From positions 40,316,403 to 40,380,402 of the forward strand of contig NC_088873.1 of the NCBI RefSeq assembly GCF_032884065.1: 64,000 nucleotides of DNA, written 5' to 3'. Below, piece after piece: positions 1-64,000 of this stretch. Below the pieces are notes generated by a model. That model saw only the letters and a list, made by a program, of their open reading frames with translations, was not told where the DNA came from and did not search any database. This DNA comes from Artemia franciscana (Eukaryota; Arthropoda; Branchiopoda; Anostraca; Artemiidae). Position 1 is the stretch's first letter. Each line of letters begins with the position of its first letter. The position numbers and the translations under genes were made by a program.

Positions 1-1092
1 AGATGAAACAACTGATTACTGTATATGAAGCAATTTGATCAAGTGCTTTTAATTTGAAATACCGAAAGACTACAAAAAAGAGGAGGATAGAGGAGGTAGC
101 GTGAAGCTGATCTCGCGCTAGGTTCAACGCAAGTATCCCAATAAAAGGTTGAATAATCGAAAGAACTGTTTGTCATTTTATAAGAATGTCATCTTCATCC
201 ATATTTCAAGTAAATTGTAATTAGTGATTTGCTTTGATGAATATTAGATTATTCTTATTTGGGTTGTAGCCAAGTGTCCGTGGGTTTTGAATTAAAATCG
301 AACGGCTGTGGGCATCAAGCCATGGCTAATTGAAGAAAAAGTCAAGACAGATAAGTCCGATTGAGTGAGAGGCAAATCTGGCATTAACCCGGTTATTAGG
401 ATGTTACCCATCCATGTGTCATTCCTATGGCAGAAAAACTAAGGTAGATAGTCATAGAACTAAGATAATCGTAGAACCTTTAGTTTTCCAAGGGTTTGGT
501 TAATCCAGGATTTTTTCGGTTGAGGGGGGGGTGTACAAAAAAACATCAAAAATGTATTTTTATGCATCTTTATTACGTTTCCATGATTCGGATAGACATA
601 TCGGGGGCGGTCCAAACCCCTTAACCCATCCTCTGAACTGGGGATGGGTTAAGGGGTTCAGGGTAACTGGGTACCCATAGTACCCGTTTAGGGTAACAAG
701 ATTTTATAAAATTGCTACAACATGCTACAGTTCAGGGTAACAGGGTATCATTATCACTGATATGCCTTTCTTCTATTCAAATATTTCTTGTTGAAAGAAT
801 CCCTTACTGTATTAATTTGGATGGCACTTGATTTCAGCATAACATAACGATTTATACTGGCACAGAATCAGGCTGAGCAGCAGCTCTCCCTGGTTATAGG
901 ATGCACTGGACAATCCTTGTTCACAGTCCTGAGTTGTAAGTCATAGAGGCAACGATATGAAGCAACTGTATATTCGGCCGCATTGATGTATTTTAATTGG
1001 CTCGAGCTTACACTTTATTTGTTTACACGAGCTTACACTTTTTTGTTTACTCATTATGTACATTGAAATGTAATTGCTTCTGATTTTTTCAG
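1..1092. other. Presumed last intron of Glg1, no exon recognised
   Basis: AT-rich sequence upstream of the Glg1 terminal exon. I looked for the Cys-rich repeats that make up the Glg1 lumenal region and saw none, so earlier exons lie outside the window. The stretch holds one strong hairpin (615-658) and several copies of a GGGTAAC motif around 660-750. No promoter or RNA gene is supported. Confidence 0.4.
615..658. repeat. Perfect 17-bp-arm hairpin
   Basis: The arm AACCCCTTAACCCATCC at 615-631 is followed by a 10-nt loop and the exact reverse complement at 642-658. It lies in presumed intronic DNA of Glg1. No family identity is recognised. Confidence 0.8.
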
Positions 1093-1257
1093 ATTGCGTA
1101 TCCTGAAACTCTGGAGCAAGTTTATGAACAAGTTGCAAATTCTCCTTCCAAATTGTATTTTCTTGCTATGATTTTAGTTGTTTTCTCAATAGTTTTTGTC
1201 TTCGGTTTATTTTTTGGCCGGGCCACTAAACGGTATAAAGAGCTAAAGAGTCGCTAG
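1093..1257 (+). CDS. Glg1: Golgi apparatus protein 1 (ESL-1/MG-160), terminal coding exon
   Basis: This exon encodes the C-terminus of Glg1, a type I Golgi membrane glycoprotein whose Cys-rich lumenal part binds FGF and selectin ligands in vertebrates. A pyrimidine-rich tract and AG at 1091-1092 precede an open frame of 54 codons ending in TAG at 1255-1257. The product reads SPSKLYFLAM, then a hydrophobic membrane segment of about 20 residues, then a short basic cytosolic tail GRATKRYKELKSR. Vertebrate GLG1, as I remember it, ends with the same pattern: SPSK, membrane helix, GR-TKR-ELK-R. The exon begins in phase 0 if the acceptor is right. Codon use is ordinary and there is no break. The remaining exons must lie upstream of the window. 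The main uncertainty is that the assignment rests on about 54 residues. Confidence 0.83.
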   Translation: MAYPETLEQVYEQVANSPSKLYFLAMILVVFSIVFVFGLFFGRATKRYKELKSR

Positions 1258-1330
1258 GTGTTTTTACAGTTTCATATTTTACGCCTTTATTAAGGATATC
1301 ATCTGTTTTTATGTTACATTGTGTAATGCT

Positions 1331-1336
1331 AATAAA
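1331..1336 (+). promoter_or_regulatory. Polyadenylation signal AATAAA, probably for Glg1
   Basis: The canonical hexamer AATAAA lies 73 bases after the Glg1 stop codon, followed by T-rich sequence. Position and strand fit cleavage of the Glg1 transcript a short way downstream, giving a short 3' UTR. Confidence 0.6.
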
Positions 1337-1889
1337 ATTGCATTTTTTTAAATATCTACTGTCTTGGCTGTTGACTTTATCTTAGTTTTCCTTCGTAAGA
1401 TTAAGGTCCAGTGACTCATTTATGGGTATTGATGCTCCGGGCTTAAGAATTGGGAATCCAAACCATGCTGTTTGATCTCTGGGATCACAGAGCAAAGAAC
1501 ATAGAATAAACATCTCTTAAAAAGAAAAAAAACGACTGATGTCATGTAGTCTCACCCAACAAAATCAGGCAATTAATTATAAACCTTAAATAATAATACT
1601 AATGTTTTTCCATTTAATGTTTGCTTGCTTGACATTGAAGTGACACTTTCCGTTGTAAAGCTCATGACTCGCTTAAGGATATATCGCTCATGACTCGCAT
1701 GGAAAAGGACAATATTTGCGAAAATGGTAAAATATGTATGCATTTGTATGCATTTTTAAACGTTGACGTTCTAAATACTAAGCTAGCCCTAATTATTTTA
1801 TATCCAATAAAAAACCATTTAAAAATAAATGGTTTTTTTATTCTACAAAAAGGAATGGAAAATTCCAAAAATGGAATTTTGGAATGGTT
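1337..1889. other. Glg1-gephyrin intergenic sequence, start
   Basis: No gene recognised. It contains a 12-bp perfect hairpin (AAAAAACCATTT at 1809-1820, reverse complement at 827-838 of the same kilobase, i.e. 1827-1838) followed by overlapping TGGAATTTT/AAAATTCCA inverted motifs up to about 1895. Confidence 0.4.
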
Positions 1890-2460
1890 TTCCATTTCTA
1901 CGAGATTAAACGTAGAATTGGACAAGCTACAGGTGCCTTCAATAGATTGAAGCCTATTAGGAAGAGTAATAAATATTCAATGCGACTGAAGCTTCGACTC
2001 TTCAAAAGCAATGTACTCTCAATTCTCCTTTATGCAAGTGAGTGTTGGAAAATAAACACCCAGCTTGAAAAAATGATCCTTGCATTTGAAAATATGAGCC
2101 TCAGAAGAATGTTGAATACAAGCTGGCAACAAAAAATTACAAATGCAGAAATACGCAGAAAAATTGGTCAACCTCCAGTCATTGATTTGCTGAAAAGAAG
2201 GCGGTGGACATACCTGGGACAGGTTCTTCGTATGGAAGAGAGCCGCCTTCCTCGAATAACCTGTGAATGGAAGCCAGACGGTTGAAGAAAGAGAGGCCGC
2301 CCCAAAAATACATTGAGACGAACATATGACCAAGATCTGAGGACGGCCGGCACCTCACTAATACCTGAATGGGGAAGACGTCATCGCTGCAGTACCAATG
2401 CGAGACGAATGGAGAGGCTTTGTCGACGCCCTATGTGCCACCGATGGCTCTAGAGGAACT
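1890..2460 (+). pseudogene. Non-LTR retrotransposon reverse transcriptase, C-terminal fragment
   Basis: The reading frame from about 1902 shows the region just after the catalytic core of an endonuclease-reverse transcriptase: RRIGQATGAFNRL, LRLFKSNVLSILLYASECW, and RRRWTYLGQVLRM. It ends in an in-frame TGA at 2283-2285, but the frame continues with KRGRPKNTLRRTYDQDL, the Arg/Lys-rich tail typical of these proteins, to about 2455. The fragment ends at short TAAGGTC repeats (2459-2480) that may be the element's 3' tail. The fingers, palm and endonuclease are missing, so it is a 5'-truncated dead copy. Confidence 0.8.
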
Positions 2461-3642
2461 AAGGTCTAAGGTAAGGTCTTAAAAATAAGCTTGTTTTGAC
2501 GCTTTTCTAGTTCTGTTTGACAACACTGTATTGTCAAAGAGTTACAAAGAATTTTCCCATGTTGTCATTTTCCGGACTTTTATTATTTCCTTTTCCCTAT
2601 TCTGCTATATGGATTTTTGTGTATCTAGGATTTTCATTTCCAGGAGGCTACTGATTCAAAGACTAGGATGTCTTGGCATAACGGGACGACTAAAAGTGTG
2701 ACTGAGTAGCTCTAGGTAAACGACTTTTGATGATGAGGGATAATTATTGTGAAAAGCCACAACGACTATTGTGGCTATTTTCTCTTTTTCTCATTTCTAC
2801 TCCTTAGCCTTTTTCAAGCTGCTAAGTACTCCCCGAGCATTTGCAATACGGACAGAAATGTCCCTCTCAGCTCCGCCATATGGTGCTACAGTAAAATCAA
2901 GACTTTTTTAAATTCTACCCCCACTACTTAAGTGAATTCAAATGCACATCAGTGCCAACGCTTTGAAATAAACTGTGACAGTTTTCCGACTAAAATTGTA
3001 CCGCAAGAGATCAAATTGTACCATATGAACAGCAGCTTAAAAATTCGCCGCAACAGAAAGAACATTTTCGATAAACTAAAATATGAATAGAAATCTGAAA
3101 TTTCCAAATGTAGCACAATATATTAAGACCTCTAAATTCTACCGAAAACGTCGGCAACGCTGCTGCGCATCCTTCAAGCATAACCAAGCTCAGCGCGCTT
3201 ACTGATCTCAACGAAAAATAATAATCAGGTCAGCTTCCTTTAGACCAAATGATGGAGATTTATTTAAATAAAAAAAAGCAGTTTCAATGAGAATCCCCCT
3301 CCAAAGGAGGTATTTTTTCAAAATTTATGGAGTTACATTTCTCCCCCACCCCTGAATTTTAACAAAATGGCTCAATTTTTTCATTTTTCTAGAAAGGTTT
3401 TATGCTTTAGATTTATTTCAGTTTTTTATTATGACCGACTAAGTTACAATAAAAACGCAGTATGTAATTTCAACAGTTTAAGACATTATAGCTATTTTTT
3501 AGCCGTTCTAATAAAAACGTTAGCCAACGGTTTTACGAGCAACTTTATCCAAACTGTTTTTATTCTTCCAGCTCCCGTTCAATTCAGGTCTTTTTGAAAA
3601 TTAAGGTAAAGTTTGAAGAATACGGTATTGTACTTTATAGTC
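2461..3642. other. No gene recognised
   Basis: AT-rich DNA with short open frames that have no recognisable domains and no splice-consistent exon structure. I searched for the missing short first exon of gephyrin (a motif of the form I/V-G-V/L-L-T followed by a donor with one base of the next codon) and did not find it. Confidence 0.4.
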
Positions 3643-3908
3643 TCTACCGGCGGTGCTGATCTCCGTTTTCATTGCCCTTCAGCCAGGAAGTTGGGGGCCA
3701 GCCATCCTGCGCTTTCGCATACCCTTCTTGTTTGCATTCTGCAGATCTCTCCAATCATTCATTTAGAGTTGGGTCAGCTCTGGCTCAGCTTAAAGAGTCA
3801 CACGACTGATTGCCGTTCTAAACCAAAAAGGTAACGACACCAGGACTCAAACCCTGTCCTCATAGATAAAGAATTTCAATTCTAGCTTGCCAAACACTCA
3901 GCTAGGAC
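3643..3908 (-). mobile_element. tRNA-related SINE, copy 1
   Basis: Read on the minus strand, the element starts with a tRNA-like head: GTCCTAGCTGAGTGTTTGGC resembles an A box, and GGTTTGAGTCC, about 60 bases on, resembles a B box. The unrelated body contains AGCTGAGCCAGAGCTGAC and CTTCCTGGCTGAAGGGC. The same head and body recur on the plus strand at 33752-34035 with about 70-75% visible identity, which defines a dispersed family. Long A-to-B box spacing suggests a type II tRNA (Leu/Ser) ancestor. It cannot code for protein; movement would depend on LINE enzymes. Confidence 0.72.
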
Positions 3909-4604
3909 GACAATTTTTAGCTAACAAATGAAATTAACAGTTGGTTGGTGTAACTTACACCTAATTTAATCTAGTCTAAGCATATTTTTACTTTAAATAA
4001 CGTAATCCTGCACATTAAGCAGAAGATTTTTTGTGAAAAAATTTGTGGAATAGTCGTGATACGCTGTCAAATATAGATTTACTGTTTTAAGAATTCATAA
4101 CATTTAAATGAGTTTCAATCCTACCTCACGTTCTGTCTTTATTTTAGGCTTGGGAATAGGAGTTATACACTGTTTTGAAGTGTGAATAGCAAATCATAGC
4201 TATTTTAATAATATAATGTAATATAAACTGGTGAATATGATATTCATTGTCTTGTAGTTTTGTTATAAAACTAGAATATCTAGAATAGGTGCATCTCTTC
4301 CCCCCCTACTACTTCCAATTGACACCCCTGGCAGTGTCGGTGCCAGTCGTTGTTTCTAAGCCCTACTAAACTCATGCAAAATATCTTTTTCATCAGCATT
4401 ACGCTACTCATTAGGGTGTATTAGGGTCGTTAGGGTCTATTTAGTGTCAATAAAACAACAAATGTCGACTCCTAATCAGCTCTTCTGTTAGCGATAAGGT
4501 CTTGGGTGGTCACCCACTACAAGTGGGTGATCACCACACCTTCTCCTAATTTATTCATTAGTCCTAATATGTAGTACAGACACTTTTAATTAAATGGGTT
4601 TAGT
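3909..4604. other. No gene recognised; one hairpin
   Basis: AT-rich DNA. The only structure I see is an inverted repeat with 14-bp arms and one mismatch at about 4506-4536 (GGTGGTCACCCACT, loop ACA, AGTGGGTGATCACC). Confidence 0.4.
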
Positions 4605-5166
4605 ACTCTATGCAGATGAGGTATGGCTTCGGATTTCGTCTGTGGATTCTCTTGTTGGGGTCATCTTAGATACTAATTATTTGAACTGCTGGACTTCCTC
4701 GACTTGGGTTCCATTCAAGGTGATCGGTGTGTGGTCCAAACTGGTACGTATAGTCTTAGTTTTTTCAAGGTGGATATGGAGGCCGGTTGATAGAGCCCTC
4801 TTGGAGGCGTCATTGAGCATTGACTCTGCCTCAGCGACAGCTGGGGCCAGAATGCCAACATTGTCAGCACAATCTACGTCGTTTACTGACAAAGAAGAAC
4901 TTACTGCCACACCCTGATACTCATCGTTAACTTTTAGAATCCAGTCGATAATATAATGCAACAAGACTGGCGAAAGGACACAATCTTGGCGGACACCTTC
5001 TTCGATCAGAAACAGGTCCGAAGGTTCATCCGTTGTGACTGTGGCCTTTGTTCCGGTACAGTACGCTTTCAGTAGCCTGATTATTTTGTCAGGTACGCTA
5101 TCTTCCAGCAAAGCTTCCAAAATAGCGTCGCGGTGTACCGAGTCAAAGGCCGTGATAAAATCTATT
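4605..5166 (-). pseudogene. Non-LTR retrotransposon reverse transcriptase, palm fragment
   Basis: The minus strand encodes the RT palm. The block A motif IDFITAFDSVHRD is at about 5166-5128. The block B region VRQDCVLSPVLLHYIIDWIL normally reads G-RQGC-LSP, so the conserved Gly is lost. The block C position reads VDCADNVGILA in place of the catalytic F/Y-A-D-D-I, so the second Asp is Asn. After VEEVQQF an in-frame TAA interrupts the conserved FKYLG-type motif, and the frame goes on to SKMTPTRESTDEI. The catalytic loss and stop mark it as dead. It is a different lineage from the CR1-like pieces at 8.3 and 13.5 kb. Confidence 0.85.
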
Positions 5167-5472
5167 CATATCTGAATTATTTCTTGCTGATATTTGAAGC
5201 GGTGTTCGAGAACCAGCCAGAGACCAAAACGATTTAAACTGGCTGCGCAAGAAAACTGGTTCGACAACAAGCCAGAGACTCTGAGTCACAGCAGCCCATG
5301 TCCGGCCTAAAACCTGCTTGTTTACATCTTTTTCCTGAACTTCTCACATCTCTTAATCTATTCGACACAACAATTGCGAATTGTTTTTAAGCATTGGGAA
5401 CGAAAGGTATTTTCTCGATAGTTGTTACATTTTGGACAGTCACCCTTTATGAATAAATAAAAAAAAATCAAA

Positions 5473-6845
5473 TGAAAGTAAGGATCGACATTAAAACTTC
5501 AAAAACGAACAGAAATTATTCCATATATGAAAAGGGCTGACCCCTCCTCAGCGCCCCGCTCTTTATGCTAAAGTTTTTACTTTTTAAAAAAGTAGAGTTG
5601 TGAGAAAGAGTCAAACTATAGCGTAAGAGCTGGGCGTTAAAGAGGGGACAGCCCCTTTCACATAGGAAATAATATCTGTTCGTTTTAATTTTTAATGTCG
5701 CTCCTAACTTTCAGTTGGAAAAACATTTTTTTAATTTAATTTCTGAACGTTTTTGAATTAATAAATGTTTTCGATTTTGGCTTACCGCGCATGAATAATT
5801 AAAACGAAACTTGCATATTTATTATTTTTTTTTTGCTAATGGCTAAGAATGACCCCTGAATCACAAATGCCGTAGAATAAATTGTTGAAATTACTAAAAA
5901 TGCTTTACCGTAAAGAGTCAGGTATTGTGGAGGAAACAATCCCCCTTTTATACGTAATAATTTCTGTTTGTTTTAGGTTTGAATGCTGCTCCTTACTTCT
6001 AGCTGAAAAACTTTTTTTCTCAGTGTTTTTTTTTTAAATAATGCTAGAAAATCCTGCGGCTCCTTCATGAAAATTCTCTTCACTCATGCTAAATTCCTCC
6101 ATGGAAAGTTACTCCCACTTAACCCTCTCCACACCGACCTCCCTCTCCCAACACAAGAAATTCCCCCTGAAAAAGTATGTACACTTCCCAATATGTAAAC
6201 AATGGTCAAAGTTTGTAACTTGCAGCCCCTCCCCCAGAGACTTTGTGAGATTAAGTTTTCCCTAGGTTTTCGACTATGTTGAACAAAATGGCTATCTCAA
6301 AATTTTGATTCGGTGACTTCGGGAAAAATGAGCGTGGGAGGGTGCCTAAGTGCCCTCCAATTTTTGGTCACTTAAAAAAGGTACTAGAACTTTTAATTTC
6401 TGTTAGAATGAGCCATCTTGCGACTTTCTAGGACCACTGGGTCGATACGATCGCCGACTGGGGAAAAACAAAAAACAAATAAACACGCATCTATGATCTG
6501 TCTTCTGGCAAAAAATACAAAATTCCACAATTAATACGAAGCCTTCACATTTTTGTAGATATGATCTTGAAACTACTACAGTAGAGTTCTCTGATACGCT
6601 GAATCTAATGATATGATTTTCGTTAGGATTATAAGACTTTTATGGGGTGTTTCCCCATGTTTTCTAAAATAAAGCAAATTCTCTCAGGCTCGGAACGTTT
6701 GGTGGTTAAGACTAAAACTTGAAATCAGAATTAAAATGCGATTCTTTTGATGTAACTATTGGCATCAAAATTCTGTTTTTTATAGTTTCGGTTGCTATTG
6801 AGCCGGGTCGCTCCTTACTACAGTTATTTACCACCATCTGTTTGA
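5473..6845 (-). repeat. Repeat family A, near full length, reverse orientation
   Basis: Non-coding interspersed element. From low to high coordinates it holds a type II palindrome (5473-5713), a half type I palindrome (about 5880-6005), and the body with the marks GGCTATCTCAAAATTTTGAT, CCACTGGGTCGATACGATC and AGCCGGGTCGCTCCTTACTA, ending near 6845. The same order is seen at 26870-28560, and the reverse order at 43676-45369. No open frame of note. See the palindrome finding. Confidence 0.75.
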
Positions 6846-7320
6846 TTGGGATAATAATGGACATTTCCAATCGTTAGGAATGTCCTCTTTCTCCCAGACA
6901 TCTGCAACTAAGTTAAGCAGGTCATCAACCATCAAGTCAGGGTGTGATTTTAGGAGCTCAGCCTAAATTTTGTCTATTCTCGGGCTTTGTGGTTTGTCAG
7001 TCGTTTTATTGTTTGTGTAATCTTTTCCCTGCTGGGCGAGTCAGTGCAAACTCCCTTATAGGCCTCGTCACCTGGTGGGTTCCCACTGGGTCCAAGTTAT
7101 TCATTCCAAAGGTTTGGATGGTTGGTCTTCAAGAACTTTTGGAAATGAGTTTGCCATCTTTTGATACAGTCTTCACTTCTCACAAAAAGCCTTCAGTCAG
7201 TTGCCTCCAGAGAGGGAAATATAATTTGCTTATTTTTGCCGCTACACTCCCCATGTAACTTGTACAGCTTCCATGTATCCTTACGTGTTTTCCGTACCGG
7301 TAGCAATATTCATCCGGTAA
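6846..7320 (-). pseudogene. Non-LTR retrotransposon RT, N-terminal (fingers) fragment
   Basis: On the minus strand, across several frameshifts, one reads DCIKRWQTHFQKFL, SREKITQTIKRLTNHKA, then AELLKSHPDLMVDDLLNL and VWEKEDIPNDWK. This is the usual order before the RT core: the W-E-HF motif, the I-x-LKNHKAPG-D motif and the region before the P-x-W motif. The catalytic core is not present. It abuts family A directly. Confidence 0.7.
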
Positions 7321-8339
7321 TTCTATTTGTCAGTCCTGACAGACCTGTAGCATAGCCACTACATAGCCTTATATTAACTTTTGTCTTCAGGAGAAAGTTG
7401 TCCGACCCATATCTGGACCCTGCATCGGCTTTTCTGAATACTCTTGAGTCTTCCACCTTCGAGTGCCATCAGTATGATATAAACGAAAGTCAAAAGCTGT
7501 GCTTTAATATCAAGGAGAAGGGGCATTAAGAAACAAAAACCTGTTCTTTATAATTTTGTGAAAGTGGCATTTAAAAAATAATAGTATTAAAGCATTTTCG
7601 CAAATTGTTCACACTAAAAAAATGCACTACGCCTTTTCATCAAGTTCATCCCAGTACTGCCAACCAAACTAAAAAGGTTAACCAACACAAAATATAATGA
7701 TTTTTTCTATAAAAATAACAATACTATTTCTCAGGAAAACTCAGAACTAGTAAAATTTTGCATTCTAGCTTGAAACACAATGGCATTTTGGCTCAAAGCT
7801 AAAATATTTATTCCAAATCTCGTAAGCAGCGCTGCTGCGCTAAAAGCAAACATTTAAAAACCTAACATATGTAACAAGTCATTTACTATTGATAAAATGG
7901 CTGGTGCTATTGTCATAGGTAAACTATGATACTTTAATAGGCAGCATCCTTATGCATGACTTTGAAAATCCTCTAATTACTTTGAAATAATTAGACAAAT
8001 TACGTTCTAGTTTTGAAAACTGATGGTGGTTATCATCCCTACTCATGCTTGCCTATGTTTTGCTAGTTTAGAGTATGAGTCAGTCATTTATTGTAACTTC
8101 TATTCATTTGAGTTTCATTTATTCATTGATAGTAATTTGTTGTAGTTTCACACTTAGAGGATTATTTGACTTTATTTTGCACATTCTTGGCTTAATGGAG
8201 GTCTTTCTTTTTTTGCAGAAAAAGCTCTTAGAAATCAATTTCTGTTTGTTTTTTATTGACATAGTATTTTAGAGAAAAAATAGAATTTTATATCTTTTCT
8301 ATTTGTTCTATAAGAATCCACTGCATGAGTTTCTATTTG
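7321..8339. other. Mostly unrecognised; one shared dispersed segment
   Basis: No gene recognised. About 8075-8275 resembles, in inverse orientation, the segment at about 51175-51410 (shared order: GAGTTTCATTTATT, GTAGTTT, a TTTTGCACATTC/TTTTGTTCAATT-like block, CTTTGAAAAA-like block, AATTTCTGTTTGTTTT). This looks like a diverged non-coding part of a dispersed element. Confidence 0.4.
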
Positions 8340-9430
8340 TATAATTTGTATAATGCAGCAAGTGAAAGTGACCACTGGACCAAACAGTCATGCACTCTGA
8401 TGAAGTCAAAGTCACCAGCGGGGTCCCCCAGGGCAGTGTCCTGGGCCCTGCCCTGTTCAATATAGGCTATACATAAATGAGCTAGCCCTTATCACCAGTA
8501 ACAAAACCACTCTCTATGCAGATGATTCAAAACTCATAGGTCCTGCCAATACCCCTTCTGCCCACCAATCCCTTCAGACTGATCTCAACCACATGTGCTC
8601 CTGGGTCAAAAGATGGTTGCCAGAATCCAAGGCTGAAAAATGCAAGGTCATACATTTTGGACACAATAACCCCCAGCAGCAATACCTAATGACCCAAAAA
8701 CCTGGGAGTCACCATATACTGGAGCATGTTCAGGAGGAGTGAGACCTTGGAGTTATTGTAGACTCCCAGTTGAAATTCAGCTCCTACTCACAGAAGATCT
8801 CAGCCAATGCTAGCAGAGCCCTAGGCATCATTAAACACAGCATTACCGCAGAAGTAGACATGTAATCACCAACCTCTACAAAGGACTGGTAAGACCATGT
8901 TTGGAGGTGGGGACCATCCTGGCCACCCCTTGATTCAAAAAGGACAAGGTAGTGCTTGAGCAAATCCAACAAAGGGCCACTAAGCTGATTGCCAGTATGG
9001 AAAACAAGCCCTACAGTGAATGGCTGAGGGAACCCAACCCCCCCCCCTCTTTAGTCTACAGGCGGAAATGTGGGGATATGATCCAGGCACACAAACTCCT
9101 CTCTACCAATCAAGAAAATGAGCTCCTGGAGATTGACACCTCTCACATAACACAAGGATACCCAAAACAAATCCCCAAACTTCATGCAAGGACTAGAGCA
9201 AGATGCAGCTTCTTCTTGAACCAGATTGTGAACCTCTAGAACAACCTCAAGGAGAACATTGTTCTACTGAATCAACAGATGTATGCAAACACTGTCTGGA
9301 TGCTGAGCAGAGTGATAAACCATGGAGATTTGACTGAGATGCACCAGAATCTAATCAGCCATGTATGCAACTGTCATCACAAGGAGTGATTCAGCAGGAT
9401 CAAAAGTCCTTATTTCACTCCAAGCTGTGA
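8340..9430 (+). pseudogene. CR1-like non-LTR retrotransposon, RT 3' half
   Basis: From 8400 the plus strand reads TSGVPQGSVLGPALFNI, the RT block B signature. A degenerate block C region follows, with CTATGCAGATGATTC encoding L-Y-A-D-D-S in a shifted frame. Later blocks are GVTIYW, then LVRPCLEVG and VLEQIQQRATKLIASM, and a long open stretch (8952-9239) with PYSEWLRE, YRRKCGDMIQAHKLL and ARTRARCSFFLNQIVNLW. The order and motifs match CR1/L2-type RT C-termini. Several frameshifts and stops break it, and the N-terminal half is absent. Confidence 0.85.
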
Positions 9431-9550
9431 TTGAAGGTATGCTGGAGAAACTTTTTTAATAAGTTTTAATCCTGACACAAACACTATTTTTCAATTTAAT
9501 TTTATAGCTCCCAAAGGCAACCTGAAAAATAAAACTTAATATTATTCCCA

Positions 9551-10020
9551 AAAGATTCAAGGTAAATTTTTTGCAGTTCATATTATTGACTTACAAATAA
9601 AGTAAACAGACCACATATAATGCCTTTTTTTGTTCTTTACAAATATAATAACCAAAAATGCATACTATAATTGAAAATTTGGCATCAAGGAAGAAGGAAA
9701 TGGCATAAACGTTAAGTCAAATTTATATATCCTAAACTTAATGGCATAAACTTAATCATAGAAAATCAGTGCTTTTGGATCACAGCATATGACATTAAAA
9801 AAACATAGATTTATAATGAAACATTAAGTTTGAGACCAGTGTTTTAAGCCTTTTTATATCCCATATTTTAGTCATTTTCAAGAGCTGAGAAACTTCTTAA
9901 AATTGAATTTGCAATAGAAGCAATTATTATATTAATAAAGAACATAAAAAAGGCATTGAGTGGTATGTTCATTTTATTGGTAAGTCAATAATATGAACTA
10001 CAAAAATTTACCAGATTCTA
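9551..10020. repeat. Degenerate fold-back element
   Basis: The left arm (about 9551-9660) and right arm (about 9905-10015) are inverted copies: left TTCATATTATTGACTTAC against right GTAAGTCAATAATATGAA, and left GCCTTTTTTTGTTCTTTA against right TAAAGAACATAAAAAAGGC with small gaps. Between them is about 250 bp of AT-rich sequence. The right arm and its neighbouring sequence recur at about 11165-11395. Confidence 0.65.
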
Positions 10021-11164
10021 CATATGCTCTTTGACAAACTGGCTATACTTACATCATTTTTTATCATTACAGTTGTAACATTACAAAGAGCAGAAGTAGT
10101 TATAGCAGTATCCCCAAAAGATTCAACTTAATACCTCCTAGTCATTCTTGATATATTGCTGAAATTTCTTAATTGGCAACCATAAACACAATGCCTTTTG
10201 ATTTATTTTAAAGCAACATTTTGCTTTTAAGCATAATGGACCAATTGCATAATTTTAGAGGGTTGACATGCCAAATATCTCAAAAGACATAGTTGCTGGA
10301 TCATTTTACTATACTAAGCAAAACAGCTGTCTAAAAATTTTGAACCTTTCAGAAAATATGTGGGTTTGAGAGAAGGTCTGCTTGCCCTTCAATCTCTTTT
10401 TATTTTCAAAAAGAGTGCCAGAACTGTTAATTATGAATCAAATTAGTTCCTTTTAATGTTTCAAAGATATTTCTAGCTATTATAGAGTAGTGTAGCCTAT
10501 GACATTGCTTATATGCTCCTTTGAAAACCACCAAACATACAATTTTTTTTGTTCAGTTGAAACTCCTAAACATTCCCTATAAGTTTCATCTTAGCACCCT
10601 CAGCATCATTAGTCATAGTAACTATAGTGGTAGTATTAAAAATATGCATATAGTGCCTTCTGGCTAGTTCAAAGTCCCACTCACCCTACCTTTAAAGATC
10701 TAAATTCATAATATAAGTTGCTCCTCAGATATTGCTTTGCTACCATTTTGGAAGTCAACATGCTCATAGTTTGTTTGATTTAGTTCAACATCTGTTTATA
10801 TATTCCTTAAAAGCTCCACTTTAATACCCTTAGCTGGCACTGAAACTTTTGTTTTAGCAAATGGTTTAAAAATATTGTCTCATACTTACTATTTCATTAC
10901 CCAGTCCATTTTGTGAAAGTTGTATAATTCAGAAATATTGATTTGTCAAGATTAAGTTGAATAAAAAAAATGCAAAACAATTTCAACATGTTTTCTTCTT
11001 ATTCTGTTTGGTGCTTAAAAACTGCTGTTTGACTTGTATGTTGAAAAATAGCAAAGCCGATAAAAAAAATGGCAGATGGGAAAAAGCAGAAATTAAATTT
11101 GAATCTTTTATATATAACTTGCTTGTGGTAAATCAATACTTGTGGACTATGTAACTTAAATAAA
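10021..11164. other. AT-rich stretch without recognised gene
   Basis: Low-complexity AT-rich DNA in the Glg1-gephyrin interval. No coding motif, RNA gene or clear repeat boundary was seen. Confidence 0.4.
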
Positions 11165-11395
11165 ATGGATATTATGATGAAATAGTAAGTTTGAAGCAAA
11201 TGTTTTAACCCTTCTTATACCAAAAAATCTTAGAAAGAAATTATCATTTTCAAGGGTTCAAGAAAACTTAAAACTGAATTTGCAAGAAAAAAACTATTAT
11301 ATTCAGAAAGAGCATAAAAATGGCATCAAGCAGCATGTTTACTTTGTTAGTAGGTCAATTGTATGAACTGTGCAATATTTACCATTAAAGAAATT
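11165..11395. repeat. Partial second copy of the 9.6-10.0 kb fold-back element
   Basis: The order AGTTTGAAGCAAATGTTTTA, CATTTTCAAGGGTTCAAGAA, AAACTATTATATTCAGAAAG, GCATGTTTACTTTGTTAGTA and CAATTGTATGAACTGTGCAA parallels 9825-10012. Only this arm is present. Confidence 0.55.
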
Positions 11396-11658
11396 AATCA
11401 GAGCCTGAAACAAGGACAGATCTAGAAAAAGTTCTTGGGGGGGGGGGGCACTGGACCAATGATGCCAATGTGATTCAAGAGTAATGATAGGTGGGTGTGT
11501 TGATATTGCTTTTGTCAGACCAGTTCTTTTGTGTAAATCTGGTTAGTGCTGATGTAAAAAGACAAAAAAACCTCTTTGAAAGCCAATACTATTTTCCTGT
11601 AGCAGTAAAATGCATATTAACAACAGACCCAAGCCAATTCTTTGATGAATAAATTACT

Positions 11659-13275
11659 ATGGCTTCATTTCATTTCAAAGTTCAAATCTTTCAAAGGAAG
11701 CTATCTGATAATTATGGAAATTTTTTTCCTGAAAAGAAAACTAAAAAGTGTTCAAATGATAAACTCTATATTAATGAACGTCTAAAAGCTAAGATCAAAG
11801 AAAAAATTCATTTACTTTGTAATGGTAAAAAAGATGAAGCCAACCATATGTGTAAAATGATAAAAAACAAATTTGAAAAGCAGCTGCCATATACTATAAA
11901 AATACTATGAAGGATATTTTTAATTATAACCCCAAGAAGTGATATGATCTAGTTAAATAACTTTCTGGCAAGCAAATTAGTAATATTGATTTCCAGCTTG
12001 ATGAGCCTAGTATTAAAAATGCTAATGATCTCAACAAATACCTGGCCAAGATTGTCTGGGCATTACCTCCATTTTCTGCAGAGACTCTTGAGTCTATTCC
12101 CCATAGTCAGGGTGAAAAACTTCCCCATGTATCACCAAAGGATATCAAGAAAAAGGTAAATAACCTAAAAAGGACAAGTACATGCCTATCAAATATTCAA
12201 ATCATGCTTGTCAAAGCCATTGCTGACAAGCTGTCCTTACCACTGGCAGATATTTTCTGCTCAATCACTGAAAGTGGATGCTACCCTGACGCCTGGAAGC
12301 TGGGATTTATGACGCAGGATTCAGAAGAAGGGCGCTGAGGAGGGTTTCAATGGGGTTCAACCAATTATGCTCACCTCAGTTTTTTTGAAATTATATGAAA
12401 GCTTTCTGACTGATTGGCTCAAATCAAAAATTGAAGAACTTATTGACCCAAAGCAATTTGGAAAACCCTGATGTTTGGCTAAATCTACTTCTAATAGACC
12501 TCCAAAAAGCTTTTGATCTGATTAACCACAATGTTTTAGTTGAGAAACTCCTAAAAGAGTTTCATGTAAACCCAAACCTTGTTAGAATAATGGTGTCTTT
12601 CCTTCCCAGTAGAACTCAATATGTAAAGTATAAAAATATCTATTCAGATCTCCTTCCAGTTTACACTGATGTGCCCCAGGGTACCCTCCTTGGCCTGCTC
12701 CTGTTCCTGATTATGATAAATCGACTTTTTACTGAATACCCTGACTGCTGGAAATTTGTTGACGACATGTTCTTACTGGGAAAATGCTGGAAAAATTTAA
12801 AGAGCTCAGCCATGGAAATCATGGAAGATATTTCAAGTGACGCTCTACAGGCTGACATGACTGTGAATGCCAAAAAATCACATATCATGACTATCACTTT
12901 CTTGAACAGTACTCCTTTATTCAAGCAACCAATCCCTCTGGAGATGTCTGTCCAGCAGTGCAAAGTCCTTGGTATCACTATTTTGAGCAATCTGAAGGGG
13001 GAGATCCACTTTACTAACATCACAAAGCAAGCTAATTTGGCACTTTCTGTGCTTAAATTTCTCTTCATGTTTTCTTGCCGTGCATTCTACCTTTTAAGAA
13101 TTGTAAGAATTATTTTTACAGGATTTTATTACATCTATGCTGAATTTTGCATTAGATCTATCCTCACCTCGAATCTGACAACATTGTTATGCAAATCATG
13201 TAATTTTTTGCTCCCTTATTGTTTACTTTTAAGCAAAACAGTTATTCTTTATTTTACAGTCTATCTGCAATGAAA
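11659..13275 (+). pseudogene. Non-LTR retrotransposon RT, decayed but nearly whole core
   Basis: The upstream part (from 11659) is Lys-rich (INERLKAKIKEKIH), like the region before RT in CR1/jockey-type ORF2. After a stop at 11910 and frame changes come SCYPDAWKLGF-like (12270) and PIMLTSVFLKLYESFLTDWL (12360-12420) blocks. A long open stretch at 12431-13273 has LLIDLQKAFDLINHNVLVEK (block A, Asp kept), VYTDVPQGTLLGLLLFLIMI (block B) and KFVDDMFLLG (block C, F-V-D-D, both catalytic Asp kept), then VLGITI. The palm is thus intact in one frame although the fingers are broken. No endonuclease domain is seen. Confidence 0.87.
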
Positions 13276-13529
13276 GTACAAAAGTGTGCATCTATTCAAC
13301 TTTGATTTGTGTGCAATCATATTCTATGCAATAAAATTTTTACAAAGAATTTGCATTTAAGATGGCAGTATTTTGCAAAAATGGCAAAATCCAGTGTAAA
13401 TTCACATGAAAATTCAGTGTTTTTTCTAATTTTTACCTTAAATTACCTCAAATTGCAGCTTGGAGTGATATAAGGATTTTCCATCCTTGTGATGCTCCAG
13501 TGATGAAAAAAATTCGTTTGGTGTAGGTT

Positions 13530-14050
13530 GTGGTTGTTGATCTAGACTCTTATGGAGGACTCTGCAGCTTCCCAATTGTAGAGAAACTCCTGGCAGAGCC
13601 ATTCCTTATCAAGGTGGGACTTGAACATGTCACATGAAGAAGCAGAAACTGTTTCTTCAGAGAGCTGGTTCTGCATATTGATGACCTTTTGGCTGAAGAA
13701 ATGACTTCTATGTCAACTCGTGGAATGCTGCATGGGGAGCTTCATTGAATGTCCTCTAGTACCAGAATGCAAGGGCTGTGCAAAGAGACCGGGAAGGGTA
13801 TTTTTAGAAAGGATTTTTGGTTAAAATCATATCACCCCTTTTTTTGGTATGTCAGTGCTGGCAGCTTCAAACGATGTAGTCTTTCTTTGTATGAAAGTTT
13901 ATTTATACTGCTAACCATCTTAGAGGCATGACGCAGGACATCCTCAAGCAACTTCTTATCTTTTTTTGAAAAAAGGGGCTGCCAATGACATTCCGACCTC
14001 CAGACATGGTCATACAAGGGCCTTATATAACTTCATAAAAACTCTCGGGT
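13530..14050 (-). pseudogene. CR1-like non-LTR retrotransposon RT, C-terminal fragment
   Basis: On the minus strand: YDHVWRSECHWQPLFSKKDK, LLEDVLRHASKMVSSIN, SYKERLHRLKLPALTYQKKG, then in a shifted frame FFSQKVINMQNQLSEETVSA followed by CDMFKSHLDKEW and a stop. This is the classic end of CR1-type proteins (E-R-A-T-K..., Y-E-RL--L-LP-L-YRR, N-W--LP--V--A, FK--LD). It is a 5'-truncated copy facing opposite to the LINE piece at 11.7-13.3 kb. Confidence 0.83.
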
Positions 14051-15404
14051 GTTGGCTCGATGGTTCTTTTTATGATACAGAGGGATTTATTTGCAGAAGA
14101 TGAAACAGACTTAGCATGGCTACTTTAGTAAAAAAAAAAAAAATTAGAATTCCTTTTTTTCTAGCTAACTATGATGAAAGTAGAGTGGAAGATTGACCTT
14201 GACTAAATCATTCTACTAAGACACTAGAAAAAAGTCCATTGTGGTAAAAATACAAAAATATTGAAAGCTTTTAGAATAAAAAAGCATGAATCATGTATAG
14301 AAGCTAAAAGGATGATTTATTAAGGTACTAAACAAACAGCCTCTCTGGGAATTACTGTCATTAAAAAAAAAAAGATCAGTTAAAGTCTTAAAAAAATAAA
14401 CTACAGAAGAAATAAAAACTACCTTATTATTGGTACCTACCAGCTTGCAAGTTGTAGAGAATACACTAGTAAGATAGTTCTGGTAAAATATAGGCCTTTT
14501 GGTAATAGGCTCAATACCTTATGATATGTGTCTCACAATTTTACTCATACAGTGACATTTGGTGATACTTTTTGTGTGAAGCCTTTTTTTTTTATCAATT
14601 CTCTAGCACAGAAAACCAAAGTTGATGTTTTGCTACAGATCTACAGACTTGACAGTCACCTTAACAGGCATTTTTACCTAATGATACTGTTCCTGTAATT
14701 TAGAACCTATAATAAATGAAAGTATTACTTAGGCCATAATTGAAAGCATAATTTAAGATGGTTGATACTGGTGTAAAGTTTGTACAGCCACACCTACACA
14801 TAGGACAAGGTCCACCTGCAAGGTCCTTGGCTGACTAGAAAAATCTGTTCCAACAATGCATTTCATCCATAAGACCTTCACCTCTCTGTAACTCTTTGTT
14901 TATTATTAATTGTGGCCCTGTTCCTGTCTTTAGTTGGGGCAAGTCCAGATTGACTGTTCCTTCTCCATTTTCATTCATGCTTGCACAGCATTTTACTGTT
15001 ATGCCATCTTGTTCCTTCTTCCTGATCCTCAGCATTTTCGTTCATAATCTCCTCTATACACCTCCTTAAGTCAAATTTTAATGTTGTTTTAACTTTCCTT
15101 ACATTGCTCTTGTTTTTGTATGATCTGTCACTCAAATATTTCTTGTAAAATCTTCTCCTCTTCTCTTCTAAACTTAAATAACTTTTCTCCCTAAGACATC
15201 ATCAGCTACTTCATATATTATTTTCCTAAAATTATTCTATCCAACTTCTACACTGTAAAATACTTGACTCTTCAGTCAAGCGTTGAGCTATTCCTGAAAA
15301 GTTTCCCTCAAATTTTCATCCAGGAGTATTGAAATGTCAACAGTTTCTTGGAAAGTAGTTACCCTTCCCGACTTAGCTTTAGATTAACTGTAGACAGTAC
15401 TATA
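14051..15404. other. No gene recognised
   Basis: AT-rich sequence with short A tracts, no convincing exon, repeat or RNA gene. The gephyrin start exon should lie between 1.3 and 16.45 kb if the gene is collinear, but I could not place it here. Confidence 0.4.
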
Positions 15405-16395
15405 TGGTGATCTTTCAAACAGTTCGTAGTAAGGAATGACCTGGCTCAATAGTAGCTGAAACTAAAAACAGAGTTTTGATACCAATAGTTGTATCAAAAG
15501 AATCGTATTTTTATGCTGATTTTAAATATATAAGTTTCATCAAGTTTAGTCTTACCCATCTAAAGATACGAACTTTTGCCTTAATTTTAAAATAGGGGGA
15601 TACCACCCCTCAAAAATTTGGAGGACACCTAGGCCCCCCTAAGCAGTCACCAGATCAAAATTTTGAGGTAGCCATTTTATTCAGCATAGTTGAAAAACCT
15701 AATTACCATGTCTTTGGGGATGACTTAATCCACCAAAGTTCCCTGGGGAGGGGCTACAGGCTACAAACTTTGACCATTGTTTACATGTATTAATTATTAT
15801 TGGGAAGTGACACACGTTTTTAGGTGGACATTTTCGCTTTTTGGGGGGGGGGCATTTTCAGGGGGAGGGGTAACGTGGGAGGATCTTTAGGAACTTATCA
15901 TGAGGGAAGAGAATTTTCATTAGGGGGGCACAAGATTTTCTAGGATTATTTAAACAAAACAATGAGAAAAATATAAAGAAAGTTTTTTTTCCACTAGAAG
16001 TAAGGAGCAGCATTAAAACTTAAAGCAAACAGAAATTATTACGTTTAGGGCTCTAAGGGGTTCGTCTCCTCTTCAATACCTCGCTCTTTACGCTAAAGTG
16101 TTTTTATAGTAATTTCAACTAGTTATTCTATGGCCTTTGTGATTCAGGGGTCATTCTTAAAGAATTGGGACAAAATTCTAGCTGTAGTGTAAAGAGCAAG
16201 GTATTGACGAGGAGGTGAAGCCCCTCATATACGTAATAAAAATTTACAAATATAGAAGTTCGTTACGTAAGGTAATTCGTAAGTTACATATAATTTATTT
16301 CTAATAAAGACGTTCATAAAAAAAAGTTCTAGTTGCCTTTTTAAGTTACCAAAAACTGGAGGGCAACTAGGCCTCCTTACCCACCCCTTGCATGT
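15405..16395 (+). repeat. Repeat family A, partial copy
   Basis: Begins with the A-body start (CAAACAGTTCGTAGTAAGGA), follows the body order in forward orientation, includes a type I palindrome (about 15996-16240, with the core CTCGCTCTTTACGCTAAAGT), and ends in the GGAGGGCAACTAGGCCTCCT block. The type II palindrome is missing. Confidence 0.72.
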
Positions 16396-16452
16396 ATTTT
16401 GTTGCTGCTAGTTTAATGTGTGTCTTAGTTAAAGTATGATATTTATTTTCAG

Positions 16453-16580
16453 TCAGTGATAGGTGTTTCAACAAATCTATGGAAGATAAAGCTGGTTCAG
16501 TTATTGATAAGTTTTTTCAAGAGAATGATCTTCTAAGCAAATGTCGCATCATTGTGCCTGATGAAAAGAACATAATTATG
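16453..16580 (+). CDS. GPHN: Gephyrin/cinnamon exon: N-terminal part of the MogA-like G domain
   Basis: Acceptor CAG at 16450-16452 and donor GTATGT at 16581. The exon starts with the last two bases of a Val codon and encodes VSDRCFNKSMEDKAGSVIDK and then LLSKCRIIVPDEKNIIM. This matches the VSD-C motif and the IVPDE segment at the start of gephyrin, MogA and Cnx1-G, which adenylate molybdopterin before molybdate insertion. Two bases are carried in and the end is phase 0, matching the next exon at 32928. The previous exon, which should hold the start Met and the G-V-L-T strand, was not found in the window. The intron that follows is 16.3 kb and holds Helitron 1 and the LINE at 29.2-32.5 kb. 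Confidence 0.85.
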
Positions 16581-17760
16581 GTATGTATATTTTAGTATTA
16601 ATACCAAGCCTAATATATCGCAGGCTGTCAAATACCATAGATATATGTATTATGTTCACTTTTGCTGCAAAACATAATGTTGAAACATAATGTGAAGCTG
16701 CGTCATGATGTTAAAAGCGTTATCTTCCGCCAAGTACTTTTTGAGTACTTTTTAAATATAAATTTTAAATTTTAACATGGGATTTACGAGTTCAATCAGT
16801 TCACTTAATCACGTCCTTAAACAGTACGACAGTATTGTCAAAATAGTTTTGATGGAGCTCTAATTAACATTACCGGTCAGTCGTTGTACCTTAACGTCTA
16901 GGGAAGACACGGGGCCTAAAGCGGGGGTGGTCTACTAGTCTTGTTTTTGTCTTAGTATGTTTAATTTGCCACGGACAGTCAGGCTAGGTATCTAAACATT
17001 GAAGCGCAAATCAAGCAAAAGCCTTAAGAGGTGTCAGGGGTGGGAAGATGGGGAGGAGTATTTAGTTGCTAAATCTATTCATTTTAAGTTTCTTTTCTGT
17101 GAAGTTACATTTCTGTTACGTTTCTTTATGTTCGATATCTGTAAATGTTTCTTGTTTTTGTTCTCCAATAACTATTCAGGTAAAATGACAATCCAGTAGC
17201 AACTCGTTAAACAACAAACTCTTTAAAAAGGAGTTTCATCAAAACTAATTTGACAACCTTGTTGCAATTTCCACTATCCATGCACATAAGTGAAGCTTTG
17301 AATCAATAGGGTAACATAAATAGATTAATTACGTTTCTTAATTACGTTTCATAAAGTGGTTAATAAAGATTAAATAATACCGATTCTTTCAATTAACATA
17401 AACTTTAAAAATAATATCATTATTAAATACTCTTTTGTTGGTGTAATGGCAGTAACTGAAGCTACTTACCAGAGGTATTCAAGTTCAATCCGGATCGGCG
17501 CAAGGAAGTTCACGTTCTTGTTTATTTAAGTATAATTTTTTATGAATTTTTGACTAATCTTTATGTATAATATTAGCATAATGAAAAGCTTAAAAAGAAA
17601 CCATTCGCTCTTTGTTTAAAAGGGCTCACTAATATAAATTAAGAGACCACAGTTGTGCTTGGTCAACAAGTGTTGAAGATGCCTCTACACTGATCTCAAT
17701 CATGAAACAGTCAAATTGTTTAAATTAGTCAAAAACTCTTAATTACTGGGACTTGTCACT
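16581..17760. other. Gephyrin intron, no feature recognised
   Basis: AT-rich intronic DNA. A tRNA-like run at 17434-17500 was considered and rejected. Otherwise nothing distinct. Confidence 0.4.
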
Positions 17761-18034
17761 TAGAGGAGTGTGTATTAGCTTGAAACATAACTACTACTGT
17801 AATACTATTATTACTACTACTGTGCCTATAACTACAATTACTTGCGACTGTGACAACTTCCAAGGACTTTCAAGTCTGACAGCGTGCGATACCGACTACA
17901 AGTAGTTACGACCAAAACTGTATCTACTTGCGAACATGGCTGCTTGTAACTGAGACATGAGTAATTATGGCTACATGTGACTACAACAGCTTAAGGCTGC
18001 AAATTATTGTAACTGTGACTACTTACTACTGTTA
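17761..18034. repeat. Degenerate TAC-rich array, left part
   Basis: Irregular succession of ACTACT, GTGACTAC, TACTTGCGAC-like words. The same texture resumes at 20749 directly after Helitron 1, so the Helitron appears to have split one array. Confidence 0.65.
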
Positions 18035-18189
18035 TCTGTATATATAAAAATAAGTTGTCTGTCTGTGGATCAGGTGACGTCATGTTTCTGTGTCGACTGA
18101 CGTCATGAAGTTAGTTGTCGTCATTTTTGCTATGACGGTGACGTCATTAAAGATATTTAAGACATATATGTTCACGTAGAAATCTATTA

Positions 18190-18525
18190 ATGTTTAAGTT
18201 TAAAATGACTGATGAACTTACAATGGCAAAAGCCGATGAAGATGCTCAAAGAGTCTATGCCAAAAAACTTGCTGCTGATAGAGAAAGTCAGGAAAGAAAG
18301 CGTGCCGAGGAATCAAAAGAACAGCAAGGAAACAGGCTTGAGGCTAAAGAACGCAAAACCGCGCAGTTAGATGAAGATCCACCTGGACAGCGAGAGTCAA
18401 AACATATCAAAACTGAAAATGATAGCGATGATGATTGGGTTTGGGATTTTGACTTGGATAAGGTCATCAATGCCTACCAGATTTTAGTTAAAAAAAACAA
18501 AGGTTCGGTGATATGTATTTCATAG
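18190..18525 (+). pseudogene. Helitron N-terminal-like charged coil fragment
   Basis: An open stretch of 111 codons starting with ATG encodes a highly charged helix (YAKKLAADRESQERKRAEES), followed by NDSDDDWVWDFDLDK. The repeated R-L-A--RES--R-RAE pattern resembles the charged repeats at the start of some animal Helitron polyproteins, though this link is an inference. It is cut off from the helicase pieces by stops and the 18.6-kb tandem array. Confidence 0.45.
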
Positions 18526-18599
18526 TGAAGCTGAAAAACAAAGAAGAAAAAGAAAACTGAAAAAAGAAAAAATGTAAAAAACCAAAAAATACTAAAAAG

Positions 18600-18765
18600 A
18601 AAAAACACTCAAAGAGAAATTACAGACCGGGACACAAATGACGACCGGGACAGAGGGAATATAAATAACGACCGGGACACTCAAAGAGAAATTACAGACT
18701 GGGATACCGGGACACAAATGACGACCGGGACACAGGGAATATAAATGACGACCAGGACACAGGTA
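18600..18765 (+). repeat. GACCGGGACAC minisatellite in Helitron 1
   Basis: Repeats of CGACCGGGACACAGGGAATA and ATAAATGACGACCGGGACAC, about 25-35 bp each, imperfect. The same words form longer arrays in Helitrons 2 and 3. Confidence 0.8.
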
Positions 18766-18852
18766 TTTAAGAATATCGTTCAAAGACAAATTTTTAATTG
18801 TAAGAAGACCGTTGAAAGAGAAATTTCTAATTGTAAAATGACTGAAGAACCT

Positions 18853-19247
18853 ACAATCGCAACGGTACCACCATCGAAGTAGATAACCAGTGGGTTTACG
18901 GCCAACCTACCATCTTCAAAGATACCACGATAGGAAGACTCTACACCGTTCACCCCAATCAACATGAATGCTTCTTTCTACACCTGCTTTTGGTGAATGT
19001 ACCCGGTCCGACATCCTTTGAGTATTTGAGAACTGTAAACGGTACTATACATGACACTTACCGTAGTGCATGCCAAGCTCTGAATTTATTGGAGAATGAC
19101 CAACACTGGGATAACTGCATCAATGACGCGTGCGAAACGTCAACCCCAAGTCAAATTCGTGCACTTGCTCTCCATCAGCTCCTACAGAGTTATGGGAAAA
19201 ATATAAGTCAAAAATGTCCGAAGATATACTCCATCGAAAACAGTTAG
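18853..19247 (+). pseudogene. Helitron helicase precursor fragment (pre-helicase region)
   Basis: A continuous frame from 18853 reads YNRNGTTIEVDNQWV, then jumps to IGRLYTVHPNQHECFFLHLL, then VPGPTSFEYLRTVNG, SACQALNLLENDQHWDNCIN. In complete Helitron proteins, as I recall them, these blocks come just before the Pif1-like helicase domain (the R-Y-V-P---E-F-LR-LL---PG--SFE-LRT pattern). The usual segment between the VDN-WVVPYN block and the following block is deleted. It ends at a stop at 19247. Confidence 0.8.
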
Positions 19248-19315
19248 AGACGTCAGATATGACTTTTGATTTTACATCATAAATTTATAACTACACTTTA
19301 GTTATTATAGAAGAT

Positions 19316-20238
19316 TTGTGCGTACGTATGGCAAACAAACCTCTTCAGGATTTGGGAATGCCTTCACCTAACCGTATCGCTGCTGTTTCGACATGTGTAG
19401 AATTGGATCGTGAACAAAGTTACAGTACGAGTGATCTATTGTCGTATGTACAAAATAACATTTCCAAGTTAACGTCGGAACAAAAAGACATTTATGATAC
19501 GATAGACTCAATTTCAGAACGTATACAACTACCTGCTGATTTCTGTAATTTAATGACGTCCAAAAATGAATTGATTGAAAAAGTATTTCCGAATATTCTA
19601 AAAAATTATAAAAATAATAAATGGCTAAGTGAAAGAGCAATTCTCGCACCCAAAAATATAGACGTCCACGAAATCAACAATATTGTTTTGACCAAGATTC
19701 GAGACCAGGCAGTCCTTTGCAAGTCAGTCGACACAGTTTTGGAACCAAATGAAGCGGTTAATTATCCATCTGAATTTTTTAATTCCATAGATCTTTCAGG
19801 GTTTCCACCACACGTGCTACAACTAAAAATAGGCGTACCAATAATACTTTTAAGAAATATCAACCCACCAAAGCTTTGCAATGGCACGCGACTTGCCGTA
19901 ACTAAAAAACAATGGAAAACCTAATAGAGGCCACAATCTTGACAGGGCCTTTTGAGGGTGAGGCTGTTCTTATTCCTCGCATTCCCATGATTCCAACGGA
20001 TCTGCCTTTTCAATTTAAAAGATTGCAATTCCCAATTCGATTAGTATTTGCAATCACCATTAACAAAGCTCAAGGTCAATCATTAGAAAAATGTGGTATA
20101 GATCTTAATACTGATTGTTTTTCCCATGGACAATTGTACGTTGCATATTCGAGGGTCGGTAAACCTGACAATCTATTTATATGCAGCGACAATTGGACAG
20201 CGAAGAATGTTGTATATTCGCAAGTTTTACGCAGTTAA
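19316..20238 (+). pseudogene. Pif1-type Helitron helicase, C-terminal part with internal deletion and frameshift
   Basis: Helicases of this type unwind DNA during rolling-circle transposition. The first open stretch (19316-19924) begins LQDLGMPSP and LTSEQKDIYDTI, the segment just before the Walker A motif. It then jumps directly to LPADFCNLMTSKNELIEKVF, so the ATP-binding core (Walker A and B) is deleted. It continues with WLSERAILAPKNIDVHEINN and CNGTRLAVTKK, where a frameshift near 19912 moves reading to a second stretch (19912-20238). This holds EATILTGPFEGEAVLIPRIP, FAITINKAQGQSLEKCGIDL and LYVAYSRVGKPDNLF, the last helicase motifs. It cannot give an active enzyme. Confidence 0.9.
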
Positions 20239-20255
20239 TTTGTATTGTATCTATC

Positions 20256-20636
20256 TATCTATCTATATAAAAACGAGTTGTGTGTATGCATGTTTGTTTG
20301 TTTGTAAAAAGAGCGTTTGCATATGACGTCATTATTAGTGCATACGGCTTTGTATATGCACAGACAATGGGAAAGCCAAGAATGTTGTATATTCGCAATT
20401 TTTACGTAGTTTAACTCCTGCAGACGAAATGAATGCTTGCCTGAAAAATTTTAATTTATGGGCACACGTAAAAATATTAAAATTAACTACAAATATGCGT
20501 GTCCGATTGCAAAACGATGACTCTGGTCAAACATTTTCAGATCAATTGCTGGCAATTGGAAACGGAAAGCTCCCAGTAGTGGGAAAGCCAAAAATGTTGT
20601 ATATTCGCAATTTTTACGTAGTTTGAAGCACATATA
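20256..20636 (+). pseudogene. Displaced helicase segment with a second Helitron-like 5' end
   Basis: After the helicase stop comes (TCTA)n and TATATAAAAACGAGTTGTG, like another Helitron 5' end. Bases 20417-20570 then encode TPADEMNACLKNFNLWAHVK and LTTNMRVRLQNDDSGQTFSD, ending GNGKLPV. In intact Helitron helicases this segment belongs directly before the LPADFCNLM block, so here it lies downstream of where it should be. It is bracketed by two copies of the helicase tail (GGGAAAGCC followed by ATGTTGTATATTCGCAATTT at about 20369-20412 and 20579-20624). Confidence 0.75.
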
Positions 20637-20748
20637 TAAATCTATCTATATTCACAGGTGGGACACAGGGACACAACTACAATGGCGCGTAACGACTTAC
20701 GCGTGCGGGGGGGCTTGGGGTGGCGCGAAGCGCCACCCCAACAGCTAG

Positions 20749-21010
20749 TAACTTATAAATGCGACTGCAACTATTTGCAACTGCAAACTCGAATACAACT
20801 TGACTGCTACTGTGGCTACTTACGACAATGACTACTTGTAGCTACGCTTGCGAGTACAACTTAAGCATAGGAATGCAACAACTCGTGACTGCAAGTGCTA
20901 CTACTGGCAACCGTGGCTGCCTATATTATAACTACTACTACTTCTGTTATTGGGACTGTGACTTCAAATGTTGCTGCAACTTTTACTATTACAGCGAGAA
21001 CTATTGAACT
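20749..21010. repeat. Degenerate TAC-rich array, right part
   Basis: Continues the ACTACT/GTGACTAC texture of 17761-18034 after the Helitron 1 insertion. Confidence 0.6.
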
Positions 21011-21590
21011 AAATCAAAAGAATTTAACTGCATCATGATTATCATAATGATGACGTGCATCCTATTAACATTAGTTTTGTTCATTTCCAGCAGAAACGGC
21101 AGGTTTCTCGACGCCATTTACAACGTTTTCCAGGCTGTCTTTCAGATTTCCATAATTTTGCTCTCAAAATATAATTTTACTGTAAGAATAATCGAAATAA
21201 TGGTTACAATTCCAGAATTGACTACCAATTGCAATTTTTTCACACTGTGTACAGATTTTGGTTACTATGGGCCGTGGTTCATTCTTTAGAGGGTTGGACC
21301 TATCAGGGTAAGCATGACAAAAATGAGTCATGTCCAGGAATAACCATTCGTTTCTGTTTTCAGCAAGACTAGTAAAAAACGAAGCACCCTGTCAACGCTT
21401 TTACGGAAGTTCTACTTTGAAATAATTTTATATTAGTACATGATGTCATTACAGGTGACATTGCACTGTTTATATTTATCAAGGGTAAATTTTTAATATG
21501 ATATTATTTATGGTTGTACACTATTATGTATGACGTCATTCACCATCTTGCATAAGAAGATGCAGTTTTTTTTGTAAAATTACATAAAAA
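21011..21590. other. Gephyrin intron, nothing recognised
   Basis: AT-rich. A short open frame at 21035-21289 has no recognisable domain and no exon borders. Confidence 0.35.
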
Positions 21591-21870
21591 GCTTTTAATT
21601 GTTTTAAAAAGCAGAATTTTGGCAAAGAGTCAAACTTTAGCGTAAAGAGCGAGGAATTGCGGAGGGGACAACCCATTTCATATACGGAGTAATTTCTGTT
21701 CGTTTTAAGTTTTAATGTCGCTCCTTACTTTCAGTTAAAACCTAGTTTTTTTATGTAATTTCTGAACGTTTTTGAATTAATGCATGTTTGATTTTGGCTC
21801 TCCACACATAAATTATTAAAATGAAATTTGCATACTAATCCCTTTTTTGGCTAAATGGCTTTCTCTTAGT
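21591..21870 (-). repeat. Repeat family A fragment (half type II palindrome)
   Basis: Carries AAACTTTAGCGTAAAGAGCG, GAGGGGACAACC, TTTCTGTTCGTTTTAAGTTT and GTCGCTCCTTACTTTCAG, the right half of the type II palindrome, followed by the TTTTTGAATTAATGCATGTT spacer. The other half is missing. Confidence 0.7.
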
Positions 21871-21874
21871 TTTG

Positions 21875-23035
21875 ATCACGATTTGGACTGGATCTGGTCT
21901 CTTTGGTGGAGCTGGGGGGGAGGTGTAGTTCGGAAAAATTAAAAAAAATGATTTATTTGTAACTTACGAACGGGTGATAAGATCTTAATAAATTTTGATA
22001 CTTAGAAGGATCTTGTGCTTTAGAGCTTTATTTGTACATTGGGGGAGTTGGAGGGGGAAACCGGAAATCTTGGAAAACGTGAAAATTGAGGTATCTTTAT
22101 TTTACGAGTGGGTGATCGGATCTTAATGAAACTTGATTTATAGAAGGATCTCATGTCTCAGATGCTCCGTTTTCAATTCTAATCGGATCCGGGGACATAG
22201 GGAGTTGGAGGAGGGAAGCAAAAATCTTGGAAAATGCTTAGAGTGGAGAGATTGGGATGAAACTTGATGGGAAGAATAAGCACAAGTTATAGATATGTGA
22301 TTGACATAATTGGAATGGATCTGTTCTCTTTAGAGGAGCTTGGGTGTGTTGATTTGGAAAAATTAGAAAAATTGAGGTATTTTTAACTTAAGAACGGGTG
22401 ACCGGATCTTAATGAAATTTGATATTTAGAAGGAACTCATGTTTCAGAGCTCCTGTTTCAAATCCCGACCAGATCTGTTGATATTTGGGGAGTTAGAGGG
22501 GGAAACCGGAAATATTGGAAACACTTAGAGTGGAGAAATCGGGATGAAACTTGGTGGGTAGAATAAGCAAATGTCGTAGATACATGATTGACGTAACCCT
22601 ACTGAATCCGCTCTCTTTGAGGGAGCTGGGGGGTGGGGTTCAGTGCTTTGGCGGGTTTGGGGCTTCTGGATGTGCTAGGACGATGAAAATTGGCAGGCGT
22701 GTCAGGGAGCTGCACAAATTGACTTGATAAAGTCGTTCTCCCCGATCAGACCATCTGGGGGACTGAAGGGAGAGGAAAAATTAGAAAAAATTAGGTATTT
22801 ATAACTTACGAGTGGGTTATCAGATCTTAATGAATTTTGATATATAGAAGGACCTCGTGACTCAGAGCTCTTATTTTAAATCCCTGTCGGCATTAAGCCT
22901 CTGATTTTCCTTTTAAATCAATCTATTGGTCCTTAGAATTTTGCTAGAGCTCATACCATATAAGCTCTTGGCTCTTCCGGCCTTGTCACAAGTGCCATAT
23001 GAGCTCTTAGCTCTTGTTTTTACCAGGACTTGCTC
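21875..23035 (+). repeat. Repeat family C array, copy 1
   Basis: Tandem diverged units of about 280-300 bp. Recurrent words are ACTTACGAACGGGTGATCGG, CTTAATGAAATTTGATATTT, CTCAGAGCTC, GGGGGAGTTGGAGGGGGAAA, GCTTAGAGTGGAGAGATCGG and ATACGTGATTGACATAACCG. It closes with CTAGGACGATGAAAATTGGC and the motif TGCCATATGAGCTCTTAGCT. Non-coding. A longer copy with the same start and end is at 38641-40665. Confidence 0.78.
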
Positions 23036-23294
23036 CATTAATCTAGTTGTTCACTTTGAAAAAAACTTTAATCTTTTATAGTTATAAAGTATTAAGATCT
23101 CAAATATATCCGTTTTTGGTGTTCCAAATTAAATAAAAAATACCAATATTAATCAGTAACTTTCAACACTTACAGACTTTCTCAATAACACCCAGCACTA
23201 GGAATTCTTATTTGATTTTCTAACTATTAGTTCAATTGTTAGTTCTTTAAATCTAATCGTGGATGACACATGTCTTACGGTGGCAGCAAGAACA

Positions 23295-24470
23295 CAAAGT
23301 GTATCAAACAGTTCATAGTAACGAACTGTAGTAAGGAGAGACCCGGTTCAATAGTAACCAAAACTCTAAAAAATTGAATTTTGATACCAATAGCTACATA
23401 AAAAAAATCGCACTTTAATGCTGATTTTAAATATATAAGTTTCATCTAGTTTAGTCTTACCCATCAAAAGTTATGAGCCTAAGAAAATTTGCCTTATTTT
23501 AGAATATAGGGGAAAACACCCACTAAAAGTCGTAGAATCTTACCGAAAACCACACCATTACATTCAGCGTATCAGAGAACCCTACTGTTATTTATTATTA
23601 TTATATTTATTATTATTTTAATTCTACAAAAATGTGGAATTTTAAATTTTTTGCCAGAAGGCGGATCACGGATGCGTGTTTATTTGTTTTTCTTTCTTTT
23701 TTTTCCCAGGGATGCTCGTATCGACCCAGTGGTCCTAGAATGTTGCGAGGGGGCTCATTCTAACGGAAATGAAAAGTTCTAGTGCCCTTTTTAAGTGACC
23801 AAAAAAATGGAGGGCACCTTGGCCCCTCCCACGCCAATTGTTTTTCCGAAGTCACGGGTTCAAAATTCTGAGAAAACTATTTTATTCAGCTTAGTCTAAA
23901 AACCTTATAACTATGTCTTTGGGGACGACTTACTCCCCCACCGTCCCTGTGGGAGGGGCTACAAGTTACAAACTTTGATCAGTGCTTGTATATAGTAATG
24001 GTTATTGGGAAATGTACAGACGTTTTCAGAGGGATTTTTTGGTTGGAGTAGGGGTGTTGAGAAGAGGGAGATATGTTGGGGGAACTTTTTCATGGAGGAA
24101 TTTGTCATGGGAGAAGAAAATTTCCATGAAGGGAGCGCAGGATTTTCTAGCACTATTAAAAAAAAGACAATGAAAAAATAAATATGAAGAAGTTTTTTCA
24201 ACTGAAAGTAAGGAGCAGCATTAAAACTTAAAACGAACGGAAATTATTACGCATATGAGGGGTTCACCTTCTCCTAATACCTCGCTCTTTACGCTAAAGT
24301 ATTTTTAGTAATTTCATTGAAGTCTTTTCATTGAAGTAATTTCATTGCTCTTTAGTGAAAAGAGCGAGGTATTGAGGAGGTGGCAACCCCCCTTGCATAC
24401 AGAATATTTTTTTCGTTTTGAGTTTTAATGTTGCTCCTGTCTTTCAGTTGAAAAACTTGTTTTGCTTTTT
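23295..24470 (+). repeat. Repeat family A, body plus type I palindrome
   Basis: Starts with CAGTTCATAGTAACGAACTG at 23309-23328 and AGTAAGGAGAGACCCGG, then the body in forward order, and ends with a type I palindrome at 24201-24448 (AGTAAGGAGCAGCATTAAAA to TTTTAATGTTGCTCCTGTCT). No type II palindrome follows. Confidence 0.78.
24201..24448. repeat. Type I palindrome
   Basis: Left ACTGAAAGTAAGGAGCAGCA and CTCGCTCTTTACGCTAAAGT, right AAAAGAGCGAGGTATTGAGG and TTTAATGTTGCTCCTGTCTT. Arms about 100 bp with more mismatches than the type II examples. Confidence 0.75.
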
Positions 24471-25590
24471 GTTTACTTTCTGGTCGTTTTTCAAATAAAT
24501 TTAGCTCACCCTCCGAGAAGAATTTCTTCCCCTTACGCGAAACTCCTCTGTGGAAAGTTCCTCACTCCTAAAATATTCCAACCTCCTTGTGAAATTCCAT
24601 CCGGACAATTACCCTGTGAAGTTCCCTCTGGACAATTCTATCCTCGTTGAAAATCCCCCCTGTCTTAAAATTTCTTGAGGGCGATTCAGCCGGAAGAGTT
24701 CTCCTTAGCATACTTTTATTTGAAAAAGACCGTAGTTTCTAATCGTTTTCCCGATATTCCGGAAATCCCCCTTCCATGGAAATTATTCCAGGAAATCCAA
24801 ACACGCTGAAAATAGCCTCCGGATAATTCCCCAGAACATCCCCACATGTCAAATTGAGTTGGCAAAGAAAAATTAAGACAAATAAAAAGAATTTCGTATA
24901 GGAATTCTGTCAAATCTACCGAGTAAAAACATTTCCCATGAAAAGTTTACCCTCAGAAATTTCCCCGTATGGAAACCTACCCCAAGCACAGCCCCCCCCC
25001 CAATAAAAAAGGCCCGTATACTTCCCAATAACAAGTACTATAATGATAAGATAAGGATGTATTGCAAAAAGCCTTCAGGGCATAGCAACAGAAAATACAG
25101 CCTACAAACAAAGCTAATGAACAAAATACACGTTTAAATAGCCTATATAAAAAAATGTAAACAGAGGGCAACTTTTATAGCTTATATACTTCTTCCCGCG
25201 GGATGGGGGGACGGTTTATCTTACTCTGAAAGCAAAGTTATTGGATTTTTCAACAATACCGAACAAAATGACTATCTCAAAATTTTGATTGGAAAAACTC
25301 CGGGAAAAAGGGGGCATGTAAGGTGGTGCTACTTGCCCTCCAATCTCGTTGGTCACTTAAAGAGGACACTAGAACTTTTAGTTTTCGTTCGAATGCACCC
25401 TCTTTCGATCCTCTAGGATCAGATCTATTTCGATATGATCACACCTGGAAAAAAAGTGAATAAAGAAAGAAAAAAAAACTAAATTCCAGATTTTTATACA
25501 CATGAGCTTGAAACCTTTCCAGTAGGTCTCTCTGATACCCTGAATCTGATATTGGGATTTTCATCCAGATTCCTTGACTTTTAGGGGGTG
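24471..25590 (-). repeat. Diverged repeat family A body, reverse orientation
   Basis: The part 25240-25590 carries the reversed body words (ACTATCTCAAAATTTTGATT, GCCCTCCAATCTCGTTGGTC, CACTAGAACTTTTAG, GTAGGTCTCTCTGATACCCT). The part 24480-25000 has the looser CCATGGAAA/ATTCCCC texture seen at 6080-6180 and 27740-27830. Together with the preceding copy it forms a tail-to-tail inverted pair. Confidence 0.55.
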
Positions 25591-25850
25591 TTTCTCTCCT
25601 TTATTCATGCTGTAGGTACCAGGGACTTCTTGCTGTCCAGTTCTAAGCCGACTTAAGCACTTTGTGTAGATTTGAGAAGACGTGTTAGTCCCCGTCTTGT
25701 ACAGCTTCTGAGACCCTTCCTTTTCCTGAAGCCATAATAATTTCAATGATTCAAAAGATAAGAAAAGTGCAACAGAGAATGTTACAACGTTAAAAAAAGC
25801 TGTGGTATCAAAAATTTGACTGACGAATTCAGAAGCTTCGAACTGAAATT
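25591..25850. other. No gene recognised
   Basis: Short AT-rich stretch between a family A remnant and a LINE remnant. A 61-codon frame on the minus strand has no recognisable domain. Confidence 0.35.
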
Positions 25851-26515
25851 CCTAGGAGTTTTGCGAATTCATATCCCAGGGGTAGGAAACATGAAACTAC
25901 GTGATATAGAATTATTTACTCAGGCAAGATGGATGTGGTGCATAGACATAGATTAGGGTTCATGATGAATAAGGAAGCTGCAAAAAACCGGTAAAAAAGA
26001 TATGTGAACACCAGATTGGTGTATTTGTTTATAAGAGTTTATATCAGCTGTGCCCTTCATATTTTAGAAATTTTTATTTTGATCATGCCCATTACCATGA
26101 GTATGAGAAGAGAAATGCGAGTCTACTAGTCAGTGATATTGGAGAGTCGTCTAGAGGTGAGTTTTGTGTGCGAAAGTCGGGCGTGAAGGTGTGGGATAGT
26201 CTTCCGAAGAGAATCAGTGAGTCGGAGAGCCAGTTTTTGTTTAAACATAGATTGAAAAATTAGTTTTTTTTGAAAATTAGGTAAAGTTGGAATATCTCTC
26301 CCAGTATTTTAATAAATATTTACAGGTTATTATTATTAGTTGATAGGGGTGGGTTAGGGTGATGGGGGGGAGGGTGGAGATGTGTATTATTGTTGATAAT
26401 TTGTTTAATAAATGTCATGCGCTCCCGCACAGGACACGGTTGTGACCTTCATGGGAGAGTTGTATATGTTTTTTGGTAATTGAGTGTAAATAAAATGATT
26501 TGACTTGAATTGAAT
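25851..26515 (+). pseudogene. Non-LTR retrotransposon 3' end
   Basis: After broken frames the plus strand reads GVFVYKSLYQLCPSYFRNFY, DHAHYHEYEKRNASLL, then VRKSGVKVWDSLPKRISESE and FLFKHRLKN followed by a stop at 26263. That is the usual ending of CR1/jockey-type ORF2 (R-x-G-x-K-W-x-LP, FK--LK). About 250 bp of 3' UTR follow, ending with AAATAAAATGATTTGACTTG and a short ATTGAATGTAAAG tail. All catalytic domains are absent. Confidence 0.8.
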
Positions 26516-26559
26516 GTAAAGAAATATCTATTTTGTGAAGAAGAATTAGTGATAGTACT

Positions 26560-26830
26560 AAAGTATTAAAAAATAATAAGGCCCCATATGCCTATAGTAT
26601 GGTAGATGAGTTTTTCGATATGATGGCAGTGAAGTTAGAAATAATTACTAATAATTATGAATAGAATATTTTGAAAAATAGGAAGTACCTAGCAATTTTA
26701 GGAAACTCTAATTAAACCCCTTTATAAGAAAGGTGATAAGAGTGAGTGTGGTAATTATTGAGTCATTAGCTTGGTTTTTGTAGGAAGCAAATTACTTAAT
26801 ATGATGACACTTTTCAGAACTAAAAACGTT
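26560..26830 (+). pseudogene. Non-LTR retrotransposon RT fragment (fingers/block 1-2)
   Basis: The plus strand around 26700-26820 reads ETLIKPLYKKGDKSECGNY, a stop in place of the usual Arg/Lys codon, then ISLVFVGSKLLNMM. This matches the I-P-L-YKKGDK-EC-NYRGISL motif before the RT palm. It abuts the tail of the previous LINE but belongs to another lineage. Confidence 0.75.
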
Positions 26831-26869
26831 GCAGATAAAACTTCAATAGAAGAATTAAATAAAAAAAAC

Positions 26870-28560
26870 AAGTTTTTTTAACTGAAAGTAAGGAGCGACA
26901 TTAAAACTTAAAACGAACAGAAATTACTCCGTATATGAAAGGGGCTGTTACCTCTTCAACCCCTCGTTATTTACGCTAAAGTTCGACTCTTTCTTTCAGC
27001 TCTACTTTTTAAAACAGTAAAAAAAACTTTAGCGCAAAGAGCGGGGCGTTAAGGAGGTAACAGCCCCTTTCATGTACGGAGTAATTTCTGTTCGTTCTAA
27101 GTTTTAATGTCGCTCCTTACTTTCAGAAAAAAACTTTTTTTAGTTTAATTTCTGAACGTTTTTGAATTAATGCATGTTTCGACTTTGGCTCTCTGCACAT
27201 GAATAATTAAAAGGAAATTTGGAGATTAATTTATTTTTTTGGCTAAAAGGCTTTGTCATAGTTTTAATCGGACGATTTTGAGAAAAAAAGGAGCGGGGGA
27301 GTAAGCCTAGTTACCCTCCAATTTTTTGGTTACTTAAAAAGGCAAATAGAACTTTTAATTTTACGAACGTTTTTATTAGTAAAAATACACGTAACTTACG
27401 GACTAACTTACGTAACGAACTTCTAAATTCGTATGTTTTTCTTACGTATATGAGGGGGTTCGCCCCCTCGTCAATACCTCGCTCTTTACACTGAAGCTTA
27501 AATTTTGTCTCAATTCGTTAAGAATGACCCTGAATCACAAAGGCCGTAGAATAAATAGTTGAAATCAATAAGATTACTTTAGCGTAAAGAGTGAAGTATT
27601 AGGAGGAGGTGAACCCCATTATGTGCGTAATAATTTCTGTTCGTTTCAGATTTTAATGCTGCTCCTTCAGTTGGAAAAATTTTTCAAATTTATTATTTCA
27701 TTGCTCTTAAAAAAATGCTAAAAAAATTAATGCGCCCCTTTTATGGAAATTCTCTTCCCCCATGACAAATTCCTCCATGGAAAATTTCCCCTGTGTAACC
27801 CCCTTCCCTCAACCCATCCCCCAACCAGAAAAATCCCCCTGAAAGCGTCTGTACACTTCCCAATAACCATTACTATGTGTAAACACTGGTCAAAGTTTGT
27901 AACTTGCAGCCCCTCCCACGGGGACTGTGGAGGAGTAAGTCGTCCCCAAAGACAAAGTTATTAGGTTTTTCGACTATGGTGAATAAAATGGCTATCTCAG
28001 AATTTTGATCCGGTGACTTTTGGAAAAAATGAGCGTGGGAGGGGGCCTAAGTGCCCTCCAATTTTTTGGGTCGCTTAAAAAGGGCACTAGAAATTTTAAT
28101 TTCCGTTAGAATGAGCCCTCACACGACATTTTAGGACCACTGGGTCGATAAGATCATCCCTGGGGAAAAAAACACACACACACAAAAAAAAAAAAAAAAA
28201 TAAATAAACACGCATCCGTGATCTGCCTTGTGGCAAAAAATGCAAATTCCACCTTTTTGTAGATAGGAGCTTGAAACTTCTATTGTAGGGTTCTCTGATA
28301 CGCTGAATTTGATGGTGTCATTTTCGTTAAGATTCTATGACTTTTAAGGGGTGTTTCCCCCTGTTTTCTAAAATAAGGCAAATTTTCTCAGGCTCGTAAC
28401 TTTTGATGGGTAAGTCTAAACTTAATGAAACTTATATATTTAAAATTAGCATGAAAATGCAATTCTTTTGATGCAACTATTGTTATAAAAATTATGTTTT
28501 TAGAGTTTTGGTTACTATTGAGCCGGGTCGCTCCTTACTACAGTTCGTTACCACGAGCTG
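26870..28560 (-). repeat. Repeat family A, full-length copy, reverse orientation
   Basis: The best reverse copy. Type II palindrome at 26881-27126 (arms of about 100 bp), spacer with TTTTTGAATTAATGCATGTT and GGCTAAAAGG, type I palindrome at about 27437-27672, then body to the end motif CAGTTCGTTACCACGAGCTG at 28541-28560. The order mirrors 43676-45369 exactly. No coding capacity is seen, so it would be non-autonomous if mobile. Confidence 0.82.
26881..27126. repeat. 246-bp near-perfect palindrome (type II)
   Basis: Same palindrome as at 45114-45360: left ACTGAAAGTAAGGAGCGACA, right GTCGCTCCTTACTTTCAG, core CTTTAGCGCAAAGAGCGGGG. The inner spacer differs more than the arms. Confidence 0.88.
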
Positions 28561-28570
28561 TTTGATACTG

Positions 28571-28900
28571 TGGTTTTAGGAAGGAGACAGGATACAATGA
28601 ACAAATTTTCCCTCTAAGTATCCTAGTTATCAAACCCATTAAGTCTTCAGTTTTATAGATTAAGGGCATGCGTCTAATTCAGATGATAGAATATTTTTTA
28701 GCAAAGGTCCTATCTTTGTATGGCACACCAGATAATACACAAAAGTGATTACTACTGTGTATGAGAGTAACGTTGCTGCAGTAAAGATAGGAAATGAGGG
28801 CTAGTAGCTGATTTCACAGGGAATAAGTAGAGTCTAGTGATTTAGATCAACTTAAGATTCCTAGAAAGTTTCACCTTAATGTCCTTGGCCTCTTTGGAGA
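28571..28900. other. No gene recognised
   Basis: AT-rich intron sequence with no distinct structure. Confidence 0.35.
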
Positions 28901-29240
28901 CCCAGAAGCAAACATGCACCATTTTATTAATAATCAAAAGCTACATGTAAACAATTGGCAACTTATATAATCTACGGCCCTCTCCCAGGGGCTGTGGGGG
29001 GTTATGTCATACTATAGGCTTAGGTGTTAGGTCTTTAAGCTATTTTGAGCAAAATGGTTGTCTCAAAATTGTTGTAGGATATCTTTGGGGAGGAGGGCGA
29101 CCGAAAAGGACATCGGAGGGGGCTGGTGCCCTCCAAACACTTTGAATCTTAAAGACGGCACCAAAACTTTCAATTTCTAATCGAATATTTCCCTCTGACG
29201 TTTTTTACAACCACTCCATTTATACAAAGTGGTCTGGAAA
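28901..29240 (-). repeat. Single family B unit
   Basis: Contains CCCTCTCCCAGGGGCTGTGG, AAAATGGTTGTCTCAAAATT, GGTGCCCTCCAAACACTTTG and CACCAAAACTTTCAATTTC, the order of the family B monomers at 41-43.5 kb. Confidence 0.65.
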
Positions 29241-29397
29241 AAAAAATAATAGATAGATAGATAGATAGATAGATAGTTTATTTTAGCCCACCATCAGAAC
29301 AACAACGTGGTGGAGTATAAAGAAAAAAAAATAAAAAGAAAAAGGCGAAAAACAATACTTCAAGATTAAACGATTAGATTGCATTCACTATATACAT

Positions 29398-32088
29398 TCA
29401 TAGCTCATATATGACGCGCAACGGCAGGAAATCATAAAGGTGCTTAAGAGCACCTTTTCTAGCATTATTTTCCTGTTCTGCCACAGCTTCACGGGGATCT
29501 GGAATTTGATACTTATTCAAAAGAAATGAGTTTCTCTCGAATAGCGGTATGCGTATCAAAAACTTCAAATATCTACAAAACGCGGACCTAACTTTTAGTC
29601 TCTCTGTTTCTGTGAACCATTCCCAAAGCGGGGAAAGCTAAAGGACATGTGGTAATGCCACTGCTCTGTACGTCCTCGCTAAAATTTGCCGATTGTAAGA
29701 ATACTTCAGCGGGGCTAGTTTAGCATAGCTCACTCGCAGGCTAGACACAAGGGTATCAAGGCAAAGAGTTCTTGTAGTTTTCTTATCTCGGCCGTACCGA
29801 AGACCTAAATATTTGAGTGAAGAAGACGGTGCAATAATAGCACCATCTACGGATACAGTTGGTGCTGGTGCCTCTTGTTTTGCAGAGCTGAAAACCAGAA
29901 ATTCAGTTTTCTGGCCATTAACTTGTAGACCAATAGCGCTATAACCAGATACAAGCTCATCTAAATTATCCTGCAGTACTCTCAATGAGAAACTCAACAT
30001 AAGTAAATCATCAGCATAGCTTATTAAACTCAAATCACAAGTATCAAATCTTAGCCCGTCAGAAATTTGTTTTGTAACCTTAGAAGTCAACGTGTTAAAT
30101 AATATTGGACTTAAGACGGAACCTTGTCGAAGTCCTCTCTTTAGTTTAACTGGCTCACTGAGTTTTTCAAGCCCAAGTTTCACTCTTATATAGCTATTAG
30201 AGTACCAAAATGATAACATAGCTACTATATGGGCGTTCACACCGGCATCTAGCAAGGTGTGGAACACAGCAGACTGGATTACTGAATCAAATGCAGCGGA
30301 AATGTCAACACTACATATATGTACGGATAACGAAAGCACAAGCACAGCTGATATGTACGGATAACGAAAGCACAGCTGAGATGCTTTCGAAACCCAAACT
30401 GCCTGTAGTCTATCACACACTTCGATATAACTTCGCGAAGGACCAATTTTTCCAGCACCTTGCTCAATGTACTTGAGACAGTAATCGGCCTGTAGCCTCC
30501 ACACTCATTTGCGTTTTTTCCTTTCTTCAGGATGTTTGTAACGACTCCGGTACAAAACGATTTGGGGACGGTGGCACTATCTATACACATCTGAAAAAGT
30601 AGTTGCATATGCTGGATCAAAAGCGGTGAACCATTGCGCAGACGATTACTACTGACACCGTCAAGACCTGGAGCCCTGTTAACCTTTAACTGGCGAACAG
30701 CCCTCAAAACATCATTCACGGATATAAAAAAATAATTTCTCTTTTTCAGCAGTAGATCAAGACGCGATTTAAGCGATTCATCATATTCCTTTTCCAAGGG
30801 AGTATCTTTAGACCCGAAGACCTTCGAATAATGTCTTAACCACTGTTCCCCAGGTATCATGGCACATGGCTTGGACTGCACTTTACTACTTTTGAATTTT
30901 TTCCACATTTTTTGTGGGTCACGGATAGCCTCTTCCGAAGCAGTTTCTGCTTCCTTCACTTTCAGCTCATCCACACATGCTTTGTATTCTCTTTTTGTTT
31001 TACGAAAGAGATTGAAGACAGTGCCAGTCCTCGGCTTGCCGGAGTCGCGCCACACAGAATACCACATCTTAGACCTCCATTTGGCATGCTTCACGTAAGG
31101 ATGGTCACTCCATCCTCTTTTCCTTGTACCTTTCCTAATAATTGCACTAGGTACGGCTGCAGACTCAGCAAGTTTTAGCGCGTGAGTAATTTCAGCGCAG
31201 TATGTATTGAGTGCAATCTTGTGATCGCCCCATGGACAAGCAGCTGGAACGGGACTTTTATTTTGTCCAAAATTTCGTCACACATCGACTGGTACAGACT
31301 GAGGTTAATCTTTTTCCACTCGCGTCTTTCTGTATAATCTGGCCTTTTTGATTTCACATCGTGACTAAAAGGAACATTAAACTTAAGACCAAGATGATCA
31401 CTTGCGGTATGTTCTGAATACACATTACAGGCGAGGGAATAGAAAAGTTAGAAAAGAGGTGATCAATATTACTTGTGCTTCCTGGATTATGAATGAACGT
31501 AAAGTTTTGATCTTTAATATATGGAGAACAGTCACTCGGAGAACATGCCATAAGAACGTCCTGTAACTTTTCTTTCGAGAAGGGGTCACACTGGAAGTCA
31601 CCGCAGACTAAAAAACGCGAGCTTCCCAGCCTACGGAGTAGCCTTCCAATTTGACCGCAAGCCTCGGCATACCGTTTTTCAATATGATCCGTGTTCATGT
31701 TAGTTGGTTGGTATACATTGATTAGCGTGAAAGCACTTGGGCCTGGGAACTCGACTGCTATATAGAAATCGCACGACTCATGTTTACGACAGTCTATGCT
31801 CTCGTCAACAAATATTGCAAGTCCACCACTAGGTCGGCCCCTGACGCTAGAGCGCTTAACCTCATGAATGTGCACGGATTTATTAGTAACCGACTGAAAG
31901 AGCCCAAGGTTATCGGTAGTTAACAAGTGTTCTTGGACGCAAACAATATTATATGTGAGGCACAAGTTCTTGATGTAGTCCGATTTGGCAGCATTATGGC
32001 CGTAAACATTGCGGCAAAATATAGACAGTTCATTCATTTTCTTGTTTGAGGAGAAACTTTCTGCATTGCTCGTCGGACTGCTGGGCAC
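29398..32088 (-). pseudogene. LINE ORF2: APE-type endonuclease and reverse transcriptase
   Basis: ORF2 nicks the target and primes reverse transcription. The endonuclease (32088 to about 31380) shows LSIFCRNVYGHNAAKSDYI, VCVQEHLL (catalytic Glu), FTLINVYQP, FLVCGDFQCDPFS and, after a frame change, ASDHLGLKF (SDH motif). RT blocks include LKVNRAPGLDGVSSNRL, CGGYRPITVSSTLSKVLEKL, VDISAAFDSVIQSAVFH, RGLRQGSVLSPILF and LSLISYADDLLMLSF (intact Y-A-D-D), then GLQVNGQKTEFLVF and LKYLGLRYG. The C-terminal tail ends RVIYEL. Breaks: frame changes near 31425 and 31240, and a small tandem duplication at 30313-30380 that shifts the frame just before block A. Confidence 0.9.
30313..30382. repeat. Short tandem duplication inside LINE RT
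   Basis: ATATGTACGGATAACGAAAG plus CACAGCTGA occur twice with about 33-bp spacing. The duplication lies just before the block A codons and explains the local change of frame. Confidence 0.75.
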
Positions 32089-32525
32089 TGTAGACTAAAG
32101 CTAGGATGGCTATTATTAGTATCAGGGCACAAAACGCATTTCACTGTTTGAGAGTCGCAAGAGCTTTCTCTACTGTTCTCGTGGGGTCCAGCACATCTGG
32201 AGCATCGCATGCTATTGGTACAATCTTTAGCAAGAGGATCAAATGACTGACACTTGAAGCATCGCTTGGGAATTTGTCTGAATGGGAGGACTTTGATGTG
32301 AGTATAATCAATGAATAACCCATATTTGACTGCTGCATTTGGGGAGTCAGCGTCACTAAAGGTAAGTTTGATTGTCTCAGATTGACCATATCGCTTGGCA
32401 CTGACTAATTTGGAGTTAACAGAGAGCATATCATCATCTGTTGTGGCAAGGGGCACAAACTTGGCGATCGCGAAGAACTTTTCCTCACAAAAAGAAGCAC
32501 TTATATCATAATGCATTGAAGTCAC
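32034..32525 (-). pseudogene. LINE ORF1 (gag-like) C-terminal part
   Basis: ORF1 proteins of such elements bind the element RNA. The 163-codon stretch has a basic region followed by Cys/His clusters: RCFKCQSFDPLAKDC (a CCHC knuckle with Pro at the His position), RCSRCAGPHENSRESSC and CVLCPDTNNSHPSFSLQC. It ends MQKVSPQTRK, overlapping the start of ORF2 by about 55 bases. The amino-terminal part is missing because the element is truncated; the first ATG at 32525 is probably internal. Confidence 0.75.
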
Positions 32526-32530
32526 ATCTC

Positions 32531-32847
32531 ACAGTAGTATAATGTAACATTAGCACATTGCACATTAGCACTTAAGCAGTGATAATGTGCTGCATATTCA
32601 CAGAGGACTGGCAATAATTTATTACTTACATAAGCAAAACATCTCTATAGACAGAGTGCCAGTTAAAATTAAGGGATGATTTGATTTTTATCTAATCATA
32701 TTTGCTTTTTATAATATTATTTAATAAAGAACTAGGCACACTTTGCGTTTTGAGATAGAAGTGTTCAAAAACTTATGTTTCTTTCCTCCACCAAATTGAA
32801 AAAAATCTGATATTTCTGTATTACAGATACCAAACAGTATTCAAGTC
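32531..32847. other. Gephyrin intron, nothing recognised
   Basis: AT-rich intron end with small repeats of TTAGCACATT near 32550. No other structure. Confidence 0.35.
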
Positions 32848-32875
32848 GATTTGTCGACTTCAGAGTCGACAAATC
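32848..32875. repeat. Perfect 12-bp-arm hairpin upstream of gephyrin exon
   Basis: GATTTGTCGACT, loop TCAG, AGTCGACAAATC. It lies 52 bases before the acceptor AG of the 32928 exon and next to a (TA)n tract at 32890-32912. Confidence 0.75.
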
Positions 32876-32927
32876 ACATGGTGCAACCATATATATATAT
32901 ATATATATATATTTATTTTTCTTCTAG

Positions 32928-33115
32928 GAAACACTGAAAAGGTTATGCGACACTGATAAAATGGACCTAATTGTTACGTCTGGGGGAACTGGTTTTTCTC
33001 CAAGGGATGTTACGCCAGAAGCTACGAAGATGATAATAGAAAAGGAAGCACCCGGTTTGGTTTTGGCAATGCTTAAAGGAAGTCTTGAAGTAACACCAAC
33101 GGCTATGCTCTCAAG
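32928..33115 (+). CDS. GPHN: Gephyrin/cinnamon exon: catalytic half of the G domain
   Basis: Acceptor TAG at 32925-32927 follows a short polypyrimidine tract; donor GT at 33116. The exon opens in phase 0 and encodes [20 protein letters not shown], then [32 protein letters not shown], and ends TPTAMLSR with the Arg codon split after two bases. [14 protein letters not shown] is the strongest family signature of MogA/gephyrin-G, which adenylates molybdopterin. The [11 protein letters not shown] join to the 36887 exon agrees with gephyrins. The last 24 bases and the donor are repeated 91 bases downstream (see the separate entry). Confidence 0.95.
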
Positions 33116-33272
33116 GTATTGTTTTTATGATGAATTAAAAAAAAAAAAAAATCACGAAAAACTTCATGTGTTTAGTAAAAAAAACACCAACGGCTATGCT
33201 CTCAAGGTATTGTTTTTATGATGAATTAAAAAAAAAAAATCACGAAAAACTTTTCCATGTGTTTAGTACAAA
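33092..33272 (+). repeat. 91-bp tandem duplication covering the exon end and splice donor
   Basis: Copy 1 begins at 33092 (AACACCAACGGCTATGCTCT) and contains the last 24 coding bases, the donor AAG-GTATTG at 33116 and the start of the intron. Copy 2 begins at 33183 with the same bases and a second identical donor at 33207. The copies differ mainly in A-tract length and a few bases near the end. Use of donor 2 would add 91 bases, which shifts the frame, so only donor 1 keeps the protein intact. Confidence 0.9.
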
Positions 33273-33394
33273 AATTGAAATGAGTCAAACTTTCGGGGAA
33301 GGGTCTCAACCGGACCTTAAATATTTGACTTGGGAGAGGGCTGAGGTCAATCGAAGCTATATATGTATCTTGGTTATTAAATTGCTGTTTATCA

Positions 33395-33660
33395 AGGGGA
33401 CTGCTCTTTCTTGAACTCTCGCACTTTACACTAAAGCTCGAATTTTTGTCCCAGTTCTTAAAGAACGACTCCTGAAACAAAAGGACTATTTAATGGGAAT
33501 AAGATGCGTTTTTATAAGTACTAAAAACTTTATTTTGAAGAGAGTGATCGAGGACGGACAACTTCCCTCATATACGTAATAAACAGGACTTTTTCTTCTT
33601 CCGTTTTGTTCTAGTTCTTGAAAATAGAAGTTTTCTGTACGTGAGGGGGGGGGGGTATAT
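33395..33660 (-). repeat. Family A type I palindrome remnant
   Basis: CTCGCACTTTACACTAAAGC, CCCAGTTCTTAAAGAACGAC and CCCTCATATACGTAATAA follow the order of the type I palindrome half of family A (compare 27470-27620). Strongly diverged. Confidence 0.5.
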
Positions 33661-33751
33661 GACCAGGGTGTATCAACAATATCTAAGGAATGACTGGGAG
33701 TATTAAGTAGAAACTTTAAGGGTATGACGAACAGCAATCGGAGGGGAATTT

Positions 33752-34035
33752 ATCCTAGCTGGCTAAGTGGTTGTCGCGCAAGGCTGGGAGTCCTTTGTTC
33801 GAGTGGCACAGGTTCGATTCTTGATTTGGTTGGTGATGTCTTTGGAACGAGAGTCAGTGGCATGACTTAAAGCTCAGCCAGTGTTGACTTGGCTCTGAAC
33901 ATGGACAAATCTTTGGGAAGGTAAGCAGGAAGGGTGTCCAAAAGCACAAGATGGCCGGCTCCTCATCGCAATTCCTGGCTGAAGGGCCACGAAATGGAGA
34001 CCAGCACTGCCAGTTGGAACCTTAAGGATTTGTCA
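33752..34035 (+). mobile_element. tRNA-related SINE, copy 2
   Basis: The head has TAGCTGGCTAAGTGGTTGTC (A box-like) and, about 60 bases later, CACAGGTTCGATTC (B box; the T-loop TTCGATT is flanked by a four-pair stem). The body carries AGCTCAGCCAGTGTTGAC, GCAGGAAGGGTGTCC, GATGGCCGGCTCC, ATTCCTGGCTGAAGGGC and GGAGACCAGCACTGCC, each with a counterpart in the copy at 3643-3908. The 3' end runs into ACTTACTTACTAAC. Confidence 0.75.
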
Positions 34036-34293
34036 AACTTACTTACTAACCTGTCCCCTTGCCTTTTTAAATGCCCCATCCCAACAATACTGATCAGCAT
34101 TTTGAGAAAGCTGTTTTGTTCAAAATTATCAAAAAGTTTAATTGTGGCTACGCCTCTGTGAATGTCATTCCTTCAACAACCACCTGGCAAGGCTATTGAA
34201 TTATGCCATATATCCCTTATTTACATGAAGGATTCATCGCTGGGAAAGGTGGAATGGTTGATTCTGGATGCTTCCGAAAAGGCTGAGGGTATT

Positions 34294-34297
<4 letters not shown>
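34036..34297. other. Gephyrin intron, nothing recognised
   Basis: Unremarkable intron sequence between a SINE and a (TA)n tract. Confidence 0.35.
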
Positions 34298-34370
<73 letters not shown>

Positions 34371-34376
34371 CATATA
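34298..34376. repeat. (TA)n microsatellite
   Basis: About 36 TA units immediately before the 5' end of Helitron 2. Confidence 0.95.
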
Positions 34377-34479
34377 TCTATATATATAAAAATAAGTTGT
34401 CTGTGGATCTGTGGATCGTGGATCAGGTGACGTCATGTTTGTCCGCATATGACGTCTGAATTATTTCACACTAATACAA

Positions 34480-35335
34480 AAGAAGAAAAAAACTAAAAAA
34501 AGTAAAAACTACAAAAAAAAACTAAAAAGAAAAAAAAACTAAAAAAGCTAAAAAACTAAAAAAAACTAAAAAAAGGTAAAAATCTAATAACTAAAAAAAA
34601 ACTGAAAAAAATAAAAAAAGGCAAAAACTACAAAAAAAATAAAAACTAATAAAAAAACTAAAAAAGCTAAAAAACTAAAAAAACTAAAAAAAACTAAAAA
34701 AAGGTACAAAACTAAAAAAAACTAAAAACTAAAAAAGAAAAAAACTAAAAAAAAGGAAAAAACTGAAAAATAAAAGAGAAAAAGAAAACTAAAAAAATAT
34801 GAATAAATATATATAAAAATAAGTTGTTTGTGGGTTATGTCTGTCTGTCTGTCTGTCGAGTGACGTCGTGTTTGTCCGCATATGACGTCTGAATTATTTC
34901 ACACTAATACAAAAGAAGAAAAAAAACTAAAAAAGGTAAAAACTACAAAAAAAACTAAAAAGAAAAAAAAACTAAAAAAGCTAAAAAACTAAAAAAAACT
35001 AAAAAAAGGTAAAAAACTAAAAACTAAAAAAAACTGAAAAAACTAAAAAAAGGCAAAAACTAAAAAGAAAAACTAAAAACTAATAAAAAAAGTAAAAAAG
35101 CTAAAAAACTAAAAAAACTAAAAAAACTAAAAAAAGGTAAAAAACAAAAAAAAACTAAAAACTAAAAAAGAAAAAACTAAAAAAAGGAAAAAACTGAAAA
35201 ATAAGAGAAAAAGAAAACTAAAAAAATATTAATAAAAAGAAAAAACTAAAAAAAAGGAAAAAACTGAAAAATAAGAGAAAAAGAAAACTAAAAAAATATT
35301 AATAAATATAAAAAATATAAATATAAATATAATAT
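34480..35335 (+). repeat. A-rich CTAAAAAA tandem tracts inside Helitron 2
   Basis: Two blocks (about 34480-34800 and 34915-35335) of near-repeats such as ACTAAAAAAGGTAAAAACT, each preceded by AAATAAGTTGT and CGCATATGACGTCTGAATTA. The blocks look like a duplication of the element's left end. No coding content. Confidence 0.8.
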
Positions 35336-35354
35336 AAATTAGCAATCAACAAAG

Positions 35355-35835
35355 CACCGAGACACAAATGACGACCGGGACACAGGGAGTATAAATGACG
35401 ACCAGGACATAAGTAAAAAAAAAAACTAAAAAAACTAAAAAAATGGTAAAAACTACAAAAAAACTAAAAACTAATAAAAAAACTAAAAAATCTAAAAATC
35501 TAAATAAACTAAAAAAGAAAAAAAAGAAAAAAGGAAAAAAATAAAGGAGAAAAACAAAACTAAAAAACGAATGTATATACAGACCGGGACACCGGGATAC
35601 AAATGACGACCGGGACACAGGGAATATAAATGACGACCGGGACACAGGGACACAACTACAATGGGGACGCCGGGGGGCACAGGGGGATATAAATGACGAC
35701 CGGGACACCGGGACACAAGGAATATAAATGACGCCCGGACACAGGGAATATAAATGACGACCGGGACACAGGGACATAACTACAAAGGGGACGCCGGGGT
35801 GCACAGGGGGATATATAAATGACGATGGCGACTCA
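35355..35835 (+). repeat. GACCGGGACAC minisatellite of Helitron 2
   Basis: Repeated ATAAATGACGACCGGGACAC, ACAGGGAATATAAATGACG and ACAACTACAATGGGGACGCC words, some 25-30 bp each, interrupted by an A-rich tract at 35415-35560. Confidence 0.85.
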
Positions 35836-35847
35836 GGGAATGGTCGA

Positions 35848-36037
35848 TTAGCAATCACCATCAACAAAGCTCAAGGGCAATCATTAGAATCATGAGGTAT
35901 AGATCTGAATACGGATTGTTTTCCCATGGACCATTATATGTTGCATGTTCAAGAGTCGGTAAACCTGAAAATCTATTTATATGCACAGACAATGGGACAG
36001 CAAAGAATGTTGTATATTCGCAAGTTTTACGTAGTTA
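35848..36037 (+). pseudogene. Helitron helicase C-terminal remnant
   Basis: Reads LAITINKAQGQSLES, a TGA stop, GIDLNTDC, then a one-base deletion in a T run shifts the frame before the HGPLYVACSRVGKPENLFIC and AKNVVYSQVLRS parts. The same stop and deletion occur in Helitron 3, so the damage came before the copies separated. Confidence 0.88.
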
Positions 36038-36039
36038 AA

Positions 36040-36078
<39 letters not shown>

Positions 36079-36159
36079 ATATTCACAGGTGGGACATAGG
36101 GACACAACTACAATGGCGCGTAACTAATATGGCGCGTAACGACTTACGCGCGCGGGGGG

Positions 36160-36234
36160 GCTTGGGGGGGGGGGCGCGAAGCGCCCCCACCAACTAGGTG
36201 TTGGGGTGGCGCGAAGCGCCACCCCAACAGCTAG
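36160..36234 (+). repeat. Tandem double 3' terminus of Helitron 2
   Basis: First terminus: hairpin arms GGGGCGC (36171-36177) and GCGCCCC (36181-36187), then CAACTAG ending at 36197. Second terminus: arms 36203-36212 and 36216-36225, then AACAGCTAG ending at 36234. Both have the hairpin plus CTAG form required of a Helitron end. Confidence 0.88.
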
Positions 36235-36270
36235 TATATTTATATATATAACATATATATATATATATGT

Positions 36271-36362
<92 letters not shown>
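36235..36362. repeat. (TA)n microsatellite with inverted motif
   Basis: TA repeats with a TATATAACATATAT/ATATATGTTATATA inverted pair near 36243-36280. Directly follows the Helitron 2 terminus. Confidence 0.95.
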
Positions 36363-36364
<2 letters not shown>

Positions 36365-36886
36365 GATATATGTATAATATATAAATATAAAAAAATACCT
36401 AGCACCCTCAAAGAATTTCATATGTGAAGGAGCACAGCATTGAAAAATAGGGCAATTGTATTGAAAATAAAGTATGTAAGAATTTTTTTTTTGCAGAAAT
36501 TGTTATCTTCTAGAGACCGCTTCAATTATTCATTTATGGCATCAAAACTCTGTTGGAAAAAAAATTCTGCAAATATATAGTCTTCAGATGATAGCTAAAC
36601 TTCTGCTTGGGTAGAACTAAAATAGAATTTTTGTTGTTGGATCCGTAGATTATTATAAGAAAACCTAATCCTCAATAGTAGCAGTGATATTTTTTTTCTC
36701 CCAAGAAGTCTGCAAACTGTTTACAAAACACGGCAGGATATGTGGGGAACCAGCAGGCTTATCAGTTTAATAATCTTTTAATTTTGTAATTACTATAAGT
36801 ATACTTGAGGTAGAATCTTTAGTAGCTAAAACTACATATTTTCGGTATTTTATTTTTACTTTTTTGACTATGATTATATTTTCAAG
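36363..36886. other. Gephyrin intron end, nothing recognised
   Basis: AT-rich sequence leading to the TTTTCAAG acceptor at 36886. Confidence 0.4.
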
Positions 36887-37118
36887 ACCGGTTTGTGGTA
36901 TTCGTGGCAGCACCCTTATTATAAACACTCCTGGAAGCCCGAAAGCAGTCGTCGAATGTTTAAATTTTATAAAGCCCTCGTTGAAGCATGCCCTTCAGCT
37001 TTTGAAAAACGATCTGGAACCAGTCAAAGTCACTCATGATGCGATGCAGTCCCTCCCTTCTCCAACTGAAGCTGCTTCTGCCACTGGTGAGATGAGGTAT
37101 TCTTGCTGTAAACACAAG
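36887..37118 (+). CDS. GPHN: Gephyrin/cinnamon exon: end of G domain and start of linker
   Basis: Acceptor AG at 36885-36886, donor GTAAGT at 37119. The first base completes the split Arg codon and the exon reads [20 protein letters not shown], then [20 protein letters not shown], finishing MRYSCCKHK in phase 0. PVCGIRG-TLIIN-PGS-K closes the molybdopterin-binding G domain in gephyrins. The SLPSPTEAA part is the start of the central linker, which in vertebrates carries scaffold functions but is short here, as in the insect protein cinnamon. No breaks. The next exon is 17.2 kb away. Confidence 0.95.
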
Positions 37119-37189
37119 GTAAGTTTTTATGTTGCGCATCCAGGATCCATTCCTACAGCAACAGAGGGAGGGGGGCTATTATAATTAAG

Positions 37190-37510
37190 GAAATTGTTGG
37201 TTAAGTTGTTGAGTATACCATACATTTTTTTTTGATGATATACTACTACTATATTAACTACTGCTATCCTACTTCTGTTCCTACCGCAGCTGTTCACGCT
37301 CCTACTCCGGTCTAATCTTTTCATTGCGTCACTCTTTACTCTATCCCACGATGCTCCAGTTTCCTTCAAACCCTTTCTGATGACTTTTTTCCGCCCTATT
37401 CGTGGACGACAGGACTTTTTCTTGGCCATAGATTAATGGTAAAAAGAAAAATATTTGGTAATCGACCATCCTTCGTGCTTAAACTTTACCTAGCCATCTT
37501 AGCCTTTCTT
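37190..37510 (-). pseudogene. LINE 3' end remnant (RT C-terminal tail)
   Basis: The minus strand reads MAKKKSCRPRIGRKKVIRKG, then LKETGASWDRVKSDAMKRLD and RSRSVNSC, the basic tail with a W-x-x-V-x-x-x-A motif that ends some RTE/I-like ORF2 proteins. The preceding coding part is broken. A shorter fragment of the same family is at 51580-51705. Confidence 0.65.
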
Positions 37511-38100
37511 AAGTATTAATTAAAAAAAAAAATCCGAAAAAAAGTTTTCTAAAGAAAAGTAAAGGCCATATGAAACATACGATCAGAAGAAACATAAATA
37601 TACAATAACTCAAACTCAAAACAACCAGAAATTACTATTAAAGAATAAATGAAACACAAAACGAACAGAAATTAAATAAACAATGAGAGAAAAAGACATA
37701 CAAAAGGTATTAACATAAATGAATAAATAATCTCAAAACGACTAAAGCTGACAAAAATCTCTACAAAGAAGAGTTTGGGTTTTGCCTCCTTCTTTTACTG
37801 TAAAAGTTTAAAACCTACTGCGTCATTCTTTAATAGTAATTTCTGGTTATTTTGAGTTTGAGTTATTGTAGGTTTGTATTTCTTCTGATCTTAAGTTTCA
37901 TATGGCCTTTACTAATCTTTAGAAAACTTATTTTTCGGAGTTTTTTTTTTAAATTAATTTCTGTTCGTTTTTGATTGCCAAAGTTCCCAAGTTTTTCAGA
38001 ATTTCCTATTTCAAAATATTTTTTTTTTATTCCAAAATAAATGAACAGTTTTGGCAATTACTAATAAATCAAACTGAATATGGGATATACAATGATATTA
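37511..38100. repeat. Diverged dispersed segment shared with 51.2 kb
   Basis: AAAGAAAAGTAAAGGCCATA, TCAAACTCAAAACAACCAGA and ATTTCTGTTCGTTTT blocks recur with drift at 51200-51430. It holds two inverted arms (37545-37630 against 37850-37935: AGTAAAGGCCATATGAAAC and GTTTCATATGGCCTTTACTA), suggesting a fold-back element linked to the LINE end just upstream. Confidence 0.6.
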
Positions 38101-38640
38101 AATGCTGAAAGCTCTCCAGTTCAAGATTTTGTTTCACCCAGGCTGGATTTAAAGCTTTGACGCCTCTAGGCTGAAGCGTTTTTGCCGCTCCGTTTTTGTA
38201 AGATTTTCGGGGAAGTCCCCAAAACTTCGGGAATAGTGAAAACCGCAGGGCCTTATGGGTTTGTTGGGGAATCCTGGTCTGGTTTCACAATAGTTTTCAT
38301 TTTATTTTCAATGTTGTTATAAGAACGAAAGAAAATATTTGTAAAATAATTCCTTTTAGTAAAGTGCCAAATGCGCAGAAGGCCTTATACTTTTAGCGTT
38401 TGAGAAACGGGCAGTAACCATACTCTTACTTGTAGTGAAGACACGATTCAGTAAAGCACATAATCCCTACTCCCTGAAAAAGACCGCAGTCTAACAACCA
38501 ATCCTTAATCTAATTCTCACTTGTGTTTGAACTGTTCTGCTTGTCATTAATATAAAAAATGTAAACTAATGTTATAGAACTTTTTAGCCGCTTAAGTAAC
38601 AGAATGATGATTCTATGTAAGAGAATTGGTTTTATGGCAC
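38101..38640. other. No gene recognised
   Basis: AT-rich intron DNA. GAGAATGATACTTTTACCGT-like text at about 40675 resembles 38375-38440 (CTTATACTTTTAGCGTTTGA, AACGGGCAGTAACCATACTC), so the family C array is bracketed by related sequence. Confidence 0.45.
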
Positions 38641-40665
38641 TTGGTATTAACCAAGGGACATATAGCGATCGCAAATTCTGTCGGTCTTTCTGTCGGTCTG
38701 TCCCGGTTTTGCTACTTTAGGCACTTCCAGGTAAGCTAGGACGATGAAATTTGGCAGGCGTATCTGGGACCGGATCAGATTGAATTAGAAATACTCATTT
38801 TCCCGATTTGACCATCTGGGGGGAGGGGGCGGTTAATTTGGAAAAAAATAGAAAAAATGAAGTATTTTTAACTTACGAACGGGTGATGGGATCTTAGTGA
38901 AATTTGATGTTTGGAAGGATATCGTGTCTCAGAGCTCTTATTTTAAATCCCGACCAGATCCGGTGACATTTGGGGGAGTTTGAGGGGCGAACCTAAAATC
39001 TTGGAAAATGCTTAGAGTGGAGGGATCGGGATGAATCCTAGATACGTGATTGACATAACCGGAACGGATCTGCTCTGTTTGGGGGAGTTGGGGGGGGGGG
39101 AGGTTTTAATTCTGAAAAATTAGAAAAAATGAGGTATTTTTAACTTACGAACGAGTGATCGGATCTTAATGAAGTTTCATATTTAGAAGGACCTCGTAAA
39201 TCAGATCTCTTGCTTTAAATCCCAACCGGATCCAGAGTCATTAAGGGGAGGGGGAGTATGGGGGGAGCCGAAAATCTTGGAAAATACTTAAAGCGGAGAG
39301 ATCAGGATGAAACTTGATGGGAAGAATAAAAACAAGTTCAAGATACGTGACTGACATATCGGAACGGATCCGCTCTGGATCCGGTGACATATGAGGGAGT
39401 TGGGGGGGGGACCTAAAATTTTGGAAAACGCTTAGAGTGGAGGGATCAGGATGAAACTTGGTGGGTAAGCAGAAGTCCTAGATACGTGATTGACATAACC
39501 GGACTGGATCTGCCCTCTTTGGTGGAGTTGGGGGAGGGAGTAATTTGGAAAAATTAGAGAAAATGAGGTATTTGTCACTTACGAACGGGTGATCAAATCT
39601 TAATGAAATTTGATATCTAGAAGGATCTTGTGCTTTAAAGCTCTTATTTTAAATCCTTACAAGATTTGGTGACATTGGGGGGAGTTGGAGGGGGAAACCG
39701 GAATTCTTGGAAAACGTGAAAATTGAGGTATCTTTATCTTACGAATGGGTGGTCGGACCTTAATGAAACTTGATATATAGAAGGATCTTGCGTCTCTGAT
39801 GCTCCGTTTTCAATTCGAATCGGATCCGGGGACATAAAGGGTTGGAGGAGGAAAAAAAATCTTGGAAAACGCTTAGAGTTGAGAGATCGGGATGAAACTT
39901 GGGATGGCAAGCATAAGCACAAGTTATAGATACGTGATTGACATAATTGGAACGGGTCTGTTCACTTTGGAGGAGCTGTTCACCGGTGTTGATTTGGAAA
40001 AATAAAAAAATTGAGGAATTTCTAACTTGAGAACGGGTGACCGGATCTTAATGAAATTTGATATTTAGAAGGAACTCATATCTCAGAGCCTTTATTTCAA
40101 ATCCCAATCAGATCTGCTGACATTGGGGAGAGTTGGAGGGGGAAACCGGAAATCTTAGAAAACGCTTAGAGTAGAGAAATCGGAATGAAACTTGGTGGGT
40201 AGAATAAGCAAATGTCTTAGATACGTGATTAACGTAATCTTACTAGATCCACTCTCTTTGGGGGAGTTAGGGGGTGGGGTTCAGTGCTTTGGCGAGTTTG
40301 GTGCTTCTGGACGTGCTAGGACGATGAAAATTGGTAGGCGTGTCCGGGAGCTGCACAAATTGACTTGATAAAGTCGTTTTCCCCAATTAGACCATCTGGG
40401 GGGCTGAAGGGAGAGGAAAAAGTAGAAAAAATGAGTTATTTATAACTTATAAGCGGGTTATCGGATCTTAATGACTGTTGATATTTAGAAGGACCTCGTT
40501 ACTCAGAGCTCTTATTTTAGATCCCGACCGGCATTAAGCCTCCGATTTTCCTTTTAATCAATCTATTTATTCTCAGAATTTTGCTAGAGCTCATACCATA
40601 TGAGCTCTTGGCTCTTCTGGCCTCGTCACAAGTGCCATATGAGCTCTTACCTCTTGTTAAGTAAG
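38641..40665 (+). repeat. Repeat family C array, copy 2
   Basis: Begins near GTCGGTCTTTCTGTCGGTCT and CCACTTCCAGG-like text (CACTTCCAGGTAAGCTAGGA), then about six diverged units of 280-300 bp with the words listed for copy 1, and closes with TGCCATATGAGCTCTTACCT. Also contains a second GCTAGGACGATGAAAATTGG near the end. Non-coding in all frames. Longer than the copy at 21875-23035. Confidence 0.8.
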
Positions 40666-40859
40666 AGAATGATACTTTTACCGTTTTGGAAACGGACAGT
40701 AGTCATACTCTTTTTTTTAGTGAAGACCCCATTCATTAGAAGTACATAACCCCAATTCTTTTGGAAATGGTTTAAATTCGGAAAGTTTTTTAATTAATTT
40801 TTGTTCATTTTTTGATTGCAAAAAGTTTCAAGTTTTTAAAAAACTCCTTATTTCAAAAT

Positions 40860-41085
40860 TTTTTTTTTCAACATCAAACTTTCATCAAAGTATCAAAACT
40901 AGTAACAAAGTAACAATATCAAAGTACCAAAGTATCAAAGTAAAGAAAGGATCAAAGTTAACAAGGTATCAAAGTAACAATAAGCAACTTGTACAACTTA
41001 CAACCCTTGCACTGTAAATCGAAGTTACCACTTAAATCACTAAATCCAAGTGTTAAAGTACACAAAGCATCAAAGTAACAATAAT
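40860..41085. repeat. Degenerate ATCAAAGT short tandem repeat
   Basis: Repeated ATCAAAGTA, AACAAAGTAACAAT words between 40865 and 40985 and again at 41060-41085. Confidence 0.7.
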
Positions 41086-43550
41086 TGAGTTACGTAACTC
41101 AGAGGCATTTCCCCAGGCTGGGGGATCAACCCCGGAAGCGTAGTTATTTGACCTTTGAACTATTTTGAACAAAATGGCTATGTCCAAATTCTGACCGGAT
41201 GCCTTTTGGGAAATTGGGGCGTGTGGTAGTTGGCCATTGACCATTTATGACTTTTAAAAAGAGCTAGAAGTTTCAATTTCCGATCGAATGAGCGCCCTCC
41301 AAAGTTAATACGACCACCCCTTCCACGAAACCTTATGTTCTAAAAAACAACAAAGAGAGGTAAAAGTCAATGAAAAGACATCAAACGAGACTGCAGCCAG
41401 TAGAGAGAAAAGATGAAAAATTATAACAACGCGGATATTTCGCCTGTATGCAAACTAGGCGTCCTCAGCACAAGATAAATAAAGATAAAAAGAAAAAAAC
41501 AATAAACTAAAAACAAATAAAACCACCACCAATATTAATAAATACAATTGTCGCAACTGATCCACGTAGGAAAAGAAGCTATTAGAGTTACTTCAATGAA
41601 AACATCAAAGCAAGTTTTTTATCTTTGTTTATCTTGTGCTGAGGACGCCTAGTTTGCATACAGGCGAAATATCCGCGTTGTTTTAGTCTTTCATCTTTTC
41701 TCTCTACTGGCCGCAGTCTCGTTTGATGTCTTTTCATTGAGTCCTGCCTCTCTTTGTTGTTTTTTGTCTTCGCTGGCCAGTTCGGCTTAAGAACTTTCCA
41801 CCTTATATTCTAATAAAGGGCAACTTACGTAAGTTACAATCCTTGCCCCGGGGGCCAGGGAAGATTTATCAACCCCTAAGTTAGTAATATGAATTTTTGA
41901 CTATTTTGAACAAAATAGCTATTTCAAAATATTTATAAGATGCATTTGGAGAAAAAACGCACAAGAGGGGGGGGGGGTCTTGTTACTTTTTGATCACTTT
42001 CGATTTTTAAGAACTTACAACTTACATAAGTTACAATTCTTGTCCCGGGTGCTATGGAGGAGGAGCCTGGAGTTTTTGTCATATGATCTTTGAACTATTT
42101 CAAAAAAATATCGGATGGGTTTGAGAAAAATAAGGCATGGAGGGGGGTCTTGTTGCCGTCCGATCTCGCTTGACTCTTAAAAAGTGAACTAGAAATTTTA
42201 ATTTCCAATCAAATGAGCCCTCTCTGAAGTTTATACGAGCACACCTTTCATAAGAACCATATACGCCCCCACGACATAGCCTACAACGCCCACCCCCTGG
42301 GCTGTGGGGAGTTGTGTTGACACCGTATTTTTTGTTCTCTAATTTGTGAACTATTTTAAAAAATGGTTGTCTCAAAATTTGTATTTGATGGGTTTGGGGA
42401 AAAAGTGCGGTGGGGGGGGGGGGCTAGTTGCTCTCCGATCTCTTCTGACTCTTAAAAAGTAAGTTAGAACTTTTAATTTCCTACAAAAATGAACGCTCTA
42501 TGAAGCTTGCATGAGCATCCCTTCCATAAGAACCATATATGCCCCCAGGGCATAACGTAACGCCTATCCTTTGGCCCTGGGGGCTGTATTGACGCCGGAG
42601 TTTTTCGTATCTGACCTTTGAACTATCTGTCCCCGAGCCCTGGGGGGGTGTCGACCCAAGAGTTCCCCTTAAATGATCTTCGAACTATTAAAAAAAATTG
42701 GCTATCTCATGGGTTTGAAGAAAAAAGGTTGTGTAAGGGGGGGGCTAATTCCCCTCCTATCTCTTTTGAATCTTAAAAAGTGAACTATAACTTTCAATTG
42801 CCAATCAAATGAGCCCTCTCTGAAGTTTATACGAGCATCCCCTCCATACAAACCATATATGCCTCCAGGGAATAATTTACAACGACTGCCCCCGGGTCCT
42901 GGGGGGTTGTGTCGACACCGAAGTTTTTGTTATATGATCTTTCAAATATTTGTAACAAAATGGCTATCTCATAGCTCTTATCCGATCGGTCTGAGGAAAA
43001 AAGGTTGTAGAGGGGGGGGGGCTAGCTTCCCTACGGTCTCTTTTGATTCTTGAAAAGTGAATTATAATTTTTAATATCCAATCAAATAAGCCCTCTCTGA
43101 GCTTTATACGAGCATCCCTTCCATAAAAACCATATATGCCCCCAGAGCATAGCTTACGACGCCTGCCCCGGGCCGGGGGGGGGGGTTGTATCGACACCAT
43201 AGTTTTTGTTATATGATCTTTGAGCTATTTTAACAAAATGGCTGTCTCAAAATTTTATCAGATGTATTTGAGAAAAAAGGGCGTTGGGGGGCTAGTTGCC
43301 CTCCAATTACTTTGACTCTTAAAAAGGGCACTAGAACTTCTGATTTCGAATCGAATGAGCCCCTTCCAAAGTTTATATGACGACCCCATGGAAAAAAAGT
43401 GCCTCTGTAAAAAAAAGAATCTAAAACGTTGGAGCCGTATGGCCTTTACTATAGTCAACGCTATAGCGTCGCCTCTGACAACACAAGACTTAGGGATCAA
43501 ACTATATTTTTCGCAGTGCTTGTTGTTTAATACAGGGTCAATCAATTGAT
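41050..43550 (-). repeat. Repeat family B array, minus orientation
   Basis: About eight to nine diverged units of 250-290 bp. Recurrent words are CCCCCAGGGCATAACTTAC-like, GGGGGGTTGTGTCGACACCG, TATATGATCTTTGAACTATT, AAAATGGCTATCTCA, TTTAATTTCCAATCAAATGA and AGTTTATACGAGCATCCC. The order is the reverse complement of the array at 45640-48150. One fold-back element (41342-41765) is inserted in it. No coding content. Confidence 0.78.
41342..41765. mobile_element. Fold-back/MITE-like element with ~145-bp inverted arms
   Basis: The outer ends are AAAAAACAACAAAGAGAGG and its reverse complement. The inner parts share CAACGCGGATATTTCGCCTG, TGCAAACTAGGCGTCCTCAG and CACAAGATAAA in both arms (left arm 41342-41490, right arm 41615-41765). 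Arms are nearly perfect over most of their length, with about 120 bp between. No open frame. A clear target duplication was not seen. Confidence 0.85.
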
Positions 43551-43665
43551 TAGCTAAAACTATCTTTGCATAAGATAATATAATATTTATTATTTATTAA
43601 TGTAATATAATATTTTATATTAAATTATGTAATATTTCATATTATTATATAATATGTTATATAAT
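43496..43665. repeat. 110-bp direct repeat plus AT-rich tract
   Basis: 43496-43610 (GATCAAACTATATTTTTCGC, GCTTGTTGTTTAATAC, TTATTTATTAATGTA) matches 51718-51828. It leads into an irregular AT-only tract up to 43665. Confidence 0.7.
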
Positions 43666-43675
43666 ACGTATCAAA

Positions 43676-45369
43676 CAGTTCGTGGTAACGAACTGTAGTA
43701 AGGAGCGACCCGGCTCAATAGTAACCAAAACTCTAAAAAAATGAATTTTGATATCAATAGCTACATCAAAAGAATCGTATTTTAATGCTAATTTTAAATA
43801 TATAAGTTTCATCAAGTTTAGTCTTACCCATCAAAAGTTACGAGCCTGAGAAAATTTGCCTTATTTAGGAAAATAGGGGAAAACACCCCCTAAAAATCGT
43901 AGGATCTTAACGAAAATGACACCATCAGATTCAGCGTATCAGAGAACCCTACTGTAGAAGTTTCAAGCTCCTATCTACAAAAATGTGGAATTTTGTATTT
44001 TTTGCCAGAAGACAAATCACGGGTGCGTGTTTATTTGTTTGTTTGTTTGTTTTTTTTCTTTTCCCCAGGGGTCATCGTATCGACCAAGTGGTCCTAGAAT
44101 GTCGCAAGAGGGCTCATTCTAACGGAAATGAAAAGTTCTAGTGCCCTTTTTAAGTGACCAAGAAATTGGAGGGCATCTAGACCCCCTCCCACGCTCATTT
44201 TTTCCCCTAAGTCAACGGATCAGAATTTTGAGATAGCCATTTTGTTCAGCATAGTCGAAAACCATAATAACTATGTCTTTGGGGGTTGCAAGTTACAAAC
44301 TTTGACCAGTGTTTACATATAGTAATGGTTATTGGGAAGTGTACAAACGTTTTCAGGGGGATTTTATTTTGTTTGGGGGTGGGGCTGAGGAGAGGGGGCT
44401 ATGCTGGAGGATCTTTCCTTCGAGGAATCTGTCATGGGGGAAGAAAAATTCAATGACAAGGGCGCAGGATTCTCTAGCATTACTATAAGAAAACAATGAA
44501 AAATAAACAGGAAAACGTTTTTTCAAATGAAAGGAAGAAGTAGCATTGAAACTTAAAACGAACAGAGATTATTACGCATATGAGGGGTTCTAAAAATACT
44601 TTAGCATAAAGAGCGAGGTATTTAGGAGGAGATAAATACCTTGCTCTTTATGCTAAAGTATTTTTAGTAATTTCAACTATTTATTCTACGGCCTTTCTGA
44701 TTCAGGGGTCATTCTTAAAGAATTGGGACAAAACTTACGATTTTGTGTAAAGAGCGAGGTATTAACGAGGGTACAAACCCCCTCGTATACATAATAAAAA
44801 TATAAGGTTATGAAAGTTTGTTACGTAAGTTAATTCTTAAGTTACGTATATTTTTTACTAATAAAAACGTTCGTTAAAAATTAAAAGTCCTAGTTGCCTT
44901 TTTAAGTAACCGAAAAATTGGAGGGCAACTAGGCCTCCTTCTCCACCCCTTATTTCTCAAAATCGTCTGATCAAAACTAAGAGAAAGCCATTTAGCCAAA
45001 AAAAGAATTAATATACAAATTTCATTTTAATAATTTATGTGCGGAGAGCCAAAACCAAACATGCATTAATTCAAAAACGTTCAGAAATTAAATAAAAAAA
45101 AACTATTTTTTTTAGCTGAAAGTAAGGAGCGACATTTAAACTTAAAACGAACAGAAATTACTCCGTATATGAAATGAGTTGTCCCCTCCGCAATCCCTCG
45201 CTCTTTACGCTAAAGTTTGACTCTTTGCCACAATTCTACTTTTTAAAACAATTAAAAGCTTTAGCGTAAAGAGCGAGGGATTGCGGAGGGGACAACTCAT
45301 TTCATATACGGAGTAATTTCTGTTCGTTTTAAGTTTTAATGTCGCTCCTTACTTTCAGCTAAAAAAATT
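43676..45369 (+). repeat. Repeat family A, full-length copy, forward orientation
   Basis: Start motif CAGTTCGTGGTAACGAACTG (8-bp arms) followed by GTAAGGAGCGACCCGG. The body then contains CATTTTGTTCAGCATAGTCG and TAATGGTTATTGGGAAGTGT. A type I palindrome (about 44525-44800) and spacer follow, and the type II palindrome at 45114-45360 ends GTCGCTCCTTACTTTCAGCT. Start and end thus carry GTAAGGAGCGAC and its reverse complement. It sits exactly between two oppositely oriented family B arrays. No gene inside. Confidence 0.85.
45114..45360. repeat. 247-bp near-perfect palindrome (type II)
   Basis: The arms of about 100 bp run from AGCTGAAAGTAAGGAGCGAC to CTCTTTACGCTAAAG on the left, and from CTTTAGCGTAAAGAGCGAGG to GTCGCTCCTTACTTTCAGCT on the right, with only a few mismatches and about 45 bp between them. 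It could extrude a long cruciform or encode a hairpin RNA. Confidence 0.9.
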
Positions 45370-45395
45370 AGTTTTTTTTATTTAATTATATAATA

Positions 45396-45640
45396 TGTTA
45401 TATGTAATAATATGCCGCGTCATCAATTTCTTGATGATATCACCGTGCTCAACACCAAAGCCTACATCTTTTTAGGCATCTTTATAATTTTACAATAATT
45501 GAAAATATAGGGCTTTCAATCATTCCTCGGAAACGTTTTTTTTTTTCAGATAGTTTCTTAGGCAGCGCAATAGCGCCGCGTAAGTAAAGAACGATGTTAT
45601 TACAACATGTTACTTATTCATTCATTTTTTTTGTTTTGTT
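45396..45640. other. Short AT-rich spacer
   Basis: Spacer between family A and the plus-oriented family B array, with ATAATATGTTATATGTAATA and GCGCAATAGCGCCGCG motifs. Nothing else recognised. Confidence 0.35.
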
Positions 45641-48150
45641 TTAGACCAGGACACTTCGTATTTAAGGAGTTGTCATAGAAACTTCATAAATGGTTCACTC
45701 GATTGGAAATTGGAAGGGCTAGTGTCCCTTATGATAGTCAAAAGTGATTGGAGGGCAACGAACCCCCCTCCCATGCCAAGCATTTCCCCAAACATATCCA
45801 ATCGAAATTTTGATTTAGCCATTTTGTTCACCGTAGCTGAAAGGTCCGGAAATTATTTATCCCCACAGCCCTCAGGGCAAAAGTTGTAAGTTATGCCCTG
45901 GGGGCATATAAGGCATATAAGGTTTTTATATCCGTGGAAACTTCAAAAAGGGATCGTTCAGTTGGAAATTGAGAAGGCTAGTACCCTTTTTAATAGTCGA
46001 GAGTGACAGGAGGGCGAATGCCCCCCTCCGACGCCCATCATTTCCCCAAATACTTTCGATCAAAATTCTGATAGTCTTTTTTTTTCAACGCAGTTGAAAG
46101 GTTTGGAAATTGTGTCTTTGAGGATGACAAATTCATCATTTGAGGATGAGTCTTTGAGGATGAACACAGCTCTTAGGGCAAGGGTTGCAATTTAGGCCCT
46201 TCGGGTATATAGAGCTTTTATAGAAAGCATCGCCGTAGAAACTTCAAAACGGACACATTCTATTGGAAATTGAGGGGACTAGTGCCCTTTGTATTAGTCG
46301 AAAGACATCGAAGGGCAAATGCCGTCCTCCTCACGCCCCTCATTTCCTCAAACACTTCTAATCAAAATTTTGCGGTAGCCATTTTGTTCAACCTAGTTGA
46401 AAGGTTTGGAAACTATAGCTTTGCAGATGCAAAACCAGCCACAGCCCTCAGGGCAAGGGTTGTAAGTTACACCCTGGGGGTATATAAGAATTTTTTAGAA
46501 ACCGTCGTCATATATACTTCGGAGGGGGCTCATTGTATTGGTAATAAGAAGCTCTAGTGCCCTTTCTAAGAGTCAAAGTGATCGGTGGGTAGCTACCCTC
46601 CCCTCCCACACACGCATACGCGTGTTGTATTGCCCCGATATGCATTTACTAGAAATTTCGAGATTGTCATTTTATTCAAAATAGTCTAAATATCGTATAA
46701 ATGGGGTTTGGGGTTCAAACAAACCCCCAGAGCGTGGGGGCAAGGATTGTAAATTATGCCCCCGTGGCGTTTAACGTTTATATGCAAGGGATGGTTGTAT
46801 AAACTTTAGAGGGGGCTCAGTTGGTTGCAAATTAGATATTCTAGTTCCCTTTTAAGAGACAAAAAGGGGTAGAGGGTAGCTAGGCCCCCCCCTCATGGAC
46901 CACTCCCTTCATCAAACGAATCAGATTAAAATTGTGACATAGAGATTTTGCTCAAAATAGTCCAAAGAACATAAAAAAATGCCTCTAGGGTTAACACAAC
47001 CCCCAGTGCCCTTGGTATATGGTTGTAAGTCCTGCCCTGGGGGCATAAAGGTTTTATGGAGTGGATGGTCGTATAAATTTCAGATGCAGCTCATTTAGTT
47101 TTAAATTGGAACTTATAGTGCCCTTTTTAAGAGTTAACGTGGCTTAAGCAGCCCCTTACACGTTCATCATTTCCCATAACACCTCCAATCAAAAATTTGG
47201 GGATAAAAATTTTGTTCATCGTTGTTGAAGGGCCTGGAAATTGTGTCTGTGAGGTAGACACCCCACACCCTATACCTCTCAAGGCAAGGGCTGTAAGTTA
47301 TGCCCTGGGACATAGAAGCTTCTTATAGAAAGGGCGGTCGTATATTCTTTGAAGGGGACTCGTTGAATTGGTAATCAGAAGTCCTAGTCCTCTTTCTAAG
47401 AGTCAAAGTGATCAGAATGCAGCTATCCCCCCTACACAATTATGTCGTGTTTTCCCGAGATGCATCCAATCGCAATTTTCAGAAAGTATTTTATTCAAAA
47501 TAGTCCAAGGATCATATAGCAAGGCTTTGGAGGTTGGTACAAACCACCAGAACCTGATGGCGAGGGTTGTAAGTTATGCCCCTTTGGCATTTAAGGTTCT
47601 TATGGTAGGGATCGTTGTATTAACTTTAGAGGTGGTTTATTTGGTTGGAATTGGGAGATGAAATTGGAAGTTCCAGTTCCATTTAAGAGTCCATTTAAGT
47701 TTATAATAGTGATGGAGGTCAACTAGCCCCCCCCCCCAACTTCCCCTCTTTTCATCAAATGTATCTGACTGAAATTGTGCGGTGGCAATTTTGTTTAAAA
47801 TAGTCCAAACACCATATAACAATGCATCCAGTCTGTACAACCCCCCAGAGCCCTGGGACAAGAGCTTTAAGTTATGCCCTGGGGGCATATAAGGTTTTTA
47901 TTGAAAGAGTGGTCGTATTAAATTCAGATGGGTCTCATTTGATTTTAACTAGGAAGTTATAGTATCCTTTTTAAGAGTCAAAGTTATTTGAGAGAAATCA
48001 GCCCCTCTTCCCTCACGCCCATCATTTTCCAAAACAAACATCCAAACCAAGTTTTGAGACATCAATTTTTTTTCAGCATTGTTTAAAGGTTTAGTAATTA
48101 TTTGTTTGGGTTTTGTCCGCCCCCCCAGGCCTCAGGGCAAGGGCTGTAAG
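45640..48150 (+). repeat. Repeat family B array, plus orientation
   Basis: About nine diverged units spaced roughly 265-295 bp. Recurrent words are CTAGTGCCCTTT, AGTCAAAGTGATCGG, CATTTTGTTCA, GAAAGGTTTGGAAATT, CAGGGCAAGGGTTGTAAGTT and CCTGGGGGCATATAAGG. It is the reverse complement of the 41050-43550 array, so the two arrays face each other across the family A element. Confidence 0.8.
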
Positions 48151-50540
48151 TTATTTAATTTGATTATTTTCCATATAGTATATGTTATTGAGAAAAGGTG
48201 TGCGTGTTTGACTTCTGCTCTCCTAAAATATGAAGGGGATTAAAATTAGTCTTTCACGGAATATTGAAGGGAGTGTTGAAATAAATCATAACATGTTGTC
48301 TGTATATGGGTTGTCAAAAGGGTGCATCTCACGAATGACTGAGTATAGTAATTTGGAATTATCAGGAAATGATAAGGGAGATGATCAATTGACCAAAAAG
48401 GCAATATTTGCACACTACTCATACTACAACTAGTGCTACTTCTACTGGTACCGCAAGTACTATTGCTGCTACCACTACCATCACTAAAACTACTACTTCT
48501 GTAGCGAGTACTACCCAGGCTGAGTATATTGAAAAAATATCTGAGGTAACGATGATAGGAAAAATATTGCTGATATGGGAGTATCAGTAATATGTTTGGA
48601 ACGGCTTATCAAGAGGAACGTTCAAGGACATCATGAGTGGGATGTTCAGTTGACCCAAAGGTAAAATATACCTGTTGCTGCTGCTATTAGTACGGCTACT
48701 ATTGCTGTTACTACTAATAATTATACACTATTATTGCTACTACTGTTCCTACTACTACCACTGCTAGTACTGTGATACTTGTACAATTAAGTCTACACGT
48801 AGGGAGGTGAAAATTTGATAGAATATTGAGGGAAATTTGACAGAATATTAAATCAAGACGGACTATGCGCATGCAGATTGTTAAAAGGGCGTATCTTTAG
48901 AATTGATTTGGGTATTAAGTTGAAACTTTCGGAGAATACTTAAAGGGGAAGATAACTTGACAAAAGTTAATATACGTATATTACTACTAACACTAATACC
49001 CACTGCTACTTTTCCTTACTCTAATACTGCTACTAAATTACTTCAACTTCTACTTCAATTGCAACAGCTTTTAAGGCTTAGAGTATTAAGGGGAAAAGAG
49101 TTCCAAAAGGGTGTCAAATGCGAAGATCAACAGTATCTCTGGAACGGATTAATGTGTCAAGGTCAAACTTCCGGGGCATCATGAAAGGGATGTTCAACTG
49201 ACCAAAACGCAATATGCATATGCTACTACCGCTATTAATATTGCTGCTACTACTGCTACTACCACTACTAAACCAACACTAACACTGCAATTACTTTTAC
49301 TACCACCAAAGCTACTGTAATAATATTACTGTTAAGGTTAAGTCTATGAAGGTAAAATTTGGGAGAATATTGATGGCAAATTCGAACTGATAAAAGACAC
49401 TATGTACATTTAGACTGTCATAAAAAGCGTATCTTAAGAATTGATCTGTGTCTTAAGTTGGAACTTCAGAGAATACTTAAAGGGAAAGATCAATTGACCA
49501 AAAGGCAATACTAGTTCTACAACTACAGTTACTATTGCCCCAACTACTACTTCTATCAGCTACTTGTAGCTGCTTGCAAGGTTAAGAGCAGATCAAGAAT
49601 ATCATTCTGTGACTACTATTACAGCTATACCTAAGGGTATGAATATGAAATTTTTAGAGAATATATCTGAAATTTCTGTTTTACGGATGACAACCTGCCA
49701 TCCGTATGCAGGTTGTCAAAACTGAATATCAGCAATGCTGTAGGAAGAGTTTTTTGTGTGAAATTAAAACTCACAATGCCTGTTGAACTAACCAAAAGAC
49801 AATATTCGTATCACACTATTACTTCTTTTCTCCTACAACGGGTACTACTGCTGCTATTATTATTACTGCTACTATTACTGTTATTATTAAAGTTGAGACT
49901 ACTACTATTAACTCTGCTCCTACTTCTACTACTATAACTACTGGTGTTAGTACTACTACTACTAATAAACCTAAGGGTATTAAGGCAATTTTTTTTGCGA
50001 TATAGTGACTGTATTGAAAAAAATCGAAACACACTATTCCCACATAGGTTGTCAAGAGAACGAACCAGCAATGCTTCAGGACCGGTTGATGGTATTAAGT
50101 TAGGAATTTTATCGTGAGTTGAAGGGGATGTTGAAAAAAGGTGCTATGTGCGCACTGCTGCTTATACTACTGCTATTACAACTATTGCTACTAAAGAAGC
50201 TAAGGGTATTAAGGTGAAGCTTTCAAGGAATATTGAGGTGGATGCTGAACTAATCAAAACGAACTATTATCATCTAGATCGTCAATACGATAACAAAGCA
50301 ATATCACTTTAGTGGCCTATATTAATATGTTAGACCTTTAAGGGTTAGTTGTGAAAGATTTTGAACTTGCTCGAAAACAATATGTGAATACTTTTGATAC
50401 TACTTCTAGAGATACTTCAACTAATGGCACCAAGGGTATTGCGTTGAAACGTTTATGGGGAGTTTCAATCAAACGAAAAAACTATACGCATGCAAGTATT
50501 AAAAGGGCATATAAGCAATATCATAGGCAGCTCTGCTCTA
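48151..50540 (+). repeat. Repeat family D: core blocks alternating with TAC/TGC-type runs
   Basis: A core of about 100 bp (words GGTATTAAGTTGAAACTTT, GAATATTGA, GATGATCAATTGACCAAAAG and GGCAATATGTGCATA-like) recurs at least ten times between 48225 and 50540. Runs of degenerate triplets such as ACTACTACTGCTACTACT separate the cores. Spacing is irregular (about 100-270 bp). Open frames here are only triplet-run artefacts. Confidence 0.75.
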
Positions 50541-50765
50541 TCATTGATAATTTAAAGGAGCTAATTTGATTGGAAATTCAAAGTTCTAGTACCCTTTTTA
50601 AGAGTCAAAAGTGATTGGAGAGCAATCAGCCCTCCTCTTTAGCTCGTAATTTTCCAAACACTTCCAATCAAAATTTAAGATAGTCATTTTGTTCAGCATA
50701 GCTGAACGGTCTTGTAACTGTATCTCTACGGCTATTGCGTTCGTCAACCCCCCAACAATTTTGCA
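50541..50765 (+). repeat. Single family B unit
   Basis: TGGAAATTCAAAGTTCTAGT, AGAGTCAAAAGTGATTGGAG, TTCCAATCAAAATTTAAGAT and CATTTTGTTCAGCATAGCTG follow the order of the plus array. Confidence 0.75.
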
Positions 50766-51174
50766 GTTTGACCATTATGTTTAAAAGTAAATGTTATCTT
50801 AAGATTCAATAAAAAAGCACTTTGTGTGTGATTGTCAATAAGAAATCTCAGCAGTATCCCAAGAACAACTGAGGATATTATGTTCAAATTTTTGGGCTAC
50901 GTCTATTACAACTTCTGCTCTTAAAATTTAGCTAAATCAAAACAGTGTAAGTGTATCCGTCCTGATAAAGAGCATAGATAGATTTTTTTTGTGAATGGTG
51001 TCAAGTTTTATTTTTCACTCAATTAGAGGTCAAGAGGTATAAAACTTAATTAAACACTATTTATGTCCAGATTTTTAAAAGAGTGTATGTTGTTAAAAAT
51101 TGTTAAAACGTTTTCTATGGCAAACAAATAGCAGGCCAAACTATAAATTCTTAACAAAAAACCAAAAAGATTTA
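50766..51174. other. Gephyrin intron, nothing recognised
   Basis: AT-rich. One further core-like phrase of family D near 50870-50890 (AACTGAGGATATTATGTTCA). Confidence 0.35.
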
Positions 51175-51430
51175 AACTATTATTTTCTTTTCCCCTGAAA
51201 AGTCTATATCAATGTAAAACAAACAGAAATTAATTAAAAAAAACTTTTTCCACAAAAGAAGTTTTTCAAAGAAAAGTAAAGAATTCCAATAAACCAAAAT
51301 TGAACAAAAATGAAATAATTTACCAAGCCTAAAACTACCACAAATCAGCATTGATTTATAAATGAAACCCATGACGAACATAATTACAATAAATAACCAA
51401 GTCAAACTCAAAACGAGCAGAAATTAACAT
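51175..51430. repeat. Dispersed segment related to 37.5-38.0 and 8.1 kb
   Basis: AAACAAACAGAAATTAATTA, AAAGAAAAGTAAAG and TCAAACTCAAAACGAGCAGA blocks match 37550-37680 in order, and the whole resembles the reverse complement of 8075-8275. Confidence 0.55.
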
Positions 51431-51559
51431 GAGTAGCACTCCTCCTATGCCTTCCCAAGGCCAGAACATAATTTGCACTTTACTGAAAAAAAAAATTAAA
51501 TGTGTTCACTATCATAACTTTAATAATCAAATATTATTAATATTTTATGTAATTCTTTT

Positions 51560-51710
51560 GTATTTTTTCTTCTTTCCACCGTATTCGTGGACGACAGGAT
51601 TTTTTCTTGGCCATAGATTGATGGTAAAAAGAAAAATCTTTGGTAATCTACCATCCTTCGTGCTTAAACCTTACCTAACCATTGTAACCTTTCTTAAGGT
51701 ATAGCAAAAG
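51560..51710 (-). pseudogene. LINE 3' end fragment
   Basis: TATTCGTGGACGACAGGATT, CTTGGCCATAGATTGATGGT, AAAAGAAAAATCTTTGG and ACCATCCTTCGTGCTTAAAC match 37395-37490 almost base for base. At 37.4 kb this sequence encodes the basic RT tail on the minus strand. Confidence 0.72.
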
Positions 51711-51717
51711 AAATAGA

Positions 51718-51834
51718 GATCAAACTATGTTTTTTGCAGAGCTTGTTGTTTATTCATGAGTTAGTCAAATGAGTTGCTATAGCTATTTTGTCATAAGAAA
51801 ATATAATATTCATTATCTATTAATGTATTCTTAT
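51718..51834. repeat. 110-bp direct repeat (second copy)
   Basis: GATCAAACTATGTTTTTTGC, GCTTGTTGTTTATTCATG and TATCTATTAATGTA match 43496-43610 and, as there, run directly into an AT-only tract. Confidence 0.7.
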
Positions 51835-54178
<2,344 letters not shown>

Positions 54179-54313
54179 TTGCGAAATGTTACGAAGGTAA
54201 CATTTACGAAATGTTTCTTTGTTTTCTATGTTTTTGTTTTATTCGTGTTACTCCAATTTTGTCTTTATAGTAGGTTATAAATAAGTTTTATTATATCTTT
54301 TTTTGCCTTTTAG

Positions 54314-54444
54314 GTGGAGCTTGATCCGGAATTGGTTGCAAGGCGTCATAGGGAATCTCCTTATCCTATGATCGCGGTTGAAGAGGCACAGGGAAAGGTT
54401 CTTGAGCATTGTCTAAGCTTGGGTGATGTAGTAAAACCCCTTCA
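54314..54444 (+). CDS. GPHN: Gephyrin/cinnamon exon: linker and start of MoeA-like E domain
   Basis: Acceptor TAG at 54311-54313, donor GTAAGA at 54445. In phase 0 it encodes VELDPELVARRHRESPYPMI, AVEEAQGKVLEHCLSLGDVV and KPL, and ends with two bases of a Gln codon completed by the next exon. VARRHR-SP-P---V--A---VL is the hallmark start of the gephyrin E domain, after the linker. The E domain inserts molybdate into adenylated molybdopterin and in vertebrates also dimerises and binds glycine receptors. No break. Confidence rests on the ARRHRESPYPM motif and consistent phases. Confidence 0.93.
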
Positions 54445-55496
54445 GTAAGAACCTTTATTTATTTATTTGTTTTCTAATAAGAGAATAAGAATGAATGTAT
54501 ATAAAAGAATTATAATTGTTGATAATATGTTAATCTTGAGAATGAAAACCATGACTACAGAATCATTATTTTATGCTTCCTAAGATGTACGATATTTGAA
54601 CTTATTTTTCTCTGGAACAAGGGTGTCAACACGGAGAGGGGCACGGGAACAATAGCCTCCCAGCATTCGAGAAATATTTTTTTTGTTAGTTCGATTTAAA
54701 AATAAAAAGTAAAAAAATTGCCCCCCCTCCTTTGGATTTGGTAACAAGCCTTCATTGTATCAGCACTAAAAAAAAATCAAAGAAATCGTTACCCCCCTAA
54801 CCCCTCATTTTTCGTGAGTTGGTGCAGGAATGAAGTTTGACAAAGATTATAAATAATACTTGTAATAATACTCTATTTCCTAGAAAATGCTGTATTTGAA
54901 TTAATATCTCTCTATAAAAAGAATGTAATCGGGGAGAGGTGGGAATTGTCTCCAAAAACTTGGAGAAATCCTTTTTTGGAATTTTCACTGAAAAAAAAAA
55001 TGCAGGCCCTGGATTTTGAAAATGCCTTTTTGCATCTTCATTTAAAAAAAATGGAAAAAAATCGCTGTCTCCTCCCTCATTTCTGTGAGTTGGTGCCATT
55101 GCTCTGGAATTATGTAATTGGCTCTTATCAGCCACAAAGGAACAACCTGTCTACATTCTGAGCTTGATCATGATATGGATCGCATAATAGAGCTGGAGGT
55201 ACTGTAAAGCACTGGATTTGGACCCTTTAGAGGTTGACCACCACCTTTGCCATGGATAAATATAAGGAAATTGCACTATGAGTTTATACAGATGGTAATT
55301 ATCTTATTGCCAAGACTAGTGGCATGCAAACAGATATTAGGTTGTACCTCAAATATTGCCATTCAAAAAAAAAGAATGATAAGTGAGTAATGTCAATTGC
55401 ATGCTTCAATTTTCGTCGTAAGCTTTTGGTCCGGCAGTGATGTCCGCTGCTCAACCATACTGGGGAAGAAAATTCTATTCCAATCACTACTCAGGA
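54445..55496. repeat. Two ~270-bp diverged tandem units, otherwise plain intron
   Basis: 54560-54830 and 54830-55100 share the order AAAATGCTGTATTTGAA-like text, a GGGGAGAGG block, GAGAAAT, an A-rich run, AAATCG, CCCCTCATTT and GTGAGTTGGTGC; the last motif is 271 bases apart in the two units. Nothing recognised from 55100 to 55496. Confidence 0.5.
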
Positions 55497-58400
55497 AACT
55501 TGAGCCATTAATACTGATTTGTGTAAAGTGTGCCAAGGGCCTTGACCAAAGATGAGTCTGCCAGCTAGCAGACTTATCTAGACTAGATTAGTCTAGATGA
55601 TTTAGAAAAAACTTGAGTCAATAATAATGATTTGTCCCAACTCTGCCAAGGATCTTGACCAAAGATGAGTCTGCCAGCTAGCAGGCTTATCTAGACTGGC
55701 CTATTCTAGATGACTTAGAAAAAACTTGAGTCAATAATAATGATTTTTTCCAACTCTGCCAAGGCTCTTGACCAAAGATGAGTCTTCCAGCTAGCAGACT
55801 TATCTAGACTAGATTAGTCTAGATAACTTAGAAAAAACTTGAGTCAATAATAATGATATGTGCCAACTCTGCCAAGGCTCTTGACCAAAGATGAGTCTGC
55901 CAGCTAGCAGACTTATCTAGACTAGATTAGTCTAGATGACTTAGAAAAAACTTGAGTCAATAATAATGATTTGTGCCAACTCTGCCAAGACCCTTGACCA
56001 AAGATGACTCTGCCAGCTAGCAGGCTCATCTAGTCTGGACTAGTCTAGATGACTTAGAAAAAACTTGAGTCAATAATAATGATTTGTTCCAACTCTGCCA
56101 AGGCTCTTGACCAAAGATGAGTCTGCCAGCTAGCAGACTTATCTAGACTGGACTAGTCTAGATAACTTAGAAAAAACTTGAGTCAATAATAATGATTTGT
56201 GCCAACTCTGCCAAGGCTCTTGACCAAAGATGAGTCTGCCAGCTAGCAGACTTATCTAGACTAGATTAGTCTAGATAACTTAGAAAAAACTTGAGTCAAT
56301 AATAATGATTTGTGCCAACTCTGCCAAGGCTCTTGACTAAAGATGAGTGTGCCAGCTAGCAGACTTATCTAGACTAGATTAGTCTAGATGACTTAGAAAA
56401 AACTTGAGTCAATAATAATGATTTGTGCCAACTCTGCCAAGGCTGTTGACCAAAGATGAGTCTTCCAGCTAGCAGACTTATCTAGACTGGACTAGTCTAG
56501 ATGACTTAGAAAAAACTTGAGTCAATAATAATGATTTGTGCCAACTCTGCCAAGGCTGTTGACCAAAGATGAGTTTGCCAGCTAGGAGGCTCATCTAGAC
56601 TGGACTAGTTTAGATGACTTAAAAAAAACTTGAGTCAATAATCATGATTTGTGCCAACTCTGCCAAGGCTGTTGATTAAAGATGATTCTGCCAGCTAGCA
56701 TGCTTATCTAGACTAGACTAGTCTAGATGACTTAGAAAAAACTTGAGTCAATAATAATGATTTGTGCCAATTCTGCCAAGACCCTTGACCAAAGATGACT
56801 CTGCCAGCTAGCAGGCTCATCTAGTCTTGACTAGTCTAGATGACTTAGAAAAAACTTGAGTCAATAATAATGATTTGTTCCAACTCTGCCAAGGCTCTTG
56901 ACCAAAGATGAGTCTGCCAGCTAGCAGACTTATCTAGACTGGCCTATTCTAGATGACTTAGAAAAAACTTGAGTCAATAATAATGATTTGTGCCAACTCT
57001 GCCAAGGCTCTTGACCAAAGATGAGTCTGCCAGCTAGCAGACTTATCTAGACTAGATTAGTCTAGATAACTTAGAAAAAACTTGAGTCAATAATAATGAT
57101 ATGTGCCAACTCTGCCAAGGCTCTTGACCAAAGATGAGTCTGCCAGCTAGCAGACTTATCTAGACTAGATTAGTCTAGATGACTTAGAAAAAACTTGAGT
57201 CAATAATAATGATTTGTGCCAACTCTGCCAAGGCTGTTGACCAAAGATGAGTCTTCCAGCTAGCAGACTTATCTAGACTGGACTAGTCTAGATGACTTAG
57301 AAAAAACTTGAGTCAATAATAATGATTTGTGCCAACTCTGCCAAGGCTGTTGATTAAAGATGAGTTTGCCAGCTAGGAGGCTCATCTAGACTGGACTAGT
57401 TTAGATGACTTAAAAAAAACTTGAGTCAATAATAATGATTTGTGCCAACTCTGCCAAGGCTGTTGACCAAATATGAGTCTGCCAGCTAGCAGACTTATCT
57501 AGAATAGATTAGTCTAGATAACTTAGAAAAAACTTGAGTCAATAATAATGATTTGTGCCAACTCTGCCAAGGCTGTTGACCAAAGATGAGTCTGCCAGCT
57601 AGCAGACTTATCTAGATTAGATTAGTCTAGATGACTTAGAAAAAACTTGAGTCAATAATAATGATTTGTGCCAACTCTGCCAAGGCTGTTGATTAAAGAT
57701 GAGTTTGCCAGCTAGGAGGCTCATCTAGACTGGACTAGTTTAGATGACTTAAAAAAAACTTGAGTCAATAATAATGATTTGTGCCAACTCTGCCAAGGCT
57801 GTTGACCAAATATGAGTCTGCCAGCTAGCAGACTTATCTAGAATAGATTAGTCTAGATAACTTAGAAAAAACTTGAGTCAATAATAATGATTTGTGCCAA
57901 CTCTGCCAAGGCTGTTGACCAAAGATGAGTCTGCCAGCTAGCAGACTTATCTAGATTAGATTAGTCTAGATGACTTAGAAAAAACTTGAGTCAATAATAA
58001 TGATTTGTGCCAACTCTGCCAAGGCTGTTGACCAAAGATGAGTCTGCCAGCTAGCAGACTTATCTAGATTAGATTAGTCTAGATGACTTAGAAAAAACTT
58101 GAGTCAATAATAATGATTTGTGCCAACTCTGCCAAGGCTGTTGACCAAAGATGAGTCTGCCAGCTAGCAGACTTATCTAGACTAGATTAGTCTAGATAAC
58201 TTAGAAAAAACTTGAGTCAATAATAATGATTTGTGCCAACTCTGCCAAGGCTCTTGACCAAAGATGAGTCTGCCAGCTAGCAGACTTATCTAGATTAGAT
58301 TAGTCTAGATGACTTAGAAAAAACTTGAGTCAATAATAATGATTTGTGCCAACTCTGCCAAGGCTGTTGATTAAAGATGATTCTGCCAGCTAGCATGCTT

Positions 58401-59545
58401 ATCTAGACTAGACTAGTCTAGATGACTTAGAAAAAACTTGAGTCAGTAATAATGATTTGTGCCAACTCTGCCAAGGCTGTTGATTAAAGATGATTCTGCC
58501 AGCTAGCATGCTTATCTAGACTAGACTAGTCTAGATGACTTAGAAAAAACTTGAGTCAGTAATAATGATTTGTGCCAACTCTGCCAAGGCTGTTGATTAA
58601 AGATGATTCTGCCAGCTAGCATGCTTATCTAGACTAGACTAGTCTAGATGACTTAGAAAAAACTTGAGTCAATAATAATGATTTGTGCCAACTCTGCCAA
58701 GGCTGTTGATTAAAGATGATTCTGCCAGCTAGCATGCTTATCTAGACTAGACTAGTCTAGATGACTTAGAAAAAACTTGAGTCAGTAATAATGATTTGTG
58801 CCAACTCTGCCAAGGCTGTTGATTAAAGATGATTCTGCCAGCTAGCATGCTTATCTAGACTAGACTAGTCTAGATGACTTAGAAAAAACTTGAGTCAATA
58901 ATAATGATTTGTGCCAACTCTGCCAAGGCTGTTGATTAAAGATGATTCTGCCAGCTAGCATGCTTATCTAGACTAGACTAGTCTAGATGACTTAGAAAAA
59001 ACTTGAGTCAGTAATAATGATTTGTGCCAACTCTGCCAAGGCTGTTGATTAAAGATGATTCTGCCAGCTAGCATGCTTATCTAGACTAGACTAGTCTAGA
59101 TGACTTAGAAAAAACTTGAGTCAGTAATAATGATTTGTGCCAACTCTGCCAAGGCTGTTGATTAAAGATGATTCTGCCAGCTAGCATGCTTATCTAGACT
59201 AGACTAGTCTAGATGACTTAGAAAAAACTTGAGTCAATAATAATGATTTGTGCCAACTCTGCCAAGGCTCTTGACCAAAGATGAGTCTGCCAGCTAGCAG
59301 ACTTATCTAGACTGGCCTAGTCTAGATGACTTAGAAAAAACTTGAGTCAGTAATAATGATTTGTGCCAACTCTGCCAAGGCTCTTGATCAAAGATGAGTC
59401 TGCCAGCTAGCATGCTCATCTAGACTAGACTAGTCTAGATGACTTAGAAAAAACTTGTGTTAGTAATAATGATTTGTGCAAAATTCGCCAAGGGTCTTGA
59501 ACAAAGATGAGTCTGCCATCTAAAAGATCCATCTAGACTAGCTAG
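55497..59545. repeat. 113-bp satellite array, about 36 units
   Basis: Successive copies of ACTTGAGTCAATAATAATGA are exactly 113 bases apart (e.g. 55611, 55724, 55837). Each unit has GACTTAGAAAAAACTTGAG, CCAACTCTGCCAAGGCT, AAAGATGAGTCTGCCAGCTA and an inverted motif TCTAGACTAG-x-CTAGTCTAGA. There is one AluI site (CCAGCTAGC) per unit. Outer units (55497 and 59450 on) are degenerate, inner ones 90-100% alike by eye. It lies wholly in a gephyrin intron. Period, AluI site and A-tract fit what I remember of Artemia AluI satellite DNA. Confidence 0.95.
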
Positions 59546-60278
59546 CATCTTGCTAAATCTGTTAATAGAAAGACTGATTTATTTATTAAAAGTAATTGTT
59601 CGGATAAAAAAGAAGAAAGCATACACAACATGTTGGCATTTAAATACAATCTCACCAAGTTATATTATAATAAGATTTTAAAAAGTTATTATTTCCCCAA
59701 CAAAATAGTGAAGACATGCACAGCTTACCCTTAGAGGGAGGGAGAAGATTATAATATTCCATTTTGAGGATTGATGAAAGGTAAAGATCGATCCAAGCTA
59801 GTAAAATTTGCACTTCAATCATCACTGATTTTCCAGAACTTGCCAACTTTGAAGCAGATTTGAGTGGCTTGCAAGTAAGAAGTAAGGCTACTTTTTGACT
59901 TATGTACTGTCTTTTGATCACACAAAAAAAAATTGTTGAACAACTATTAAGACACTTGAGGAGTTGGTAGATTTGTTCATTTTCTAGCTATTTTATTGAG
60001 AATGAGGCTATTAGGGCTGAGTTAGTATGCAAAAATGGGCTTGTTAATTCCTATTGTACGCTTTTTGTAAAAGTAGTTCATTTATATCAGCCTCAAAATA
60101 AAGCGGAATCATCAGATTTTAAAATCACCGACTTTAAAATCAATTATCTGTAATATCTGTAATAATCATGGCCTGAAAAATAGAATTTTCGTCACAACAA
60201 GTAAAACAACTACATAATTTATCGCTTTTATTGTCCGTTTTTTGAATGGTAGTAATAAGTATTTAATATTATTTTAAG
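59546..60278. other. Gephyrin intron, nothing recognised
   Basis: AT-rich sequence between the satellite and the next exon. An 89-codon frame on the minus strand (59652-59921) has no recognisable domain. Confidence 0.4.
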
Positions 60279-60432
60279 ATTCGCTTTGGGACAAGTTCTT
60301 GCGGAAGATGTTTATGCCAGCGATCCTTTGCCCCCATTTCCTGCGTCAGTGAAAGATGGCTACGCTGTAATAGCTTCGGATGGTATAGGGAAGCGTCTTG
60401 TTATATCTGAAGCCTCCATCTGTGGATCGAAG
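60279..60432 (+). CDS. GPHN: Gephyrin/cinnamon exon: E-domain core
   Basis: Acceptor AAG at 60276-60278, donor GTGAGT at 60433. The first base completes the Gln codon, then [40 protein letters not shown] and [11 protein letters not shown], ending in phase 0. [21 protein letters not shown] is the most conserved MoeA/gephyrin-E signature and forms part of the molybdopterin active site. The sequence is unbroken. The rest of the E domain (the motifs with TTGAPIP, STGDEL and LPGNP) must lie beyond 64000; I looked for the first of these between 60433 and 64000 and found none. Confidence 0.96.
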
Positions 60433-60904
60433 GTGAGTCGTCTGATTGCAATAGAAGAAATAGGAACTAGCAGACCAGGATCATTTTTTCCTTTTTTAAT
60501 TTGCAAACGAAAAATTTTACTCGATAAGACTGGAAAGAAGCACTGTTTTCTCTTGGCATTTTAAGTGTGTACACGTGCAAGCAGTAAACTGGTATTTTCG
60601 CAAAAGAGGTGGCGCTTTTTTGGCAAATATTTTAAATTTCCAACTGTGGACGCTAAAAGATAAAAATTTTGTTGTTCCAAGCTATCAAGCAGTATATTAA
60701 GTAAAATTTGATGAACTTGACACTCTGTAAGTATTTTCGCAATTCTAGAAGTGAAAGTATTCAGTTTTATTGAGTCAAACTCCTGAACTTAAATAAGCTA
60801 CAGTAAAAACATGCTCATATTGAGCGCTGATCCAGAAAAAAAATGTCTAGATCAGAAGCTGGTAGAAAATGCCCTTGTAACAAATACATACGGCTATTCT
60901 TAGC
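60433..60904. other. Gephyrin intron, nothing recognised
   Basis: AT-rich intron start. The open frame runs past the donor to a stop at 60564 only by chance. Confidence 0.4.
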
Positions 60905-61819
60905 TTGAAAAATTAAATAAAAAATAGCTTTTTCGAGTGAAAGTAAGGAGCAACATTAAAACTTAAAGGAACAGAAATTATTACGTATAGGAGTGGGTTT
61001 TGCCCCCTAGTCAACAAGTCGCTCTTTATGCTAAAGTTCGAATTTTTGTTCCAATTCTTTAAGAATGACCCCTGATTCACAAAAGCCGTTTAGTTAGAAT
61101 AAATAGCTCTTTTGAAAGTACAAAAAAAACTTTATCGTAAAGCACAAGGTGTTGACTAGGGGGTTCAACCCCCCTCAAATACGTAATAATTTCCGTTCGT
61201 TTTATGTTTTAATATTGGTCCTCACTTTCAGTTGTAAAAACCTTTTTTTATTTAATATCTGATCGTTTTTGAATAATCCCGGAAAATCCAATGCCACCTT
61301 CATAGATATGTCGCTTCCCCCCATGTAAAATTTCTCCATGGAATTATTTTCCCACGTAACCCTCGACCCCCCCCCCCCATCAGAAAAATTCCCCTGAAAA
61401 CCTCCGTATACTTCCTATTAACCAATACTATATGTAAACAATGGGTAAAGCTCATAACTTGCAGCCCTTCCCCCGGGGACTGTGGGGGATTAAGTCATCC
61501 TCAAAGACATAATTATTAGATTCTTTGACTGTGCTGAACAAAATGGCTATCTGAAAATTTTGATCGGGTGACTTTAAGAAAAAATGAGCGTGGGAGGGGG
61601 ACTAGCTGCCCTCCAATATTTTGGTCACTTTGAAAGGGCACTAGAACTTTTAATCTCCGTTCGAATGAGCCCCCTCACGATATTCTAGCACCACTGGGTC
61701 GATACAATCACCCCTGAAATTTTTGGTCACTTTGAAAGGGCACTAGAACTTTTAATCTCAGTTCGAATGAGCCCCCTCGCGGTATTCTTAGCACCACTGG
61801 GTTAATACGATCACCCCTG

Positions 61820-61868
<49 letters not shown>

Positions 61869-61990
61869 ATCGGTGATCTTTCTTCTGGCAAAAAATACAA
61901 CATTCTATATTTTTGCAGATAGGAGCTTGAAACCTCTACAGTAAGGTTCTCTGATATGCTGAATCGGATTGTGCGATTTTCACTAAGGCA
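60905..61990 (-). repeat. Repeat family A, truncated copy
   Basis: Type I palindrome (60937-61231, core CTCTTTATGCTAAAGTTCGA) followed by the body in reverse orientation up to CAGTAAGGTTCTCTGATATG and ATTTTCACTAAGG at 61990, where it stops short of the usual end. A stretch of 102 bases is duplicated in tandem (from 61621 and 61723), followed by a run of 46 A at 61820-61865. Confidence 0.75.
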
Positions 61991-64000
61991 TAAGTAGAAG
62001 TAGCTTCTCAGAAGCCGGTGATTTAATGTGTTAATAACAACAGTCATGGATCTCGTATAAAACCATTCCTTTAAAGGTAGTAGCTGGTTTTCCGCCGCAA
62101 CCGTCATTTATGGCAATTTCCGATTAACACCGATTGTAATTGGTGTATTGGGTAACCGATTAATTTTACCATCCGGTAAATTATACCGTATGTCTTAATA
62201 CCTAACGCTATGCAGCTTGTGGATTTTTTTTTCAAGAATGCTATAAGGTTGAATACTTCTTAATACTGATTAACCAATAATTACTATTGGTTGAATACTT
62301 TTGTAATTTATTCATTTAAATAAATGCAATAGGAGTTATGGAACATGACCCCCCCCCCAGAAAAAAAACGAAAGATAGACAAAAAATATAAACTTCGTCA
62401 TTGGAAGTATATTAACCAATCTTAATGTTTATAAGAAAAGTGTTAATATAGTTTGACTTACATTTGATTTTATTTTGAAACTTAGCCTCCTCCATCTGAA
62501 ATAATGGGCCTACAGTCTTAAAGAGGTAGGAGAGAGGGCACTAAGAATTTGGAGTGGAGCCCAGTTTTGGCTCTTGATTCCCCCAGCTTTTGCTAATTAA
62601 ATCTGTCATGATTGCCACGGCATCATAAGCTCCATTTGTAAGATAGAATCACACGCTCTTGGACAATCAAAATATCGAGTAATCAACTGATAAGGTTTCG
62701 ACTCACAAAACCGCATTTGGGCAGTTGTCATATCCTCGTAGTATAGCATGAATCGATTTTAGTGGGTTGAAAAAAAAATCTTTTACTGCTGCAAAAGTTT
62801 TAAGATGGACCTACCACCCCCCCTCCCCCTATCCCTCCTGCAGAATGCTTGCTGGGAAAAAAGTTCCGGTAAATTTTGTATTGTGCTGCTAGTCTAAATC
62901 TTGAAAATATACTGGAGCTTCATGATCTAACAGATTAACGCTCTGGGAATCTTTAGGAATTTTACACAGAGAGTTTACCGGAGAACTTAGTAATTCCTGC
63001 GAATTTCTGGTAAAAAACGAGAAAATTTCGAGAAACTTCTGACATGATATAATGATTGTGTCGACTTAAGTTCTCAACTTACAAAAAAAAGAAATCTTAA
63101 AACAGCCCAATAAATGGTCTTTATTCAGAAATCCTCTTAAACCCAATACTAGCAAGGAGAATGCTGTAAAATAAAGTACTTTTTGAGCCCCTACAATTGT
63201 CTGTGGGGTATGTAAAGTTAAAGCAGTGACTACACTTGCCTGCAAATCTTATATGGTTAATAGAGTTTGATAGAGGCTATATAGAGGTTATATGAGGTTA
63301 ATAGAGGTTAATAGGCTTATAGAGCTTTGTTATGGACAGAAGATGTTTATTGCCTGACAAGTGGGAGGTACTGGCGCCTAGAACTGTCATCAAATCTGTA
63401 ACAAGTCCCGGACTCTGAAAAAAAAAACAACAGTGGTTTCAATTGACGATATATAGGGGGGAGGGCAAAGCATATTTTTCAGAATCTAGGGGGGGGGGAG
63501 TGATTGTATTTTTTTCAATTTTTCATTGGAAATACTGAAAGGTATTTTCAATGAAAATGCCCTCCAAAAAGGTATTTTCAAAGCCTAGAGATGGAGGGCC
63601 CAAAAAATTTTCCATGCCCCCTGTTTCTTCGCCCAATTGACGCCGCTGGAAGAGGTTACAGCCATCATTACTTTAAGGACTGAACTAAAGGTCTTATGCG
63701 CGCATTCTGCACTTTTAGGTAAACAGATCAGTTTCGCCTGTTGTCATAATAATTCGTGAAAATATAAAACATAAACTATAACACAAATACAATTATAAAT
63801 ATAAATTATAAAATATAAATATAATCTAAAGAAGAAAATAAAATAAATTTAAAAAAAAAAAAAAAAAATCAAATGTCTTGGTAACTGGTGACCTTTTTAA
63901 ATATGCATTCTACGCTTTTAACGGTAAATAATTGAAAATTCCTGCCTCAGCAATTGCTGGTCATATTTAACATTTTCGTACTTGTGAGATAACCATCAGC
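61991..64000. other. Gephyrin intron, nothing recognised
   Basis: AT-rich sequence with homopolymer runs (C runs near 62351 and 62815, G run near 63490, A runs near 63425 and 63855). A short GGTTATATAGAGGTTAATAG repeat is at 63255-63320. No exon of gephyrin or other gene recognised. Confidence 0.4.

Follow-up and report, generated by a model that had tools for sequence, protein, structure and literature searches.

The window analysed here is a stretch of 64,000 nucleotides of Artemia franciscana DNA. Its plus strand carries exons of a gephyrin gene and, inside one intron of that gene, a long tandem array of 113-bp units. The exons, the intron, the parts of the array, and its flanks are as follows, in coordinates of the window.

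16443..16565, plus strand: gephyrin G-domain exon (match weak, E=0.03, but colinear)
32928..33116, plus strand: gephyrin G-domain exon (human gephyrin match)
36876..37064, plus strand: gephyrin G-domain exon (human gephyrin match)
54314..54444, plus strand: gephyrin E-domain exon on the 5' side of the array (gephyrin homology; donor GTAAGA)
54445..60278, plus strand: gephyrin intron enclosing the array, 5,834 bp, as set by the flanking exons
55104..55495, plus strand: array-proximal part of the 5' flank, 392 bp (genome search: self-match only, query 660-1051)
55496..59450, plus strand: 35 full units of exactly 113 bp, with 22 distinct sequences (Tandem Repeats Finder and anchor search)
57304..57981, plus strand: two identical tandem copies of the three-unit block T14-T15-T16, 339 bp each (higher-order duplication, from unit distances)
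58321..59224, plus strand: run of eight units (array units 26-33) of types T19 and T20, which differ in a single column
59451..59541, plus strand: 36th unit, truncated and diverged, at the 3' edge of the array (similarity stops at about column 91, near 59541)
59546..60278, plus strand: 3' flank, 733 bp (genome search: self-match only)
60279..60432, plus strand: gephyrin E-domain exon on the 3' side of the array (gephyrin homology; acceptor TTTTAAG)

The exon search used a human gephyrin sequence as the query, which also matched the plus strand at 54320-54424 and 60268-60417. When exons 54314-54444 and 60279-60432 were joined, the resulting 95-aa product matched human gephyrin (PDB 9s3f_A) with E=4.3e-21 and aligned without a gap over the exon junction, where a codon is split CA/A between 54444 and 60279. 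Reading on past the donor at 54444 leads to an immediate stop. Additional gephyrin matches lie beyond the window at 40,390,733, 40,397,471, and 40,400,897 of the same contig (C11), on the same plus strand and in order. Four of the eight gephyrin matches in the genome contain one or two stops each, and the stop that falls inside the window comes from the splice-acceptor TAG. The gapless joined translation, the donor and acceptor, and the CA/A split bear out the sequence-only reading of this DNA, which had placed the array between two gephyrin exons with matching phases (54444 and 60279). The homology of these exons suggests that the array would be removed with the gephyrin intron by splicing.

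Tandem Repeats Finder, run on the window, placed the array at 55496-59545 with a period of 113, 35.8 copies, 94% matches, and 0% indels. An anchor search found 36 unit starts arranged head-to-tail, with a spacing of exactly 113 bp in 35 of 35 steps, and these two results agree with the earlier count of about 36 tandem units of exactly 113 bp. A 22-mer unit probe with up to 3 mismatches allowed had 35 matches in the window and none in 100 shuffles. Such an array lies well outside what chance would give. The mean pairwise difference among the 35 full units is 6.8%, without indels, and their sequences have 35 variable columns with 43 distinct base changes. Each full unit contains one AluI site (AGCT; 35/35). 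Self-similarity inside one monomer was chance-like at any lag (637 of 1000 shuffles scored as high).

Relatives of the unit were sought in the Artemia franciscana assembly (1,270,528,402 bp in 6,468 contigs). All 30 genome-wide matches of an exact 20-mer of the unit fell within the array, with none elsewhere in the 1.27 Gb. With up to 3 mismatches allowed, the matches of a 31-mer (32/32) and a 33-mer (34/34) were likewise confined to the array. These 3-mismatch probes overlook 4 of 36 (31-mer) and 2 of 36 (33-mer) of the array's own units, so that relatives more than about 10% diverged would escape them. A similarity search of the genome with 901 bp of the array returned 8 rows, all within the array; since this search passes over very common words, for the array query and for both flank queries, the lack of a match elsewhere for the array or its flanks is not proof of uniqueness. 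Probes of the unit had 0 matches in viral contigs, and 1,243 bp of the array had no match in plasmids. The unit 20-mer had one match in each of 3 species-representative prokaryote contigs. All three belong to MAGs named uncultured Bacilli bacterium isolate Lapin, and we take the matches as chance.

The published AluI satellite of Artemia is heterochromatic and has a 113-bp unit, one AluI site per unit, and sequence-directed curvature. The sequence-only reading had raised the identification of the intronic array with this satellite, which would make the array a euchromatic block of an abundant heterochromatic repeat. From each of 32 small contigs (2.9-57 kb) a piece of 1.2 to 4 kb was examined, and in 19 of them the main array was an abundant 113-bp satellite of the assembly, here labelled A113. 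A 116-bp repeat was the main array in 1 contig, 3 contigs had another array, and 9 had no array that reached 40 bp x 4; the gephyrin-intron unit was the main array in none of the 32. In six contigs where AluI sites were counted, the A113 arrays have 31 to 37 of them per 4 kb, compared to 35.4 expected for about one site per unit. A113 is presumably the published AluI satellite, judged by the length of its unit, its AluI site, and its abundance. An exact 27-mer of A113 had 314,758 matches in the genome (154,494 forward and 160,264 reverse) and its reversed control had 0, which would amount to about 2.8% of the assembly if every 27-mer match stands for one 113-bp unit.

A113 and the gephyrin array are alike in their 113-bp unit, in having about one AluI site per unit, and in their head-to-tail arrangement within the same genome, and the common length, the AluI site (exactly one in each of the 35 full units here), and the common species speak for a shared identity. 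By contrast, alignment detected no similarity between the A113 consensus and the gephyrin unit: the score was 16, compared to a shuffle mean of 17.2, and 206 of 300 shuffles scored as high. GC content is also lower in the A113 consensus (28%) than in the gephyrin unit (40%), the 314,758 matches of the A113 27-mer stand against 36 units of the gephyrin array, and probes of the gephyrin unit have no match elsewhere in the assembly. Small indels are frequent in A113, where spacings were exactly 113 bp in 295 of 373 cases at 20 loci, compared to 35 of 35 in the gephyrin array; another 74 of the 373 were 111, 112, or 114-116 bp, and 4 were larger, although the sampled contigs behind these figures may be poorly polished. 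The 116-bp repeat, from contig C4500, had no supported relation to the gephyrin unit (45 of 300 shuffles were as good). Positions 38002-38027 of the window hold a single weak A113 match of 26 bp (E=0.011), which was disregarded.

The comparison of consensus sequences that the sequence-only reading had proposed was thus made against A113 in place of the published clone, and it gave no similarity. The abundant AluI-bearing repeat of 113 bp differs in sequence from the gephyrin unit, whose probes match only this array in the assembly, and the proposed identity falls away. A euchromatic block of A113 is refuted for the abundant repeat as such, and A113 presumably is the published AluI satellite, by its length and site; overall, we regard a euchromatic block of that satellite as almost certainly the wrong explanation. 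Because A113 differs and the probe matches are confined to this locus, the gephyrin array is uninformative on the spread of the heterochromatic satellite, and the length of 113 bp in both repeats reflects coincidence or some unexplained parallelism rather than any kinship that can be detected.

Mobile elements with tandem cores exist, and the array could be the tandem-repeat core of one that entered the intron, whether Helitron-like or of another kind. Helitrons make up 8.81% of the published Artemia franciscana assembly, by the figure given in its description (PMC11492255), which favours this reading. The genome search with the 5' flank also gave 17 matches, of which 16 are weak, lie elsewhere in the genome, and fall in query 488-659; these weak matches imply an old repeat fragment some 400 bp away from the array on its 5' side. 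However, the 733 bp of the 3' flank and the 392 bp at the 5' edge match only themselves, and the probes and the similarity search revealed no further copy of the array in 1.27 Gb. No repeated element enclosing the array was seen within the reach of the word-skipping genome search. An inserted mobile element is, in our judgment, highly improbable.

The internal order of the array points to growth from a local start. Nearby units are closer to each other than in shuffled order, with values as low in only 4 of 5000 shuffles at k=1, 0 of 5000 at k=3, and 99 of 5000 at k=7. The identical 339-bp blocks are array units 17-19 and 20-22, and the eight-unit run of types T19 and T20 probably arose in the latest local amplification. 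Among the full units, unit 1 diverges most, with 12 differences compared to 9 in the next; its divergence and the truncation of unit 36 are what homogenisation of the interior by exchange would predict. Taken together, the likeness of neighbours, the identical blocks, the eight-unit run, and the diverged unit 1 give the usual picture of unequal-exchange growth. Decayed units were looked for in the intron flanks and none were found (138 of 200 and 89 of 200 shuffles were as good). The absence there of decayed units, which growth in situ might have left, speaks against such growth.

We conclude that this is very probably a private, satellite-like array of in-place origin that grew by local unequal exchange or slippage and would be spliced out with its intron. 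The confinement of all probe matches in the assembly to the array, the array-proximal flanks without another match, and the gephyrin exons that follow in order beyond the window also favour this reading. In the mechanism that we propose, a 113-bp stretch of the gephyrin intron would have been duplicated in situ, and, as a suggestion only, the palindromes of the unit may have aided this first duplication through hairpin-provoked slippage or break repair. Expansion and partial homogenisation would have followed through local unequal exchange or slippage, one to seven units at a time. The array would be transcribed within the gephyrin pre-mRNA and taken out together with the intron. We infer that the origin was in situ, that unequal exchange was the motor, that transcription and splicing are normal, and that there is no selected function.

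Another reading is an assembly artefact, with the array misjoined into gephyrin or its copy number wrong. Two 3' gephyrin exons are present again about 494 kb upstream, identical over 801 of the 801 bp compared, and this second copy is probably a false duplication, which implies some assembly trouble in this region and lends the artefact some support. Runs of identical units could also have been collapsed or expanded, and the unit count in the young eight-unit run could be wrong. Against this reading, the window contains no N bases, and the array is therefore not at a marked scaffold gap. Moreover, the gephyrin exons are colinear on either side of the array, and the 22 distinct units in ordered blocks would suggest that long reads had read through it. 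Since the unit was found nowhere else, there is also no other known source for a misjoin. We consider an artefact quite improbable.

The unit of the gephyrin array consists in part of overlapping palindromes, and its predicted folding is strong. For 8 units, the predicted RNA fold has a z of -9.7 in the sense and -10.05 in the antisense direction (20 dinucleotide shuffles each); for two units, z is -5.13 for RNA (200 shuffles) and -4.33 for the DNA strand. Selection might then hold the array as a tandem-hairpin small-RNA precursor, or as a chromatin or regulatory element kept to 113 bp. The palindromes, the folding far better than shuffles at both lengths, and the exact spacing in 35 of 35 steps favour such a function, as does the lack of a GTRAG donor and of AATAAA on both strands of the array. 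However, strong folding follows by construction from the repetition of a palindromic unit. Compensatory changes were looked for in the predicted hairpins, and 0 of 18 pairs were altered on both sides; neither the cells paired (94.9%) nor the covariation score was above shuffles (500 of 500 and 343 of 500 were as high). The T19/T20 variant of the young run disrupts two pairs of the first hairpin, which also argues against selection on structure. Two further points count against a function: 11 ATTAAA motifs on the sense strand of the array, and a longest invariant run in its units of 12 columns, which is no more than chance would give (1606 of 5000 permutations).

Other searches for a function pointed in the same direction. 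A scan of the window with Rfam at the gathering score was empty, as was a tRNA scan of the window. In a wedge model, the predicted curvature of the gephyrin unit was ordinary (55 of 300 shuffles were as curved), A113 was somewhat curved (19 of 300), and curvature failed to single out the array in the window. We consider a selected function unlikely, and, as far as the sequence allows a judgment, the array probably has no function beyond its removal with the intron. Two narrower candidates were considered. For an hpRNA siRNA locus, the long structured transcript is a predicted fold (z of -9.7 for 8 units), and no compensation that would keep the structure was seen, with changes on both sides in 0 of 18 pairs. 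A tandem exon array is contradicted by the lack of a GTRAG donor and of any stop-free stretch above 38 aa, the longest being on the minus strand. As a point against our main reading, zero indels beside at least 43 base changes is stricter than drift would be expected to leave, and stricter than in A113, and could mean constraint.

The chromosomal sample, 20 pieces of 4 kb taken one each from C1-C20, gives a background for arrays in this genome. Counting units of 40 bp or more in 3 or more copies, arrays were present in 5 of the 20 pieces, one of them A113 and the others with units of 284, 66, 118, and 136 bp. In the 136-bp array (L099), which has 3.9 copies, 3 of 3 genome probe matches fell within the array itself, a second such case that favours the private reading of the gephyrin array. 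It is like the gephyrin array in being local and tandem, with a probe that has no other match in the assembly, and unlike it in having fewer copies and, by eye, acceptor-like motifs in its unit.

Intronic and euchromatic satellites are described in other animals. The 1.688 (359-bp) satellite of Drosophila is credited with 572 intronic insertions in five species and occurs in Netrin introns (PMC7642928). It resembles the gephyrin array as a satellite-type tandem array in introns of conserved genes, as that report presents it (PMC7642928). By contrast, 1.688 is, in the same account, a dispersed family with heterochromatic blocks, whereas no second locus of its family was found for the gephyrin array. 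Euchromatin-dominant satellite DNAs, for example those of oyster and Tribolium, have been reviewed (PMC10048060). As characterised there, they are tandem repeats outside heterochromatin (PMC10048060), as the gephyrin array presumably is. They differ in forming many-copy families along chromosomes, in the terms of that review, whereas one locus was found here. For Daphnia pulex, the repeat survey gives units above 8 bp, within a 1-50 bp range by region, as much rarer in introns than elsewhere (PMC3152781), which implies that a 4-kb intronic array would not be typical there. Artemia introns are long, with a reported mean of 3,458 bp (PMC8406910).

Several oddities are left: the length of 113 bp in common with A113, the strict conservation of that length, and the palindromes with their strong predicted RNA folding. 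The units of the gephyrin array, of A113, and of the C4500 repeat are 113, 113, and 116 bp long, each with one AGCT. It is conceivable, though we think it most improbable, that unrelated Artemia repeats converge on about 113 bp because something in that genome selects this length, for example a chromatin particle, a step in replication or excision, or a palindrome-pairing protein. The units of 66, 118, 136, and 284 bp that the chromosomal samples also hold speak against such a length rule. If the rule were true, the gephyrin array would be a newborn satellite caught under it, with a transcribed hairpin array as the substrate.

By its position and structure, the gephyrin array is a clean local example of an already known kind, the intronic satellite-type array. 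The tempting inference that the AluI satellite had entered a gene is removed, and a satellite-like array that was found at a single place stands instead. A by-product of the work is a whole-assembly count for A113, the 314,758 exact 27-mer matches given above. Single-locus arrays such as this one help the study of satellite birth, because their edges and block duplications are visible and no other copies confuse the history.

The abundant 113-bp satellite of A. franciscana (A113), which is distinct from the 113-bp gephyrin unit, contains ≈1 AluI site per unit in samples of the A. franciscana assembly, and its count across the genome was 314,758 exact 27-mer matches. A113 is also carried by the large scaffold C1, at 50 kb, 2.65 Mb, and 10 Mb. 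Among the stretches sampled from assembly contigs (L numbers), two satellites were placed as follows:

L051-L054, L056, L057, L060; L062, L066-L068, L070, L072, L074-L077, L080, L081; L082 1-4000: A113
L058 162-4000 (contig C4500): 116-bp satellite, one AGCT per unit

Alignment of the 116-bp satellite was not clearly above shuffles with either A113 (26 of 300 equally good) or the gephyrin unit (45 of 300). Other tandem arrays were present in chromosomal samples. By eye, the units of a 118-bp x 7 array (L098 3164-4000; C17:10003164-10004000) resemble an acceptor (TTTTTCAG), a short exon, and a donor (GTAAGT), and this array is possibly a tandem exon array. An acceptor-like motif also occurs in the L099 array (136 bp x 3.9).

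Within the gephyrin array, TT at columns 51-52 of variant units creates ATTAAA, which resembles a poly(A) signal and occurs 11 times on the sense strand:

window 56626-59224, columns 50-55, sense strand: variant units bearing ATTAAA

A gephyrin exon in the window is flanked, one per side, by two inverted copies of a ≈2.1-kb block (34298-36397 and 51878-53946; 95% identity) composed of (TA)n, A-rich, and GGGACACAGGG repeats; similar motifs appear at 18605-18763, and some of the sampled contigs, L050 for example, carry them too. Frames inspected by eye in the ORF list resemble pieces of LINE endonuclease and reverse transcriptase at 29638-32528 (-) and 11961-13273 (+).

Finally, two gephyrin 3' exons occur twice on C11 of the assembly (39903119-39906728 and 40397471-40401079), with near-identical spacing of the pair and 801/801 bp identity over the compared stretch. 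This doubling likely represents a false duplication or a very recent segmental duplication.
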